This document shows positions 1-64,000 of a stretch of 64,000 nucleotides of DNA, in pieces (the first letter of the stretch is position 1; each line of letters opens with the position of its first letter). The stretch is from the NCBI RefSeq assembly GCF_000688335.1, contig NZ_JHZX01000001.1:124001-188000 (forward strand). Direction: 5' to 3'. Source of the DNA: Sediminibacter sp. Hel_I_10 (GTDB taxonomy: Bacteria > Bacteroidota > Bacteroidia > Flavobacteriales > Flavobacteriaceae). Under the pieces are notes generated by a model. That model was not told where the DNA came from. It made no database searches and saw nothing but the letters and a program-made list of their open reading frames with translations. The position numbers and the translations under genes were made by a program.

Positions 1-3000
1 TTCAGAGTAAAAACGTTTTCCTTTTTCGTCATTTCGATATTTGCTCACGTTAAATTCAATATCCACCTTGTACTTACCATTCTCCATTTCCGAAGAAGAC
101 ACATCCACTACTCTATTATCATAAAGGGTTATGGTTTCAAACATATCCTTAATTACATATTGCAAGCTGTCTGGAGTGACTTCTCTAATATGATTGACCA
201 TATCTATAGAAGTGGTATACGGTGGGTCTTGAAATTTGACTTTCTCTACATATTTTTTAAGAGCATTATTTAATTTATCCTCACCAATATAATCACTCAT
301 CGCATAAAATACGAGAGATCCTTTTTGATATCGAATATAACCTTGCCCGTCGTTATACATCAGTGCATTTTCACGTTTACGTTCAAAAGTGCGCTGGGTG
401 AGATAATCATCTAAAGACTTTTTAAGAAACTTTCGCATTTGAGGTTTCCCAAGTTCCTTTTCCAACACTTTTAGCGCTACATATTCTGATAAACTTTCAG
501 ACAGCATAGTCGCTCCCAAAACATCGGCTCCAATAACCTGGTGTGCCCACCATTGGTGCGCCACTTCATGAACCGTGATGGCATAGGTATAATCGATCCC
601 TCCTTCTTCACTATCATCTACATTGGCAATAAAACCGGCATCACCTGCAAATGGAATGGTATTAGGAAAGGACTGCGCAAAACTTCCGCTAGGAAACTCC
701 ACAATACGCAGTTGACGGTGTTGATACGGACTAAAATTCTCAGTGTTATAAGCCAATGAAGCTTTCATCCCTTCCATCATTCGATCTAAGTTGTATTCAT
801 GACCTTTATGGTAATAAATTTCTAAATCAACATCGTTCCATTTGTCTTTTTTTACTTCATATGCTGCAGAATTAAACGCGTAAAAATTTAAGATTTTACT
901 GTCCATTTTATAATTAAAATAGCGACGCCCGTCCTCTTTCCATTCTTTTTGAAGATATCCTGGAGCAATGGCAATTTGATCTTCGGAAGTACTAACCGTG
1001 GCCTCAAAATCGATCCAATCACTATCTTTTGAAATGTAAGTATTCCCTAATGCCGTAGAATCTGAAGGATTTGGCTTAAGATCATTTGGCGGTAAATCAT
1101 ACTTTTCACGAGTTTTGTCGTCTGTTAACTCTCCACCGCTATATCCTAAGTTTGGAAAAAGTTCCATGTTATTTACAAACGTCCCGTTACTTACAATGGG
1201 TGAATACGTTTTAAATAAGGTATTGGGCTTATTCTTAATCTCAAAATGCAAGGTCATGCTATCACCGGGCATTAACGGACTCTTAAGTTCATATATATCA
1301 AAATTGAAAATAGTATCTTCTAAGACCAAGCTATTTTCCTTATCAAATGTAAAGGTACTTGGATAGTCATTATGGTTAAGAAAAATACTATCGATAGGCG
1401 TTTCTGTTTTATTCACCATCATATAATCTCCAGCGGCCTTGAAATCTCTTTGCTTCGGAAAAAGATCCAAATCCAACTTAACCGAAATGATTCTGGGTTG
1501 ATTGTAATCTTCGTATTTTTTATAGGTTTTTTCCCATTTCACTTGTAATTCTTCACGTTCCTTTGAAGAATAGCTCTCATTTTCCTGATTGGTTTCTTTA
1601 TAAATGGTGAACCCCAATGATAAAAAGGCAATTAATAATACAGCGGCAGATATAGCTATGGGCAATTGAAATCTCGATTTAGCTATTTTGAGTCGCTCCC
1701 TAAATGAATTTGGCAAACCACGTACCCAAAATAAAGCAGTAACGATCAACAATAATAAGCCTGCTAAAAACCAATAGCCTTTGTAGAGCAAGTATCTGCT
1801 TAAAGAATCTCCGTAACCATTCATATCATTATAATCAAATCCTGGTCCTTCATTATATTTAAAAACAGGCTGTTCTACTCCTGCTAATGATAATAATGGG
1901 ATACCAATAGACAACACAATAAGCACAAACAGTCCCAAATAAGGGTTTCTAATCAGGGTTTGCACCATAAGTGCCAAAAAGGCCCATATCATATAATTGA
2001 TAAACTTTAAACCAAAAAGTTCTTTGATGTAGAGACCAATTTCAAAGTCATAATAGCCTTGATACATTTGGAACAATATTCCTGCAACCATAACTACAGA
2101 TAACAAGAGTAATTGCATCTTTATTATGGCAATAAATTTGGACATAAACAGCGTCCAGTTTGGCACTGGAGTTACATCTACAATACCGTTCATGTTCGCA
2201 GTTTTGCTCCGGTTTACCAACATTCCTGCATATAAAAATGCACAAATGTTTATAGCAATTACAAAGGCACCACCACCTTGTAGCATACGCCAAGTTTTGG
2301 GATAGGTAGGCGTAGCAAAAGGATTACTGAAATCTGAAAGTGCAATTAAAACAATAATAAGTCCAACCAGCACAATACTTATAAATGGCCAACTTTTTAC
2401 GATATATTTAAAATCAATAGTTGATAGTTTCCACGTCGTTTTTAAATTTTGAACCCACGAGTAATTAAAATTAACCTTAGGAAGATTGATTCTGGTAATG
2501 CCACCAAAATTACGCTTGGTGGAGCGTTCTCCTTTTTCTTTTTTGAAGAGTGAAATAGTCATCGCATTTTGACTAAAGCTGAAAAACTTATAGACCAAGC
2601 CAAAAACAATACTGGCCACACCTAACCAAATCAATCGATTATAGAGAATCACCTCTTTAATAGGAATGTGAAGTTCATTTTGTTCGGCAACCGTCCAATA
2701 TCTCGTGTAATACGCAGAAGCTGCACCTCCAAAAGGATCTAATAAAGCAGACAAGTATCGATTATCTGGATCAGACAATAAACTTTCTGTAAATCCCTGA
2801 ACGAATAGTAAGAGAATAACAGTGATAAAACCTGCAGCGACATTTCTTGTAAACGTCACTACAGCAAAAATTATAGCTCCAAAGAGCAAAATATTTGGTA
2901 AAATAAATAGCCAATAGGCGTCAAAATAAGACTTGATGTCAAAAGCGCCTACGATGTCTGCATTGGTTCCTGGCAATCTAAAACCAATAAACATACCCAC

Positions 3001-3375
3001 GCCAATAGTTAGCACAATACACGTGACAATGGTGATGCCACTAAAAAATTTAGCAAATAGATAATTGGCTTTTGTAAATGGGTAGGAATACAAAATGGTA
3101 TGCATATCGCTTTTAAAATCACGATAAATGGTAACACCAATGATGGATGGAAATAGAAAGAAAATAAAAACAGTCAATCCGTTAAACATATTGGTAACGC
3201 CTAAAGGTGCATTAACAATTCTCGAAGATCCTGTTGTTGCGGTAATACTATCAAAAATTCCTGCGGAAGTAGCCGCCAAGAAAAGCGCGAGCAGAAAGAA
3301 GATGGCCATGTAAATATAAAAGGCTGGCTTCTTTAGCCAATATTTAATTTCGTGAAAAAATATGGTAGAAAACAT
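1..3375 (-). CDS. ABC-2 type permease fused to M1-family aminopeptidase (C-terminus cut by window edge)
   Basis: The reading frame is open from the ATG at 3375 to base 1, giving 1125 codons without a stop, so the C-terminus lies outside the window. The first ~570 residues are strongly hydrophobic, with about a dozen membrane segments arranged like ABC-2 permeases (start MFSTIFFHEIKYWLKKPAFY). A soluble periplasmic part follows, with an M1 zinc-peptidase site: HEVAH at residues 936-940, followed by QWW, and a downstream glutamate in SESLSEY. Known family: proteins of this layout are annotated as ABC transporter permease/M1 family aminopeptidase. Inference: the membrane half pairs with the ATPase encoded 27 bp upstream and the peptidase half works outside the cytoplasmic membrane, perhaps coupling peptide trimming to transport. 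The substrate is unknown. The fusion call is firm; the coupling is a guess. Confidence 0.88.
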   Translation of the reverse strand, partial: MFSTIFFHEIKYWLKKPAFYIYMAIFFLLALFLAATSAGIFDSITATTGSSRIVNAPLGVTNMFNGLTVFIFFLFPSIIGVTIYRDFKSDMHTILYSYPFTKANYLFAKFFSGITIVTCIVLTIGVGMFIGFRLPGTNADIVGAFDIKSYFDAYWLFILPNILLFGAIIFAVVTFTRNVAAGFITVILLLFVQGFTESLLSDPDNRYLSALLDPFGGAASAYYTRYWTVAEQNELHIPIKEVILYNRLIWLGVASIVFGLVYKFFSFSQNAMTISLFKKEKGERSTKRNFGGITRINLPKVNFNYSWVQNLKTTWKLSTIDFKYIVKSWPFISIVLVGLIIVLIALSDFSNPFATPTYPKTWRMLQGGGAFVIAINICAFLYAGMLVNRSKTANMNGIVDVTPVPNWTLFMSKFIAIIKMQLLLLSVVMVAGILFQMYQGYYDFEIGLYIKELFGLKFINYMIWAFLALMVQTLIRNPYLGLFVLIVLSIGIPLLSLAGVEQPVFKYNEGPGFDYNDMNGYGDSLSRYLLYKGYWFLAGLLLLIVTALFWVRGLPNSFRERLKIAKSRFQLPIAISAAVLLIAFLSLGFTIYKETNQENESYSSKEREELQVKWEKTYKKYEDYNQPRIISVKLDLDLFPKQRDFKAAGDYMMVNKTETPIDSIFLNHNDYPSTFTFDKENSLVLEDTIFNFDIYELKSPLMPGDSMTLHFEIKNKPNTLFKTYSPIVSNGTFVNNMELFPNLGYSGGELTDDKTREKYDLPPNDLKPNPSDSTALGNTYISKDSDWIDFEATVSTSEDQIAIAPGYLQKEWKEDGRRYFNYKMDSKILNFYAFNSAAYEVKKDKWNDVDLEIYYHKGHEYNLDRMMEGMKASLAYNTENFSPYQHRQLRIVEFPSGSFAQSFPNTIPFAGDAGFIANVDDSEEGGIDYTYAITVHEVAHQWWAHQVIGADVLGATMLSESLSEYVALKVLEKELGKPQMRKFLKKSLDDYLTQRTFERKRENALMYNDGQGYIRYQKGSLVFYAMSDYIGEDKLNNALKKYVEKVKFQDPPYTTSIDMVNHIREVTPDSLQYVIKDMFETITLYDNRVVDVSSSEMENGKYKVDIEFNVSKYRNDEKGKRFYSE

Positions 3376-3402
3376 AAGTTGGTTTTAAATTGAAGAAAAA
3401 AA

Positions 3403-4290
3403 TTAGCTTAATACAGGCTCGTCTTGTTTTAAAGCAATAAAATACACATCGTCTAATTGCGGTTCAGCGGCCTTAAACGCCACATCAGGTTGTTCAGGAG
3501 CGTGTACTCTTATATTTAGTGAATTGTCTTCATTATAATTTGAAGACAGTACATTAAACTGGGCTTCATGAGCCTCAAGATCGTCTCGGTCTATAATTTT
3601 AGTCCAAATTTGACCAATCAGCTCCTTTCTTGCTTGACTTGGTGTTGCTTGTTTTAAGATGCGTCCGCCATTTAATATGGCCATGTCATTACATAATTCT
3701 TTAACATCTTCAACAATATGGGTTGAGAAAATCACGGTACAGTTGGTGCCTACTTCTCTTAACACATTTAAAAATCGATGACGCTCTGCGGGGTCCAACC
3801 CTGCAGTAGGCTCATCTACAATAATTAATTTTGGATTGTTAAGCAACAATTGCGCAATACCAAAACGTTGTTTCATACCTCCAGAGTAACCGGCCACATG
3901 TTTTTTTCGTACATCGTAAAGATTTGTAATATCCAAAACCTCTTTAACCAGAGCTTGTCTTTCCGTTTTAGAACTGATGCCCTTAAGCGTTGCAAAATAA
4001 TCCAGCAAATCTTCCGCAGACATCTTAGGATACACTCCAAAGGATTGAGGTAAATATCCTAGCACTTTTCGTAGTGCCATTTTATCTTCTAAAACGTTGA
4101 TCTCTCCAAAAGTGACGGTTCCAGAGTCTGGACTTTGTAAAGTAGCAATAGTTCGCATCAATGAAGATTTACCAGCACCATTAGGGCCTAGCAAGCCAAA
4201 CATGCCTGTTCCTATAGTTAAGTTAAGGTCATCAATGGCTTTAACTCCATTTTTGTAAGTTTTTGTGAGATTTGTAATGACTAGCTTCAT
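3403..4290 (-). CDS. ABC transporter ATP-binding protein
   Basis: This 295-residue protein is a complete ABC ATPase. The Walker A motif GPNGAGKSS is at residues 35-43, the signature YSGGMKQR at 135-142, Walker B LIIVDE at 155-160, and a STH switch-histidine motif lies near residue 195. The last ~80 residues form an extra C-terminal region, as in drug/CcmA-type ATPases that serve ABC-2 permeases. It is the first gene of a two-gene minus-strand unit; the permease/M1 peptidase fusion starts 27 bp after its stop. Inference: it powers that permease. The substrate cannot be read from the sequence. Confidence 0.93.
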   Translation of the reverse strand: MKLVITNLTKTYKNGVKAIDDLNLTIGTGMFGLLGPNGAGKSSLMRTIATLQSPDSGTVTFGEINVLEDKMALRKVLGYLPQSFGVYPKMSAEDLLDYFATLKGISSKTERQALVKEVLDITNLYDVRKKHVAGYSGGMKQRFGIAQLLLNNPKLIIVDEPTAGLDPAERHRFLNVLREVGTNCTVIFSTHIVEDVKELCNDMAILNGGRILKQATPSQARKELIGQIWTKIIDRDDLEAHEAQFNVLSSNYNEDNSLNIRVHAPEQPDVAFKAAEPQLDDVYFIALKQDEPVLS

Positions 4291-4414
4291 GATTTTCGTT
4301 TTAATGTAAAATGTGTTTGGGTATTGGTGTAAAAATAACCGATTTTGTTACAGAAATAGTTTCGAAGTCTTCAAAATCCCATTATTTTTACGGAAAAGCA
4401 AACACAATACATTT

Positions 4415-5503
4415 ATGGCTACAAAAAGCATACTCAATAAAAAATCATTAGAATTCTTAGAAAACTACCTCAATAATGCTGCTCCAACAGGTTATGAATG
4501 GACTGGTCAAAAATTGTGGATGGACTATCTCAAACCTTATGTGGACGAGTTTATTACTGATACCTATGGAACTGCGGTAGGCATCATCAACCCAAAGGCC
4601 AAATACAAGGTCGTTATTGAAGGACATGCCGATGAAATTTCTTGGTATGTAAATTATATTTCTGACAATGGAATGATTTACGTCATTCGTAACGGTGGTA
4701 GTGATCATCAAATTGCACCAAGTAAGATTGTAAATATTCACACAAAAAATGGCATTGTTAAGGGTGTTTTTGGCTGGCCAGCTATCCATACAAGGGACAA
4801 ATCGAAAGAAGAAGCTCCAAAACCAGAAAACATATTTATAGATTGTGGTTGTAATACTAAAGAAGAAGTGGAAGCATTAGGCGTTCACGTAGGTTGTGTG
4901 ATTACGTATCCAGACACTTTTCATATTCTTAATAAGGATAAATTTGTATGCCGTGCTTTAGATAATAGAATGGGCGGATTCATGATTGCAGAAGTAGCCA
5001 GACTCTTAAAAGAAAACAAAAAAGAATTGCCGTTTGGATTGTATATCACCAATTCGGTACAAGAAGAAATAGGATTACGAGGCGCACAAATGATTACCGA
5101 GCGCATCAAGCCAAATGTTGCTATAGTCACAGATGTGACCCATGACACCACCACACCAATGATCGAAAGAAAAAAAGAAGGTGAATTGCAAATGGGTAAA
5201 GGACCTGTAGTTGCTTATGCGCCTGCTGTACAGCAAAAATTACGTGATTTGATTACAGATACTGCTGAAAAGAACAAGATTCCTTTTCAACGTTCTGCTT
5301 TGTCAAGAGCTACAGGAACTGATACAGATGCCTTTGCATATAGTAACGGTGGTGTGGCTTCTGCCTTAATCTCTTTACCATTACGTTATATGCATACCAC
5401 TGTTGAAATGGTGCATCGTGATGATGTCGAAAACGTGATTAAAATGATTTATGAGACGTTGTTGAACATCAAGGATGGCGATACGTTCAGCTATTTTGAT
5501 TAA
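4415..5503 (+). CDS. M42-family metallopeptidase (glutamyl aminopeptidase-like)
   Basis: The 362-residue product matches cytosolic M42 dinuclear aminopeptidases. Likely metal ligands and catalytic residues are visible in order: H71 in IEGHADE, D183 in RALDNRMGG, E217/E218 in QEEIG, D240 in VTDVTH and H327 in YMHTTVE. The reading frame extends upstream to 4313, but those codons read as intergenic sequence and the ATG at 4415 gives the natural family start (MATKSILNKKSLEF). M42 enzymes remove N-terminal residues from peptides and assemble as large tetrahedral particles. The gene is divergent from the ABC unit and ends at a shared bidirectional terminator. Confidence 0.9.
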   Translation: MATKSILNKKSLEFLENYLNNAAPTGYEWTGQKLWMDYLKPYVDEFITDTYGTAVGIINPKAKYKVVIEGHADEISWYVNYISDNGMIYVIRNGGSDHQIAPSKIVNIHTKNGIVKGVFGWPAIHTRDKSKEEAPKPENIFIDCGCNTKEEVEALGVHVGCVITYPDTFHILNKDKFVCRALDNRMGGFMIAEVARLLKENKKELPFGLYITNSVQEEIGLRGAQMITERIKPNVAIVTDVTHDTTTPMIERKKEGELQMGKGPVVAYAPAVQQKLRDLITDTAEKNKIPFQRSALSRATGTDTDAFAYSNGGVASALISLPLRYMHTTVEMVHRDDVENVIKMIYETLLNIKDGDTFSYFD

Positions 5504-5574
5504 TACTTCTGTTAATCTGTCAAATAGAATAGATTAAGTATTCTACAACAGAAATCATGATAAATTTATAAAAT

Positions 5575-5606
5575 AAAAAAGCCTTGAAATAGTTCAAGGC
5601 TTTTTC
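5575..5606. terminator. Bidirectional rho-independent terminator
   Basis: The inverted repeat GCCTTGAA/TTCAAGGC (5581-5588 and 5593-5600) is flanked by an A-run on the left and a T-run on the right. It sits between two convergent genes and can end transcription in both directions. Confidence 0.85.
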
Positions 5607-5628
5607 ATATCACATATTTGGAGAACTT

Positions 5629-8019
5629 CTAATGCATAACATTTATTTTCACAGATTCACTTCCATTGCTGTTTGAAATCTTAAAAATATATGTGCCGTT
5701 AGACAAATCTTTTACAGATATCTTATTCACCATTTTTAAAGTCTTATTGAAAACAGTTCTACCAGACATATCAAAAACATATAATTCTGATTCGATATCT
5801 TTTTCCAAATTAATATTCAGATAATCTTTTACAGGATTTGGAAAGACATCAATTGCAAAATTCTCGAAATTAAGAACACTTAGAGAAGTTGTCGGTAACT
5901 CCACAAGTGCGCCGCCAGCTGCGGTAGCCGCCCATAATCCAAATGCAGGTCCGTCACTATTGGCACTTGGATCTAAAAAACCACTGGCCAATACCGTAAT
6001 TGCAGCATCGTCCAACATCAAGGTACTCAATGGAGCGCTGTACTCCTCAACCACTGTTGCCCCATCTGCTGTGCTCACGTTGATGATATAATCTGCCGTT
6101 GGAAGTTCAAGATAATCCATTGCAAATTCAGGAAAGGAGATATCATCTACCAATACCGATGGTCCTGTAACCTCGTTGATATCGACCGTTGGAGCATCTG
6201 TGGCCCCATGATGAACCAAAATATCGGTGTTGCCAGTTTGTGAGGCAGCTTCTCTACCCATTGCATAAACCTCTATACTGAAATTCGCGTTCGCAATATA
6301 GCCTTCTGTACTTACGTTGCCGTCTGCCACCAAGATATAGGTCTCTCCATCTGCCAAGGTAGGATTGATCTCATAAATGAAGTCAGCACTTGAAGTACTT
6401 GTTCCCGGGGCAACCTTAATGTTTATTGGTGTTGCCGCAGGTGCATCTATAAATGGTGTTGCCGTTCTAAACTCAAAATCATCAAGTAATATCTCGTCAT
6501 TTAAATAGACGTCAACTGTTTGAGCCGCTAAATCGGCAGAATTGTGAATGACCTGTACTCTGGCCATTTCATCTTCTTCTGTTACGGGTAACTCCACAAG
6601 TGCGCCACCAGCTGCGGTAGCCGCCCATAGCCCAAATGCAGGTCCGTCACTATTAGCACTAGGATCTAAAAAACCACTGGCCAAGACCGTGATGGCAGCA
6701 TCGTCCAACATCAAGGTACTCAATGGAGCGCTGTACTCCTCAACCACTGTAGACCCATCTGCTGTGCTCACGTTGATGGTATAATCTGCCGTTGGAAGTT
6801 CAAGATAATCCATTGCAAATTCAGGAAAGGAGATATCATCTACCAATACCGATGGTCCTGTAACCTCGTTGATATCGACCGTTGGAGCATCTGTGGCCCC
6901 ATGATGGACCAAAATATCGGTGTTGCCAGTTTGCGAGGCAGCTTCTCTACCCATGGCATAAACCTCTATACTGAAATTCGCGTTCGCAACATAGCCTTCT
7001 GTACTTACGTTACCGTCTGCCACCAAGATATAGGTCTCACCATCTGCCAAGGTAGGATTGATCTCATAAATGAAGTCAGCACTTGAAGTACTTGTTCCCG
7101 GGGCAACCTTAATGTTTATTGGTGTTCCCGCAGGTGCATCTATAAATGGTGTTGCCGTTCTAAACTCAAAATCATCAAGTAATATCTCGTCATTTAAATA
7201 GACGTCAACTGTTTGAGCCGCTAAATCGGCAGAATTATGAATGACCTGTACTCTGGCCGTTTCATCTTCTTCTGTTACTGGTAACTCCACAAGTGCGCCA
7301 CCAGCTGCGGTAGCCGCCCATAGCCCAAATGCAGGTCCGTCACTATTAGCACTTGGATCTAAAAAACCACTGGCCAAGACCGTGATGGCAGCATCGTCCA
7401 ACATCAAGGTACTCAATGGAGCGCTGTACTCCTCAACCACTGTTGCCCCATCTGCTGTGCTCACGTTGATGATATAATCTGCCGTTGGAAGTTCAAGATA
7501 ATCCATTGCAAATTCAGGAAAGGAGATATCATCTACCAATACCGATGGTCCTGTAACCTCATTGATATCGACCGTTGGAGCATCTGTGACCCCATGATGA
7601 ACCAAAATATCGGTGTTGCCGGTTTGTGAGGCAGCTTCTCTACCCGTTGCATAAACCTCTATACTGAAATTGGCGTTCTCAACGTAGCCTTCTGTACTTA
7701 CATTACCATCTGCCACCATAATATAGGTCTCACCATCTACCAAGGTAGGATTGATCTCATAAATAAAGTCAGCACTGGAAGTACTGTTTCCTGGAGCAAT
7801 CTTGATGTTGATGGGGATCCCCGCAGGCGCATCTGTAAATGGTGTTGCCGTTCTAAACTCAAAATCATTAAGGAATATCTCATCATTTAAATAGACGTCG
7901 ACTGTTTGAGCCGCTAGATCTGCAGAATTATGAATAGCTTGTACTCTGGCGGTTTGACCAAAACTACATAACGCTATAAAAATTACGAAAATTGTTAAAA
8001 AAAAGTCTTTTTGTTTCAT
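5629..8019 (-). CDS. Secreted DUF4397 repeat protein with T9SS type A sorting domain
   Basis: The 796-residue protein starts with a signal peptide (MKQKDFFLTIFVIFIALCSFGQ). Three tandem units of 231 residues follow, each beginning ARVQ.IHNSADLAAQTVDVY. Each unit has two DUF4397-like halves: one with IHNSADL..QTVDVYLND and one with VHHG.TDAPTVDIN. The last ~80 residues (FPNPVKDYLNI...) form a type A T9SS C-terminal sorting domain, so the protein should be exported and anchored or released by T9SS. DUF4397 has no assigned biochemical activity; beta-sandwich adhesion modules are a reasonable guess. The gene stands alone, convergent with the M42 peptidase gene. The repeats are almost identical at DNA level, which is unusual (see repeat entry). 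Confidence 0.88.
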   Translation of the reverse strand: MKQKDFFLTIFVIFIALCSFGQTARVQAIHNSADLAAQTVDVYLNDEIFLNDFEFRTATPFTDAPAGIPINIKIAPGNSTSSADFIYEINPTLVDGETYIMVADGNVSTEGYVENANFSIEVYATGREAASQTGNTDILVHHGVTDAPTVDINEVTGPSVLVDDISFPEFAMDYLELPTADYIINVSTADGATVVEEYSAPLSTLMLDDAAITVLASGFLDPSANSDGPAFGLWAATAAGGALVELPVTEEDETARVQVIHNSADLAAQTVDVYLNDEILLDDFEFRTATPFIDAPAGTPINIKVAPGTSTSSADFIYEINPTLADGETYILVADGNVSTEGYVANANFSIEVYAMGREAASQTGNTDILVHHGATDAPTVDINEVTGPSVLVDDISFPEFAMDYLELPTADYTINVSTADGSTVVEEYSAPLSTLMLDDAAITVLASGFLDPSANSDGPAFGLWAATAAGGALVELPVTEEDEMARVQVIHNSADLAAQTVDVYLNDEILLDDFEFRTATPFIDAPAATPINIKVAPGTSTSSADFIYEINPTLADGETYILVADGNVSTEGYIANANFSIEVYAMGREAASQTGNTDILVHHGATDAPTVDINEVTGPSVLVDDISFPEFAMDYLELPTADYIINVSTADGATVVEEYSAPLSTLMLDDAAITVLASGFLDPSANSDGPAFGLWAATAAGGALVELPTTSLSVLNFENFAIDVFPNPVKDYLNINLEKDIESELYVFDMSGRTVFNKTLKMVNKISVKDLSNGTYIFKISNSNGSESVKINVMH
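5872..7950 (-). repeat. Three tandem 693-bp coding repeats
   Basis: The units span about 7950-7258, 7257-6565 and 6564-5872, each exactly 231 codons. In a ~120-base stretch compared by eye, the middle and outer (N-terminal) units differ at one base, while the C-terminal unit differs from the middle one at about eight. The identity includes synonymous sites, which points to recent duplication or gene conversion. Confidence 0.9.
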
Positions 8020-8220
8020 AATAATCTGTTTTTTAATGGTTTTCTATAAAATTAATTGATAAATCATAAACTCATATTTAAAATTTTGTTAAACTTTTTT
8101 GTTAAAACATTAAACAATAGAGAGTAAACAAATCTCAAATTTTATACTAAGAACTGATTTTAATACTGATATTTGTGTATCTAATAGGATACACTAAAAG
8201 CGACATTCTGAAATTTCAAC

Positions 8221-8781
8221 ATGGAGGATTTAATTGACGTTCTCACCAAAACAGGGCAGCCCACGGGTGACATAGCTCCAAAATTACAGGTACACCAAAA
8301 AGGCTTATACCATAACACGGCTCATATTTGGTTTTATACGGCCGATGGTGATATTCTGCTTCAACAGCGTTCTGCAACTAAAACTATTTGTCCTTTGCTT
8401 TGGGATGTTTCGGTAGCTGGACATGTAGATGCAGGAGAGACTGTAAGGCAAGCTGCAGTAAGAGAAATTAGAGAGGAAATTGGAGCCCATATTTCAGAAA
8501 CCGAGTTACAAAAAATCGGCGTATTTCAATGTTTCAATAGTTATCCCAACGGTTTGTTGGATAATGAATTTCATCATACTTTTATTGCCAAAACCAAAGT
8601 GAAGTTAGAAGATTTTGTGCCTCAAGAAACAGAGGTTGAAGCCTTAAAATACGTTAGTATTGCTCAATTTCATGACATTCTAAAATCCATAGGGAAAAAC
8701 AATCATTTTGTACCAACCAATAAAACCTATTATCAATTTGTCATAGACCGCATCGTCCAGGCGATTGAATCAAACTTATAG
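8221..8781 (+). CDS. Nudix hydrolase (isopentenyl-diphosphate isomerase-like/YfcD-like)
   Basis: The 186-residue protein has a complete Nudix box, from GHVDAGE at residue 67 to REIREEIGA ending at 89, preceded by HIWFY and LLQQRS segments typical of the IPP isomerase-like/YfcD branch. Nudix enzymes cleave nucleoside diphosphates linked to another group; the substrate here cannot be told from sequence. An IPP isomerase role is possible but not shown. The stop codon is followed directly by the ATG of the PrsW-like gene, so the two are almost certainly co-transcribed. It appears to open the same-strand run that continues to 12634. Confidence 0.87.
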   Translation: MEDLIDVLTKTGQPTGDIAPKLQVHQKGLYHNTAHIWFYTADGDILLQQRSATKTICPLLWDVSVAGHVDAGETVRQAAVREIREEIGAHISETELQKIGVFQCFNSYPNGLLDNEFHHTFIAKTKVKLEDFVPQETEVEALKYVSIAQFHDILKSIGKNNHFVPTNKTYYQFVIDRIVQAIESNL

Positions 8782-9465
8782 ATGATCAATTTACTACTGC
8801 TAGCCATCGCCCCTGTCTTTATAGTCATCACCTACATTTACTATAAAGATCTGTATGAGAAAGAACCTATTGGTCTAATGTTGGTAAGTTTCCTTTTGGG
8901 AGCCATCGTAAGCATTATCATTACTACTTTAATCTATTCTGCGACCGATATTGTAGTTCCGCTGACAGATGAATTTAGTGTCCCTCAGCAATTTTTCAAA
9001 GCCTTCCTCATTGTGGGGCTTACTGAAGAATTTAGCAAATACATTATCGTTCGATTTTTTAACCAACCTAAGAAAGACTTTAATGAGCCGTTTGACGGTA
9101 TCGTGTATGCCGTCATGGTATCTATGGGCTTCGCCGCAACAGAAAACTTATTTTACGTTATGCAAGGCGGCGTTTCAACAGCTATTTTAAGAGCTTTTAC
9201 GGCAGTGCCCGCTCATGCTACTTTTGGGATTTTGATGGGCTACTTTATGGGGAAAGCAAAATTTTCAAAAAATAGAATGGTCTTAAATCTCTGCGGATTA
9301 GCATTAGCAATGGTCTTTCATGGGTTTTATGATTTCTTCTTATTCATTAACTTTATTCCAGGTATATGGATTGGAGCCTTCATTTCTCTTTTTATCGGTA
9401 TTATATTGTCTTGGAAGGCCATTAAAAGGCATCAGGAAGCATCACATTTTAAAATTGAGGATTAA
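8782..9465 (+). CDS. PrsW-family intramembrane metalloprotease
   Basis: This 227-residue protein has about seven hydrophobic segments and the PrsW pattern of conserved residues: TEEFSKY with E82/E83, H145 in PAHATFG, and H180/D184 in FHGFYDF. PrsW proteins are membrane-embedded proteases of the CAAX-protease/Rce1 clan; in Bacillus PrsW starts degradation of an anti-sigma factor. No anti-sigma gene lies next to it. The ATG abuts the stop of the Nudix gene with no gap. The substrate here is unknown. Confidence 0.85.
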   Translation: MINLLLLAIAPVFIVITYIYYKDLYEKEPIGLMLVSFLLGAIVSIIITTLIYSATDIVVPLTDEFSVPQQFFKAFLIVGLTEEFSKYIIVRFFNQPKKDFNEPFDGIVYAVMVSMGFAATENLFYVMQGGVSTAILRAFTAVPAHATFGILMGYFMGKAKFSKNRMVLNLCGLALAMVFHGFYDFFLFINFIPGIWIGAFISLFIGIILSWKAIKRHQEASHFKIED

Positions 9466-9493
9466 TTTACGTCGTCTTTTGTAACTTGTAATC

Positions 9494-11413
9494 ATGAAAA
9501 ACACCATTGCAGAACGGGTTGCGGATTTCTTAAAACGCTATCCTCCTTTTGAATTGTTGAACAAATCACAATTACTTGAAATTTCCTCAGCAGTAAAAAT
9601 TAAGTATTTTGATAAGGATGATCCCGTTTATAAAATTAATGATGCCCTTAAAAATGAATTTTACATCGTTCATAAAGGCGCAGTGTCTTTAAGAGAAGAT
9701 GACCATAACGCCTTATTGGTAGTTGATAAATTTGATGAAGGCGATGTTTTTGGACTTAGACCCTTGTTTGCAAAAGAAAATTATGCCCATAATGCTATTG
9801 CAGACGAGAGTACCATTCTCTACATCATACCTATTGAATTATTTAAACCTATGGCCGAGAGCAACTCGGTAATTGGTAAGTATCTCATTGAAAGCTTTGC
9901 CTCAAACACAGAGAATCCTTATACACAAAAGCACCATGCGGCGTTTTTTTCTGATGCATCCATCATTAAAAATCCTACAGATAATCTTTTCGAACTCCAA
10001 CCCGTAACGTACATCACTAAAATTATTACGGCTAAACTGGACTCTAAAATTTCCGCAGTGGCGCAGAAAATGCACAAACATCAAATAGGCTCTATAGTTA
10101 TCGTTGAAAATGACATTCCAATGGGCATTATTACAGATAAAGACTTACGAAACAAAGTTGCCACAGGCCTTCATAATATCGATGATACTGCCGCAAGTAT
10201 TATGAGTTCTCCCGTTTTATGTTATAAGAGCAACATGACGATTGCACAGGCCCGTATTACAATGATGAAACATCATATTGGGCACATCTGTATTACTGAG
10301 GATGGCACACCAAACACAAAGTTAATAGGACTGGTCTCTGAGCACGATATGACAGTGATGGAAGGTAACAATCCGTCGGTATTGATGAAAGCCATACAGC
10401 GGTCTGACAGTACTAAAGATCTAAAACGCATTCGCGAGAAAATGATGGTACTGCTTAAGGGGTACATTATGCAAAATATCCCACTAACGCACATCAGCAA
10501 GATTATTTTTGAACTTAATGACGCCACTATAAAACGTATTGTAGAGCGCTGTTTGGTGAAAATGAAAAAGGAACCACCGGTTAAATTTGCTTGGATGTCT
10601 ATTGGAAGCCAAGGGCGCAAGGAACAGTTGTTACATACCGATCAGGATAATGCTCTTGTGTTTGAAAATGTCCCTGAAGAAGATCTAGAGTCTGTTAGAA
10701 GCTACTTTTTGACCTTAGCTAAAAAAGTGAACAAACGCCTCAACACAATTGGGTTTGTATTTTGTGATGCAGATATGATGGCGAAGAATCCGCGCTGGTG
10801 TTTGAGTTTAGATGAATGGAAATCACAGTTTACCGATTGGACGATATATACCGGAAACGATGAAATTTTACTCAGCTCCATCTTTTTTGATTTTGACATC
10901 AGCTATGGAGATGCCACCTTGACCAACGCCTTAGGTGATCATTTGCTCGAGATTACGAAAGGCAATAAAATCTTTTTATCCAAATTGGCCGCTAATGCTT
11001 TAAGAAGTGCCTCGCCCTTGGGGTTTTTCAGACAGTTTCTTTTAGAGAGCGATGGCAAACACAAAGATTTTTTCGATATAAAGAAACGAGCCATTATGCC
11101 TGTTGTAGATGCTGGTAGAGTATTAGCTTTAAATTATCAAATCAAGACACTCAACAATACAGCCGAACGTTTTGAGCGTCTTGCCGATCTAGCCCCAGAA
11201 AACAGAGAGCTTTACCTCTCCTGCTCTTATGCGCATAAAGCATTGCTTAAATTTAGAACTAAACATGGTCTTATTAATAATGACAACGGACGCTTTATTA
11301 AATTAGAAACCATGACCAAGGAAGAAAAGATGAAGCTCAAGCGTTGTTTTAAAACCATTAGTAACATTCAAGAAGTGGTTAAAATTAAGTTTAATGTTAG
11401 CGGCATACTCTAA
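9494..11413 (+). CDS. cNMP-binding/CBS/DUF294 nucleotidyltransferase-like protein
   Basis: The 639-residue protein has four parts in order. A cyclic-nucleotide-binding-like domain spans about residues 15-130 and a CBS pair about 175-300 (ITDKDLR and VSEHDMT are CBS signatures). A GlnD-like DUF294 nucleotidyltransferase domain follows, with GSQGRKEQLLHTDQDNAL near 371-388, and then a helical DUF294 C-terminal domain. This layout suits a sensor that uridylylates or adenylylates a partner in response to bound nucleotides, though the family is poorly characterised. Its stop overlaps the next ATG (TAATG), so it is translationally coupled to the exonuclease gene. In several proteobacteria the same pair sits next to acetate uptake and acetyl-CoA synthetase genes; none are seen here. 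Confidence 0.88.
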   Translation: MKNTIAERVADFLKRYPPFELLNKSQLLEISSAVKIKYFDKDDPVYKINDALKNEFYIVHKGAVSLREDDHNALLVVDKFDEGDVFGLRPLFAKENYAHNAIADESTILYIIPIELFKPMAESNSVIGKYLIESFASNTENPYTQKHHAAFFSDASIIKNPTDNLFELQPVTYITKIITAKLDSKISAVAQKMHKHQIGSIVIVENDIPMGIITDKDLRNKVATGLHNIDDTAASIMSSPVLCYKSNMTIAQARITMMKHHIGHICITEDGTPNTKLIGLVSEHDMTVMEGNNPSVLMKAIQRSDSTKDLKRIREKMMVLLKGYIMQNIPLTHISKIIFELNDATIKRIVERCLVKMKKEPPVKFAWMSIGSQGRKEQLLHTDQDNALVFENVPEEDLESVRSYFLTLAKKVNKRLNTIGFVFCDADMMAKNPRWCLSLDEWKSQFTDWTIYTGNDEILLSSIFFDFDISYGDATLTNALGDHLLEITKGNKIFLSKLAANALRSASPLGFFRQFLLESDGKHKDFFDIKKRAIMPVVDAGRVLALNYQIKTLNNTAERFERLADLAPENRELYLSCSYAHKALLKFRTKHGLINNDNGRFIKLETMTKEEKMKLKRCFKTISNIQEVVKIKFNVSGIL

Positions 11414-12078
11414 TGAAAGATTGGCTATCTATTTTCAAAACCAAAGAGCTGCCCGAATTTTGGCAAGATTACGAGTCGAAATTCTCAAAGCACAAATATC
11501 CCAAATCCATTAAAGCGAATCGGTATATCGTTTTTGATACAGAAACGACCGGTTTTGATTATGATAATGATAGAGTATTGAGTATTGGTGCTGTGGAAAT
11601 TCTAGACCATGAAATCCATATCTCCAACAGTTTAGAAATTTATGTGGAACAAGAGCGTTTTAATGAAGATACGGTTGAAATTCATGGAATCATTAGAAAC
11701 GAGCGGTTAAAAACCTTAACTGAAGATGAAGCCATAAAACAATTTTTGGAGTATATCGGTAACGCTATTTTAATAGCACATCATGCCGATTTTGACATCA
11801 CCATGCTCAACAAAATTTTAAACCGAAAAGGCCTGCCCGTTTTAAAGAACAAGGTACTTGATACGGTAAATATCTACCGAGCTACCAGAATTAAATCTAA
11901 CTTTATAAATAATAGTAATTACACCCTAGACGACATTGCAGATAATTTTGCTCTAGATGTTACAGATAGGCATACTGCTGCAGGAGATGCTCTACTTACA
12001 GCCGTTATTTTTTTAAGAACAACAACCCTATTGATAAAGCGGCGCGATCTCACTTTAAAACAACTATTTAGACTTTGA
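11413..12078 (+). CDS. DnaQ-like 3'-5' exonuclease (DEDDh)
   Basis: The 221-residue protein has all the catalytic residues of a DEDDh exonuclease: D42 and E44 in FDTETTG, D125 in HHADFD, and H186 and D191 in DRHTAAGDAL. It resembles the proofreading subunit epsilon family but has an N-terminal extension of ~35 residues. Its ATG overlaps the stop of the DUF294 gene, a conserved pairing that suggests a shared function, possibly RNA or nucleotide signalling rather than replication. That function is inference. Confidence 0.9.
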   Translation: MKDWLSIFKTKELPEFWQDYESKFSKHKYPKSIKANRYIVFDTETTGFDYDNDRVLSIGAVEILDHEIHISNSLEIYVEQERFNEDTVEIHGIIRNERLKTLTEDEAIKQFLEYIGNAILIAHHADFDITMLNKILNRKGLPVLKNKVLDTVNIYRATRIKSNFINNSNYTLDDIADNFALDVTDRHTAAGDALLTAVIFLRTTTLLIKRRDLTLKQLFRL

Positions 12079-12151
12079 GTTGATGGCTTTTGCCATTTCT
12101 ATTTTAGAACTTGCAAAGACTTACGTATATTTATATCAGAAAATAAAACAA

Positions 12152-12634
12152 ATGAATCCAAGCAAAGCCGTTGTTAACGATACCCACGAATTTGAATTTG
12201 ATGACAAAGCGCTGTCTCAATTTGATAGCATTGAAACTTCCAATAATCATTTTCATGTACTAGACCATCATAAATCATTTTCTGCGGAAATCGCCTCTTC
12301 AAATTTAAATAAGGGCTCCTATGAAGTAAAGGTGAATAATAACCGTTATAAGGTTCAAATAAACAACGCTTTAGATGAACTCATTAAAGATATGGGTTTT
12401 GAAATTGGTAGTGCCAAAATGATTAGCGACATTAAAGCCCCAATGCCTGGTCTAGTTTTGGAAATCAACATTAAAAATGGCCAAGAGGTTAAAGAAAATG
12501 ATACCCTCCTTATTTTAGAGGCCATGAAAATGGAGAATGTGCTGACCTCACCAAGGGATGGCATTATCAAATCTGTTGCCATTAAAAAAGGCGACGCTGT
12601 AGACAAAAACCAGTTGTTGGTGGAGTTTGAGTAG
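12152..12634 (+). CDS. Biotin/lipoyl carrier protein (biotin carboxyl carrier-like)
   Basis: The C-terminal ~75 residues form a biotinyl domain with the canonical EAMKMENV motif; the biotinylated lysine would be K126. The N-terminal half is a less conserved linker. The reading frame opens at 12080, but the ATG at 12152 gives a 160-residue protein of usual family length (MNPSKAVVND...) and follows an AT-rich stretch suited to initiation. In many Flavobacteria this carrier is encoded with a biotin carboxylase and a carboxyltransferase beta subunit for an acyl-CoA carboxylase. Here neither is adjacent: the next gene is convergent and has an unusual composition. The partner subunits must lie elsewhere or were displaced. 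Confidence 0.85.
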   Translation: MNPSKAVVNDTHEFEFDDKALSQFDSIETSNNHFHVLDHHKSFSAEIASSNLNKGSYEVKVNNNRYKVQINNALDELIKDMGFEIGSAKMISDIKAPMPGLVLEINIKNGQEVKENDTLLILEAMKMENVLTSPRDGIIKSVAIKKGDAVDKNQLLVEFE

Positions 12635-12646
12635 GTCTTTTATAGT

Positions 12647-14386
12647 TTAATTTTTGAGAATCCTAATTACTTCCAAATGAAGTCCTGTATTCAGTTGCAA
12701 GAGATAACAACCCGCTGAAAATCCTGAAACATCAATTTTATTATCATCTTGATTTAGTATACCTGTTTTCAACAAGGCTCCGGTAATATCATATAATCTA
12801 AACTGGGTTTCTCGCAAAACCTTCACAGTAAAAACACCTTTACTTGGATTCGGAAACACATCGATCCTATTGTTTTCTTTACTATTGATATTAAGCGCAG
12901 AGCAGGCCTCAGTGGCATATTTGGCGATAAAGAAGTCGGTCTGCGGGCCCTGGTTCTGGATGATGTTCCCATTGACATCAAAGAGCTGGCTGCCAAAGCC
13001 GCCGCCCACCAAGTAGTCCCCAGAGGCATCCACAGCTATGGCCGTACCGTTTTCCCCTGAGCCAACATCACTATCAATCTTGTCCAATGCCGTACATGCT
13101 CCCGTTGCCGCATCAAACCTTGCCAAGAGAACATCCTGCCCTTCGTTGACATCTGGCCCCACCAAACTTTGGTCGCCCCAAGAAAAGTCTGTACCTGTAA
13201 TTCGACCTGTATAAGCCACCTCTTCATTGCTATATACCATAGCACCATCACCACTTGTACCTTGATCGCTATAGTGCGTCGCCCAGATATATCCATTGGC
13301 GTCAGCATCGGTCTTTAATAAAAATGTTGGCACACCAGAAAACGTCATACTATAACCAAGAAAACTGTCCAGTTCAAAACCGGGCATGACGGCGGAAATA
13401 TAGATATTGTTATCTGGATCAAAATCAATATTGAAAAATTTTAGCGAGTTATTAATATCATAGGTATTACCGCGCTGCCATAGATACTGTCCTTCGGTAT
13501 CAAATGCCACAAGGCTTGAAGGCGCGTTTAGCTCTGTACCGTTGATCATGATACTGCTCTGGCTATCCTGTTTCATCATGGTGGCATAGTGCCTACCGTT
13601 GTTTGGGTTACGGTAGTATTTAATCCTATTTCCGCTGACGCTTTCGATAGTACCCATCTGGATCGCCTCGATAAACGTACCATCTGGCTGGTATTTTAAA
13701 ATGTAGGGGGTTGAGTCCTCCGGGTTATCGTTGACCAAAGCACCATCAATATGATTGCCCTGATTGAGCCATACATGCCAGTAGATGATATCATCCTGCA
13801 CATCGAAACCCAATGAAGTTGCCTTAATCTCAATCGACAGAGCAGTGGGCTCTTGAGGGCGCACAATGTATTGAAAAACACCTTCACTATCGAACTTGGC
13901 ATAAAAAAGACTGGCGCAGCCGGAACTTGAGTTTGGAAACACGTAGTCTTCCCCAATTTGTGCAGGATAGGGGTCGCTGGGATCACTACCGTTGCAATTC
14001 CCTACCCTACCAGCAACATAGACGTTATCATCACTATCAATTGCCAAATCCTCAATCACTTCGATACCACCGCCCCCAATGACCTTACTCCATCTATAGG
14101 TACCGTCGCAAGAAAAACTCGAGATCATATGGTCTGTAATTGTAGTAGGACTTGCATAGGTTTCGATCTCATTACCCTCTACATCCGTATCAGTATAACC
14201 CACTTGCGACATGACGTAAACATTCTTTTGACTGTCAGTAACAATATTATAAACCTCTTCCTGTCTTGTAGTACCACTAGTATTGAGCGTATTGTTACTA
14301 CCGCCTCGCTTGATCCATTGCCAATCTTGGGCGCTCGCAAAGAGCGATAGTAAAAAGACAATTATAAACAATGATTTCTTTTTCAT
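12647..14386 (-). CDS. Secreted SBBP/beta-propeller-like protein with T9SS type A sorting domain
   Basis: The 579-residue protein has a signal peptide (MKKKSLFIIVFLLSLFASAQ). Its body is full of SBBP-like beta-propeller repeat cues (DNVYVAGR, NIYISAV, GDYLVGGGFGS). The type A T9SS sorting domain covers the last ~75 residues (VFPNPSKGVFTVKV... to ILKN). Composition is mosaic: 12901-13020 is 57% G+C by count (68/120), whereas the part encoding the sorting domain at 12661-12780 is 34% (41/120). This suggests that the passenger part has a different origin from the sorting tail. It lies 12 bp from the convergent carrier gene and 11 bp downstream of an orphan sorting-domain fragment. Confidence 0.85.
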   Translation of the reverse strand: MKKKSLFIIVFLLSLFASAQDWQWIKRGGSNNTLNTSGTTRQEEVYNIVTDSQKNVYVMSQVGYTDTDVEGNEIETYASPTTITDHMISSFSCDGTYRWSKVIGGGGIEVIEDLAIDSDDNVYVAGRVGNCNGSDPSDPYPAQIGEDYVFPNSSSGCASLFYAKFDSEGVFQYIVRPQEPTALSIEIKATSLGFDVQDDIIYWHVWLNQGNHIDGALVNDNPEDSTPYILKYQPDGTFIEAIQMGTIESVSGNRIKYYRNPNNGRHYATMMKQDSQSSIMINGTELNAPSSLVAFDTEGQYLWQRGNTYDINNSLKFFNIDFDPDNNIYISAVMPGFELDSFLGYSMTFSGVPTFLLKTDADANGYIWATHYSDQGTSGDGAMVYSNEEVAYTGRITGTDFSWGDQSLVGPDVNEGQDVLLARFDAATGACTALDKIDSDVGSGENGTAIAVDASGDYLVGGGFGSQLFDVNGNIIQNQGPQTDFFIAKYATEACSALNINSKENNRIDVFPNPSKGVFTVKVLRETQFRLYDITGALLKTGILNQDDNKIDVSGFSAGCYLLQLNTGLHLEVIRILKN

Positions 14387-14397
14387 AAAAACAAAAA

Positions 14398-14655
14398 TTA
14401 ATTAACGATCAACTTGACCCTACCTACCACCTTACCGTTCTGGAACAGAACAATTGGGTAGTACCCAGAGGCGTAATCTTGGGTATCAATGGTGATCTGC
14501 CCCTTTTGAAAAGGCTCGGTCTTTTGCCATAGGGCGCGACCAGTGGGATCTGACAATAATATGGTGACCTCCCCTTTGTTCACAAGATTGTAAAATAAAG
14601 CCGTTTTTCCTTGAGAAGGATTAGGACTTAGCAATACCTGATCTTTGGGTGTAAT
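14398..14655 (-). pseudogene. Orphan T9SS type A C-terminal sorting domain (5'-truncated gene remnant)
   Basis: The frame is open from 14655 to the stop at 14398 and encodes about 85 residues reading ITPKDQVLLSPNPSQGK and ending GRVKLIVN, a complete type A sorting domain with no signal peptide or passenger. A TGA closes the frame at 14656-14658, and no ATG lies near the start. It is most simply the 3' end of a deleted T9SS cargo gene. Its sequence differs from the sorting domain of the next gene, so it is not a simple duplicate. Its G+C appears higher than that of the surrounding housekeeping genes. Confidence 0.7.
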
Positions 14656-14673
14656 TCATAAAGTATTGATTTT

Positions 14674-15699
14674 TTATAATTTCATTTTACTCAAAATATC
14701 CAAGACCTTATCATGCATTTGATCTGTATAATCCAAGTGGGTAACAATACGTAGTTTACCGTGGCCCATGCCACTTAATCTTATCTGGTGTTTTGATAAA
14801 GCCTCCAAAAATTTTGCTTCATCAGCCTTTTGGTGCAATTCAAAAATGATGATATTGGTTTCTACATGTTGTACATGCTTTACAATGGAAAGCTTTTTTA
14901 AAACTGATTCAATGTCTTTAGCCTTTTTATGGTCTTCAGCTAAACGCTCCACATGATGATCAAGGGCGTATAGTCCTGCAGCTGCCAGATAGCCCACTTG
15001 GCGCATTCCTCCACCTAAAATTTTTCTTATCCTTACGGCATTATCCATCAACTTAGAATTTCCGACGAGAACACTACCAACAGGGCAACCTAAACCTTTA
15101 CTCAAGCATACAGAAATGGTATCAAACACGCTCCCATAATCTTTTGCGGTTTCATTAGTGGCCACAAGGGCATTCCAAAATCGTGCGCCATCTAAATGCA
15201 AGCCTAAATTATGCTGCAGACAAACGGTTTTAATTTTTTTAATTTCATTAAAATCCCAGCAAGAGCCACCGCCGCGGTTTGCTGTATTCTCAATTTCGAC
15301 CAATGAGGTCAACGGACTATGATAAAAATCAGGCGGATTAATAGCCTCTTCTACTTGTTCTGCTTTAAACATGCCGCCTTGGCCTTGGATGAGTTTACAG
15401 GAAATTCCGCTATTAAAGGAAGCGCCACCGCCCTCGTAATGATATATATGAGCATTACTATCACAGATCACTTGATCCCCAGGATTGGTGTGCAATTTTA
15501 AAGCAGTTTGATTCGCCATAGTTCCCGTGGGGAAAAACAAGGCCTTATCCATGCCAAATAGTTCTGCGATGCGCGCTTCCAAAGCATTAACCGTAGGATC
15601 TTCTTTATACACATCATCTCCCGTTTTAGCGCTCATCATGGCATCTAACATGCCCTTTGTGGGTTGCGTAACGGTATCGCTTCTTAAATCTATAATCAT
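14674..15699 (-). CDS. ltaE: Low-specificity L-threonine aldolase
   Basis: The 341-residue protein is a fold-type I PLP enzyme that cleaves L-threonine or allo-threonine to glycine and acetaldehyde. The start IIDLRSDTVTQPT, the HLDGARFWNA segment and the PLP-binding lysine K201 in LSKGLGCPVGS are all typical of the family. A GTG at 15705 is in frame, but the ATG at 15699 matches the usual family start. The gene end lies only 18 bp from the orphan sorting-domain remnant, so the upstream rearrangement stopped just short of this gene. Confidence 0.93.
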   Translation of the reverse strand: MIIDLRSDTVTQPTKGMLDAMMSAKTGDDVYKEDPTVNALEARIAELFGMDKALFFPTGTMANQTALKLHTNPGDQVICDSNAHIYHYEGGGASFNSGISCKLIQGQGGMFKAEQVEEAINPPDFYHSPLTSLVEIENTANRGGGSCWDFNEIKKIKTVCLQHNLGLHLDGARFWNALVATNETAKDYGSVFDTISVCLSKGLGCPVGSVLVGNSKLMDNAVRIRKILGGGMRQVGYLAAAGLYALDHHVERLAEDHKKAKDIESVLKKLSIVKHVQHVETNIIIFELHQKADEAKFLEALSKHQIRLSGMGHGKLRIVTHLDYTDQMHDKVLDILSKMKL

Positions 15700-15847
15700 G
15701 GTCACTAAATATTTAAAATCTTTAATTTTGATAAAGCTATATAAATATACCGAGCTATAAATGTGAAATACCGAAAATACAATATTGTGCTAAAGGAGAA
15801 TGATATAAAATAATGTCCTGAGGTTTCACATCAACAATAAATAGCTC

Positions 15848-15855
15848 TAATTTTG
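15848..15855 (+). promoter_or_regulatory. Candidate -7 promoter element for prfB
   Basis: TAATTTTG fits the Bacteroidota -7 consensus TAnnTTTG and lies 37 bp before the prfB ATG. No clear TTG is found at the -33 position, so support is partial. Confidence 0.5.
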
Positions 15856-15892
15856 TGCTGTGCCGAAAAGGCAAATTTAAAAATATATTGAC

Positions 15893-17003
15893 ATGATTAC
15901 ATCAGATCAAATTAAAGATCTCAATACCCGCCTAGGCAAGCTTAGGCACTATCTTTGACATAGATGCCAAGCTGATAGAAATTTCTAACGAAGAAGAACA
16001 AACTTTTGACCCCAATTTTTGGAACGACTCTAAAAAAGCAGAGCTCGTTATGAAATCTTTACGGGAGAAAAAAAGTTGGGTTCAAGACTATGACGCCTCC
16101 AAAACACTTGTAGAAGACCTTGAGGTCATTTATGAATTTTACAAAGAGGAAGAAGCTACTCAAGAAGACGTTCAAAACCGTTACGAAAAAGCAATTAACC
16201 TAATTGAGAAGTTAGAGTTTAAAAACATGCTTTCTGAAGAAGGAGATGCGCTTAGTGCCGTACTTCAAATCACGGCAGGTGCAGGAGGCACAGAGTCTTG
16301 CGATTGGGCAAGTATGCTTATGCGTATGTACCTCATGTATGCTGAAAAGAGCGGTTTCAAGGTTAAAGAATTGAACTTTCAAGAAGGTGATGTTGCAGGG
16401 ATTAAGACCGTTACTCTAGAAATTGAGGGCGATTTTGCTTTTGGCTGGCTTAAGGGGGAAAATGGCGTACATCGTTTGGTACGTATTTCTCCATTTGACA
16501 GTAATGCTAAGCGTCACACAAGTTTTGCTTCGGTTTACGTTTACCCGCTTGTTGATGACACCATAGAAATTGACATCAATCCAGCCGATATAGAGATCAC
16601 TACGGCACGCTCTAGTGGTGCCGGGGGTCAAAATGTGAATAAAGTTGAAACCAAGGTACAATTAACCCATAAACCTACTGGGATTCAAATTTCTTGTTCC
16701 GAAACACGTTCACAGCACGATAACCGGAACAGAGCTATGCAGATGCTGAAATCTCAATTGTATGAAATTGAACTTCAGAAACAATTAGCACAGCGCGAGA
16801 ACATTGAGGCCGAAAAAATGAAAATTGAATGGGGAAGTCAAATTCGAAATTATGTCTTACATCCCTATAAACTGATAAAGGACGTTCGCTCGGCTCATGA
16901 AACAGGTAACGTAGATGCCGTTTTAGATGGTGATATTGAGCCATTTCTAAAAGCCTATCTCATGATGATGGGACAAAAAGAAGAAGACTCTAATCAATTG
17001 TAA
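15893..17003 (+). CDS. prfB: Peptide chain release factor 2 (programmed +1 frameshift)
   Basis: Translation starts at the ATG at 15893 ([21 protein letters not shown]) and meets an in-frame TGA at 15956-15958. Slipping forward one base on CTT TGA C places the ribosome in the frame that runs from GAC at 15957 to the stop at 17003, giving a 369-residue RF2, close to the usual length. The RF2-specific tripeptide SPF falls at residues 199-201 and the hydrolysis motif GGQ at 244-246. RF2 ends translation at UGA and UAA. The frameshift is the classic autoregulation: when RF2 is scarce the ribosome pauses at UGA and shifts. A gene caller that ignores this would start at the internal ATG at 16050 and lose the first 52 residues. 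Confidence 0.95.
15944..15959 (+). other. prfB +1 recoding site
   Basis: AGGCACTATCTTTGAC holds the shift codon CTT, the in-frame TGA and the following C, the weak-termination context used in prfB genes. The upstream Shine-Dalgarno-like stimulator, AGGGGG in E. coli, is reduced here to AGG at the same spacing. Confidence 0.9.
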
Positions 17004-17009
17004 ACCAGT

Positions 17010-17399
17010 ATGATTTAAATCGCCAAATGGATTTGTATTGCTTTTGGCCTTTTCATCATTGGTGCTGGATTCTTGATGTTATGTAATCCTAGAGATGCGA
17101 AAGCGCTATTAAGAAAAGCAGGAAGCAATGCTTTAATCAACTATGGGCAAATCACTTTACGATTGCTCCCGGCAATAGCTTTGGTCATTTATGCTATATA
17201 CGCTAAACTTCCTAAACTGTTTTTTGTTTTTGGATGGTTCATGATTCTAACTTCTTTTGTACTATATCTCGTCCCTATGAAATGGCATCATGATTTTGCA
17301 GTAAAATCAAGCCATAAAATAAGTTGCACACAAGTAAGATGGTTTCCTCCTTTTGCTTTTTGTTTTGGAGCCTTAATGATCTATGCTGTGATATTATAA
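17010..17399 (+). CDS. Small membrane protein with an in-frame stop at codon 3
   Basis: From the ATG at 17010 the codons read M-I-stop-I-A-K-W-I-C-I and then a clear hydrophobic segment (IAFGLFIIGAGFLML). The protein continues in the same frame through two more hydrophobic stretches to the stop at 17397-17399. A single base change, AAA to TAA at 17016-17018, would turn an ordinary start MIKIAKW into this. Otherwise translation must begin at a non-standard codon, or downstream at TTG 17073 or ATG 17076, which would lose the first membrane segment. I do not recognise the family. It lies just after prfB and before a HAD phosphatase gene. A sequence error is also possible. Confidence 0.6.
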
Positions 17400-17425
17400 C
17401 ATAATAACTTTCAAAATTTAATATT

Positions 17426-18043
17426 ATGAAAACTATCCATACTATCATTTTTGATCTTGGAGGCGTGCTCATCGATTGGAATCCTGAATATGTTTATCTA
17501 GAAGTTTTTAATGGTGATCGAGATAAAATGACATGGTTTTTTGACACGATCTGCACCCATGATTGGAATGAGAATCAGGATGCTGGGTATCCTTTAGAAA
17601 AAGCTACAGAAGACCGTGTGGCCATGTTTCCTGAACATGAAGAACTCATTCGTATGTTTTATGGACGCTGGGAAGAAATGTTAGGAGGAGCTATTGAAGG
17701 AACGGTAGAGATTCTTAAATCGCTTATCAATAATCCAAATTATAAAGTCGTAGCACTTACCAATTGGAGCCACGAGACCTTCCCCATTGCCTTACAACGT
17801 TTTGAGTTTTTACATTGGTTTGAAGGGATTATTGTTTCTGGAGAAGAACAAACACGCAAGCCTTTTAAAGAAATTTACGAACTCACTTTAAAACGTTTTA
17901 ATATTGCTGCGGAAGACGCCGTATTTATAGATGATAACCTACGAAATATCAAAGCTGCGGAAACCATGGGCATCACAGGCATCCATTTTAAATCTCCTGA
18001 ACAACTTACCAAAGCATTACAAGAACTACATATTACACTTTAA
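17426..18043 (+). CDS. HAD-superfamily phosphatase
   Basis: The 205-residue protein has all HAD motifs: the nucleophile region IIFDLGGVLIDWNP at the N-terminus, LTNWSHE as motif II, the lysine in KPFKEIYE, and FIDDNLRNI as motif IV. The DLGGV form of motif I is typical of the YihX/epoxide hydrolase-like branch that acts on sugar phosphates. The exact substrate cannot be told. Its stop is 3 bp before the ArsC-like ATG, which suggests co-transcription. Confidence 0.88.
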   Translation: MKTIHTIIFDLGGVLIDWNPEYVYLEVFNGDRDKMTWFFDTICTHDWNENQDAGYPLEKATEDRVAMFPEHEELIRMFYGRWEEMLGGAIEGTVEILKSLINNPNYKVVALTNWSHETFPIALQRFEFLHWFEGIIVSGEEQTRKPFKEIYELTLKRFNIAAEDAVFIDDNLRNIKAAETMGITGIHFKSPEQLTKALQELHITL

Positions 18044-18046
18044 TTT

Positions 18047-18388
18047 ATGATTAAGATATACCACAATGCACGTTGCAGAAAGTCCCGCGAAGGGCTTGAA
18101 CTCTTAAAAGATTCTAAAAAAGATTTCAAAGTCGTTGAATATTTGAAAGATCCCATTTCCGAAGAAGACCTAAAATCAATTCTTACCAAACTTAAAATGT
18201 CACCTATAGATTTGGTTCGCAAAAACGAATCGATTTGGAAATCAAATTTTCAAGATAAACAACTATCCGATCAAGATATTATTGAAGCCATGCTAAGTCA
18301 TCCTAAACTGATCGAGAGGCCTATTGTTGTTAACGACAATAAAGCAGTGATCGGTAGACCTTCGGAAAACATACTGGAAATTATCTAA
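18047..18388 (+). CDS. ArsC-family protein (arsenate reductase/Spx-like fold)
   Basis: The 113-residue protein starts MIKIYHNARCRKSREG, with the ArsC-type single cysteine C10 in a thioredoxin-like fold, and ends with the IERPIVV.....IGRP signature of the family. Glutaredoxin-dependent arsenate reductases and the uncharacterised YffB-type proteins both have this layout. No arsenic transporter or ArsR regulator is nearby, so a role in arsenate resistance is not supported by context. Confidence 0.85.
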   Translation: MIKIYHNARCRKSREGLELLKDSKKDFKVVEYLKDPISEEDLKSILTKLKMSPIDLVRKNESIWKSNFQDKQLSDQDIIEAMLSHPKLIERPIVVNDNKAVIGRPSENILEII

Positions 18389-18433
18389 TTTTTGTTTAAC
18401 GAATAATTAACGGAGTTAAACTAAACCATCGTT

Positions 18434-18441
18434 TATTTTTG
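18434..18441 (+). promoter_or_regulatory. Candidate -7 promoter element for the receptor operon
   Basis: TATTTTTG matches TAnnTTTG and lies 26 bp before the ATG of the small secreted protein gene. No TTG is found at the expected -33 distance. Confidence 0.45.
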
Positions 18442-18467
18442 CCGTCATATCCTTTTAATATTCTAAA

Positions 18468-18881
18468 ATGATACGAATTTTCACCATTTTACTTTGCTTT
18501 TTCTCATTACATACAACGTTGAATGCTCAAAATGCAACTGACGAGAAAGAAAAAGAACGTTACGAAGAACAGGTTGAGGAGAACAAACAAAAATTTCTCA
18601 ATGAATTTATAAAAACTTTGGATGTTGATGATTTCCAAAAGGAAATCATTAGACAAACCATGGATAGCTATTTTGATGAAGTCGTTAAGATATCAAAGTT
18701 AGGTTTGAAAAGCTTTGAAGCAAAAGACGAAGTGGTTAAAATGAGAGCTCGTCATTTTACAGATGTCAGAGCCATTGTTAACGAAGACGTTATGATGAAA
18801 ATCGAAGACGCGCTTACAGGGAAATGGAATCCTAAGGACGAAAAAAAGAAAAGAAAAAAACGAAAGAAAAACAACGATTAA
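18468..18881 (+). CDS. Small secreted helical protein, unknown function
   Basis: The 137-residue protein has a signal peptide (MIRIFTILLCFFSLHTTLNAQ), then a highly charged, probably all-helical body and a lysine-rich tail (KKKRKKRKKNN). I do not recognise the family; the helical, charged periplasmic layout is loosely Spy/CpxP-like, but no LTxxQ motif is visible. It lies 6 bp upstream of the outer-membrane receptor gene, so the two are surely co-transcribed and probably act together at the outer membrane. Confidence 0.75.
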   Translation: MIRIFTILLCFFSLHTTLNAQNATDEKEKERYEEQVEENKQKFLNEFIKTLDVDDFQKEIIRQTMDSYFDEVVKISKLGLKSFEAKDEVVKMRARHFTDVRAIVNEDVMMKIEDALTGKWNPKDEKKKRKKRKKNND

Positions 18882-18887
18882 TTATTT

Positions 18888-21407
18888 ATGAGATATCTTC
18901 TAATAGTATTCTGCCTAATTACCATTTTTAACGCCGATAAGCTACACGCTCAAAAAGAAATAACTGTTACTGGTAAGGTGGTAGATGCCGACGAAGGTTA
19001 TCCTTTAGAATATGCTACAGTCTCTTTTATAAATCCTTCTGATAATACCGTTGCTAACGGAGGCATTACAGACCTTCAAGGGGGCTTTGAAATTAAGGTC
19101 GCTCCAGGAACCTACAATGTTAAAATTGAATATCTTTCTTACAAAAACAAAACTTACGAAAATAAAAGTATAGATACCGATATTGATTTAGGTACTGTAG
19201 CTCTTAAAATCAATTTAGAAGCACTTGATGCTGTTGAAGTTGTTGCAGAACGTACAACCGTAGAGATAAAGCTAGATAAAAAAATATACAATATAGGTAA
19301 AGATCTGACTACTGCAGGCGGTACTGTAAGTGATGCTCTTAATAATGTACCCTCCGTTTCCGTTGATGTTGAAGGCTCGATTAGTCTGAGAGGAAATGAA
19401 AACGTTCGTATTTTGATTAATGGAAAGCCATCTGCACTCGCTGGTTTTGGAGATTCAAACGTATTGAGTCAACTACCAGCAGAGGCCATAGAACGAGTAG
19501 AAGTGATTACCTCTCCATCTGCAAGATATGATGCAGAAGGTACTGCTGGGATCTTAAATATCATTTTAAGACAAAAAGAAACCCTTGGTTTTAATGGTTC
19601 ATTAAGTTTGAATTTAGGAAATCCTGATTTAGCCGGTGTTGCTGCTAATCTTAATTATAGAACCGAAAAATTTAATCTCTTTTCCAATGTTGGGTTTCGA
19701 TATTTTGACGCGCCAAGAAACAGTTTTAGTGATGCTACATATTTTGATAGAATTGATGACGGTGAGCTCATTGAGCCAGAATATGAAAGAATTAGAGAAG
19801 ATCAAAAGGTAACAAGGCTTAACCGCAACTACAATGGGAATATTGGAATGGAATATTTCTTGTCTGATAAAACCTCGGTTACAGGGAGCTTATTTTATAG
19901 ATATGGAGAAGATGCCGATGAATCCCGCAATAACAGTGATCGTTTTAATGAGGGTGCTATCATTGAGCGCACCTTAAGAACCGAGCGTCAAAATGAAGAA
20001 GATAATAGTTATCAGGTGGCGCTAAACTACATTACCAAGTTCAATGACGATGGTCATCAACTCACAGCAGATTTTCAATATGTAAATGATGATGAGTATC
20101 AAACCACTTTTATAGATGAAAATTACCTTGTTAGCCAAGAGGATAATCCAGAGGCTTTTCAAATGGAACGTATTTTTCAAGATGAGGTTCAAAATGAATA
20201 TTTACTTCAAGCAGATTATGTATTACCTATAGGCGAAAATGCACGATTTGAAGCGGGATACAGAGGTAGTTTTGAAAATGAAGTGACTGATTATCGCCTA
20301 GAACAAGAAAATATTACCAACGGAAACTTTTTTATAAATGACACCATAAGCAATGTGTTTGACTATGACGAAAATGTCAATGCCATCTATTCTCAATATG
20401 GTACTAAATTTGGTGAGTTTTCTTTTTTATTGGGGCTTCGTTTAGAAAACACACAGCTTAAAGGTAAAATAGACTCTCAGCTAAGTGACGAAGATTTGAA
20501 TAATGCCTTCAATTTTCCTATAGATACCGATTTCAATAAAAATTATTTAGGCCTCTTCCCTACTGTCAATCTCATTTATAATTTGGGCGCAGGTCAAGAG
20601 GATATAGAAGAAAGTATTACTGTTGGTTACAATAGACGTATCAATAGACCTAGAGGTTGGTACATCAATCCGTTTCCTACGCGTTCTAGTAGAACTCGAG
20701 TTTTTCAGGGAAATCCCAATCTTAATCCGGCTTTTTCAAGTGCTTTTGACTTAGGATACTTAAAACGTTGGAAAGAATTAACGTTGACCTCTTCTGTATA
20801 TTATCAATACGAAACTGATTCTTTTGAGCGTGTTGAAGAGAACACAGGACAACAAACTTCAGATGGTATTGATATTATACGAACTATCCCAGTCAATTTA
20901 TCAACAAATACTAGAATTGGTGCCGAATTAGGTATTCTTTACAACCCAGCTAAATGGTTAAGATTAAATACAAGTTTTAACTTTTTTCAGTTTGAAACCG
21001 AAGGTGATTTTAATGGTGTAGATTACAGTGCTAAAAATAACAGTTGGTTTGCGCGTTTTAGCGGTAAAGTGACATTACCCGGAAAAATTGATTGGCAAAC
21101 AAATGCATTTTATAGAGGTCAACAACAAGGCGCACAAACTAAAACCAATGGGTTATTCTCAATGGACCTAGCATTTAGTAAAGAAGTTTTCAAGGACAAG
21201 GCAACTGTATCCCTCAACATTAGAGATGTATTCAACTCTAGAATTAGAAGACAATTGACTACTACAGAATTCTTCTCAAGAGAATCTGAATCACAATGGA
21301 GACAACGCCAAGTAACTTTAGCGCTTATCTATAGATTTAATATGAAAAAGGAAAGAAAGGCAGAGGGCCGAGGTGATGGCGGTGATGAATTTGACTTTGA
21401 GGGCTAA
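18888..21407 (+). CDS. TonB-type outer-membrane beta-barrel receptor
   Basis: The 839-residue protein has a signal peptide, a carboxypeptidase-regulatory-like domain at about 25-105 (ITVTGKVVDADEGYPLEYAT), a plug with SLRGNENVRILINGKPSAL, and a long beta-barrel with aromatic-rich strands ending LALIYRFN. The final ~20 residues form a charged tail (KKERKAEGRGDGGDEFDFEG) beyond the last strand, which is unusual for a barrel that normally ends in an aromatic residue. It fits the outer membrane beta-barrel family seen in Bacteroidota. The substrate is unknown; no SusD-like partner is present, which argues against a glycan-uptake locus. Confidence 0.87.
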   Translation: MRYLLIVFCLITIFNADKLHAQKEITVTGKVVDADEGYPLEYATVSFINPSDNTVANGGITDLQGGFEIKVAPGTYNVKIEYLSYKNKTYENKSIDTDIDLGTVALKINLEALDAVEVVAERTTVEIKLDKKIYNIGKDLTTAGGTVSDALNNVPSVSVDVEGSISLRGNENVRILINGKPSALAGFGDSNVLSQLPAEAIERVEVITSPSARYDAEGTAGILNIILRQKETLGFNGSLSLNLGNPDLAGVAANLNYRTEKFNLFSNVGFRYFDAPRNSFSDATYFDRIDDGELIEPEYERIREDQKVTRLNRNYNGNIGMEYFLSDKTSVTGSLFYRYGEDADESRNNSDRFNEGAIIERTLRTERQNEEDNSYQVALNYITKFNDDGHQLTADFQYVNDDEYQTTFIDENYLVSQEDNPEAFQMERIFQDEVQNEYLLQADYVLPIGENARFEAGYRGSFENEVTDYRLEQENITNGNFFINDTISNVFDYDENVNAIYSQYGTKFGEFSFLLGLRLENTQLKGKIDSQLSDEDLNNAFNFPIDTDFNKNYLGLFPTVNLIYNLGAGQEDIEESITVGYNRRINRPRGWYINPFPTRSSRTRVFQGNPNLNPAFSSAFDLGYLKRWKELTLTSSVYYQYETDSFERVEENTGQQTSDGIDIIRTIPVNLSTNTRIGAELGILYNPAKWLRLNTSFNFFQFETEGDFNGVDYSAKNNSWFARFSGKVTLPGKIDWQTNAFYRGQQQGAQTKTNGLFSMDLAFSKEVFKDKATVSLNIRDVFNSRIRRQLTTTEFFSRESESQWRQRQVTLALIYRFNMKKERKAEGRGDGGDEFDFEG

Positions 21408-21436
21408 TCACAACCTCTTAAAATGATGGCCTTGGA

Positions 21437-21487
21437 AGCACATAAAAAAAGGGAAATTCTATAAGAATTTCCCTTTTTTTATGTGCT
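21437..21487. terminator. Long perfect palindrome, bidirectional terminator
   Basis: A perfect 24-bp inverted repeat (21437-21460 and 21464-21487) with a 3-base loop includes GGGAAATTCT/AGAATTTCCC and internal A- and T-runs. It lies between the receptor gene and the convergent small membrane protein gene. Confidence 0.85.
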
Positions 21488-21505
21488 ATATTTAGCTAAA
21501 TTGAA

Positions 21506-21685
21506 TTAGCTTTTTAATGCTTTTTTTCTTTTGCGTTCTTCTTTTATCTCATTTAAACGCTCAATAAGTGATCCTCCAATCCAGTAAGGAACAACAAAAG
21601 TAATGAGGAAAATCATTAGCCAAAACCCTATGGTTAAAATAGTTAAAAACGCTAAAAATCCTAAATATTGGTCAAATTCAAACAT
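21506..21685 (-). CDS. Small membrane protein, unknown function
   Basis: The 59-residue protein starts MFEFDQYLGF, has one or two hydrophobic segments (LAFLTILTIGFWLMIFLITFVV) and a basic tail (KEERKRKKALKS). The frame extends upstream to 21736, but a promoter with TATCTTTG at 21706-21713 lies inside that extension, so the ATG at 21685 is the right start. No family is recognised. Confidence 0.7.
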   Translation of the reverse strand: MFEFDQYLGFLAFLTILTIGFWLMIFLITFVVPYWIGGSLIERLNEIKEERKRKKALKS

Positions 21686-21705
21686 GAGATTAATTTTTAT
21701 TACGG

Positions 21706-21736
21706 CAAAGATAAAATAAAGCACTTTGTTTTGCAA
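21706..21736 (-). promoter_or_regulatory. Bacteroidota promoter for the 59-residue membrane protein
   Basis: On the minus strand TTG (21734-21736) is followed after 20 bases by TATCTTTG (21706-21713), an almost ideal -33/-7 pair. The ATG is about 20 bases below the -7 element. Confidence 0.7.
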
Positions 21737-21840
21737 TAGTTTATTGAGGATTTGTTTAAAACCTCATTAAAATACACCTATATCCATCTCAAACTTTAAG
21801 ATTGAACCAATTATTTCCTATTAAAAAACATTGAAAACCC

Positions 21841-21848
21841 TAACTTTG
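21841..21848 (+). promoter_or_regulatory. Candidate -7 promoter element for fumC
   Basis: TAACTTTG matches TAnnTTTG exactly, 25 bp before the fumC ATG. The -33 TTG is not evident at 19-21 bp. Confidence 0.55.
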
Positions 21849-21873
21849 TGGAACAACTAAAATTTCAACCCAT

Positions 21874-23271
21874 ATGGATTTCAGAATAGAAAAAGATACT
21901 ATGGGCGAGGTTAAAGTACCCGCAGATAAACTTTGGGGTGCCCAAACTGAACGCTCTAGAAACAACTTTAAAATTGGCCCAACGGCATCTATGCCCTTGG
22001 AAATAGTTTATGGCTTTGCATACCTCAAAAAAGCAGCAGCTTACACCAATCATGAACTTGGCGTACTGGCCGAAGAAAAACGAGATTTAATAGCAAAAGT
22101 CTGTGATGAAATTCTTGATGGAAAACATGATGATCAATTTCCTTTGGTTATTTGGCAAACAGGTTCTGGTACACAAAGTAACATGAATGTTAATGAGGTA
22201 GTTGCTAATAGGGCACACCAAATTGCAGGGAAAACAATTGGCGAAGGCGAAAAAACCATTCAGCCAAATGATGATGTTAATAAATCGCAGTCCTCCAACG
22301 ATACCTTTCCTACAGGAATGCACATTGCGATCTATAAAAAAGTCGTAGACACAACCATATCAGGAGTCATAAAACTTAGAAATACACTTCACGAAAAATC
22401 TCAAGAATTCAAGCATGTTGTCAAAATAGGTCGAACACACCTCATGGATGCAACACCATTAACTTTGGGTCAGGAATTCTCAGGATACGTATCTCAGTTA
22501 GATCACGGTATTAAAGCTTTAGAAAACACCTTACCTCATTTATCAGAATTAGCCCTTGGTGGAACAGCCGTAGGTACAGGGCTTAACACGCCAAAAGGTT
22601 ATAGCAAACTCGTTGCAGAATATATTGCTGACTTTACGAAGCTGCCATTTGTTTCAGCAGATAATAAATTTGAAGCGCTAGCCGCCCACGATGCTTTAGT
22701 TGAAACTCACGGTGCACTCAAACAATTAGCGGTGTCTCTAAACAAAATAGCCAATGATATTAGAATGATGGCCTCAGGACCTCGAAGTGGAATTGGAGAA
22801 ATAATTATCCCAGCAAATGAGCCGGGTAGTTCCATCATGCCAGGCAAAGTCAATCCAACACAATGTGAAGCCTTGACCATGGTTTGTGCTCAAGTTATGG
22901 GTAATGATGTTGCTGTAACCGTTGGAGGCACACAGGGCCATTACGAACTTAATGTATTTAAACCAATGATGGCTGCTAATTTATTGGAGTCTGCGCAACT
23001 CATTGGAGATGCCTGTGTCAGTTTTGATGAACATTGTGCCTCAGGAATAGAGCCTAATCATGAAGTTATTAAACAATTATTGAACAATAGTTTAATGCTA
23101 GTAACAGCCTTAAATACAAAAATAGGCTATTATAAAGCCGCTGAAATTGCAAATACAGCCCATAAAAATGGTACAACGCTCAAAGAAGAAGCTATTAATC
23201 TAGGTTATGTAACTGCAGAAGACTATGATGACTGGGTTAAGCCAGAAGACATGGTAGGTACGCTGAAATAG
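21874..23271 (+). CDS. fumC: Class II fumarate hydratase
   Basis: The 465-residue protein is a full-length class II fumarase, which interconverts fumarate and malate in the TCA cycle. The fumarase/aspartase signature [11 protein letters not shown] lies near residues 317-327, and [10 protein letters not shown] and [12 protein letters not shown] are further conserved segments. Class II enzymes are iron-free and oxygen-stable. The gene is monocistronic: it has its own -7 element upstream and a strong hairpin directly after the stop. Confidence 0.96.
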
Positions 23272-23281
23272 GGACAAAAGC

Positions 23282-23323
23282 ATCAATTAACCGATAAAAT
23301 TAGTTTTTTATCGGTTAATTGAT
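23282..23323. terminator. fumC terminator hairpin
   Basis: A perfect 18-bp inverted repeat, ATCAATTAACCGATAAAA and its complement (23282-23299 and 23306-23323), with a 6-base loop, lies 10 bp after the fumC stop. Confidence 0.75.
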
Positions 23324-23349
23324 TTATATTAGCATTTAAACATTTTTTT

Positions 23350-24768
23350 ATGAAAAAAATTCTACTCAACGTCTTATTCTTAATCGGTATTATTCAATTA
23401 AATCACGCACAACCTTTTAATGGCCCCATAAATATTGATCCTAATACAGGGAACGAACCCTATGAGCTAGAGAGTGGTGATCTTGATGGTGACGGAGATT
23501 TAGACTTAGTTATGGCCACCCTTTTGTCATCACCAGAACAGGATTTTATTAAATGGTATAAAAATGACGGTTTAGGTAATTTTACTATCGAAGCTACTAT
23601 ATCCTCTGCTATTACCTTTATTGATGGTTTAGCTGTAGCCAATATTGATAACCAATTTGGAGATGACATTATTGTTAGTTCTGGAAATCAAAGTAAACTG
23701 GTTTACTTTCTCAGTGATGGTAATGGCGGTTTTAGTGAAGAAATCACTATTGATGCTGCCTTAATTGAACCAGGCGAAGTCGTTACTGGTGATATCAATA
23801 ATGATGGTCATATTGATATCGTATCTATGTCTTATGTAGACAATAAAACCGTATGGTATTCTGGAGATGGCACCGGTAATTTTACTAGTGAACCTGATAT
23901 TGAAACTGGAGCGTCTGATGGTCCATTTTATATAGATGTAGGTGATTTTGACAATGATAATGATCTTGATGTGTTAGTAGGATCTTACAATACCCAGTCA
24001 ATAGAAATTTTTTACAATCAATTAACAGAAAGTGGTACAGATACCGTGAGCTGGATTCAAGATGCTGTAACTGTCTATTCTGGTAACTTAACTGACAATA
24101 CTATTTTGGAGGTGAGATTTGCCGATGTTAATAACGATGGTGTTATGGATATTGTTAAATTAGATAACAAATCGGGTGATGTCGCTTGGTACAATAAAAT
24201 TAAAGACGGACCTTCTACAGAAAATATAATTTCCGACGAAAGCATTATTGACCGTCCAGGTAAAGTTCTTGTAGCAGATTTAGACGGTGATAATTTAAAT
24301 GATGTGATATTAAGTGGTGCATTGCCAGCAGATGACACCATCATCTATTTTACAGGTGTAGCTAACGCTTCTCCCGAAGCAATTCCAACACTTATAGATA
24401 ATCAACCTTTTATAGTTTTTGACATGTCTGCAGCAGATTTTAACGGTGATGGCGATTTAGACATTGCTTCATTGGCAAATCTCAATGATCGATTAGATCT
24501 ATATGAAAATGAAAGACTTACATTAAGTACCAACACGCTAGAAAATCATCTCATTTCTATATTTCCAAATCCAGCCAATCATACTCTAAATTTTAAAGGT
24601 ATTTCAGCAGACATCAATACCGTTCAAGTTTATGATGTTATTGGTCAATTAGTTTTGAACTCAAAATTAGACGGACAAACATCAATAAATGTTTCTGAAT
24701 TGCAAAGTGGTTTGTACACCATCAAATTATACAACAGTTCTGAGACTTTAAAATTTATCAAAAAGTAA
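23350..24768 (+). CDS. FG-GAP/VCBS repeat protein with T9SS type A sorting domain
   Basis: The 472-residue protein has a signal peptide (MKKILLNVLFLIGIIQLNHA) followed by about six FG-GAP/VCBS-type beta-propeller blades with calcium-binding-like loops such as DLDGDGDLDLV, DINNDGHIDIV, DFDNDNDLDVL, DVNNDGVMDIV and DFNGDGDLDIA. A type A sorting domain closes the protein (IFPNPANHTLNFKG... to LKFIKK). It should be a surface or secreted propeller exported by T9SS; ligand unknown. It is flanked by hairpins on both sides, so it is probably transcribed alone. Confidence 0.9.
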   Translation: MKKILLNVLFLIGIIQLNHAQPFNGPINIDPNTGNEPYELESGDLDGDGDLDLVMATLLSSPEQDFIKWYKNDGLGNFTIEATISSAITFIDGLAVANIDNQFGDDIIVSSGNQSKLVYFLSDGNGGFSEEITIDAALIEPGEVVTGDINNDGHIDIVSMSYVDNKTVWYSGDGTGNFTSEPDIETGASDGPFYIDVGDFDNDNDLDVLVGSYNTQSIEIFYNQLTESGTDTVSWIQDAVTVYSGNLTDNTILEVRFADVNNDGVMDIVKLDNKSGDVAWYNKIKDGPSTENIISDESIIDRPGKVLVADLDGDNLNDVILSGALPADDTIIYFTGVANASPEAIPTLIDNQPFIVFDMSAADFNGDGDLDIASLANLNDRLDLYENERLTLSTNTLENHLISIFPNPANHTLNFKGISADINTVQVYDVIGQLVLNSKLDGQTSINVSELQSGLYTIKLYNSSETLKFIKK

Positions 24769-24794
24769 AATAGCTTAACATATTTCAAAAAACA

Positions 24795-24821
24795 AAGCGC
24801 CAAGATCAAATCTTGGCGCTT
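24795..24821. terminator. Bidirectional terminator (FG-GAP gene and rnpB)
   Basis: AAGCGCCAAGAT and its complement (24795-24806, 24810-24821) form a 12-bp stem with a 3-base loop. It ends the FG-GAP gene on the plus strand and follows rnpB on the minus strand. Confidence 0.8.
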
Positions 24822-24828
24822 GTTTTGT

Positions 24829-25142
24829 AAGTAAATCTATAAGCCGAATTCTGTTCATCTCAAATTGAATCTAAGATTACCCTATCATTTATCTGAGTTT
24901 ACTGTTACCAGCAAACTTTAGCTGTCTACCCTCTAACAATCGCGCGTGTACGCTCAAACGTTAGTATACATGACATTGCACCACATAGAGTTTACCTGGT
25001 TTCACTACAGCATAACCTGTACTTGCTTTCTGTTGCACTTTTCCTGATCTCACGACCGGTGGCTGTTAACCACTATGATTGCACTATGGTGTTCGGACTT
25101 TCCTCCATCCCAAAACTGGAACAGCGATAGGGCGATTTACTA
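24829..25142 (-). ncRNA. rnpB: RNase P RNA (bacterial type A)
   Basis: Read on the minus strand, the region carries the conserved 5' core GGAGGAAAGTCCGAACACC (complement of about 25090-25108), the internal ACAGAAAGCAAG block and the 3' core ACAGAATTCGGCTTATAG. The ends pair as helix P1: AGTAAATC at the 5' side (complement of 25134-25141) with GATTTACT at the 3' side (complement of 24830-24837). The resulting RNA is about 314 nt, plausible for this group. It is the ribozyme that trims the 5' leader of tRNA precursors. Boundaries are set by P1 and may be off by a few bases. A terminator hairpin follows at 24795-24821. Confidence 0.93.
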
Positions 25143-25231
25143 GCCTCAAAATTACAAATAAAATTAAGTTAAATCTTTTATCAAAAATGTATTTGTCTAT
25201 ATTGCACGAAAAATAAAACAGTCTACATATT

Positions 25232-26212
25232 ATGAAAAAACTATCCTTAATTTTTTTGTTTACATTATTGTTCATTTCTAACTCCAACGCTCAAATGGGA
25301 TTTGGTAAGCTAGAAGACGTTATGGAAGTTCAAGAAAAAACGCTATTGGTGATAACGGATGCTCAAAGTAGTAGCCTTTTGAAAAAAATTGAAAAAGATC
25401 CAGAAAAATATACAGAATATTCAGACGAAATCGATCAATATAATTTGGCATTGAAAGAAGCATTCAATAAAACTTGGACTTTTTCAAATAAAATTGAATA
25501 TATAACTCAAGAAGAATTGGCATCAATTGAAAAGGACAAATCTAAAAAAGGTAACTATGCTTATTTTGATAACCAAATCAATAGATCACCTAGTAGATTT
25601 ACATCTTCGTCTTCAAAGGCTGGTGACCCAGACACCTATTCTTTGGTTTTAGGACTTACAGATCAAAAAAAACCAGTGTATCAAATGATGTATGCTACTT
25701 TGCACCCTACAGAGGCTGATTTAACATTTATTATTCAACAATTCCAAAACTATCTTAATACAAGGATTGCACTTAAAACTGATAAAAAAAGCAAAAAAGA
25801 CATTAGAGAAGAACTTAAAGAAAATGCCAATCTACTCAAAACTAAAACCTTACTTTTAGACGAGAATTTTGTAGATGACGATCTTAAAAAAAATATTAAT
25901 GAGATTTATAAATTCAAATATAAATTAACCAGTAAGGAGGAAATAGACAAAGCAATACTTAGCAGAAATGCTGAAATTGCCTATATAAGAGCTGTTCCAG
26001 TAACGCAACAATCTGGCGGAAAAAATTCAGTAGTCAAATTGTCAAAACTTATTTTTGTACAATATGTGGTAAGTGCCGAGGATGGTAAAATTTTGGGCTA
26101 TGCTGCACCTTCCGCTATGGGGTTAGGAGGAAATCTAGGAGCCCTAACTAGCTCCAGCAATCGTAATACTACCGAAAAGGATTTAGAAAAAATAATAAAG
26201 AATATCGATTGA
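25232..26212 (+). CDS. Secreted protein of unknown function
   Basis: The 326-residue protein has a signal peptide ending SNSNAQ at about residue 21. The body is mixed alpha/beta and lysine-rich, with a middle region GDPDTYSLVLGLTDQKKPVYQM and a glycine/serine-rich tail. I do not recognise a domain. It is probably periplasmic: no lipobox cysteine and no sorting domain are seen. It stands alone between rnpB on the other strand and dnaX, and has its own terminator. Confidence 0.75.
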   Translation: MKKLSLIFLFTLLFISNSNAQMGFGKLEDVMEVQEKTLLVITDAQSSSLLKKIEKDPEKYTEYSDEIDQYNLALKEAFNKTWTFSNKIEYITQEELASIEKDKSKKGNYAYFDNQINRSPSRFTSSSSKAGDPDTYSLVLGLTDQKKPVYQMMYATLHPTEADLTFIIQQFQNYLNTRIALKTDKKSKKDIREELKENANLLKTKTLLLDENFVDDDLKKNINEIYKFKYKLTSKEEIDKAILSRNAEIAYIRAVPVTQQSGGKNSVVKLSKLIFVQYVVSAEDGKILGYAAPSAMGLGGNLGALTSSSNRNTTEKDLEKIIKNID

Positions 26213-26230
26213 TTATAGAACCAAATTCAT

Positions 26231-26260
26231 AAGAGGCTTTTAAAAGCCTCTTTTTTTTGT
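26231..26260 (+). terminator. Rho-independent terminator
   Basis: AAGAGGCTTTT/AAAAGCCTCTT (26231-26252) is followed by a T-run, 18 bp after the preceding stop. Confidence 0.85.
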
Positions 26261-26314
26261 TGATAACTAATATTAAAATCAGTTAGTGCAATCCTATGTT
26301 TAAGCCTGAATTTT

Positions 26315-26322
26315 TAACTTTG
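26315..26322 (+). promoter_or_regulatory. Candidate -7 promoter element for dnaX
   Basis: TAACTTTG matches TAnnTTTG exactly and lies 49 bp before the dnaX ATG. No clear -33 TTG is seen. Confidence 0.5.
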
Positions 26323-26371
26323 TTATGTTTTGATTTAGGTACTAAAAAGTCCTATCAAAATTGACTTGAGT

Positions 26372-27445
26372 ATGGAACATTTCGTAGTATCGGCCAGAAA
26401 ATATAGACCTCAAACCTTTAAAGACGTTGTGGGGCAACAGGCTATTACAAACACATTACTCAACGCAATTGAACATAACCACCTTGCGCAAGCACTACTA
26501 TTTACAGGACCTAGAGGTGTAGGAAAAACAACTTGTGCCAGAATTCTGGCAAAAATGATCAATAGCGATGGTAACGCTACAGGAGATGAAGATTTTGCCT
26601 TTAATATTTTTGAACTGGATGCCGCATCTAATAACTCTGTGGATGATATCAGGAATTTAACCGATCAGGTTCGTATTCCACCACAAGTTGGCAAGTACAA
26701 AGTCTATATCATTGACGAGGTGCATATGTTGTCTCAAGCGGCCTTCAATGCCTTTTTAAAAACCTTAGAGGAACCTCCAAAACATTGTATTTTTATTTTA
26801 GCAACTACTGAAAAACATAAGATCATTCCCACCATCTTATCGCGATGTCAAATTTTCGATTTCAAGAGAATTACAGTAAAAGACGCTAAAGATTATCTTA
26901 AATATATTGCAGAAGAACAGGGTATTACTGCAGAAGATGATGCCTTACACATTATTGCTCAAAAAGCAGATGGCGCCATGCGAGATGCCCTTTCTATTTT
27001 TGATAGGGTGGTAAGTTTTTCGGGTAAAAATCTCACTAGACAAGCGGTTACAGAGAACTTAAATGTTTTAGATTATGAAACCTATTTTGAAAGCACTGAT
27101 TTCATTTTAGAAAATAAGATTCCCGAATTATTAGTTCACTTTAACCATACCCTTTCTAAAGGATTTGATGGTCATCATTTTATTGCTGGATTAGCTTCCC
27201 ATTTTAGAGACTTGATGGTGTGCCAAAATGAAATGACGCTAGAATTATTAGAGGTTGGAGAAGACACCAAAGCAAAATATCTAGAACAATCTAGAAAAGC
27301 ACCATATCCTTTTTTAATAAAAGGTATCGAACTCGCTAATGAATGCGACCTCAAGTATAAAAGCAGTAAGAACCAGCGACTGCTGGTCGAACTTTGTTTA
27401 ATGCAACTTGCCTCTATCACTTTTGATGGAGAAAAAAAAAAATAG
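26372..27445 (+). CDS. dnaX: DNA polymerase III gamma-like subunit (clamp loader), frame 0 of dnaX
   Basis: The 357-residue product covers clamp-loader domains I-III: Walker A GPRGVGKTT at residues 46-54, Walker B/DExx in IIDEVHMLS, and the arginine-finger motif ILSRCQ. The cysteine-rich zinc module of E. coli gamma/tau is not present between Walker A and ELDAASNNSVDD. A TTG at 26366 is in frame, but the ATG at 26372 (MEHFVVSARKYRPQTF) is the normal start. The frame stops at TAG 27443-27445 straight after an 11-A run, exactly where domain III should end. The tau part continues in the +1 frame. This is either programmed production of gamma and tau or a one-base indel (see finding). Confidence 0.93.
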   Translation: MEHFVVSARKYRPQTFKDVVGQQAITNTLLNAIEHNHLAQALLFTGPRGVGKTTCARILAKMINSDGNATGDEDFAFNIFELDAASNNSVDDIRNLTDQVRIPPQVGKYKVYIIDEVHMLSQAAFNAFLKTLEEPPKHCIFILATTEKHKIIPTILSRCQIFDFKRITVKDAKDYLKYIAEEQGITAEDDALHIIAQKADGAMRDALSIFDRVVSFSGKNLTRQAVTENLNVLDYETYFESTDFILENKIPELLVHFNHTLSKGFDGHHFIAGLASHFRDLMVCQNEMTLELLEVGEDTKAKYLEQSRKAPYPFLIKGIELANECDLKYKSSKNQRLLVELCLMQLASITFDGEKKK

Positions 27446-28097
27446 CAAACATTACATAATACCACCCTCCTATTTTAAAGCAAAAGGCATCAAACCTATT
27501 GCTGTGACTGTTCCTAATGAGAAAAAAGCGGTAGCTTCACCTTCGGAAACATTAAGTCAAAAAGATACCCCAAAAGTGGAAGTACCAGCGACACAAACCA
27601 CCGAGGAAAAAGAAAATGTTCTCGACATTAAAAAGGATCAACGCACTTCAGGACTTTCCTTAAAAAGCATAAGAGCAAAAAAAGAGCATCAGATCAAACA
27701 AATGGATGTGGTGGTTGATCAAGAAGATTTACCAAAAAACGCTTTTACTGAAGAGGCTTTTAAAAATGCTTGGAATGCTTACATCGACCAACTCCATAAA
27801 AAAGGAGAAAAAATAATGGCGTCCATTTTAGAAATGGATACTCCTAAATTAAATGGCACCGATATCAAATTAGCATTTCCCAATGACACCCTAAAAGTCG
27901 AATTAGAACGTGCCCAATATCCGTTAATGGATTATCTACGAAAGCGATTGCTCAATTATGATCTCAACTTAGATATTAGTGTTAATGAGGAAATTTCTAA
28001 AAAATATGTCTTTACAGCATTAGATAAATACGAAAAACTTAAGGAAAAAAATCCCAATATTGAACTGCTCCGGAAGACTTTTGGTTTAGATGTTTAA
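27426..28097 (+). CDS. dnaX: dnaX tau-specific C-terminal extension (+1 frame)
   Basis: This frame overlaps the end of the gamma frame and continues for about 220 residues after the A-run (NSKHYIIPPSYFKAKGIKPIAV...). A low-complexity lysine/glutamate/threonine linker is followed by a compact C-terminal domain (from AFTEEAFKNAWNAYIDQL to LLRKTFGLDV). That layout fits the tau region that contacts polymerase and helicase. The fused product would be about 574 residues, a usual tau length for the phylum. An independent ATG exists at 27426 but would give a clamp-loader tail with no enzymatic part, so fusion with the upstream frame is far more likely. Confidence 0.8.
   Translation: MEKKKNSKHYIIPPSYFKAKGIKPIAVTVPNEKKAVASPSETLSQKDTPKVEVPATQTTEEKENVLDIKKDQRTSGLSLKSIRAKKEHQIKQMDVVVDQEDLPKNAFTEEAFKNAWNAYIDQLHKKGEKIMASILEMDTPKLNGTDIKLAFPNDTLKVELERAQYPLMDYLRKRLLNYDLNLDISVNEEISKKYVFTALDKYEKLKEKNPNIELLRKTFGLDV
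27432..27442 (+). other. A11 slippery run at the gamma/tau junction
   Basis: Eleven consecutive A residues follow GATGGAG and precede the frame-0 stop TAG. Loss of one A, or gain of two, in the transcript or a +1 ribosomal shift joins the gamma frame to the downstream frame as GEKKNSKHY. Confidence 0.75.
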
Positions 28098-28228
28098 TAT
28101 TAAGGTTCCCTTTTAAAAAATCTTCTAAACACATCTCATTGATAAAATGCTTACTTTAGTTATTCTATTTTAGGATAGTTTCGAAATAAAGTGACACTAC
28201 AAAACATCTATTTAACAACCAATTACAG

Positions 28229-28795
28229 ATGAAAAAACGTTTTCTACTTCTGCCTTTTATTTTACTCATTGTTTTTGCAAGTTGTGATCACAGAACGAGC
28301 AAGAAAGATCATCTCAAAACTGCTGTTTCAAATTTCAATAAGAATGTCACACTAGATCCTCTTAATGTTTACGAGCCTAAGGAACAAGTGGTCATCCAAA
28401 CCGACTCTATAATTTCAGATACATTTCAGGTGAGCATCAAGAATTACTCTAATTCTTCTTCGGCAATATTATTGAGTGAGAAGATTTCAGATACAGGTCT
28501 TCAAAGCCTATTTCACCGCACATTTGAAAGTGATATTTTGGTCACTGTAAAAGATGACATTATCTTTAAAAAGCACATTTCCGCAGCACATTTTAGTTTA
28601 AATCCAAAAACAGGATTTTGGAAAGATGCCACATTAGAGCATGTCTGGGTAAATCAAGAGTACTCTAATTCAACTTCTTTATCTTTGGGCATCTCTATTT
28701 TAAATCCCAAACTCAAAACCTTTAAGCTATATGAAATGCTTATAGACCGTGAAGGAAACGAAACATTGAATTTAATAGAAGAAACCACATCATAA
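28229..28795 (+). CDS. Putative lipoprotein, unknown function
   Basis: The 188-residue protein starts with a lipoprotein signal (MKKRFLLLPFILLIVFASC) with the lipidation cysteine near residue 19. The rest reads as mixed beta/alpha with no motif I recognise. The stop codon TAA shares its last A with the miaE ATG, so the genes are translationally coupled. This links a cell-envelope protein to a tRNA-modifying enzyme, possibly only by chance of position. Confidence 0.78.
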   Translation: MKKRFLLLPFILLIVFASCDHRTSKKDHLKTAVSNFNKNVTLDPLNVYEPKEQVVIQTDSIISDTFQVSIKNYSNSSSAILLSEKISDTGLQSLFHRTFESDILVTVKDDIIFKKHISAAHFSLNPKTGFWKDATLEHVWVNQEYSNSTSLSLGISILNPKLKTFKLYEMLIDREGNETLNLIEETTS

Positions 28796-29376
28796 TGCTA
28801 GGACTCAAACTTCCCACAGACCCTCGTTGGGTAAATATCGTTGAAAAGAACATAGAAGACATTTTAACAGATCATGCGTATTGCGAGCAAAAAGCTGCTA
28901 GTACTGCAATTTCACTCATTGTTAGCTTTCCTGAATATACCGAATTGGTTACTGAAATGACTGCTCTCGTGAAGGAGGAAATGAGCCATTTTAAATTGGT
29001 TCATGACCGAATCATACAAAACGGATGGACTCTTGGTAGAGATCGAAAAGACGCATACGTCATTGCGTTGATTCAGTTTTTTCCCAAAGGAGGAAGTCGA
29101 ACAACTCAACTAATTCATCGATTGCTCTATGCTGCTTTAATAGAGGCTAGAAGTTGCGAAAGATTTAGATTACTTTCAGAAGAATTGAAAGATCAGGAAC
29201 TCGCAGAATTTTATAGGAAACTTATGGTAAGCGAAGCCAATCACTATACCATGTTTTTAGGTTTTGCAAGACAATATGGTGAACGTGATGAAGTGGACCA
29301 AAAATGGCAAGCACTTTTAGAGTATGAAGCAAAAATCATGAAAGATTTAAGCAAACATGAATCTATTCACGGCTAA
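28795..29376 (+). CDS. miaE: tRNA-(ms2io6A)-hydroxylase
   Basis: The 193-residue protein matches MiaE, a non-heme di-iron monooxygenase of the ferritin-like fold that hydroxylates the isopentenyl group of 2-methylthio-N6-isopentenyladenosine at position 37 of tRNA. Iron-ligand candidates are visible: E31 in CEQKAAS, E62 and H65 in EEMSHF, and downstream EARSCERF and SEANHY. The start LGLKLPTDPRW is typical. The ATG overlaps the stop of the lipoprotein gene by one base. Confidence 0.92.
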   Translation: MLGLKLPTDPRWVNIVEKNIEDILTDHAYCEQKAASTAISLIVSFPEYTELVTEMTALVKEEMSHFKLVHDRIIQNGWTLGRDRKDAYVIALIQFFPKGGSRTTQLIHRLLYAALIEARSCERFRLLSEELKDQELAEFYRKLMVSEANHYTMFLGFARQYGERDEVDQKWQALLEYEAKIMKDLSKHESIHG

Positions 29377-29416
29377 TTGGTGGCAATAATATTTATTAAA
29401 AGTAATTTGAGACTTA

Positions 29417-30322
29417 TTACAGATTTATGCTAGATACGGTGTTAAAGTAAACGCTTTTGATAATACCATCAGACAGCCCAATTTTTGGTACATAGATATC
29501 TTTGGCACCGCTCCATTTCATTGCAGAAAGATAAATTCTGGTGGCGTGGATGATCACATCTGCCCTATCTTGATTAAGGTCCAGTTCGGTAATGCGCTCC
29601 TCGTAATTATAGGTCTGTAACTTGTTATAGTAACTGGTGAGGTAAAAATACGTTAATGGTTTCCCTAAAGCTTTGCCTGAAATTTTAAATATTTTATTAA
29701 TATTTCCTCCAGACCCTATAAGGTCTACCTTGTCATAACTTTCGGTCACACGTTTTATCCATCGCTCGACTTCATGCCAAGTTTCATTTTTGACCATATC
29801 ATTGAGCAATCTTACCGTCCCAATTTTAAATGATTTAGAAGTTACGGTATTTCCATTATGAAACACTGAAAACTCGGTACTACCGCCACCTACATCAACA
29901 TATAAATAGGTTTTATCTTCCTTGATGTACGAGTGAAGATCGGTTGCGGCAATGATTGCCGCCTCTTCTTCTCCATCAATGATATCGATAGAAATGTTCG
30001 CTTTTTTTGAAATTAGCTTTGCAAGTTCTGCACCATTATCTGCCTCTCGCATTGCCGACGTTGCACAAGCTTTGTAAGTAACTACTTTATGCGATTTCAT
30101 AAGTAATTTAAATGCTGTCATGGTATCTAGCATTCTTACTTTATTATCTTCTGAAATCTCACCGTTAACAAAAACATCAGATCCAAGACGAATAGGCACC
30201 CTCACCAAACTGCTTTTTTTAAATTGAGCTGGTTTTCCTTTTTGCTCAATAATATTTGAAATTAATAAACGCACAGCATTAGACCCTATATCTATTGCGG
30301 CGTACTTTTTTATATTGAGCAT
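29417..30322 (-). CDS. ppx: Ppx/GppA-family exopolyphosphatase
   Basis: The 301-residue protein has the actin-like ATPase-fold signatures of Ppx/GppA: AIDIGSNAVRLLI at the N-terminus, the phosphate loop LYVDVGGGSTEFSV, and DLIGSGGNINKI. It is the short form (about 300 residues), without the C-terminal HD domain of E. coli Ppx. It should remove terminal phosphate from polyphosphate, or act on pppGpp. It follows ppk1 with 3 bp between, so synthesis and breakdown of polyphosphate are encoded together. Confidence 0.9.
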   Translation of the reverse strand: MLNIKKYAAIDIGSNAVRLLISNIIEQKGKPAQFKKSSLVRVPIRLGSDVFVNGEISEDNKVRMLDTMTAFKLLMKSHKVVTYKACATSAMREADNGAELAKLISKKANISIDIIDGEEEAAIIAATDLHSYIKEDKTYLYVDVGGGSTEFSVFHNGNTVTSKSFKIGTVRLLNDMVKNETWHEVERWIKRVTESYDKVDLIGSGGNINKIFKISGKALGKPLTYFYLTSYYNKLQTYNYEERITELDLNQDRADVIIHATRIYLSAMKWSGAKDIYVPKIGLSDGIIKSVYFNTVSSINL

Positions 30323-30325
30323 TTC

Positions 30326-32374
30326 TTAATTCAATTTATTTTTATAATAATCGTACAATGCAAACTGTGCACGAACTTTAGGTTCTAAATCGGGTTTGTG
30401 TTTGTTTTTTTGACTGCCATCAATAATGCGTGATTTCACATTGTCTCTCCAACACATATCAAAAACTTCCAGGAGCTCTTGTTTTATATCTTCTTGGTAA
30501 ATAGGACAGCTCACTTCTACTCTATTTTCAATATTTCTTGTCATCCAATCTGCAGATGAAATATACACCTTAGGATCATCATTGTTACAAAATACATAAA
30601 GTCTGGTATGTTCCAAAAATTTATCGATAATACTAATGACTTCTATATTATCACTCATCCCTTTAACTCCAGGAATTAAACAACAAATCCCTCTAACAAT
30701 CATTTGAACTTTCACACCGGCTCTGCTGGCTTCGTACAATTTATCAATCATCTTATAACTTGAGATGCTGTTCAATTTCAGTTTAATAAAAGCCGGTTTT
30801 CCATTTTGAACATTCTCTATCTCCTTATCAATAAGCATAAAGAGCTTTGATTTTGTATAATGTGGAGATGTTATAATATGTTTATATCTATAAACTAGAT
30901 AATTGGTTTCAAAGAAGTTGAATACCTTGTTGACATCTTTCAATATCTTTTGATTTGCAGTAAACATCGTGAAATCGGTATAGATTTTAGCAGTAGACTC
31001 ATTAAAGTTTCCTGTACTTATAAATCCATAACGTTTGGTTAACCCGTCTTCCTCTCGCTCAACCACGCACATTTTACAGTGTACTTTGAGTCCAGTTACT
31101 CCAAACAATAAGTTGATGCCCTCGCCTTGCATTTGTTCGGCATAATCGATGTTCGCTTGTTCATCAAATCGCGCTCTAAGTTCTATAGATACAGTGACTC
31201 TTTTTCCGTTTTTAGCTGCATTTATTAATGAACTAGCAACATGACTGATTTCTGCCAGACGATAAATAGTGATTTTAATGCTACTTACTTTTGGATCAAG
31301 CGCTGCTTCTCTTAAAAATTTTACCACATAAGAAAACGTTTGATATGGGGTATGCAGCATGAAGTCCTTTTGGGACACTGATTTAAAAATACTATGCTCT
31401 AAGCTTAGGCCCTTAACTTTTAAAGGTACAATCTTATTATATAAAAGATCGGTTCTTCCCAAACTAGGGAACCCCATATAATCTCGTCTGTTGTGATAGC
31501 GACCTCCCGGGATCACACTATCCTTAGAATCAATCCCCATTTTAGACATCAAATATTCTAGAGTTTCATCATCGATGGTTTTATCGTACACAAACCTTAC
31601 AGGCTCACCAATTTGTCTGTCCTTGACGCTGGCAGAAATTTTTTCAATAAAACTCTTACTCAAATCACTATCAAAATCCAACTCACCATCACGGGTAATT
31701 TTGATCATATGAGCCGAAATCTTGGTATAACTAAAGATATTGAAAATGTCATTGAGACAATATCTCAAAACATCATCTAAAATAATAATGTAATCCTTGC
31801 CATCTTTGCGTGGCAGTACAACAAAACGATCCATTGACTTTGGAATCTCAATCAATCCATATTGACGGGAGTTATCCTTAAGTTCCATTTTAACTGCCAA
31901 ATATGCTGAAATATCCTCGAGTAAAGGTAATTTCACAGAATCGTTGAGCACTATAGTTACCAAAGCCGGACTTATATGCTCAATAAAATAGCGCTTAATA
32001 AAGTCGTGTTGATCTGATGATATTTCCGTTTCCTTAATTACGAAAATGTTCTTTTTTTCTAATTTCTTCTGAATATTACTCAAAATATCCAAACTCTTGG
32101 TTTGTTGCTTTATTACAATATCTGTAATGATATTTAGAAGATCACTGGCCTTGATTCCTAGTTCGCTTTTACCACCTTTACCAGCTTCATCAATACGTTT
32201 AACGGTAGCATATCGTACCTTAAAAAATTCATCTAGATTATTTGAGAAAATCCCCAAAAATCGAAGTCGTTCGATAAGCGGTACATTTTCATCTGAAGCT
32301 TCTTGCAGCACTCTACCGTTAAACTGCAACCAGCTTAACTCTCTATTTATATATTCGTTTTTTTCTTTAACCAT
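30326..32374 (-). CDS. ppk1: Polyphosphate kinase 1
   Basis: The 682-residue protein has the full PPK1 layout: an N-terminal domain starting YINRELSWLQFNGRVLQEA, a middle domain, and two phospholipase D-like C-terminal domains. H432 in VHCKMCVV lies where the autophosphorylated histidine (E. coli H435) is expected; ISTGNFNESTAKIYTD is another conserved block. PPK1 makes polyphosphate from ATP at the membrane. The sixA-like gene lies directly upstream with no gap, and ppx 3 bp downstream, so the three form one operon. Confidence 0.95.
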   Translation of the reverse strand: MVKEKNEYINRELSWLQFNGRVLQEASDENVPLIERLRFLGIFSNNLDEFFKVRYATVKRIDEAGKGGKSELGIKASDLLNIITDIVIKQQTKSLDILSNIQKKLEKKNIFVIKETEISSDQHDFIKRYFIEHISPALVTIVLNDSVKLPLLEDISAYLAVKMELKDNSRQYGLIEIPKSMDRFVVLPRKDGKDYIIILDDVLRYCLNDIFNIFSYTKISAHMIKITRDGELDFDSDLSKSFIEKISASVKDRQIGEPVRFVYDKTIDDETLEYLMSKMGIDSKDSVIPGGRYHNRRDYMGFPSLGRTDLLYNKIVPLKVKGLSLEHSIFKSVSQKDFMLHTPYQTFSYVVKFLREAALDPKVSSIKITIYRLAEISHVASSLINAAKNGKRVTVSIELRARFDEQANIDYAEQMQGEGINLLFGVTGLKVHCKMCVVEREEDGLTKRYGFISTGNFNESTAKIYTDFTMFTANQKILKDVNKVFNFFETNYLVYRYKHIITSPHYTKSKLFMLIDKEIENVQNGKPAFIKLKLNSISSYKMIDKLYEASRAGVKVQMIVRGICCLIPGVKGMSDNIEVISIIDKFLEHTRLYVFCNNDDPKVYISSADWMTRNIENRVEVSCPIYQEDIKQELLEVFDMCWRDNVKSRIIDGSQKNKHKPDLEPKVRAQFALYDYYKNKLN

Positions 32375-32860
32375 TTATTTTAAATCCTTGGGATATATTG
32401 TAGCAATTGTTTGTCCGTTTTTAATGTCTTGCCAAGATTTACAATCAAATTGAATAATCGCTAAACCGGTTGTTGGCAAATTTTCAATAAATCTGTTCCC
32501 AAATATATTGCAAATTGATGTGAAAGCATGATTGTGTCCAAAAATCATAACATTATCATAATTATTGTCAAGATTTTTAATGACTTTGATGAGCTTTTCA
32601 CCCTGAAAGTCATATAAATCTTCATTGACTTTAACACTTTCATCTGAAATTTCTAAATTTTTAAGAAAAATTTCGCAAGTCGAAAAAGCACGAACGGCCG
32701 GGCTCGAGAGCACTAAATCCAGACGTATTAGCTTAGTTTTAAATTCGTTGGAAACCAAGTGCGCATCATTGATTCCGCGTGTTTTCAGTGGTCTTTTTTT
32801 ATTAGGAAGATCATGCTCCCAAGAGGATTTTCCGTGTCTAGTAAGAATAAGTGTTTTCAT
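32375..32860 (-). CDS. SixA-like histidine phosphatase
   Basis: The 161-residue protein starts MKTLILTRHGKSSWE, the phosphohistidine RHG motif of the histidine phosphatase superfamily, with the second histidine in MIFGHNHAF. The size and layout fit SixA, which removes phosphate from histidine phosphotransfer domains. Its stop abuts the ppk1 ATG, so it leads the polyphosphate operon. Since PPK1 works through a phosphohistidine, a direct link is tempting but unproven. Confidence 0.88.
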   Translation of the reverse strand: MKTLILTRHGKSSWEHDLPNKKRPLKTRGINDAHLVSNEFKTKLIRLDLVLSSPAVRAFSTCEIFLKNLEISDESVKVNEDLYDFQGEKLIKVIKNLDNNYDNVMIFGHNHAFTSICNIFGNRFIENLPTTGLAIIQFDCKSWQDIKNGQTIATIYPKDLK

Positions 32861-33252
32861 AATTCATATCGATTAAACGCAAATATTTCCGATAAAATGT
32901 TGCATAATTCCTTTTTAACGATTATTTTCGTCCCTTCAACATTTAAATTTGCGTGAGCTTTTAGTAATGAGTTCATTTGTTCATATTATTAAATATTAAA
33001 ATGACCCCAAATCAAAGATATATTAATAAATCCATTTCCCTTGCATTGCTCGTCAATGCACTTCCCTCAACATTTTTTATTGATGACTTTATTTATACTC
33101 GCTTGAATTGTTTAATCAGGAATTCAAACGTCGTCATGGAATAAAGTGCATACATCCGATTAACAATTATTTTGTTCTAAGATGTATCAAAGGTTAAAAA
33201 AATAATTTTTTTCAACAAACTAAATTTTAAGTGTATGGTAAACATTACTTAC
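32861..33252. other. Intergenic region between divergent sixA-like and adhesin genes
   Basis: About 390 bases between divergent genes, expected to hold both promoters. No exact TAnnTTTG was found upstream of either gene. A 7-bp inverted repeat TGCATTG/CAATGCA (33042-33048, 33054-33060) could be an operator. A 47-codon ATG frame at 33001-33144 has no recognisable product. Confidence 0.4.
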
Positions 33253-36200
33253 ATGAAAACGCTGAATAGTTGCATTATTATGCTTCTATTATTATTGAAC
33301 TTAGAGGGCTTTGCACAGGGTCCCGCTGTTTTTACTTGTGATGGCACTGCTTTATATCAGACTATCAGTATTGAAGAGAATATACCAGGAGTTGGTAGCC
33401 AAGGAGATTTCATTTTCTACAGCGTAAATCCATCGACAGGAGAATTTACTTTTGTAAATAACTTATCTGTTGACGATGATGGTGGAGCCGATGGAGATAC
33501 AGCGATCTCTGGAAATATAAATTCGATTGGTTTTAATCCTATTGACGGATTTATTTATGGCATCAGTACAAACTTGACACCTATATTGTATAAAATCTCT
33601 CCTAATGGATACGTACAGAATCTTGGAAATATTTCTGGACCATTAGCAAATGTCAGTGGAAAGCAAGCCGGTGTTATTGATCAAAATGGAATATATTACG
33701 TTACAGGCAGTTCTCAAAAGCTTTACAGCATAGATTTATCGTCGTCACCTTCGCCAGGAGACATTATCACATCGACATTTTTATTCAATACAGGAAAAGC
33801 AACTTCTGATATCGCAATCAACCCAATCAATAATTTAATATACGGTTGGGATGAAGGAACAAAGCGACAATTATTTACAATAAACACAAATAATGGTGAT
33901 ATTAGTGTCATCGGTCCAGCTGAAGCAACAAGCCAATATAGGGTTTTTGGTGCCTTATATTTTACAGCAGGAGGACAACTAATTGGGTATGGTGATGACG
34001 CCAATATTAATGGTTTTAACACTCAAGAAACCTTAGTACAAATAAATGTTGATACAGGTATTCCATCATTTATTGCTACTGGAGAAAGTGTTAACTCTAA
34101 CGATGGAACATCTTGCCCTTATGGTTTAGAACTTTTTAAAGCTGCTCCCGAAAATGTTAGTTTAGGTGAAGAGTTTACTTATACTTTTACAATTTATAAT
34201 GCCTCTGGAGTTCCATTAACTAATTTAGAATTTATTGATAACTTGATTGATGGCATTATTTTTACAACAGATCCTTTCAATATAACAAATAACTTGCAGA
34301 TTATAGGAAGCACGGAGGGTCTAACTTCGGCTAACCTGACAATCAATGAAGTACCTATAGGTTTTAGCTCATTCCAGATTAATGTAACTACGGACTGTTC
34401 TACAGAGAATATGGTTATAAGTAATCAGGCGACTTTATCCTCTGATGTCCTTACAGTAACCTCGGATGACCCACAAATGGCAGGTGTAACAAATACCACC
34501 ATTACAGACATTCAAGATCCAACGATCAATGTTCCAGATCCTTTAGTTATAGAGGGATGTGATCTCAATGTAATTAATGAGGATAATGCCTTATTTCCAT
34601 TTACAACAACCCAGTCTAACGATATAAAAGACATTTTTAATACGGTTTCAGATTATACAACTACAGCTCCACAAAACATTGAGAGCATCACTTATATAGA
34701 TGAGATTATTGATGAAAATAGTTGTCCTAAAGTGGTCAATAGAAACTTTAGCTTAACAAGTACATGTGGTGCCGTAACAGTAATCACTCAAGTCATTAAT
34801 GTTACAGATACTGTACTACCAATTATTTTAGAGTCTCTTCCAGAAGATGTCACCGTAGAGTGTGATAGCATTCCTGAAGCTCCTGTTTTAACAGCGGAAG
34901 ATAATTGTAGTATTATTGAAGTGATTTTTTCAGAAAACGTAATCGCTGGAGAATGTGAATTTCAACAAACTATTGAAAGAACGTGGTCTGCGACTGACGA
35001 CTGCAATAATACAACGTCCCATACGCAAATAATTACAGTACAAGACACTACAGCGCCTGAGGCTCCCGTTGCACCAGAAGACATCACTTATGAGAACGTT
35101 GATCCAAACACTATTGATCCTGTAACTTTAACAGCGATTGATAATTGTTCTGGAGATATTGAAGCAGTGTCTGTGGACACCATAGATGACTCAGACCCTA
35201 GTAATATTATTATTATTAGAACATGGACTTTCGTTGACGACTGTGGTAACAGTTCTTCCGTATCTCAGACCATAACAGTAATTGATGATCTATCATTTGC
35301 ATGTGATGGCACGGTATTTTACCAAACCATTCAGATTAATCAGGATATAGAAAACGTTGGATCAGCAGGTGATTTTGTACTTTACCTGGTAAACCCTAGT
35401 GGCGATTTTTCATTTTTTGCTAATTTATCCGTAGATGATGATGGTGCTGGTACAGAAGATGAAGCCATAGTGAATACTATTAACGGTATCGGGTTCAATA
35501 CTGTCGATGGTTTGATTTATGGTGTTGATTCTACAGCTGATTACCTTTATAGAATAAAACCAAATGGATATGTAGAAAATCTGGGCATTGTTTCTGGCCC
35601 TATTTCCAATTCAAGCAATTATTCTGGTACATTTGACAATGATGGGACTTACTACGTTTTTGGAAGTAACGGAAATTTGGTAAGTATTGATTTATCCGGT
35701 GAAGTCAATCCTGGAGATCCTATTACGTCAACGTTTCTTTATGATTTAAATATTGATTCTCCGGACGTTGCAATAAATCCTTCAGATTTTAAAATGTATG
35801 GCTGGAACAGTTCTACAAGACAGTTGTTTAGAGTTGATCTCACCAATGGCAATGTAGAAATCATAGGCCCTGCTGCTAATACCAGTAATTACTTTTCTTT
35901 TGGTGGTATGTATTTTACCGCGAGTGGTCAATTATTTGGCTACGGAAATGATACCACAGTTGGTACTCCAGGAAACTCTCAAGAAAGCGTAGTTCAGTTT
36001 AATTTAACTACAGGTGAGCCAACAACTATTGGAATTGGCATTGAAGTTACAGCAAATGACGGTGCGTCTTGTGCCTTTGGTTTTGAGCTTTTAAAAGATG
36101 CTCCTAACACTGTTGATTTAGGACAAATATTTACCTATACCTTTACAATTGCAAACGCCACAAATGATAGTCTAAATGATTTAGAATTTATTGATGACCT

Positions 36201-39200
36201 GATGTCTGGCCTCACCTTTACTTCTGATCCTTATAATATCACAAATGGGATGTCTATTGAAGGGACAACAGATGGTCTTACATCTGCCAACCTAACAATT
36301 GGCAATATCCCTACAGGTTCTAGCACATTTCAAATTGATGTGGTTACAGATTGTTCTATTGAAGGCGTAATTAGTAATCAGGCCACTTTGTCCTCAGAGT
36401 TTTTGACGGTGACTTCAGATGATCCTCAAACCTCAGGAGTAACCAATACAACAGTTACACAAATTACAGATCCTACCATTAACGTTCCTAATCCTTTAGT
36501 TATTGAGGGTTGTGATATTAGTGTAATCAACATTGAAAGTGCTGTCTTTCCTATTAGCACAACAATGTCTGATGATGTCAAAGACGTTTTCAATACTGTG
36601 ACCGATTACACAACTAACGCTCCTCAAAATATCGAAAGCATTACCTACATAGATACCATCGTTGATGAAAATAGCTGTCCTATAGTATTGAACAGAAATT
36701 TCACATTAACAAATACTTGTGGAGCTGTAAGCGTTATCACTCAAGTTATAAATGTAACCGATTCAGTTTTACCTTCCTTTATCGAAAGTCTACCGGCCGA
36801 TGTGACCCTAGAATGTGGAAATATCCCAGAGGCTCCTGTATTAACTGCTGAAGATAACTGTAGCGATGCAAACGTTGTTTTTTCTGAAAATATCGTCTTA
36901 CAAGATTGCGGACAAATTGTAGAAAGAACTTGGACAGCAACTGATGCTTGTGGAAATACTAGAATTCATACACAAACTATAACAGTTGAAGATACCACTG
37001 CTCCCGTAGCACCTGATGCTCCAGAAGATATCACTATTGAAGGTACGGATATTGAAGATGTACCTTCTGAAAATTTAACAGCTCTTGATAACTGTTCTGG
37101 TGAAATTGAAGCTACTCCAGTTGATACTGTAGATGAATCAGATCCTAATATGATTGTTATCATTAGAACGTGGACGTTTGTAGACAATTGCGGAAATAGC
37201 TCTTCTGTATCGCAAACTATAACCTTGGTAGATGATCCATCCTTTGCTTGTGATGGTACAGTATTCTATCAAACTATCCGAATCAATAACAATATTGAAG
37301 GTGTAGGTTCTGCTGGTGACTTTATTTTATACTTAGTAAATCCTAGTGGAGAATTCTCTTTCTTTGCTAACCTATCTGTAGATGATGATGGAGCAGGAAC
37401 TGAAGATGAAGCGCTTGTAGATTCAATTAATGGGATCGGTTTTAACACTGTAGATGGATTATTGTATGGTGTAGATTCTACTGATGATTACCTATATCGT
37501 ATCATGCCAAATGGCTATGTACAAAACTTAGGTGTGGTTACTGGACCTATATCCAACTCTAGTAATTACTCTGGAACGTTTGACAATGATGGAACCTATT
37601 ATGTTCTAGGTAATAATGGAAGTCTGGTGAGCATTGATTTATCTGGTGAAGTTAATCCGGGTGACCCTATTACATCAACCTTCCTTTATAATTTAAATGT
37701 AAACTCTCCTGACGTTGCGATCAATCCTTCAGATTTTAAAATGTACGGATGGAACAGTAATACAAGACAATTATTTAGAGTAGACTTATCAACAGGTGAT
37801 CTTGAAATTATAGGCCCTGATGCTAATACCAGTAACTACTTTTCTTTTGGAGGTTTGTATTTCACGGCTAGTGGTCAATTATTCGGCTACGGAAATGACA
37901 CAAATGTTGGAAGTCCAGGGAATTCTCAAGAAAGTGTTGTACAGTTTGACTTAGCAACGGGTATACCTACCACTATTGGTATTGGCCCTGAAGTAACAGC
38001 AAATGACGGTGCGTCTTGTGCTTTTGGCTTTGAATTGTTAAAAGATGCTCCAGCAACTGTAGATTTAGGCCAAGTGTTTACTTATACCTTTACTATAGCT
38101 AATGCAACTAACGGCATCTTGAATGATCTTGAATTTATTGATGATTTAATGTCTGGTCTAGTGTTTACTTCAGATCCTTATAACATCACTAACGGCATGT
38201 CTATAACAGGTACTACAAATGGTCTTACCTCTGCAAACCTTACCATCGGTAATATTGCTACAGGATCAAGTACCTTCCAAATTGATGTCGTTACCGATTG
38301 TTCTATTATTGATGGAATAATTAGTAATCAAGCTACGCTATCTTCAGAATTTTTGACAGTCACATCAGATGATCCTCAAACTGCTGGAGTTACAAATACA
38401 ACGGTTACTCAAATTACAGATCCTACAATAGAGATCCCTAATCCTTTAGTTATTGAAGGTTGCGATACTAGTGTTATTACTGTTGAAAATGCAGTGTTCC
38501 CACTTAGCGAAACAATGTCAGAAGATATTAAAGATGTATTCAACACGGTAGACGGCTATACAGCTACTGCGCCTCAAAATATTGAGAGCATTACGTATAT
38601 AGATACTATTGTTGACGATAATAGCTGTCCTATTATAGTTAATAGAGTGTTCACCTTGATTAATACATGTGGCGTTTCTACTGAAATCACACAAGAAATA
38701 AACGTTCAAGATACTGAAGCACCAACATTCACGGTTCCAGATGATATTACGATCGAATGTGACGATGATGCAACATTCTTAAGTTTAACTGGAGATGTAA
38801 CCGATGAAGCAGACAACTGTACAACAGATTTGGAAGCAACCTATGTTGACGCCTTCCAGGAAACAGATTGTGCAGGTGCAATGACCATTTTAAGAAGTTG
38901 GACCTTAACAGATGACTGCGGAAATGAAACCACTTTGGTGCAAACCATTACTATGCAAGATAGTGTTGCCCCTATGTTTACCGTTCCTGCAGATGTAACT
39001 CTTGATTGCGATGTTGACGTTACCGACCTTTCCATAACAGGAGATGTTACCGACGAAGCAGACAATTGTGCTACTACAGGCCTTGACGCTGTATTTACAG
39101 ATGAAATAGAACAAGGTGAATGTGCAGGAGGTTCTGTTATTACAAGAACTTGGACCTTAAGTGATGGTTGTAACGAAACCACTATGGTTCAAACCATCAC

Positions 39201-40296
39201 CCTTATAGATGAAACCGCGCCTACATTTACAGTTCCAGAAAGTATTACTGTTGAGTGTGACGTAGATATCACAGACCTTTCGGTAACTGGCGATGTTACA
39301 GATGAAGCTGATAACTGCGCTGCAGATATTGAAGCAACATATTCCGATGAAGTTGTAAATGGAGATTGTATTGGTGAGTCTATCATTACAAGAACTTGGA
39401 CCTTAAGCGACGGTTGTAATGAAACCTCTCTTGATCAAACTATTACTGTTCAAGATACCACTGCGCCAGATCTAACTTCAGAATATGAATCTGAAGTCAC
39501 CGTGAACTGTGCAGAAGTTCCTGAAGTTCCAGAATTGACATTTCAAGATAATTGTACTAACGACGTTTCTGTAACCTTTACTGAAAACTCTACAGATGAT
39601 GGTACCGGTGGTGATTATATAATTATTAGAGAATGGTTAGTTAGCGATGATTGTGGTAATGAAACTTTATTTACTCAAACCATTACTGTCAATACAGATG
39701 GTGATTCCATCACTGTTGTTGAAGGAGAATCTATTTGTATTGGAGACGACTTTAGTTATGATCTCTTCAATTTACTCGAAGGAGACGTTGATCAAGGAGG
39801 AACCTGGACTACCACTAATACCGATATTATAATTGATGGTAATTTCTTTAATCCTTCACAACTGTTAAACTTAGACGGTAGCGCAAATACTGAAGATGTA
39901 GGAGATTATACATTTACCTATACCTACGATGGTGCTTGTTCTGGTAGTGTTACAGCAACGCTTAACATAAATGATGACTGTATTGTTTTACCATGTGGTA
40001 GAGATGATGTTGTTATTTCAAGAGCTGTAACTGTTAATAACGATGGTGTTAATGAAACCTTCACTATTACAGGAGTTGAAACTTGTGGATTCGCTTTTGA
40101 GGTACAAATCTTCAATAGATGGGGTGCCAAAATCTATGAGAACAATAACTATGAGAATGATTGGGGTGGCCAAGTATCTGATGGATCTATTGGAAGCTCT
40201 GGTCTTGTACCAACAGGAACATACTATTATGTTTTAAATATAAAGAATAGTGGATTTGAGCCTATTGCAGGACCAATTTACGTATCAACTAAATAA
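33253..40296 (+). CDS. Giant repeat adhesin with T9SS type B (gliding motility-associated) C-terminal domain
   Basis: The 2347-residue protein starts MKTLNSCIIMLLLLLNLEGFAQ, a signal peptide; an ATG at 33235 would add six residues before it. About three ~650-residue repeats follow, each starting F.CDGT..YQTI, with a propeller-like segment (NGIGFNTVDGLIYGVDS, SVDDDG loops), a DUF11-like segment (LGQ.FTYTFTI.NAT) and an HYR-like Ig segment rich in DNCS and TWT..D.CGN. Four further HYR-type modules (FTVP..IT.ECD) come next. The final ~90 residues are a type B T9SS sorting domain (VQIFNRWGAKIYENNNYENDW). It should be a surface adhesin exported by T9SS, perhaps with gliding or attachment roles as for SprB. 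The SprF-like and OmpA-like genes follow at 13 and 12 bp. Confidence 0.9.
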   Translation: MKTLNSCIIMLLLLLNLEGFAQGPAVFTCDGTALYQTISIEENIPGVGSQGDFIFYSVNPSTGEFTFVNNLSVDDDGGADGDTAISGNINSIGFNPIDGFIYGISTNLTPILYKISPNGYVQNLGNISGPLANVSGKQAGVIDQNGIYYVTGSSQKLYSIDLSSSPSPGDIITSTFLFNTGKATSDIAINPINNLIYGWDEGTKRQLFTINTNNGDISVIGPAEATSQYRVFGALYFTAGGQLIGYGDDANINGFNTQETLVQINVDTGIPSFIATGESVNSNDGTSCPYGLELFKAAPENVSLGEEFTYTFTIYNASGVPLTNLEFIDNLIDGIIFTTDPFNITNNLQIIGSTEGLTSANLTINEVPIGFSSFQINVTTDCSTENMVISNQATLSSDVLTVTSDDPQMAGVTNTTITDIQDPTINVPDPLVIEGCDLNVINEDNALFPFTTTQSNDIKDIFNTVSDYTTTAPQNIESITYIDEIIDENSCPKVVNRNFSLTSTCGAVTVITQVINVTDTVLPIILESLPEDVTVECDSIPEAPVLTAEDNCSIIEVIFSENVIAGECEFQQTIERTWSATDDCNNTTSHTQIITVQDTTAPEAPVAPEDITYENVDPNTIDPVTLTAIDNCSGDIEAVSVDTIDDSDPSNIIIIRTWTFVDDCGNSSSVSQTITVIDDLSFACDGTVFYQTIQINQDIENVGSAGDFVLYLVNPSGDFSFFANLSVDDDGAGTEDEAIVNTINGIGFNTVDGLIYGVDSTADYLYRIKPNGYVENLGIVSGPISNSSNYSGTFDNDGTYYVFGSNGNLVSIDLSGEVNPGDPITSTFLYDLNIDSPDVAINPSDFKMYGWNSSTRQLFRVDLTNGNVEIIGPAANTSNYFSFGGMYFTASGQLFGYGNDTTVGTPGNSQESVVQFNLTTGEPTTIGIGIEVTANDGASCAFGFELLKDAPNTVDLGQIFTYTFTIANATNDSLNDLEFIDDLMSGLTFTSDPYNITNGMSIEGTTDGLTSANLTIGNIPTGSSTFQIDVVTDCSIEGVISNQATLSSEFLTVTSDDPQTSGVTNTTVTQITDPTINVPNPLVIEGCDISVINIESAVFPISTTMSDDVKDVFNTVTDYTTNAPQNIESITYIDTIVDENSCPIVLNRNFTLTNTCGAVSVITQVINVTDSVLPSFIESLPADVTLECGNIPEAPVLTAEDNCSDANVVFSENIVLQDCGQIVERTWTATDACGNTRIHTQTITVEDTTAPVAPDAPEDITIEGTDIEDVPSENLTALDNCSGEIEATPVDTVDESDPNMIVIIRTWTFVDNCGNSSSVSQTITLVDDPSFACDGTVFYQTIRINNNIEGVGSAGDFILYLVNPSGEFSFFANLSVDDDGAGTEDEALVDSINGIGFNTVDGLLYGVDSTDDYLYRIMPNGYVQNLGVVTGPISNSSNYSGTFDNDGTYYVLGNNGSLVSIDLSGEVNPGDPITSTFLYNLNVNSPDVAINPSDFKMYGWNSNTRQLFRVDLSTGDLEIIGPDANTSNYFSFGGLYFTASGQLFGYGNDTNVGSPGNSQESVVQFDLATGIPTTIGIGPEVTANDGASCAFGFELLKDAPATVDLGQVFTYTFTIANATNGILNDLEFIDDLMSGLVFTSDPYNITNGMSITGTTNGLTSANLTIGNIATGSSTFQIDVVTDCSIIDGIISNQATLSSEFLTVTSDDPQTAGVTNTTVTQITDPTIEIPNPLVIEGCDTSVITVENAVFPLSETMSEDIKDVFNTVDGYTATAPQNIESITYIDTIVDDNSCPIIVNRVFTLINTCGVSTEITQEINVQDTEAPTFTVPDDITIECDDDATFLSLTGDVTDEADNCTTDLEATYVDAFQETDCAGAMTILRSWTLTDDCGNETTLVQTITMQDSVAPMFTVPADVTLDCDVDVTDLSITGDVTDEADNCATTGLDAVFTDEIEQGECAGGSVITRTWTLSDGCNETTMVQTITLIDETAPTFTVPESITVECDVDITDLSVTGDVTDEADNCAADIEATYSDEVVNGDCIGESIITRTWTLSDGCNETSLDQTITVQDTTAPDLTSEYESEVTVNCAEVPEVPELTFQDNCTNDVSVTFTENSTDDGTGGDYIIIREWLVSDDCGNETLFTQTITVNTDGDSITVVEGESICIGDDFSYDLFNLLEGDVDQGGTWTTTNTDIIIDGNFFNPSQLLNLDGSANTEDVGDYTFTYTYDGACSGSVTATLNINDDCIVLPCGRDDVVISRAVTVNNDGVNETFTITGVETCGFAFEVQIFNRWGAKIYENNNYENDWGGQVSDGSIGSSGLVPTGTYYYVLNIKNSGFEPIAGPIYVSTK
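33331..38700 (+). repeat. Three ~1.95-kb protein-level repeats within the adhesin gene
   Basis: Units begin near 33331, 35294 and 37241, each at F.CDGT..YQTI. Units 2 and 3 are very close at protein level yet differ at many synonymous bases, so they are old duplications kept by selection, unlike the homogenised repeats at 5872-7950. Confidence 0.8.
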
Positions 40297-40309
40297 ATCT
40301 TAGCCTATT

Positions 40310-41230
40310 ATGAAATTAATAAAGTTTAGTATCATAGCCGTCATGCTCCTTAGTGGGATGACGAGCATTGCGCAACAACTTCCGCAGTTTACGCAATATA
40401 TGTACAATACCATTTCTATAAATCCGGCTTATGCAGGTAGTAGAGAAACATTAAGTGTTGTAGGATTACATAGAAGCCAGTGGGTTGGTCTAGACGGAGG
40501 TCCAACCACCCAAACGTTATCTGTACACGCTCCTCTGCGAAATGAAAAGGTAGGGTTGGGAGTCTCTTTCATCAACGATGAACTTGGATATCAAAATTTT
40601 CAATACCTCTATGCTGATTTCTCTTATACCTTAAATTTAGGAGAGGAAGTTAAATTGGCATTCGGTTTAAAAGCCGGGTTTACAGGATACAGCCTTGATG
40701 GTGATTTTCAGTCTTCAGAAGGCCAAGTAGATCAAGTGATTTTTGGCTTTGAAGATCGTTGGAAACCCAACATAGGTACGGGACTATATCTTCATACAAA
40801 TAAGTGGTATTTAGGATTATCTGCTCCAAGAATTTTAAATACAGATTATACAGGTAATGATGATTTTCAGTCTTTAGAGCGTATTAGTTATTACGCAACT
40901 GCTGGTTATGTGTTTGATATTGGTAATGACGTTAAATTTAAACCTGCCACATTACTCAAACTTACCAATGGAGCACCACTCTCTTGGGATGTTACCGCAA
41001 ACTTTTTGTTCTTTGAAAAATTATGGATTGGTCCAGCTTATAGAATGAATGAAAATGCTGGGGCTTTTGGAGGCATCATTGACTTTCAAATTTCAAAACA
41101 ACTGCGTGTAGGTTATGCTTATGAAAATCCTACATCAGACCTTAGACCTTATACAACAGGTACACACGAAATATTGCTAATGTTTGAATTATTCAAAAGC
41201 AAACGTATTAAATCACCTAGATACTTCTAA
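40310..41230 (+). CDS. PorP/SprF family T9SS outer-membrane protein
   Basis: The 306-residue protein has a signal peptide and the PorP/SprF family start QLPQFTQYMYNTISINPAYAGSR, then a beta-barrel with alternating aromatic residues ending LLMFELFKSKRIKSPRYF. In Flavobacterium johnsoniae SprF is encoded next to sprB and is needed for SprB to reach the surface. This gene lies 13 bp after the giant type B cargo, the same relation, so it is probably the dedicated outer-membrane partner of that adhesin. It is one of what are usually several paralogues per genome. Confidence 0.92.
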   Translation: MKLIKFSIIAVMLLSGMTSIAQQLPQFTQYMYNTISINPAYAGSRETLSVVGLHRSQWVGLDGGPTTQTLSVHAPLRNEKVGLGVSFINDELGYQNFQYLYADFSYTLNLGEEVKLAFGLKAGFTGYSLDGDFQSSEGQVDQVIFGFEDRWKPNIGTGLYLHTNKWYLGLSAPRILNTDYTGNDDFQSLERISYYATAGYVFDIGNDVKFKPATLLKLTNGAPLSWDVTANFLFFEKLWIGPAYRMNENAGAFGGIIDFQISKQLRVGYAYENPTSDLRPYTTGTHEILLMFELFKSKRIKSPRYF

Positions 41231-41242
41231 AAAACAGCTCAT

Positions 41243-43180
41243 ATGAAATCAAAGTTTTTACTCTTAATAATATTTGCGCTTAGTAGCACATTTATGATTG
41301 CCCAAGAAAAACTAGCAGATAAGTTTTTTAGCAATTATGGTTACGCAAAGGCGACCGAACTCTACGAAGAAGTCCTTAAAAAAGGAGATACCTCGATAAA
41401 TGTCTTAACGCATTTGGGAGATTGTTACTACAATAATTCTAAATCTGAAAAAGCAGCATTTTGGTACGGTAAAGCCTTTAAAAAATACGGGAAGAATAAA
41501 ATCAATCCTGAGTACATGTACAAGTACGTACAGTCCTTAAGAAGCCAAAACGATTATGAAGAGGCTGAAAAATGGATGAAAGAATTCATGATAATCCAGA
41601 ACGATGATACTCGTGTAGAAGATTACAATACCGAAAATATTTCTAAATATGAAGAACTTGAAGATCCTGAAAAAAATCGCGTGGTAAAATTAAAAAACCT
41701 TCCGTTCAATTCTAAATATTCAGACTTTGGCGCTTTTATTCATGACGGACAGTTCTATTTTGCTTCTGCTAGAAATACAGATAGCAAAAAACTGTATGGC
41801 TGGAACGAAGAGCCTTTTTTAGATATCTATCAAGTAGAAGTTAGTAAAGGTATTGATTCTACAACTTACGGAGCTCCAGATTTTATACCTGCCGAACAAA
41901 TAAATAGTAAATACCATGAAGCTTCTGTTGCCATAACAAATGATGGAAAAACAATGTATTTTACTAGAGACAACGTTTCTGGAAGAAATAAATTAGATTA
42001 TGATAAAAAAGGAACCACACACCTTAAAATTTACCAAGCTTCTCTTGTTGATGGACAATGGACTTATTTAATGGAGTTACCCTTCAATGATGACGTGTTT
42101 TCAACAGGTCATCCTGCATTAAGTCCAGATAATAAACAATTATATTTTGTTTCTGATAGAGATGGTGGCTTAGGCAATACAGATATTTATGTAGTTGATA
42201 TTGCTGAAAACGGAAAATTCTCTAAACCGAGAAATTTAGGCGATAAAATCAATACCGAAGGCAGAGAAATGTTTCCTTTTGTTAGTAAGGACAGTACCTT
42301 ATACTTCTCATCTGACGGTCATTTGAATTTAGGATTATTGGATATTTTTAAATCTAACATCCTCAAAGATGAAAATGCCATGCCAGAAAACATGGGTGCA
42401 CCTTACAATAGTGGCTATGATGATTTTGCCTATTTCAATGATGCAGAAGTTGTAGAAAGCGAAAATGGATATACCGGTTATTTTTCTTCAGATAGACCTA
42501 ACGGAAAAGGAAGCGACGATATTTACGGTTTTGACACTAGGTATTGTACCAAAGTGATCAAAGGATTTTCACGCTTAAGTGTAGACAATACTATTTTAGG
42601 TGGCGTTAAGGTTCAATTGATCAATGAGGTTGGAAAAGTCATCTCAGAAGTCGTTACTGGAGATGATGGCGCGTATGAGTTTGATGCAGAATGTGAATCG
42701 AAGTACACTCTAATTGGCACGCTTAAAGATCATAAAAAAGACCAAAAAGAAATCACTACAGATGGCTCAAATGATCCAAATGTTGCGGCAGATCTCTTTT
42801 TAGAGCCTCTAATTAATGATAATCAAATTGTAATCAATCCTATCTTTTTTGATTATGATAAAGCTGAAATTAGAACAGATGCTCAATATGAATTAGAAAA
42901 CATCGTAGATGTGTTAAGAGCGCACCCAGAAATGGTAATTAGAATCGAATCTCATACGGATAGCCGCGGACGTGATCTGTACAATATGAAGCTTTCAGAT
43001 GAACGCGCTGTTGCAACCAGAGACTATATTTTATCTAGAGGCATTGCTCCAGAACGCATAGAAAGCGCCATAGGTTTTGGTGAATCACAATTATTAAATG
43101 AATGTTCTAATGGCGTAAAATGTACTGAGGAACAACACCAAATGAATAGACGATCTTACTTCTATATTTTAAAGGAATAA
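41243..43180 (+). CDS. OmpA-family protein with TPR, PD40 propeller and carboxypeptidase-regulatory-like domains
   Basis: The 645-residue protein begins with a signal peptide, then TPR-like helices (about 25-130), PD40/WD40-like propeller strands (ISPDNKQLYF-type blades such as LSPDNKQLYFVSDRDGGLG), a CNA/carboxypeptidase-regulatory-like domain (about 440-520) and a C-terminal OmpA domain (IFFDYDKAEIRTDAQYEL, RIESHTDSRG) that binds peptidoglycan. The layout matches the OmpA-type proteins encoded downstream of PorP/SprF paralogues and resembles the T9SS protein PorE. Inference: it anchors the adhesin-SprF complex to the cell wall. It ends at a strong hairpin. Confidence 0.9.
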   Translation: MKSKFLLLIIFALSSTFMIAQEKLADKFFSNYGYAKATELYEEVLKKGDTSINVLTHLGDCYYNNSKSEKAAFWYGKAFKKYGKNKINPEYMYKYVQSLRSQNDYEEAEKWMKEFMIIQNDDTRVEDYNTENISKYEELEDPEKNRVVKLKNLPFNSKYSDFGAFIHDGQFYFASARNTDSKKLYGWNEEPFLDIYQVEVSKGIDSTTYGAPDFIPAEQINSKYHEASVAITNDGKTMYFTRDNVSGRNKLDYDKKGTTHLKIYQASLVDGQWTYLMELPFNDDVFSTGHPALSPDNKQLYFVSDRDGGLGNTDIYVVDIAENGKFSKPRNLGDKINTEGREMFPFVSKDSTLYFSSDGHLNLGLLDIFKSNILKDENAMPENMGAPYNSGYDDFAYFNDAEVVESENGYTGYFSSDRPNGKGSDDIYGFDTRYCTKVIKGFSRLSVDNTILGGVKVQLINEVGKVISEVVTGDDGAYEFDAECESKYTLIGTLKDHKKDQKEITTDGSNDPNVAADLFLEPLINDNQIVINPIFFDYDKAEIRTDAQYELENIVDVLRAHPEMVIRIESHTDSRGRDLYNMKLSDERAVATRDYILSRGIAPERIESAIGFGESQLLNECSNGVKCTEEQHQMNRRSYFYILKE

Positions 43181-43210
43181 GATACAACCTAATAATAACT
43201 GAATATCAAA

Positions 43211-43234
43211 GAAGCAGGCTTAAGAGCCTGCTTC
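43211..43234 (+). terminator. Terminator of the adhesin operon
   Basis: GAAGCAGGCT/AGCCTGCTTC (43211-43220, 43225-43234) with loop TAAG is followed by a T-rich run, 30 bp after the OmpA-like gene. Confidence 0.85.
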
Positions 43235-43793
43235 TTTGTTTTTGAACATATCCAAAAGAAGGAATAACATCATATAGTAACGATACCTATTGCTGTTATG
43301 TTATAGCAGTAACAATACTCTGAGATTGCAATTCTCTAATCAACAAGCTGTCCCCTAGTATTTGACAACATAATTCCTAAAGTCTAAACAACTCAACCAT
43401 CACTTCATTTAGTATACTTGATTAATTTAAATTCAGCAACGTAATTTTCGGCGATCATAATCCAGAATAAAAGACCTAGACTCTCAATTAATTAGCATCC
43501 AATCTACTACGACATACAGGTCTTAATAGAGGATTACATCTTTAAAATTGAATAAAGATACTAAGCATTAGTTTCTAAACAGAAATCCCTCTCCTATTAA
43601 CTGAATAAAGGACGTCTGTCCTACTTATCTTTCAGAATTACACCAACTAACAAGTACTACAATATCAACATGAATACCATTTTCCGAAGTTGATTGGAAT
43701 ACTTAGAAATTTGTAGCCTAACTTATTTTAAATATCCCATAACCACCAATATTGATTTCAACTTAAAAAGGGTCAAGGGTACAATAAAAAAAA
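43235..43793. other. Long noncoding stretch enclosed by two terminators
   Basis: About 560 bases without a credible reading frame on either strand, bounded by terminators that face it from both sides. A 10-bp hairpin with two G-U pairs lies at 43290-43312 (TTGCTGTTAT, loop GTT, ATAGCAGTAA). No exact -7 promoter element or tRNA was found. Confidence 0.5.
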
Positions 43794-43818
43794 GAGCCAC
43801 AACTTAATGTTGTGGCTC
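43794..43818 (-). terminator. Terminator of the CAP lipoprotein gene
   Basis: GAGCCACAAC/GTTGTGGCTC (43794-43803, 43809-43818) with a 5-base loop is followed on the minus strand by a T-run (A-run 43785-43793 on plus). Confidence 0.85.
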
Positions 43819-43849
43819 CTTAACGATAGGGATTAGGTTGATTAAATTT

Positions 43850-44341
43850 TCATTTCATGAAGATATTTGTAAAATACCATTTGCCATCGGCATCAAGTTC
43901 TGCTGAAACATCACAATAGGTAAAATCACCTTCAATATTAAGTCGGTGACCTTCACTTCTAAGCCATGCATTAACAACGCTTTCTGCTGAACTAAAAGCG
44001 TAAGCCACATTTTCTGAAACTACGGTAGCAGAAGCATTTTGAACAAGACTATTTTTACGTAAAAAGAAATTATCGTGAGATACATGATTAGACTCAATCA
44101 TATAATCTGTATGGGTAAAAGCCACGGCTTTTATTGTATTATGACTATTTAAGGCATTTAATCCTAGAGCTAAACGGTGTTCGTTAATCCGCTCTATAAT
44201 CTCTATCTCAATTTCTTTAGCTGTAGGTGCAGCTGGAAGATCGATAGTATTAACTTCATTCTCAGATAAAGGTTCATGTGAACATGAAAACGAGAGCATA
44301 GCCAGTAAGGCCATGGTTAATAGCGCTTTAGTAGGTTTCAT
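43850..44341 (-). CDS. CAP-domain (SCP/PR-1-like) lipoprotein
   Basis: The 163-residue protein has a lipoprotein signal (LLAMLSFSCSHEPL, with the lipidation cysteine near residue 20) and a CAP domain from about residue 45. CAP cues are INEHRLALGLNAL, the histidine in AFTHTDYMI, the S.N.A block VSENVAYAF and the SEGHRLNIEGDF motif with its conserved histidine. Bacterial CAP proteins are secreted and of unclear activity; this one should sit in the outer membrane. It is transcribed alone toward its own terminator. Confidence 0.88.
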   Translation of the reverse strand: MKPTKALLTMALLAMLSFSCSHEPLSENEVNTIDLPAAPTAKEIEIEIIERINEHRLALGLNALNSHNTIKAVAFTHTDYMIESNHVSHDNFFLRKNSLVQNASATVVSENVAYAFSSAESVVNAWLRSEGHRLNIEGDFTYCDVSAELDADGKWYFTNIFMK

Positions 44342-44533
44342 AAGTAGGTTATTTCAATTTGGTGATACTAAAGTAGTACGCCAATCTTCAATAACCTGTT
44401 AACAAAGTGTTAAAATCGATAAACAACATGTATTTCGTCGATTTTTTATGTCAAACATCGATGAAATACAATTTCGTGATCCTATTTTAGGTAATTAAAC
44501 CTCAAAACATTACTCTTTATCGGTTTTTTTGTC

Positions 44534-45181
44534 TCATGGTGACAAACGATCAATTTTCCAATCTAAATTGGATTGTTTCAAAAACCTTAGGCGATCGTGC
44601 AAACGGTTAGGCCGTCCCTGCCAAAATTCAACTTCTATAGGTTCTACTATAAAACCGCCCCAAAAGTCTGGTCTAGGTACCTCTTTACTATCATAATCCT
44701 TCTCTAAGGCCATCAATTTTTTCTCTAACACTTCCCTACTCTCTATAACCTCGCTTTGTTGAGATGCTAATGCTCCTAATTGGCTGCCCTTAGGTCTCGA
44801 ATGAAAATACTGATCACTTTCCTCTGCCTTCACTTTTTGTGCCTTTCCTTTAATAATGACTTGTCGTTCTGCCTCAGGCCAGAAAAAAGATAAACAGACA
44901 TTTGGATTTGCTGCAATAGCCTTTCCTTTTTCACTTTCATAGTTAGTGTAGAATACAAAACCTTCCGCAGAAAACGATTTGAGAAGCACTACCCTACTTT
45001 TAGGGTAGCCATCAATACCAACTGTATTTAAAGTCATTGCGTTGGGCTCTCCCACTTCAAAATGATGATCTACTTCATGAAACCATCTCTCAAAGAGCGC
45101 AAACGGGTTATCACCCACATTATCTTCTAAAAGCTCTTGTTTTTCATAAGATTTACGGTAATTACTTAAATCTGTTTTCAT
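44534..45181 (-). CDS. pdxH: Pyridoxamine 5'-phosphate oxidase
   Basis: The 215-residue protein matches PdxH, the FMN enzyme that oxidises pyridoxamine or pyridoxine 5'-phosphate to PLP, the cofactor of enzymes such as the LtaE encoded in this window. Conserved blocks are RVVLLKSFS, YTNYESEKG, RPKGSQLGALASQQS, PDFWGGF and the C-terminal QGRPNRLHDRLRF. The frame runs upstream to 45253, but the ATG at 45181 (MKTDLSNYRKSYEKQEL) is the natural family start. It is the last gene of the minus-strand group that includes rnz and pyrB. Confidence 0.95.
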   Translation of the reverse strand: MKTDLSNYRKSYEKQELLEDNVGDNPFALFERWFHEVDHHFEVGEPNAMTLNTVGIDGYPKSRVVLLKSFSAEGFVFYTNYESEKGKAIAANPNVCLSFFWPEAERQVIIKGKAQKVKAEESDQYFHSRPKGSQLGALASQQSEVIESREVLEKKLMALEKDYDSKEVPRPDFWGGFIVEPIEVEFWQGRPNRLHDRLRFLKQSNLDWKIDRLSP

Positions 45182-45269
45182 AGCTATTTGATTTTTATAT
45201 TTTAATGCTCTAGCCTGTTTAATTTCAGTGTCAAAGTGAAGGAGAGCATTCAATAGTGGTCACTAATGG

Positions 45270-46178
45270 TTATTCTATTAAAAATTCCCTCCCATCTAGC
45301 GCCAGTTCCACTTTATTAAAAATAGTTTCAGCTTCTTCCTTAAACGGCTCAAAACCATTATATCGAGTTGAGTAATGCCCTAAGATAAGCAGGCCTACCT
45401 CGGCTTGTTTGGCAATTTCAGCTGCTTGCTTGGCAGTACTATGCTTCGTTGTTTCTGCTAATTCCTTATTTATATCGAGAAAAGTAGATTCGTGATAAAG
45501 CGCATTGACGTTCTTTATAATTGGCACTACCCGCTCGTTATAAACCGTATCGCTACAAAACGCGTAACTTTTTGGAGGCTTTGCAGACTTGGTTACAGTG
45601 TTGTTCTTAATGAGTTCTCCTTGATTATTCTCAACATCATAACCTTGCTGAAGCTTTCGGTAATAAGCAACATCAATATCATTCGCCTCAACGGCATTGA
45701 TATCTAATCTTCTTGGCCCTATTTTTTCTTTAAACAAAAATCCATTGGTGTAAACACGATGCTCTAAGGGAATGGTGTGTACCTCTACCTGGTCATCTTC
45801 ATAGATCATTTCCGAAGTATGAGAAGAAAGTTCATGAAAAACGAGGTTATAATTGGTCCACGACTTAGCCAATTTCATTTGAAGCGTGATGACTTCTTTG
45901 AGTCCTTTAGGAGCATATATATGTAAATCTGCATCTCTGCTCAATAAGTTAAAAGTTGAGACCAATCCTGAAAGACCAAAAACATGATCTCCATGTAAAT
46001 GCGAAATGAAGATGTGCTTGATACGCCCAAATTTAATTTTTCGTCGCCGCAACTCTACCTGGGTACCTTCTCCACAATCTATTAAAAACGTATGCTTTTT
46101 AATTTCCAATACTTGCGAAGTGGTTATAGAGCCTACTTTTGGTGTTGCGCTGTGACAACCAAGTATGGTAAGTTTCAT
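45270..46178 (-). CDS. rnz: Ribonuclease Z
   Basis: The 302-residue protein is a metallo-beta-lactamase-fold endonuclease that trims the 3' end of tRNA precursors. The zinc motif SHLHGDH lies at residues 59-65 with a downstream CSDTVYNE and a C-terminal GHYSTRY histidine segment; the start LTILGCHSATP is the usual ElaC/RNase Z start. The length fits the short RNase Z class. Together with rnpB, the window therefore encodes maturation factors for both tRNA ends. Confidence 0.95.
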   Translation of the reverse strand: MKLTILGCHSATPKVGSITTSQVLEIKKHTFLIDCGEGTQVELRRRKIKFGRIKHIFISHLHGDHVFGLSGLVSTFNLLSRDADLHIYAPKGLKEVITLQMKLAKSWTNYNLVFHELSSHTSEMIYEDDQVEVHTIPLEHRVYTNGFLFKEKIGPRRLDINAVEANDIDVAYYRKLQQGYDVENNQGELIKNNTVTKSAKPPKSYAFCSDTVYNERVVPIIKNVNALYHESTFLDINKELAETTKHSTAKQAAEIAKQAEVGLLILGHYSTRYNGFEPFKEEAETIFNKVELALDGREFLIE

Positions 46179-46262
46179 CTTGTAATTCGTTTTAATTTAT
46201 TCTGAAACGTGAGCAAATCCTCATGCTTATTAAGACATAGGTTTAAATATAGCCTGCTAAAA

Positions 46263-46595
46263 TTAAAAGCCTAAATCACGCTCCATATCTTCCATTTCAA
46301 TCACATCATAAGCTTCCTTTACTGTTGGAACTACAATGATCTCATCTGGCATTTTGTCTAAATCTGCAGAATCAGAAACGACTACAAAGCTATGATTTGC
46401 ACCTCTATGATTATTACTCAATTGCAAAAACTCTACTATAGAAGCAACATCTGCTTGTTTTAGCGTATTTATATTTACAATAATATTGTTGTTTTTAAAC
46501 GTGTCATAAGAACTTTCAATACGTTTAACAAAGTCAATAAGACCCAACTTTTCTTGAGTTATAATTACGGTATTTTCATTTTTGTCTATAATCAT
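46263..46595 (-). CDS. STAS-like small protein
   Basis: The 110-residue cytosolic protein has alternating strands and helices (VIITQEK, FKNNNIIVNINTL, HSFVVVSDSADLDKMP, IIVVPTVKEAYDVI) like a STAS/anti-anti-sigma fold. No serine in the usual phosphorylation context can be named with confidence. It starts 4 bp after the pyrB stop and precedes rnz, a position that suggests co-transcription. Its function is unknown; homologues placed here may carry a ribonuclease Z label by mistake because of the neighbour. Confidence 0.6.
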   Translation of the reverse strand: MIIDKNENTVIITQEKLGLIDFVKRIESSYDTFKNNNIIVNINTLKQADVASIVEFLQLSNNHRGANHSFVVVSDSADLDKMPDEIIVVPTVKEAYDVIEMEDMERDLGF

Positions 46596-46599
46596 GATA

Positions 46600-47529
46600 T
46601 TATCGTTTTATTTTTGATGCCAAAAGGTAGATAACAGCCATCCTAATGGCCACACCATTTTGAACTTGATCTAAAATAATGGCCTGATCTGAATCGGCAA
46701 CATCACTTGTAATCTCTACCCCTCTATTGATGGGACCGGGATGCATGATGGTTATTTTTTTATCTAATGAATTCAGGAGATTTTTATTAAGTCCGTATTG
46801 TTGTGCGTATTCTCTCGTAGAAGGAAAATAACTAATATCCATGCGTTCATTCTGAACCCTTAGCATATTTGCAACATCACACCAATTTAATGCTTTTCTT
46901 AAATTAGTTTCTACTTTTACACCTAATGTACCAATGTATTTTGGCAATAAGGTTTTAGGGCCACATACCATAACATTGGCACCTTGGAGTTTAAGTGCAT
47001 AAATATTGGATAGTGCTACACGGCTGTGCAATACGTCTCCAACTATCACGACGTTCTTACCCTCTACAGACCCCAAACGTTCTCTAATCGAGAAACTGTC
47101 TAATAAAGCTTGTGTAGGATGCTCGTGTGCTCCATCTCCAGCATTAATGATACTAGCTCCTATATGATTAGAAAGAAATACTCCCGCTCCAGGATTAGGA
47201 TGCCGCATTACCACCATATCTACCTTCATAGATAAGATGTTATTAACGGTGTCTATTAAAGTCTCTCCTTTTTTTACTGAGGATTGTGATGCCGAAAAAT
47301 TAATGACATCGGCAGAAAGCCGTTTTTCTGCAAGCTCAAAAGATAGTTTTGTACGTGTAGAATTCTCAAAGAATAAATTGGCAATAGTAATATCCCTAAG
47401 TGAAGGTACTTTCTTAATGGGTCTATTGATCACTTCTTTAAAATGATCGGCCGTTTCAAAAATCAACTTGATATCAGCCTTGTTTAGATATTTTATCCCC
47501 AGTAAGTGGTCAACACTTAATTCGCTCAT
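46600..47529 (-). CDS. pyrB: Aspartate carbamoyltransferase catalytic subunit
   Basis: The 309-residue protein carries the carbamoyl-phosphate-binding motif FFENSTRTKLSFE (STRT at residues 57-60) and the HPTQALLD block of the carbamoyltransferase family. It makes carbamoyl-aspartate in the second step of pyrimidine synthesis. No pyrI regulatory subunit gene is nearby, so the enzyme may be the simple catalytic trimer type. It follows pyrR with a 37-bp gap, which suggests joint control by pyrimidine levels. Confidence 0.96.
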   Translation of the reverse strand: MSELSVDHLLGIKYLNKADIKLIFETADHFKEVINRPIKKVPSLRDITIANLFFENSTRTKLSFELAEKRLSADVINFSASQSSVKKGETLIDTVNNILSMKVDMVVMRHPNPGAGVFLSNHIGASIINAGDGAHEHPTQALLDSFSIRERLGSVEGKNVVIVGDVLHSRVALSNIYALKLQGANVMVCGPKTLLPKYIGTLGVKVETNLRKALNWCDVANMLRVQNERMDISYFPSTREYAQQYGLNKNLLNSLDKKITIMHPGPINRGVEITSDVADSDQAIILDQVQNGVAIRMAVIYLLASKIKR

Positions 47530-47566
47530 TGTTTATGCTTTAAATGTGTGTCTAAATTGGTATTAC

Positions 47567-48106
47567 TCAACTATGAATCAAATAAACTGCATCCTCTCCT
47601 TCGTTCTCCATCCAATTCACCTTTACTTTCTCCTCGTTTATGGCGTCTACTTGACGTCCTCTATAGTTGGGTTGAATAGGTAAATGTCTGCTAAATCGTC
47701 TATCGATCAAGGTCAACAACTCAATTTCATTGGGTCTTCCAAAAGATTGTATGGCAGTTAGCGCTGCTCTTATGCTTCTTCCTGTATACAGTACGTCGTC
47801 AATAAAAACAATGTTTTTATCTTCTACAACAAAATTGATTTCTGTGGTATTGGCTTCTAATATTTTTTCTCCTCTTCGGAAATCGTCCCTAAAAAAAGTA
47901 ATGTCTAAATGACCAAATTGAATGTTCTTAATCTTGTAGTCTGTTTTTAGGATTTGAGCCAAACGCTCGGCCAAAAATTTCCCTCTAGGCTGAAGACCTA
48001 TCAGTACAGTATCAGAAAAATCGCCGTGATTCTCGATAAGCTGACACGCCAATCGGTGAAGAATGATATTTATTTCCTTAGCATTAAGCAGTACTCTTTG
48101 ACTCAT
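47567..48106 (-). CDS. pyrR: PyrR bifunctional pyrimidine regulator/uracil phosphoribosyltransferase
   Basis: The 179-residue protein has the PRPP-binding loop VFIDDVLYTGRSIRAAL and the start SQRVLLNAKEI of PyrR. PyrR can make UMP from uracil and PRPP, and in Firmicutes it binds the pyr leader RNA to stop transcription. The frame extends to a TTG at 48118, but the ATG at 48106 gives the family start. The leader upstream shows no clear attenuator pair, so RNA control here is not shown. It leads the pyrR-pyrB-STAS-like-rnz-pdxH run. Confidence 0.92.
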   Translation of the reverse strand: MSQRVLLNAKEINIILHRLACQLIENHGDFSDTVLIGLQPRGKFLAERLAQILKTDYKIKNIQFGHLDITFFRDDFRRGEKILEANTTEINFVVEDKNIVFIDDVLYTGRSIRAALTAIQSFGRPNEIELLTLIDRRFSRHLPIQPNYRGRQVDAINEEKVKVNWMENEGEDAVYLIHS

Positions 48107-48271
48107 ATGTAACAGCAACCTATTTGCATAACAAAGTTAGTTTAAAATTATGTGTTTGCAATGGTTTTTCTAAGACCACATGTCAAGAACTCTAAATTTG
48201 TAAACGTTGTTATCGGTAATTCAATATTTTAAATTGCTGTAAAAAAAAGGTTAGTAATTCATTATAAACCA

Positions 48272-48302
48272 AAAAAGAGCCTCATGTTTCCATAAGGCTC
48301 TT
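48272..48302 (-). terminator. Terminator after rpsA
   Basis: AAGAGCCT and its complement AGGCTCTT, extended by imperfect inner pairs, lie 22 bp past the rpsA stop on the minus strand. Confidence 0.75.
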
Positions 48303-48324
48303 AAATATTTAAAATTTCCGAAGC

Positions 48325-50190
48325 TTATTTTCCGTCCATTTTATCTTTAAGCGCTTGTAAAGCATCATTGGCATCACCTAAGGTTGGCTTAGATTCTGCT
48401 GCTTGAGACTCTTGTTTCTTAACAGCCGCTTTAACATTTGCTATTTCTTCTTCTTTAAAGATTGCAGTATGAGAAGCTACAACACGCTTGAATTCTTTAT
48501 TGAACTCAATGATCTTGAACTCTGCAGTATCTCCTTTTTTCAATTTGCTACCATCTTCTTTCTCTAAATGACGAGATGGAACAAATGCTACGATATCTTC
48601 ATTAAAGTCGATTGTTGCACCTTTATCAACGATTTCACCTATTTCAGCTTTATGCGTTGTTCCTAATGCAAATTCAGTTTCGTATTTATCCCATGGGTTA
48701 GACTCAGTTTGTTTGTGACCTAAAGATAATTTACGTCCTTCAACATCTAATTCTAATACCACAACCTCTAACGTATCACCTACGTTACAGAACTCACTTG
48801 GATGCTTGATTTTCTTAGTCCAAGATAAATCTGAGATGTAAATCAACCCATCAATACCTTCTTCTAATTCAACAAATACACCAAAGTTTGTAAAGTTTCT
48901 AACGATACCTTTATGTCTAGATCCTACAGGATACTTAGTTGTAATATCTGTCCATGGATCTGGCGTTAATTGCTTAATACCAAGAGACATCTTACGATCT
49001 TCTCTATCTAAAGTAAGAATCACCGCTTCAATCTCATCACCAACGTTTACAAAATCTTGAGCAGAACGTAAATGTGTAGACCAAGACATTTCACTTACGT
49101 GAACTAGACCTTCAACACCTTCTTCTACTTCAACAAAAGCACCGTAATCTGCAATAACTACAACTTTACCTTTAACCTTGTCTCCAATCTTAACAGAATC
49201 GCCAAGCGCTTCCCAAGGATGCTTAGTTAATTGCTTAAGACCTAATTGAATTCTTGATTTGTTCTCATCAAAATCCAAGATTACAACGTTAAGTTTTTGA
49301 TCTAATTCAACAATCTCATTTGGATGGTTGATTCTTGACCAAGATAAATCTGTAATATGCACCAATCCGTCAACGCCACCAAGATCAATAAACACCCCGT
49401 AAGACGTAATGTTTTTAACTGTACCTTCAAGTACTTGACCTTTTTCAAGTTGGCTGATGATTTCTTTTTTCTGTTCTTCAATATCCGCTTCAATAAGCGC
49501 TTTATGAGAAACAACAATGTTCTTAAATTCGTGGTTGATTTTCACCACCTTGAATTCCATTGTTTTGTTTACATACTGATCGTAATCACGAATAGGCTTC
49601 ACGTCAATTTGAGAACCTGGCAAGAATGCTTCAATACCAAATACATCAACAATCATCCCACCTTTAGTTCTGCATTTTACAAAACCATTTACAATCTCAC
49701 CATTGTCATGCGCATTATTAACACGTTCCCAAGCTTTGATTACTCTAGCTTTTCTGTGCGATAATATCAATTGACCAGTAGCATCTTCACGAACATCAAT
49801 AAGAACTTCTACTTTATCTCCAACCTTAAGGTCTGGATTGTAGCGAAATTCATTAAGTGAAATAACACCTTCAGATTTTGCATTGATATCAATAATGGCA
49901 TCACGATCAGAAATGTGGATCACTTCTCCTTCAACAACTTCATCATCTAAAGTGTCTACAAAGTTTTCTGATACTAATTTCTCAAACTCTTCTAATTGTT
50001 TGTCATCTACAGGATCAATTCCTTCTTCGTAGTTGTGCCAATTAAAATCTTCAAGAAATTTCTCTGGATTAGCTTGAGCTTCTGAAACTTTAGGAGCCTC
50101 TGCTGTTTTCGTTTCTGTAGTTTCTACAGTAGTTGCTTCGGTAGCAGTAGTGTTCTCTACCTCAGCTTGTTTTGTTTCTTTTTCAGACAT
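48325..50190 (-). CDS. rpsA: 30S ribosomal protein S1
   Basis: The 621-residue protein holds six S1 RNA-binding domains, clearest in the repeats GVFIDLGGVDGLVHITDLSW, GAFVEVEEGVEGLVHVSEMS and GVFVELEEGIDGLIYISDLS. A threonine/glutamate-rich N-terminal tail of ~45 residues precedes the first domain, and the C-terminal tail is charged. S1 helps the small subunit bind mRNA. In Bacteroidota, where Shine-Dalgarno sites are used little, S1 is thought to be especially important. A consensus promoter and a ~115-base leader lie upstream. Confidence 0.96.
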   Translation of the reverse strand: MSEKETKQAEVENTTATEATTVETTETKTAEAPKVSEAQANPEKFLEDFNWHNYEEGIDPVDDKQLEEFEKLVSENFVDTLDDEVVEGEVIHISDRDAIIDINAKSEGVISLNEFRYNPDLKVGDKVEVLIDVREDATGQLILSHRKARVIKAWERVNNAHDNGEIVNGFVKCRTKGGMIVDVFGIEAFLPGSQIDVKPIRDYDQYVNKTMEFKVVKINHEFKNIVVSHKALIEADIEEQKKEIISQLEKGQVLEGTVKNITSYGVFIDLGGVDGLVHITDLSWSRINHPNEIVELDQKLNVVILDFDENKSRIQLGLKQLTKHPWEALGDSVKIGDKVKGKVVVIADYGAFVEVEEGVEGLVHVSEMSWSTHLRSAQDFVNVGDEIEAVILTLDREDRKMSLGIKQLTPDPWTDITTKYPVGSRHKGIVRNFTNFGVFVELEEGIDGLIYISDLSWTKKIKHPSEFCNVGDTLEVVVLELDVEGRKLSLGHKQTESNPWDKYETEFALGTTHKAEIGEIVDKGATIDFNEDIVAFVPSRHLEKEDGSKLKKGDTAEFKIIEFNKEFKRVVASHTAIFKEEEIANVKAAVKKQESQAAESKPTLGDANDALQALKDKMDGK

Positions 50191-50290
50191 CTGCTGAATA
50201 ATAATTTGTATTCCGTGGGCTTAGAAAGAATGAAGCGAATCACTCACAGAAGTGTTATTGTTTATATTTTTATAATCCCTTTTATCTTTC

Positions 50291-50309
50291 GACTCCGCTA
50301 AAAAGGAGT
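50291..50309 (-). promoter_or_regulatory. Hairpin at the 5' end of the rpsA leader
   Basis: On the minus strand ACTCC-TTTTTAGC-GGAGT forms a short hairpin starting where the predicted transcript begins. It may protect the transcript end or take part in S1 autocontrol; this is inference. Confidence 0.45.
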
Positions 50310-50310
50310 G

Positions 50311-50340
50311 CAAAAGTAATGAATATCATTCATTTTTCAA
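50311..50340 (-). promoter_or_regulatory. Consensus Bacteroidota promoter of rpsA
   Basis: TTG (50338-50340), then exactly 19 bases, then TACTTTTG (50311-50318) on the minus strand. This matches the -33 TTG/-7 TAnnTTTG consensus at its ideal spacing. The predicted start near 50304 leaves a leader of about 115 bases. Confidence 0.85.
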
Positions 50341-50473
50341 AATTATTTCAATAGCTAATAAACTGAATTTCAGAAATAAAAAATACGTCATAAATATATG
50401 AAGCAAGAACAAACGCTTTGAAATTAAAATCGATATATTTATTGCTAAGAAACAAAAACTAAAAACACATATT

Positions 50474-50851
50474 ATGGTTAAATCAAAATACCAAAGCGTC
50501 TTAGATTTGGGTGAAAAATTAAACATTCAAAACGGAGATGTTAAAGAAGAAAATGGCGTTCTAAAAGTATATGGCACCGCCAAAACACAATACGAAAAAA
50601 ACCTATTATGGGATGAAATAAAAGCTATTGGCGGTGAAGAGCCTAAAGATATTATGGCAGACATTAAAGTTGCTGATACTTCTGTATATCATAGACACAC
50701 CGTAAAGAGTGGCGAAACTTTAGGTAAGATTGCAAAGCATTATTACGGTGATCCTTCAAAATATCAAAAGATCTTTGCTGCAAATTCAGATATCTTGAAG
50801 AATCCTGATCTTATCTATCCTGATCAAGAATTGATTATTCCTAATAAATAG
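50474..50851 (+). CDS. LysM-domain protein (Kbp/YgaU-like)
   Basis: The 125-residue protein has an N-terminal BON-like segment (about 1-65, with GVLKVYGTAKTQYEKNLL) and a C-terminal LysM domain (HTVKSGETLGKIAKHYYGD... to PDQELIIPNK). No signal peptide is seen. This is the layout of E. coli Kbp, a cytoplasmic potassium-binding protein, here slightly shorter. A peptidoglycan role is unlikely without export. It is divergent from rpsA and has its own terminator. Confidence 0.88.
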   Translation: MVKSKYQSVLDLGEKLNIQNGDVKEENGVLKVYGTAKTQYEKNLLWDEIKAIGGEEPKDIMADIKVADTSVYHRHTVKSGETLGKIAKHYYGDPSKYQKIFAANSDILKNPDLIYPDQELIIPNK

Positions 50852-50864
50852 ATTTAAACTTATC

Positions 50865-50890
50865 AAAGCGACTCTCGAGTCGCTTTTTTT
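50865..50890 (+). terminator. Rho-independent terminator
   Basis: AAAGCGACTC/GAGTCGCTTT (50865-50874, 50877-50886) followed by a T-run, just after the LysM gene. Confidence 0.88.
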
Positions 50891-51028
50891 TTTGCCCTTC
50901 GGTGATGACATTTCTTTAATTCAACGATGGTCAATACAAGCAAGTCATCTTATCTAGCAACACATTGAAGTTTAATAAATGGAAATACCCTCATGAAAAG
51001 ATGATAAACAACATGCTGAGTTAGTCTG

Positions 51029-51068
51029 AAAAAGAGATAGAATTCCGTCTGGAAAACCATCTCTTTTT
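51029..51068 (-). terminator. Terminator of cmk
   Basis: AAAAAGAGAT/ATCTCTTTTT (51029-51038, 51059-51068) with a nested TTCC/GGAA stem, immediately after the cmk stop on the minus strand. Confidence 0.8.
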
Positions 51069-51758
51069 TTATTCGGAAATTTTAGCTTTTGCCAAGCCTA
51101 GGATGTAATCAAACTGCTCATCCAAAGACATATGGGAGTTATCAACCCTGACAGCATCGTCGGCCATAACTAAAGGTGAATCTTTTCGAGTAGAATCAAT
51201 TAAATCACGGGATTCCACATTTTCCAGCACCTCTTGGTAACTCACATCATCCCCACGCTCTATAAGTTCATCATAGCGCCTTTGTGCTCTTTTTTCAGCA
51301 GAAGCAGTCATAAATAATTTTAGCTCAGCATCAGGAAACACTACGGTTCCTATATCTCTTCCATCCATAACAACACCTTTATCCTTCCCTAGATTGTGTT
51401 GCTGCTTTACCAGTTGTTTTCTCACTTCTGGGACTGTAGCCACCTGACTCACGTAGTTTGAAACCTGCAGCGTTCTAATCTGTTTTTCTACATTATCACC
51501 ATTAAGAAACACTTCTGCAAAACCCAAATCAGGATTGAACTTAAAACTTACAGTGATGTCTGTTAATTTTGAAATAAGTTTGCCCCTATCAAAATGTCCT
51601 TCTCTAATAAAGCTCTCTCTCATTGCAAACAACGTGATCGCACGGTACATGGCTCCAGAATCTACGTACACATAGCCCAAGGCCTTGGCCAAACGTTTGG
51701 CAACTGTACTTTTTCCTGTTGATGAAAAGCCGTCAATAGCAATAGTTATTTGTTTCAT
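51069..51758 (-). CDS. cmk: Cytidylate kinase
   Basis: The 229-residue protein starts MKQITIAIDGFSSTGKST with the P-loop at residues 10-17 and carries the CMP kinase blocks YVYVDSGAMYRAIT, VVMDGRDIGTVVFPDA and RDLIDSTRKDSPLV. It phosphorylates CMP and dCMP. The frame opens at 51797, but the ATG at 51758 is the family start. Together with pyrB and pyrR the window holds several pyrimidine genes, though this one is not in their operon. It lies downstream of lon and porQ on the same strand. Confidence 0.95.
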   Translation of the reverse strand: MKQITIAIDGFSSTGKSTVAKRLAKALGYVYVDSGAMYRAITLFAMRESFIREGHFDRGKLISKLTDITVSFKFNPDLGFAEVFLNGDNVEKQIRTLQVSNYVSQVATVPEVRKQLVKQQHNLGKDKGVVMDGRDIGTVVFPDAELKLFMTASAEKRAQRRYDELIERGDDVSYQEVLENVESRDLIDSTRKDSPLVMADDAVRVDNSHMSLDEQFDYILGLAKAKISE

Positions 51759-51803
51759 GAACGATTTGTTTCGATATCCTTTATTACGGACATTCAATTT
51801 TAA

Positions 51804-52826
51804 TTATTTATTTAAATCTATTTGTAAACCAAAAAAGTTTGCATTTGATGCTCCAGTAAATCTTGCGTGGGTATAACTAAAACGCATCTTATTCAATTTA
51901 ATACCAACCCCAAAGGATAATCCTGAAAAATTACGCTGGTCTATGATTCTTAGCTCCTCTGCTCTTCTAAAATTATAACCCAACCTAATATTAAAACCGC
52001 GGTCTGGAAATAACTCTGCCCCTACAATGGTGTGACGTAATACTTCGTTAAAAAAACTCTTTTCCTCTGGTGTTTGATTGCCATCAAGATCTGTGGTTGT
52101 TCGTGACGGGTTAGAAAAACCAATAGGCCATTGCTGTAAGTTTTCAAAAGTTAAATGCCAACGCAACGGCATATTTTCTAAGGTTTGAGACAACCCTAAA
52201 TTTACTTCTAAAGGTAAGGATTCTTGAAGACCCGCATAGGTCTTTATTTGTGTACCCAAATTACGTACGGTTAAAGCCATATGAAAATCTAACCGCTCAT
52301 TGATATACATTGCGCCAAAATCTGCCGCTAAACCAATAGAATTATAGATTTCTAATTTAGAGGTTATTACCTTAAGATTGGCTCCCAAATAAAAATCGGT
52401 ATAAGGAACTTGATAGGCATATCCTGCAGAAACAGCTGCTTCATTTCCTGTAAAGGTTCCTGTAGAAGCACCATTTAAATCATAACCGTCAAAAGTCCCA
52501 TAATTGATATAAGTCACACCAAAATGAAACGTCTGTACGTGCCTGTCCCAAGTATAGGCATAGGCTGCCGTTCCATAATTAATACCACCTAAATAGCTTG
52601 AGTAATTTAAGGCAAGTTGATTATCCATCTCGGTATTGATACTGGCAGGATTAAAGAGACCGCCTGTAACATCATAATCATAGTTGGTAATGACTTTACC
52701 TCCCAAAGCCGCTTGTCTGGGCGATGCAATTAAGTTAAGAAATTGATAGGTAGACTCTCCACCCAATTGCGCGAAGCAAAAGCCTGAGAATAACAAACAG
52801 CAAAACGTGGCAAAACCCTTTAGCAT
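51804..52826 (-). CDS. porQ: T9SS protein PorQ
   Basis: The 340-residue protein has a signal peptide (MLKGFATFCCLLFSGFCFAQ), then LGGESTYQFLNLIASPRQAALGG, the typical PorQ start, and an outer-membrane beta-barrel of the FadL-like/PorV type. PorQ belongs to the T9SS attachment complex (PorU, PorV, PorQ, PorZ) that joins cargo to surface lipopolysaccharide. The frame opens at 52889, but the signal peptide begins at the ATG at 52826. It lies between lon and cmk, an arrangement that appears common in Flavobacteria. Confidence 0.9.
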   Translation of the reverse strand: MLKGFATFCCLLFSGFCFAQLGGESTYQFLNLIASPRQAALGGKVITNYDYDVTGGLFNPASINTEMDNQLALNYSSYLGGINYGTAAYAYTWDRHVQTFHFGVTYINYGTFDGYDLNGASTGTFTGNEAAVSAGYAYQVPYTDFYLGANLKVITSKLEIYNSIGLAADFGAMYINERLDFHMALTVRNLGTQIKTYAGLQESLPLEVNLGLSQTLENMPLRWHLTFENLQQWPIGFSNPSRTTTDLDGNQTPEEKSFFNEVLRHTIVGAELFPDRGFNIRLGYNFRRAEELRIIDQRNFSGLSFGVGIKLNKMRFSYTHARFTGASNANFFGLQIDLNK

Positions 52827-52922
52827 AAACGTGTGCAAAGTAAATAAATCTATCTTAAAACGGCTGTATGGACGTTTTATTTTTAGCACAAAAGAAATGG
52901 CAACAAATTGTTGCCATTTCTA

Positions 52923-55376
52923 CTATAAAGTTTTTGCCTTTTCGACCTTTTCTTCGGTGAGTGCCAACTTAAGTACGTCACTCATATCGGTAACATAATG
53001 AAATGTAAGTCCTTTTAAATATTCTGGCTTGATCTCTTCAATATCGCGTTTATTTTCTTCACACAATAAGATTTCTTTAATCCTAGCGCGTTTTGCTGCA
53101 AGAATTTTTTCTTTAATCCCACCAACAGGCAATACCTTACCTCTCAACGTAATTTCTCCCGTCATAGCCAAACTCTTCTTCACTTTTCTTTGAGTGAATA
53201 AAGACACCAATGACGTAAGCATTGTAACCCCTGCACTTGGCCCGTCTTTAGGAGTAGCACCTTCTGGCACGTGGATATGAACGTTGTATTTTTCAAAAAT
53301 CTCAGGATTGATCCCAAACTCATCTGCATTAGACTTTATATATTCCATAGCAATGGTTGCAGATTCCTTCATGACCTTACCGAGATTACCGGTAATGGTC
53401 ATATTACCTTTCCCTTTAGAGAGAATAGACTCTATAAATAAGATGTCTCCGCCTACTTGCGTCCAAGCCAAGCCTGTAACCACACCCGCAACGTTATTGT
53501 TCTCATATTTATCGCGCTGTAATTTTGGAGACCCTAGCACATCAATAATATCATCATTGGTGACCTTAAGGTTATACTCCTCTTCCATGGCTATATTTTT
53601 TGCCGCGTGTCTTACCATCTTAGCAATCTGCTTTTCTAGAGCACGAACACCAGATTCTCGGGTATATCCTTCTACAATTTTCTCTAACTGCGGTTTGGCA
53701 ATTTTTAAATGTTTTGTATTAAGACCATGCTCTTTTAATTGCTTAGGAAGCAAATGCTGTTTTGCAATTTCTACTTTTTCTTCAATAGTATACCCTGTAA
53801 CATTAATGATCTCCATTCGGTCTCTCAATGCCGGCTGGATGGTATTTAATGTATTGGAGGTAGCAATGAACATCACTTTTGACAAGTCAAATCCCATTTC
53901 CAAGAAATTGTCATGAAATTCACTATTCTGCTCAGGATCCAAGACCTCTAGTAAGGCAGAGGATGGGTCGCCTTGATTAGAATTAGAAAGTTTATCTATT
54001 TCGTCCAAAACAAAAACAGGGTTTGATGTTCCTGCCTTTTTAAGGTTCTGAATAATTCGTCCCGGCATTGCGCCGATGTAGGTTTTACGGTGTCCGCGTA
54101 TTTCGGCCTCATCCCTTAAACCACCTAGAGACATGCGTACATATTCTCTACCTAAAGCTTCAGCAATAGACTTCCCTAAAGAGGTTTTACCAACACCTGG
54201 AGGACCGTATAAACAGAGAATAGGCGATTTCATATCATTTCTTAACTTCAAAACAGCTAAGTATTCTATGATTCGTTTTTTAACGTCATCTAGACCGTAG
54301 TGATCACGATTTAAAATGCGCATGGCACGTTTTAAATCAAATTTATCTTTGCTAAATTCATCCCAAGGTAAATCTAAAAAGAGATCGAGATAGTTTCGCT
54401 GTATAGAGAATTCAGCTACTTGCGGATTCATACGTTGCATTTTAGAGAGCTCTTTGTTAAAATGCTCTGCAACGCTATCACTCCATTTCTTCTTTTTAGC
54501 ACGAGCTCGCATTTCTTCTATTTCCTCTCCAGAAGATACGCCACCACCAAGTTCTTCTTGGATGGTTTTCATTTGCTGGTGCAAGAAATACTCACGCTGT
54601 TGTTGGTTCATATCGCTTTGAACCTTAGATTGAATATCATTTTTTAATTCCAATTTCTGAAATTCGATATTCATGAACTTTAACGTCTGTAGCGCACGCT
54701 CTTTTAAATCATTTATTTCTAATAACTTTTGCTTTTCTTCAACAGAAAGATTCATATTAGAAGATACAAAATTCACCAAAAAAGAATTGCTCTCAATATT
54801 CTTAATGGCAAATGATGCCTCTGTAGGAATGTTTGGGCTGTCTTTAATGATCATGAGCGCCAAATCCTTAATAGAATCTATAATTGCCGAAAACTCTTGG
54901 TTATCTACAGCAGGCTTAGCCTCTGCCACATCTTTTACCTTAGCGGTAATATAAGGTGTTTCAGAGATAACCTCTTCTATTTCAAAGCGCTTTTTACCTT
55001 GTATAATAATTGTGGTGTTGCCATCAGGCATTTTTAATACCTTCAAGATACGAGCTACGGTCCCTTTGTAAAAAATGTCCTTAGCTGTTGGATCCTCAAC
55101 ATTTTCATCCTTTTGAGAAACAACGCCAATCACTTTACCTCCTTTGTTGGCATCATTGATTAACTTGATCGATTTATCTCGACCTGCGGTGATTGGAATA
55201 ACCACTCCAGGAAACAGAACAGTGTTGCGCAACGGTAAAATGGGCAAACTTTCTGGTAATAATTCGTTGTTTATTTCTGCCTCGTCTTCAGGCGTCATTA
55301 GAGGAATTAATTCTGAATTTTCATCAAAATCCTGAAATGACAAACTGTCAAGACTTAAAAAATTAGATTTCGCCAT
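52923..55376 (-). CDS. lon: ATP-dependent protease Lon
   Basis: The 817-residue protein has the Lon N-terminal substrate domain ([20 protein letters not shown]), an AAA+ module with Walker [10 protein letters not shown] and the Ser-Lys protease domain with S714 in [10 protein letters not shown] and the lysine in [13 protein letters not shown]. Lon degrades damaged and regulatory proteins in the cytosol. The N-terminal tail before the Lon domain is ~40 residues, acidic. A promoter with TTG-N18-TATGTTTG lies about 150 bases upstream. The porQ and cmk genes follow on the same strand. Confidence 0.96.
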
Positions 55377-55525
55377 AGTATATTTTTGGTCATTCTGTCA
55401 TTATCATAACAGAAGATTATTTTACATTCAATTCTATAAATTCAATTGATATCTGATTATCAGTAAATTAAATTGAATTCATTCGGTTTTATTCTTATCA
55501 AGTTTCAATAGTTATGCCATTGCAC

Positions 55526-55554
55526 CAAACATACTAAAAAACTTTTTTGTCCAA
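55526..55554 (-). promoter_or_regulatory. Candidate promoter of lon
   Basis: On the minus strand TTG (55552-55554), 18 bases, TATGTTTG (55526-55533). The spacing is one base shorter than usual. The predicted leader is about 140 bases. It is close to the divergent sigma-factor gene start at 55566. Confidence 0.55.
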
Positions 55555-55565
55555 AGTGTAACAAT

Positions 55566-56165
55566 ATGGTTAAAATTTCATCTCTATATCAAAGCATTTG
55601 TTTTTTGACACTAACCCATCAAAACATAGCACAACTCTTACAGAAATGTGAGCAAGGCCATCAACAGGCCCAATTGGAAATCTATAACAGATACTACCAA
55701 GCCATGTTCAATACATCGCTTCGTATTGTTAAAGATCGATTTGAAGCTGAGGATATTATGCAGGATTCGTTTTTAACTGCATTTACAAAATTAGGCAAAC
55801 TAAAAGACCATAACATGTTTGGGGCTTGGTTAAAACGTATTGTCATAAACAATAGCATTAGCCATTATAAAAAAAATATGGTACATCCAGATGTACCTTT
55901 AGAAGAGGTGCTGTATAAAATTGAACACGAGCACCAAGGCATAGATGAGACGGAGGTATTTTCAAACCTTAAGGCAAAACAAGTACTTGAGGTCATGAAA
56001 AGTTTGAAGGATAATTATAAAATTAGTTTGACCCTACATTTAATTGAAGGTTATGACTATCAGGAAATTTGTGAGATTATGGAAATATCACATGCCAATT
56101 GCCGCACCATGATTTCTAGAGCAAAAGCTAGTTTGAGACAGAAAATGGAATTAATGCTCAATTAA
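55566..56165 (+). CDS. ECF-type RNA polymerase sigma factor
   Basis: The 199-residue protein has sigma region 2 (YYQAMFNTSLRIVKDRFEAEDIMQDSFL) and region 4 with a helix-turn-helix (LIEGYDYQEICEIMEISHANCRTMISRAK). The first ~14 residues (MVKISSLYQSICFL) look unlike the family, so an internal TTG near 55605 could be the true start. It heads an operon with a membrane protein (probable anti-sigma) and two beta-helix surface proteins, which are likely its targets or at least co-regulated. Confidence 0.9.
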   Translation: MVKISSLYQSICFLTLTHQNIAQLLQKCEQGHQQAQLEIYNRYYQAMFNTSLRIVKDRFEAEDIMQDSFLTAFTKLGKLKDHNMFGAWLKRIVINNSISHYKKNMVHPDVPLEEVLYKIEHEHQGIDETEVFSNLKAKQVLEVMKSLKDNYKISLTLHLIEGYDYQEICEIMEISHANCRTMISRAKASLRQKMELMLN

Positions 56166-56216
56166 GTTGAGCACCCTAAAAAAAATTACAATTGTGGTTT
56201 TAAGAATGAATAGCAT

Positions 56217-56765
56217 ATGAAGAAAGATAATTTAGACACACTATTTGAGAGGTTAGCAAATGATTTTGATTTGGAATCTCCAGATCTTGGACACCAACAA
56301 CGATTTTTAAATAAATTACAAGATAAAAGCGTCACTACAACTATTCCTAAAAAAACAGTGGCGTGGAAACCTTTATTGGCCATTGCAGCATCAATCATTC
56401 TGTGCTTTGCTCTTTTTATAACCATTAACCAAGAGCGAAAATTAGGTGGATTAGCAAGCGTTTCTCCAGAGTTATCAGAAACACAATCCTTTTTCTCCTC
56501 TGCCATAGAACAAGAATTAAAATCCCTTAAAGAAAAACGGTCACCAAAAACCAATGCGCTTATAGATGATGCTCTCGAACAATTAGATCTCTTAGAGAAA
56601 GACTATGAAAAGCTCAAAGTAGATCTTGCCGAAAGTGGCAACGACAAGCGTGTTGTTTACGCCATGATCGCCAATTTCCAAAGTCGTATCGATGTCCTTG
56701 AGCACGTCATGGATAATATAGAAACCTTAAAAGGGCTTAATAACGAATCTAATAACATCCTATAA
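56217..56765 (+). CDS. Membrane protein, probable anti-sigma partner
   Basis: The 182-residue protein has a cytosolic N-terminus (~50 residues with KDNLDTLFERLANDFDLESP), one membrane segment (PLLAIAASIILCFALFITI) and an extracytoplasmic coiled coil (ALEQLDLLEKDYEKLKVDL). Position after an ECF sigma gene and single-pass topology suggest an anti-sigma factor, though no zinc-binding ZAS motif is seen. The next gene starts 10 bp on. Confidence 0.75.
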   Translation: MKKDNLDTLFERLANDFDLESPDLGHQQRFLNKLQDKSVTTTIPKKTVAWKPLLAIAASIILCFALFITINQERKLGGLASVSPELSETQSFFSSAIEQELKSLKEKRSPKTNALIDDALEQLDLLEKDYEKLKVDLAESGNDKRVVYAMIANFQSRIDVLEHVMDNIETLKGLNNESNNIL

Positions 56766-56775
56766 TTCAAAACAT

Positions 56776-57870
56776 ATGAGCACAAAACTAATATATCAGT
56801 TCCTTTTCATTTTAGGTTTTGCTCCGGCAATGCTGTTTGCTAATAATAATCCTAATTGGATCGGAGTTCACACTAAAGAAAAAACAATCAAAAAGGAGTT
56901 TTCAGTATCTAAAGATGCGACCTTGAGAGTAGATAACAGCTACGGAAACATCAACGTGACCACCTACGAAGGCGCCACCATAAGCATTGAAGTACACATT
57001 AAAACAAATGGTAACGACGAAGACAATGTGAGAGAAAAGCTGAATGACATTACCGTTGAGTTTAGCGGTACAAATGCAATGGTCTCAGCAAAGACCCTTT
57101 TCAATAAGAATAAATCCAAATCTTGGTGGAATTGGGGCAATAATAGCAACGTCAATATGGAGGTTAACTATATTATTAAATTACCAATTACTAACAATGT
57201 CGATTTAAATAATGATTATGGCAGTATCAATTTAGACCGTCTTGAAGGCCGAGCAACAATCAATTGTGACTATGGAAAAATCAACACTAAGGAACTGTTA
57301 GCAGATAACAATGCCATTAGTTTTGACTACACCAACAATTGTTATTTTGAATATATCAAAAGTGGAAAAATCAATGCAGATTACAGCAGCTTCACCGTAG
57401 GTAAAGCTAAAAACCTAGATATTTCAGCAGATTATACAAAATCTGAGGTAGAAGTGGCCGAAAACGTCAACTACAATTGCGATTATGGTTCTGTTGAAAT
57501 CAACAATGCTAATAATGTCAATGGCAATGGTGATTATCTTACTGTGCGCTTAGGAACCATCTATAAAAACGTAAGCATTAGGGCAGATTATGGTTCTATC
57601 AAAATTGATAACATGGCCGCTAATGCCGGCAATATTGAGATTGAATCTGATTATAACGGCATTACCATTGGTTTTGATCCCGCCTATCATTTTAGTTTCG
57701 ATATTGATCTTGAATACGCCTCATTACGAGAAGATAGTGCGTTTCAGTTCAACAAGAAACGTATTGAATCTTCAGATAAATATTATCAAGGATTTTATGG
57801 AAGTGGCAATAGCGGAAATCAAATAAAGATCAAATCAGATTACGGAAGCGTAACCTTTAAGAAAAACTAA
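56776..57870 (+). CDS. Secreted DUF4097-like beta-helix protein
   Basis: The 364-residue protein has a signal peptide (LIYQFLFILGFAPAMLFA) and then repeated short strands with a YGSI/DYG pattern (NDYGSINLDRLEG, CDYGKINTKE, CDYGSVEINN, ADYGSIKIDN, SDYGSVTFKKN). This is the DUF4097-type stacked beta-helix of adhesin-like appearance. The function is unknown. It is the third gene of the sigma operon, with a 10-bp gap to the preceding gene. Confidence 0.8.
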   Translation: MSTKLIYQFLFILGFAPAMLFANNNPNWIGVHTKEKTIKKEFSVSKDATLRVDNSYGNINVTTYEGATISIEVHIKTNGNDEDNVREKLNDITVEFSGTNAMVSAKTLFNKNKSKSWWNWGNNSNVNMEVNYIIKLPITNNVDLNNDYGSINLDRLEGRATINCDYGKINTKELLADNNAISFDYTNNCYFEYIKSGKINADYSSFTVGKAKNLDISADYTKSEVEVAENVNYNCDYGSVEINNANNVNGNGDYLTVRLGTIYKNVSIRADYGSIKIDNMAANAGNIEIESDYNGITIGFDPAYHFSFDIDLEYASLREDSAFQFNKKRIESSDKYYQGFYGSGNSGNQIKIKSDYGSVTFKKN

Positions 57871-57932
57871 ATATTTCAACCAGTAAATATTATATACAAT
57901 CAACTCTCATCAACATTAAACGAACATCAATT

Positions 57933-58658
57933 ATGAAAACAATTCTATTAGCATTAGCAGCACTATTAAGCTTTTCTTGTACTCAGGCACAATGGGGAAA
58001 TGGAAAAAAAATTAAAGGTAATGGATCAACCACCATCATTACCAGAAGCACTTCTGATTATGATGCCATCCATTGTTCAGGGTCCTTCGATTACATTTTA
58101 GTAGCAGGAACCGAAGGAAAAATCACTATAGAGGGCGAAGGCAACTTGCTAGAATATATTGTAACAGAAGTGAGCGGGAATAAGCTTATCATCAAAACCA
58201 ATAACAATGTCAACTTACAGCCCAGCAGAAACAAAACCATTAAAATCACCATCCCCTTTAAGGATATTGACGATGTTTCTTTATCTGGATCCGGAGATCT
58301 CTGGAATGAAGACTTAATTAATGCAGACAGTTTCTCTACCGCAATAACAGGATCTGGAGATATTATCTTGAATGTTAAAACAAAGTCAATAAAAGCGCGT
58401 GTAACAGGCTCTGGAGATCTTACATTAAAAGGAACTACTGAAAATTTAGATGCTGGTGTTACAGGATCGGGCGATTTTCATGGTTTTGATTTAAACTCAG
58501 AAAACACCGAAGTATCGGTTACAGGTTCAGGGGATGCTCAAGTGGTTTCTACCGAAAATTTAAAGGCTCGCGTTAGTGGATCGGGAGATATAAAATACAA
58601 AGGAAACCCGAAGAAAGAAGACACTAAAGTGGCTGGGTCTGGGAGTATTGAGAATTAG
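57933..58658 (+). CDS. Head GIN domain (DUF2807) protein
   Basis: The 241-residue protein has a signal peptide with a cysteine (LLSFSCTQAQW) and a GIN-type beta-helix marked by recurring SGSGD and TGSGD turns (at least seven). GIN/DUF2807 proteins are exported and of unknown function. A TATA-like AT-rich stretch and 62 bp separate it from the previous gene; it ends the sigma operon at a strong terminator. Its structural similarity to the preceding gene suggests that they share a role at the cell surface. Confidence 0.87.
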   Translation: MKTILLALAALLSFSCTQAQWGNGKKIKGNGSTTIITRSTSDYDAIHCSGSFDYILVAGTEGKITIEGEGNLLEYIVTEVSGNKLIIKTNNNVNLQPSRNKTIKITIPFKDIDDVSLSGSGDLWNEDLINADSFSTAITGSGDIILNVKTKSIKARVTGSGDLTLKGTTENLDAGVTGSGDFHGFDLNSENTEVSVTGSGDAQVVSTENLKARVSGSGDIKYKGNPKKEDTKVAGSGSIEN

Positions 58659-58675
58659 ATTTTATAATTTAAACA

Positions 58676-58705
58676 AAAAAAGCCACTCAGTTGAGTGGCT
58701 TTTTT
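58676..58705. terminator. Bidirectional terminator
   Basis: AGCCACTCA/TGAGTGGCT (58681-58689, 58692-58700) between an A-run and a T-run ends both the sigma operon and the convergent lipoprotein gene. Confidence 0.88.
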
Positions 58706-58721
58706 TTATTAGGATCACTTA

Positions 58722-59399
58722 TTAATTTAAAGTATAGCCTAGCAATGTTCCTGAACTTTGATCTCCTACAAACTCAATGATACCAATGTCCTTGGCAAAA
58801 TAATAATTTACAGTTGACTGAACTTGTCCAGCTACTAAAAGTTTGAGTTCGACATTTAATACATTTTCGTAATCCACGCCCTCTACAGTTCTTACACCAT
58901 CTCTCTCAATCATTTTAAAAGCATAGGTAGCGCTAAAATCAATATTAGGAATATCTGGAAAATTAGCATCATTGGATGTATACGTAATTGTATAACTAAC
59001 ATCGCTAGACCATTCTTCGCCAACCAAAGCACTGTCTTTAAGTATTTTTGTAATTATAGGTGTTGTAGACACATCATATCCTGGAATTGGCAAACCAGTA
59101 GCTATTGATCTTGTATAGTAGCTATCTCCAGATTTTCTAAGCCATGACTCACCTCCAAACAAATCGTCAAATTTGTAATAAGTATCTCCGTCAATCGTTT
59201 CTGTAGAAACCATATTATAGGTTACATTACCGTAATAAGTGTCTTCAAAATTCCACACGTTACCAATAGCTCTAGGCCAATAATCCCCAGTAGATTCACC
59301 TTCAACTTCTGCCGGATCCACAGAGTCATCAGAAGAATCGCAAGATTGTAAAAAGGTTGCTACTAAAAAAAAGACGAAAATAAATTTAAAATGTTTCAT
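58722..59399 (-). CDS. Putative lipoprotein, unknown function
   Basis: The 225-residue protein has a lipoprotein signal (FIFVFFLVATFLQSC, cysteine at residue 20) and an acidic linker (DSSDDSVDPAEVEGES). A beta-rich body follows with YWPRAIGNVWNF, a motif of secreted Bacteroidota proteins with unknown function. It is one of three lipoprotein genes in a row on this strand. A -7 element lies 22 bp upstream of the ATG. Confidence 0.78.
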   Translation of the reverse strand: MKHFKFIFVFFLVATFLQSCDSSDDSVDPAEVEGESTGDYWPRAIGNVWNFEDTYYGNVTYNMVSTETIDGDTYYKFDDLFGGESWLRKSGDSYYTRSIATGLPIPGYDVSTTPIITKILKDSALVGEEWSSDVSYTITYTSNDANFPDIPNIDFSATYAFKMIERDGVRTVEGVDYENVLNVELKLLVAGQVQSTVNYYFAKDIGIIEFVGDQSSGTLLGYTLN

Positions 59400-59420
59400 T
59401 ATATGGTTTTATAGTTTCGT

Positions 59421-59428
59421 CAAAAATA
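59421..59428 (-). promoter_or_regulatory. Candidate -7 element of the 225-residue lipoprotein gene
   Basis: TATTTTTG on the minus strand matches TAnnTTTG, 21 bases before the ATG. No TTG at the -33 distance. Confidence 0.45.
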
Positions 59429-59826
59429 TTAAAAAAATGTTAATTTTATAAGAACATTCCTTCTTTTGCGAATATTTTAATTTTCATAAGGCTTATCAAG
59501 GAATTGATAAAATTTCATCATAAAAACAGAATATTCTTACAAAAAATAAATCTAAGTAAATCTCTTATGCTCTGAGTTGCTTAAATCTGAAACAATTTAA
59601 ACGGTTAAAATGAGTTGATAAAATCTCCTTGCAATCAAATCAAGTGATTTAAGAAATCTAAACTTATCCTTATTTGAAAATTATAGTTAGTCTTTTTTTA
59701 AATCAAATTCTTATCTAAACTGAGTCTTAGGTTTCTAATAGATTAAGAAGATGTGTTAAAGAAAATAATAGTCTTTCAAACATTACAAAATCTCAATTTA
59801 AGTTAAATAAAAATAAAACCAGCAGG

Positions 59827-60012
59827 ATGAAAATTTCATTTAAAGCTGTTGCCGAAGAATTTTCAAATCAAAAATAGCTGCTAAAGATTTAAATGCCGGA
59901 GTTATTGGGTTTGACAGTCATGATCGTTTTAATTGAAGCTGAAAGCTATAGACTATTTTTAGATTTTTCGAGTGATGACCAATTATTTTTTCCAAAAAAT
60001 GAAAGGCTCTAG
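59827..60012 (+). pseudogene. Possible decayed short gene
   Basis: Three short fragments in different frames read like coding sequence: MKISFKAVAEEFSNQK to a stop at 59875-59877, then AAKDLNAGVIGFDSHDRFN, then IEAESYRLFLDFSSDDQ ending at 60012. No family is recognised. Frame breaks and stops between them suggest decay; chance is possible. Confidence 0.3.
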
Positions 60013-60108
60013 TCACTAGATATGGGATTATTAAACTAAAGGGGAACCTTATGAAGAAGACACATTTCGGAGTAATTAGAATTAACTATTTATTATAAAA
60101 AAAAAAAA

Positions 60109-60139
60109 AGAGACCATCTGTAATTATCAGATGGTCTCT
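60109..60139. terminator. Strong terminator-like hairpin
   Basis: AGAGACCATCTG/CAGATGGTCTCT (60109-60120, 60128-60139) between an A-run of about 13 and a T-run, able to act in both directions. Confidence 0.85.
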
Positions 60140-60248
60140 TTTTTTTATTATTAAAATACATACATCGAAACAGCCTGTTATCTTAAAAAGACTATCGCTT
60201 GCTCAATAGTATTTGGCTTTATATTTACTCATGTTCTTGATTAAAAAC

Positions 60249-61079
60249 CTACTGCTTTTCAAAAGTGTAAATATCAGTAAAATCTTCACCCATTTCAGAA
60301 TAAACATCTTGATAGATTAATGTAGTTTCTGTCAATTGTAATATTTCTACAGAATCGTCCCCATTTGCAAAAGAAATTATATCCATATCAATAGTATAAT
60401 CTATTGGTGCACCCGCATCCTCAACATCACAATTATCTCCTGAAAAATCAATTTCTACTAAAGTTGATTCCGTATAAACTTCATGCCAATAACAAATTCC
60501 AGAATTATCTAACTCTTCTTCTAATTCTTCAACACCGTTAGATGTCAATGAGGTTATTCTCCAAGTACCGATAATGCCGGCATTAGTTTGATTGGAGCTA
60601 CAGTCGAGACCGTCTATAGTATCTTGAATACTTCCATCCTCATCACCACAAGCATCAATAACATTTTCCAACGCAGCCTTATAGGCATTGCACAATGGTG
60701 TATAATTATCTGCGCCTGCCTCTTCCAATGCTATTTCAGCAGCATCTGCAGCCGTGGTTGCCAATTGACAAGGATCTGGGGTAGATTCAGAACAGTCCCC
60801 TACTTGGTTCACTAAAGCTAAAAGATCACCATTAGGATCGCCACAAGTCTGTATTTGAGCTTGTAAGGCCGCTTTATAAGCAGTACATACCTGTACATAA
60901 TTATCCACATTTGCACCAACAAAATTTAATATAGCTTCTTGCGTGTTTTGTGAAGCTATCAAACAATTGTTTTCCTGATTTCCTGAAAAACCACCTTCGT
61001 AAGGCTCATTGTCACAGCTTAACATTAAGGTTAAAATTAAAAAAGCTAAAATTTTAAAAGTGTGTTTTATTAAATTCAT
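60249..61079 (-). CDS. Lipoprotein with duplicated cysteine-helical modules and lipocalin-like C-terminus
   Basis: The 276-residue protein has a lipoprotein signal (FLILTLMLSCDNEPYEG). Two ~58-residue modules follow, each of form C-x-(helix)-VC/LC.AYKAAL......CGD..G-C (residues about 38-95 and 99-155). The C-terminal half is a lipocalin-like start IIGTWRITSLTSNG with beta strands. The early mature sequence SCDNEPYEGGF...NQENN resembles that of the next upstream gene (TCEDEPLEGEF..QNENN). No function is known. Confidence 0.78.
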   Translation of the reverse strand: MNLIKHTFKILAFLILTLMLSCDNEPYEGGFSGNQENNCLIASQNTQEAILNFVGANVDNYVQVCTAYKAALQAQIQTCGDPNGDLLALVNQVGDCSESTPDPCQLATTAADAAEIALEEAGADNYTPLCNAYKAALENVIDACGDEDGSIQDTIDGLDCSSNQTNAGIIGTWRITSLTSNGVEELEEELDNSGICYWHEVYTESTLVEIDFSGDNCDVEDAGAPIDYTIDMDIISFANGDDSVEILQLTETTLIYQDVYSEMGEDFTDIYTFEKQ

Positions 61080-61168
61080 AGGTATGGAGTTTTAAATAAT
61101 CAAAGATTGTGAAACAAATGAGTTCTCATGCGTTATATTATGCCAAATAATTAACTAATGATGATATT

Positions 61169-61759
61169 CTATTCTATTTTTTGCCAAACTGAACTACTAG
61201 ATCCACTAATGGTGAAATTTAACCCTTGCTGGTTTTGTGACTCTTCAAAATTTTGTAGAAAAGTTAAAGTCTGTCCATCTGCGCTTAATATAAATTCTGC
61301 GGTTTGTTCTTGTTCTGAATCTAGAAGCTGAATATCATCAAAGCCTTCAATCTCTACTTCAACAAAAGAACCATTGATTGTCATTTCGTTTCCATTGGTT
61401 GTATAAGTTCCGTTTCCTTGTATATCGGTATAAGAATAAGTAACTGTCTCAGATTCCATACCAGACATCTGTATTGTAGTCAATAAATCATAAGATCCTG
61501 AAACGGTATAGTTGGTTTCAGAAAACAATAAATTATAGTCCATATTTATACCTTCCGCAGAAAATTCGGAAGTTGTACTTTGACCCTGAAACTCTGATTC
61601 GTTTAAGAATTCGGTATCAAATAAAATAAGTTCCCATGTACCTACTAGTGAAGCATTATTTTCATTTTGTGCATCAAACTCCCCCTCTAAAGGTTCGTCT
61701 TCACAAGTAAAGGCTGATAACAAAACAAAAAGGCATAGTAAAAAGCTAAATTTTTTCAT
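61169..61759 (-). CDS. Lipocalin-like lipoprotein
   Basis: The 196-residue protein starts MKKFSFLLCLFVLLSAFTC, a lipoprotein signal; the frame runs on to 61792, but a promoter element lies there. The mature protein begins EDEPLEGEFDAQNENN and continues LVGTWELILFD, the opening strand of a lipocalin-like barrel, ending SSSVWQKIE. It shares its early mature motif with the 276-residue lipoprotein downstream, so the two are probably paralogues that diverged by domain gain. Confidence 0.78.
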   Translation of the reverse strand: MKKFSFLLCLFVLLSAFTCEDEPLEGEFDAQNENNASLVGTWELILFDTEFLNESEFQGQSTTSEFSAEGINMDYNLLFSETNYTVSGSYDLLTTIQMSGMESETVTYSYTDIQGNGTYTTNGNEMTINGSFVEVEIEGFDDIQLLDSEQEQTAEFILSADGQTLTFLQNFEESQNQQGLNFTISGSSSSVWQKIE

Positions 61760-61785
61760 TAGAGGGATTTTTTTAGATGTTTCAA

Positions 61786-61793
61786 CAAACATA
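61786..61793 (-). promoter_or_regulatory. Candidate -7 element of the lipocalin-like lipoprotein gene
   Basis: TATGTTTG on the minus strand matches TAnnTTTG, 26 bases before the ATG at 61759. This supports that start over the upstream one at 61792. Confidence 0.5.
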
Positions 61794-61803
61794 GCAAAAT
61801 TTT

Positions 61804-63186
61804 TTAAACGTTTTCCTTTGGAACACGGAACAGTAGTATAATTCCGAAGAGAAAGAAAACAAATAAGAATAGGATTGCATTTCGCATACTTCCAGTGATT
61901 TGATCAATGGTTGCAAAAATGACCATGCCGATGACTATTCCAATTTTTTCAGCTACATCAAAAAAGCTAAAATAAGACGTGGTATCTTTAGTCTCTGGTA
62001 AAAATTTTGAATAGGTTGATCTCGCCAAAGCCTGAACTCCTCCCATTACAAAACCCACGATGGAGGCTGCAACATAAAACTGGAAAGGTGTCTCCATAAA
62101 ATAGGCATAAAAACATAAGCCCATCCAAATAAAATTAACTACAATGAGCGTTTTGATATTTCCGAATTTGGCAGAAGCACGCGATGTTAGAAATGCTCCT
62201 AAAATGGCTACAACTTGAATGACCAATATACTTACAATCAATCCAAAGGTCTTTGCCTCATCATCTCCCCAAGCAATTTCTTCCTCACCAAAATAAACCG
62301 CTACCAGCATGATGGTTTGAACAGCCATACTAAACACAAAAAATGCAGTGAGATAACGCTTTAGCCTAAAGTTCTGTTTGAGTTGTTTCCAAACTTGTCT
62401 GAGTTCTCTTAAACCATTAAACAGCACGTCCTTGGTTACTTTGTGACCCTTAGAAACCCCTTTTGGCAGCACATAAAATGTATACTGACTAAAAAGTATC
62501 CACCAGATTCCAACGGTAATAAAAGCAACTCTCATCGCTCTGAGAGCAGCGTTGTCCTTGGCTTCTTTTAAGGCTTCTGCTATTTGAATTTCGGAACCTG
62601 TTTCGCTTAAACTACTTGAAATACTGGTATCAAAACCAAACCAATGAGGATACATGACCATGCCTAGGTTTAATAAAAGTAAAAGTACACTTCCAATATA
62701 ACCAAGACTAAAACCTTTGGCACTCACGGCATCTTGTTGATTTGGAAACGCAATGTCTGGCAAATATGAGTTATAAAACACCAAACTCCCCCAATAGCCT
62801 ATTAACCCCATAAAGTAAAAAAGTAAGCTCAAATGGATCTGATCTAAGCTGAACCAATATAAACCAATACATCCTGCTCCTCCTAGGTAGCAGAAGAATT
62901 TCATAAAGTTCTTTTTATTTCCAACATAATCGGCAACACCCGAAAGAATTGGAGATGTAAAAGTGACCACCAAAAAGGTAAATGCTGTTACATAGGTGAT
63001 AAGCGCCGTGCTTTTAAAAACAAACCCAAAGGCCTCTACATTTTTTTCGACTTGAGAAACGAACAAAGCGGAATAAAAAATAGGAAATATGGACGAGGCA
63101 ATGGTTAGGGTATATACCGAATTTGCCCAATCATAAAAAGCCCATGCATTTAATAGTTTTTTACTTCCCTTTTCTGGTTGGTTCAT
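61804..63186 (-). CDS. MFS transporter (UMF1/Atg22-like family)
   Basis: The 460-residue protein has about 12 membrane segments and the UMF1-type start KKLLNAWAFYDWANSVYTLTI; the C-terminal half holds GGVQALARSTYSKFLPE, another family block. Members resemble the yeast vacuolar effluxer Atg22 and are assumed to export amino acids or similar solutes. The substrate is not known. It is transcribed toward the lipoprotein genes, with its stop 45 bp from the next start. Confidence 0.88.
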   Translation of the reverse strand: MNQPEKGSKKLLNAWAFYDWANSVYTLTIASSIFPIFYSALFVSQVEKNVEAFGFVFKSTALITYVTAFTFLVVTFTSPILSGVADYVGNKKNFMKFFCYLGGAGCIGLYWFSLDQIHLSLLFYFMGLIGYWGSLVFYNSYLPDIAFPNQQDAVSAKGFSLGYIGSVLLLLLNLGMVMYPHWFGFDTSISSSLSETGSEIQIAEALKEAKDNAALRAMRVAFITVGIWWILFSQYTFYVLPKGVSKGHKVTKDVLFNGLRELRQVWKQLKQNFRLKRYLTAFFVFSMAVQTIMLVAVYFGEEEIAWGDDEAKTFGLIVSILVIQVVAILGAFLTSRASAKFGNIKTLIVVNFIWMGLCFYAYFMETPFQFYVAASIVGFVMGGVQALARSTYSKFLPETKDTTSYFSFFDVAEKIGIVIGMVIFATIDQITGSMRNAILFLFVFFLFGIILLFRVPKENV

Positions 63187-63225
63187 CTAAAACGCTTTTT
63201 AATAAGGTCTAAAAATAGCTTAAAT

Positions 63226-63256
63226 AAAAAAGCCGTTCATCTTGAACGGCTTTAAA
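63226..63256 (-). terminator. Terminator of the M48 peptidase gene
   Basis: AGCCGTTCA/TGAACGGCT (63231-63239, 63243-63251) flanked by A-rich and T-rich sequence, just downstream of the M48 gene on the minus strand. Confidence 0.82.
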
Positions 63257-63281
63257 TTATTTTTTATTTCAAATGATCTTA

Positions 63282-64000
63282 TTAAAACTTACCTAAAGGT
63301 CTAAAAGAATCAACACCAAATTTCTTAGCTTCTGCTTTAGCTTTATCTGCCCAGCTCTGAAGATTATTGATTCTGGTATCGTTAGACGGGTGTGTACTTA
63401 AGAATTCTGGTGGTGCTTGACCTCCACTATTGGCTTTCATGCGTTTCCAAAGCTCAGCAGCTTCATCAGGATTGTATCCTGCTATCGCCATAAGATAAAG
63501 TCCAATTTCATCAGCCTCCGTTTCATGACTTCTACTAAATGGTAACATCCCTCCCACATTAGAAGCTATACCAAAAGCTTGGTTGTATATTCCCAAATTT
63601 TCACTATCAGCCAAGGCTATATTTCCAGCAACAGAGATGCCTTGTTGAATATATGTAGCACTCATACGTTGTTGACCATGATTTGCAAGCGCGTGGGCTA
63701 CCTCGTGACCCATTATCGCGGCAATTGCCGTTTCATTATGAGCTATAGGTAAAATACCTGTGTAGAATACAATCTTTCCGCCAGGCATACACCAGGCATT
63801 TACAGCTTCATCATTTACCAAGTTATATTCCCACTTATAGTCCTTCAAGTAACCCTGAAATCCCCTAGCATCTAAATAGCGTTCTGCAGCGACAGCAATA
63901 CGTTGCCCAACACGCTTAATCATCTCTGCTTGAGCTGTTCCTGTAACCACCTTGTTTTCTGTTAAAAATTGGTCGTACTGTGCAAAAGCCGACGGGAAAA
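63282..64000 (-). CDS. M48-family metallopeptidase (N-terminus cut by window edge)
   Basis: The frame remains open to base 64000 (SAFAQYDQFLTENKVVTGT... read from the edge), so the N-terminus with its expected signal sequence lies outside the window. The zinc site HEVAHALANH, the third ligand in HETEADEIGLYLM and the FYTGIL segment identify a periplasmic or lipoprotein M48 peptidase of the LoiP/BepA/YcaL type. Such enzymes trim or degrade misfolded outer-membrane proteins. A GTG at 63950 is not the true start, since the frame continues upstream. It ends at a terminator. Confidence 0.92.
   Translation of the reverse strand, partial: FPSAFAQYDQFLTENKVVTGTAQAEMIKRVGQRIAVAAERYLDARGFQGYLKDYKWEYNLVNDEAVNAWCMPGGKIVFYTGILPIAHNETAIAAIMGHEVAHALANHGQQRMSATYIQQGISVAGNIALADSENLGIYNQAFGIASNVGGMLPFSRSHETEADEIGLYLMAIAGYNPDEAAELWKRMKANSGGQAPPEFLSTHPSNDTRINNLQSWADKAKAEAKKFGVDSFRPLGKF

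Follow-up and report, generated by a model that had tools for sequence, protein, structure and literature searches.

The adenine run inside the dnaX gene of Sediminibacter sp. Hel_I_10 is probably a programmed slippage site, from which one gene would give both the gamma (357 aa) and the tau (574 aa) form. This view arises from a comparison of the gene with its counterparts across the class, which we take to be Bacteroidia in the GTDB naming. Judged by their sequences, three elements are conserved beyond the needs of the protein: the A-run itself, stop codons in both frames that do not lead to tau and a hairpin that immediately precedes the run in Flavobacteriaceae. A first-pass annotation of this DNA had already proposed programmed slippage for gamma and tau. 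The comparison supports this proposal well through the run, both stops and the hairpin; the hairpin and the register changes described below are additions to it.

The gene was examined in a stretch of 64,000 nucleotides, here called the window (Table 1), of a genome that consists of one 4.1-Mb contig. It encodes the clamp-loader ATPase domains I–III followed by a tau extension and, by its sequence, qualifies as a gamma/tau dnaX. Frame 0 could alternatively start at TTG 26366, and its last codons read GAA-AAA-AAA-AAA-TAG, with the TAG placed immediately 3′ of A11. Both this ending and a tau-like extension of about 220 codons in the +1 frame had been pointed out in the first-pass annotation and are confirmed at the positions given in Table 1. 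As a further possibility, the tau extension might be initiated internally and form a gene of its own; the +1 open reading frame in the list opens with TTG 27408 and does not include the ATPase part. The family model NCBIfam TIGR02397 is matched with 382.5 bits against a cut-off of 250. NCBIfam PRK14971 is matched by both pieces, over profile positions 1–369 (frame 0) and 417–613 (+1 piece, E 2.3e-21), either piece by itself scoring under the model cut-off. The Pfam models DNA_pol3_delta2 and DNAX_ATPase_lid score above their cut-offs, DNA_pol3_gamma3 and DnaX_C below theirs. A whole tau of 574 aa is predicted if one A is lost and of 575 aa if two are gained; the remaining run lengths between 8 and 14 A lead to predicted products of 356–362 aa.

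Table 1. Features of the putative dnaX slippage region (positions in the window)
Feature	Position	Strand	Remarks
dnaX frame 0, gamma form, 357 aa, ends GEKKK-TAG	26372..27445	+	start ATG 26372 as in P0002
Predicted RNA hairpin CUCUAUCA-CUUU-UGAUGGAG, 8 bp, last base touching the A-run	27412..27431	+	
A11 run, putative slippery site	27432..27442	+	
TAG, frame-0 stop of gamma, immediately 3′ of the run	27443..27445	+	
TAA closing the third (−1) frame, 5 codons past the run	27457..27459	+	predicted A9/A12 products end ...IANIT
Tau extension, +1 frame, 218 aa	27441..28097	+	stop TAA 28095-28097; family-model match; in-frame protein P0002

The window shows the hallmarks expected of a poly-A slippage dnaX, which are about nine or more A at the end of domain III (here eleven) and stops close by in both non-tau frames (here the abutting TAG and the TAA five codons further). 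It also carries a predicted stable hairpin that abuts the putative slippery run on its 5′ side, as stem-loop-assisted slippage demands. Two features of an E. coli-type site are missing, a downstream stem-loop signal and a shifted frame of −1. Among the homopolymers of at least 6 in the 64-kb window, the dnaX A-run alone marks a passage from one open frame into the next by the rule used; runs of 6–8 inside open frames amount to 108 cases when counted per strand. Two longer runs of the window, T10 at 50884-50893 and A13 at 60097-60109, lie outside the listed open reading frames of at least 150 aa. The whole genome contains 14 distinct runs of at least 11 A. Two of the 11 examined are located inside a long open frame (dnaX and one other gene) and one further run stands just 5′ of an ORF start.

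Sites for comparison came from 57 relatives, 80 named loci and 119 genomes of the class. The named loci are the best 80 of 588 confirmed stretches and are biased to near kin; ‘Flavobacteriaceae’ in all counts denotes the group coded f1 together with these 80 loci. Same-genus relatives of the window strain include Psychroserpens contigs (G006 = L059, G008 = L064), a genus which NCBI taxonomy places in Flavobacteriia, Flavobacteriales, Flavobacteriaceae. The counts omit two exact duplicates (L059, L064), one repeat (L151) and one fragment (L058), and two of the 57 relatives (G036 and G056) gave no strong dnaX match. At each site the script picked the longest stretch of A lying no more than 120 nt from an anchor in domain III; it starts 47–109 nt past the anchor, and at 52 in 134 of 213 sites. 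The register of tau was counted only where the tau frame stays open for at least 100 codons. This removed six of 219 run-bearing sites, namely five cut by contig ends (L044, L080, L087, L142, L214) and L127. Six class sites (L243, L249–L253) were left unplaced by the script and are outside the counts. A looser search placed five of them: L243 has A10 in frame, L251 has A9 with a 144-codon −1 frame, and L249, L250 and L252 are without a run of nine. Three sites deserve separate mention. In Winogradskyella immobilis (L080) the contig ends within the dnaX A-run (A13), as if the assembly broke there. The in-frame tau extension of Gillisia marina (L127) stops after about 60 codons, which either another break of the frame or a faulty assembly would explain. 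L057 (G048), with a genome of about 0.3 Mb and probably a reduced symbiont, has gamma only, and neither A-run nor tau extension was found in it.

A run of at least nine A (A9–A13) near the end of domain III is present at 219 of 240 placed sites. It occurs in 113/113 Flavobacteriaceae, 18/21 other Flavobacteriales and 88/106 sites of the rest of the class, and A10 is the commonest length in each group (99, 10 and 70 sites, respectively). The run is kept in all five rest-of-class stretches with a GC content of at least 55% (64–69%). Chance poly-lysine is disfavoured as an explanation by a control within the gene, since A≥9 is present at 6/106 of the other KK[KNR] sites in these genes. The remaining 21 of the 240 placed sites have no run of nine, and 19 sites combine an in-frame tau with the absence of such a run. 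An alignment of related dnaX genes had been advised in the first-pass annotation: the run proved to be conserved throughout Flavobacteriaceae, whereas an out-of-frame tau is not general (50/213). In-frame relatives devoid of the run had been named there as evidence against slippage. For the most part they were not encountered, as 163 in-frame sites keep the run (A10 in 140); the 19 sites just mentioned are of this kind. Outside the class, 20 sites were fetched and 19 placed, eight of them with A≥9 (L287, L289–L292, L297, L298, L302). These eight, from genomes of the same phylum, have A9–A10 near the domain III end, and the long frame is −1 in four of them (L287, L289, L290 and L291).

The non-tau frames are closed with similar regularity. 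Both end within 10 codons of the run at 207 of 213 sites (110/110 Flavobacteriaceae, 15/17 other Flavobacteriales, 82/86 in the rest), compared with 31–37% of control positions in tau extensions. Closure of both within 7 codons is seen in 103/107 Flavobacteriaceae and would be expected in 14.6 under synonymous recoding. One isoleucine codon creates a TAA stop when written ATA; it is ATA in 91/107 genes, while ATA makes up 20% of isoleucine codons gene-wide. Furthermore, a stop adjoining the run is retained via differing sequences after the run (TAG, TGA, TCTAA, CAATAA). From these patterns, the stops in both wrong frames look selected.

The hairpin of the window has a minimum free energy of −8.1 kcal/mol. 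Uniformity of codon use was scored for 296 columns over 110 distinct Flavobacteriaceae, and each of the nine columns that belong to hairpin or run comes within the first 15. In one of these nine, for example, ATC is used in 92/98 genes, where ATC accounts for 20% of isoleucine codons. Stem pairing is kept in 89.7% of cells (56 distinct relatives) versus 28–60% for slid partners. This count excludes 7 Aquimarina rows of 63 distinct ones for their longer hairpins; in these, too, a stem touches the run, but it has a larger loop or contains a bulge. Covariation of the hairpin is modest: its score of 0.162 (0.025–0.111 for slid partners) is reached by 0/500 shuffles, and double changes are not above the slid controls (4 versus 2–4 pairs, 8 versus 2–9 cells). 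On the same alignment RNAalifold returns a weak consensus of 4 pairs at −0.98 kcal/mol. In 98/110 Flavobacteriaceae the stability of the stem exceeds that of 95% of synonymous recodings (12/110 fail at 5%), and in 102/110 it exceeds that of 95% of same-gene windows. Outside Flavobacteriaceae, hairpins are enriched but patchy, with 20/106 sites below the 5% line (about 5 expected); at 25/106 sites a stem ends no more than 2 nt from the run and reaches −5 kcal/mol or lower. The run thus does not always need the hairpin. The 60 nt 3′ of the run give no structure signal, as 8/107 Flavobacteriaceae reach p≤0.05 with about 5 expected.

The frame in which tau lies changes between genomes. At the 213 sites with an open tau frame, window included, tau shares the register of frame 0 (register 0) at 163 sites; relative to frame 0, 42 sites have it in −1 and 8 in +1. 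The +1 register of the window (L001) is therefore the rarest of the three (8/213) and is shared with L009, L020 (P. damuponensis), L071 (Lacinutrix), L107 (Neptunitalea), L036, L165 and L177. The −1 sites carry A10 in 33/42 cases. The first-pass annotation had taken frame 0 as gamma, which is not the rule of the group: frame 0 is tau in 163/213 sites, where slippage would yield gamma. At least 15 register changes are required on a quick dnaX tree (110 Flavobacteriaceae, 107 labelled), which has 29 starred branches of 107 and leaves the place of the window strain unsettled. Register labels are no more clustered on this tree than shuffled labels in a group test, a result compatible with frequent real change or with scattered base-count errors. 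Single genomes could be miscounted, yet the shifted register is shared in places. For g32, open frames of 371–376 aa occur in 4/4 genomes met, and the two sites read (L139, L140) have A10 with tau in −1. Sister Lacinutrix sites (L070, L089, L071) carry A9, A10 and A11. At the protein level, forms of about the length of gamma occur as well, 10 of 120 database proteins among the matches listed being shorter than 400 aa; the seven of these ten that were read end at EKKK or four residues beyond, and one has 18 member sequences.

We infer from these comparisons that slippage of the RNA polymerase, aided by the abutting stem-loop, would fit better than ribosomal frameshifting. The polymerase would slip on the rA:dT hybrid once the copied run fills the 9–10 bp hybrid. 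A nascent hairpin at the upstream edge of the hybrid, as in an intrinsic terminator, would promote realignment. In the window strain, the unslipped A11 mRNA would give gamma, and an mRNA minus one A (A10) or plus two (A13) would give tau. A9 and A12 transcripts would lead to gamma forms of 361 and 362 aa. Slippage of this kind would fill all three frames, and the gain or loss of an A in the DNA would alter the product ratio only. The register could thus drift without loss of the tau frame. The occurrence of all registers, together with the closure of both wrong frames, fits such three-frame filling. Opposite shift directions within one gene function have been taken as a sign of transcriptional slippage (PMC3711429). 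We lean slightly towards a wider picture, in which the class shares a register-neutral cassette of A10 and both stops, with a terminator-like hairpin driving slippage in Flavobacteriaceae. Its output would cover three frames, the product encoded in the DNA would be near-neutral and change repeatedly, and a fusion gene of the same genus, described at the end, may use a run without hairpin.

A shift made by the ribosome, either −1 frameshifting on A_AAA_AAA or sliding on the poly-lysine A-run, has precedents in E. coli dnaX (PMC5009743) and in sliding on AAA-lysine stretches (PMC4363877), and registers 0 and −1 (205/213) are reachable by a −1 shift. In the window, however, a −1 shift misses the +1 tau and ends at TAA 27457. 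The missing downstream structure signal (8/107) also argues against it, and the two observations disfavour a −1 ribosomal shift as the sole mechanism. In addition, the abutting hairpin would by its geometry lie inside a decoding ribosome but at the exit channel of the polymerase, and the length held at A10 (99/113 Flavobacteriaceae) exceeds the 7 bases that suffice for a −1 site. It is improbable that a Shine-Dalgarno-like stimulator acts in bacteria which make little use of such signals, as is described for Flavobacterium johnsoniae (PMC12421855). Sliding of the ribosome could occur, most readily where the register is 0 or −1; as a whole, we regard a ribosomal shift as unlikely.

Two further readings concern the DNA itself. 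The run could be a phase-variable switch, with slipped-strand mispairing toggling tau among cells, and its variation among close species such as those of Lacinutrix speaks for this. Yet the run is mostly A10, and it is hard to see what stops in both frames and an RNA hairpin would do for a DNA switch. Turning off a replication gene such as dnaX would carry a cost, which further disfavours the switch; we regard it as very improbable. Alternatively, the tau part may be a decaying, frameshifted pseudogene fragment in a gene that works through gamma only. The only point for decay is that frame 0 stops at the run. The extension of the window comprises 218 open codons, is recognised by the family model and differs by 5 substitutions from P0002. 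It is likewise open over 190–253 codons in the 50 counted out-of-frame sites (under the 100-codon rule for counting), and apart from the five contig-end cuts only L127, which is in frame, stops early among the dropped run sites. Decay is disfavoured by these open extensions and is hardly credible.

The cassette stands whether the run of the window is A11 or A10. The protein P0002 (574 aa, from a 570,258-base contig) is identical to the window gamma over 356 residues, shows the 5 substitutions mentioned in the 218 residues of the tau extension and apparently comes from a sister strain. It reads EKKN straight into tau and is in frame, which implies A10 there and makes the eleventh A of the window either a recent change or a base-count error. 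An error could quite possibly be the cause, in agreement also with A10 relatives of the genus that differ by one A. Frame 0 would then run into tau, with the cassette present and tau as the default product. Such an error would affect this strain only and is compatible with slippage. Against it, A11 followed by TAG is also found in two other genomes of the genus, P. damuponensis JCM 17632 (L020 = L064) and L009, and the completeness of the genome of the window strain is 99.71%. No other run-associated frame break is seen in the window by the rule used, a weak argument as 11-runs are harder to count than runs of 6–8. On balance, we consider the eleventh A reasonably likely to be real.

Several known systems resemble the one proposed here. 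The GeneTack survey of 2013 reported a two-ORF dnaX in 17 genes of 12 genera, nine with A10, and proposed transcriptional realignment (PMC3711429). As in the window, gamma is in frame 0 and tau in a second frame reached via poly-A. The genes of that set require a −1 shift in the DNA sequence; the window, with A11, needs +1 and falls outside this pattern. The part of the account available to us names no 5′ hairpin, register changes or class-wide survey, and an overlap with the present group is possible. Thermus thermophilus dnaX is described as using transcriptional slippage on A9 with frame 0 as tau (Larsen 2000, as cited in PMC1088944 and PMC5009743). It shares with the window the A-run, nearby stops in the other frames and the production of gamma and tau; slippage is transcriptional in Thermus and would be so here. 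It differs by its A9, by a frame 0 which encodes tau and by the lack of mention of a 5′ hairpin in these descriptions. The same geometry is offered by a Roseiflexus insertion sequence (Penno 2015, as cited in PMC5009743), in which a 6-bp hairpin 5′-adjacent to U5C5 makes the polymerase drop one nucleotide. Both elements have a short perfect hairpin with a 4-nt loop directly 5′ of the run, and the productive slip loses one nucleotide there, as is proposed for the window; by analogy the direction would be the same, from A11 to the A10 needed for tau. The Roseiflexus run is a T5C5 heteropolymer in a transposase gene, whereas the window group has an A10/A11 homopolymer in a chromosomal replication gene. 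E. coli, too, obtains gamma and tau from a single dnaX gene, whose frame is shifted at an A-rich site. According to the same sources (PMC5009743, PMC3711429), it relies on A_AAA_AAG, a downstream stem-loop and an upstream Shine-Dalgarno-like stimulator; in contrast, the hairpin of the window group abuts the run and a downstream structure signal is missing. A single base can swap which dnaX product is the shifted one (PMC5009743).

A review of 2012 stated, in the portion consulted, that most bacteria beyond enterobacteria and Thermus are without a dnaX frameshift signature and may lack gamma (PMC3290774). For a flavobacterial endosymbiont, dnaX is reported as present and homopolymer frameshifts are said to keep function possibly intact, dnaX not being named in that context (PMC3971599). 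Titles and abstract beginnings in the open-access literature gave nothing on a hairpin 5′ of the dnaX A-run or on dnaX slippage in Flavobacteriaceae, and PMC3711429 alone combined dnaX, slippage and Bacteroidetes in the open-access literature searched. Gamma and tau from one gene, A9 slippage in Thermus and a two-ORF poly-A dnaX with A10 were thus already known. As far as these searches show, the constrained hairpin of Flavobacteriaceae, the class-wide spread in three registers, the +1 register and the measured stop selection are new. If the reading is correct, a large bacterial group would make both clamp-loader subunits via transcriptional slippage, contrary to the 2012 review, and one-frame annotation would report just gamma for every gene with a register other than 0. 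The constrained hairpin would provide a natural chromosomal system for polymerase slippage driven by nascent RNA on a homopolymer. The case suggests a general idea, that efficient slippage could let a reading frame drift neutrally.

A gene outside the window is a candidate for another slippage gene, on the basis of its sequence. In this 310-aa ORF (L259/L304, G000:C1:1534653-1535582) a 2TM membrane domain and dihydrofolate reductase are fused, and A11 stands exactly at the linker. No stable hairpin was found 5′ of this A-run. In other genera the two domains are separate neighbours, or are fused with no run up to A11. In L259/L304 the other two frames both stop within 3 codons, and across the genus the fusion is one frame with A9–A12 in 17/17 searched genomes, the other frames being closed within 7 codons.
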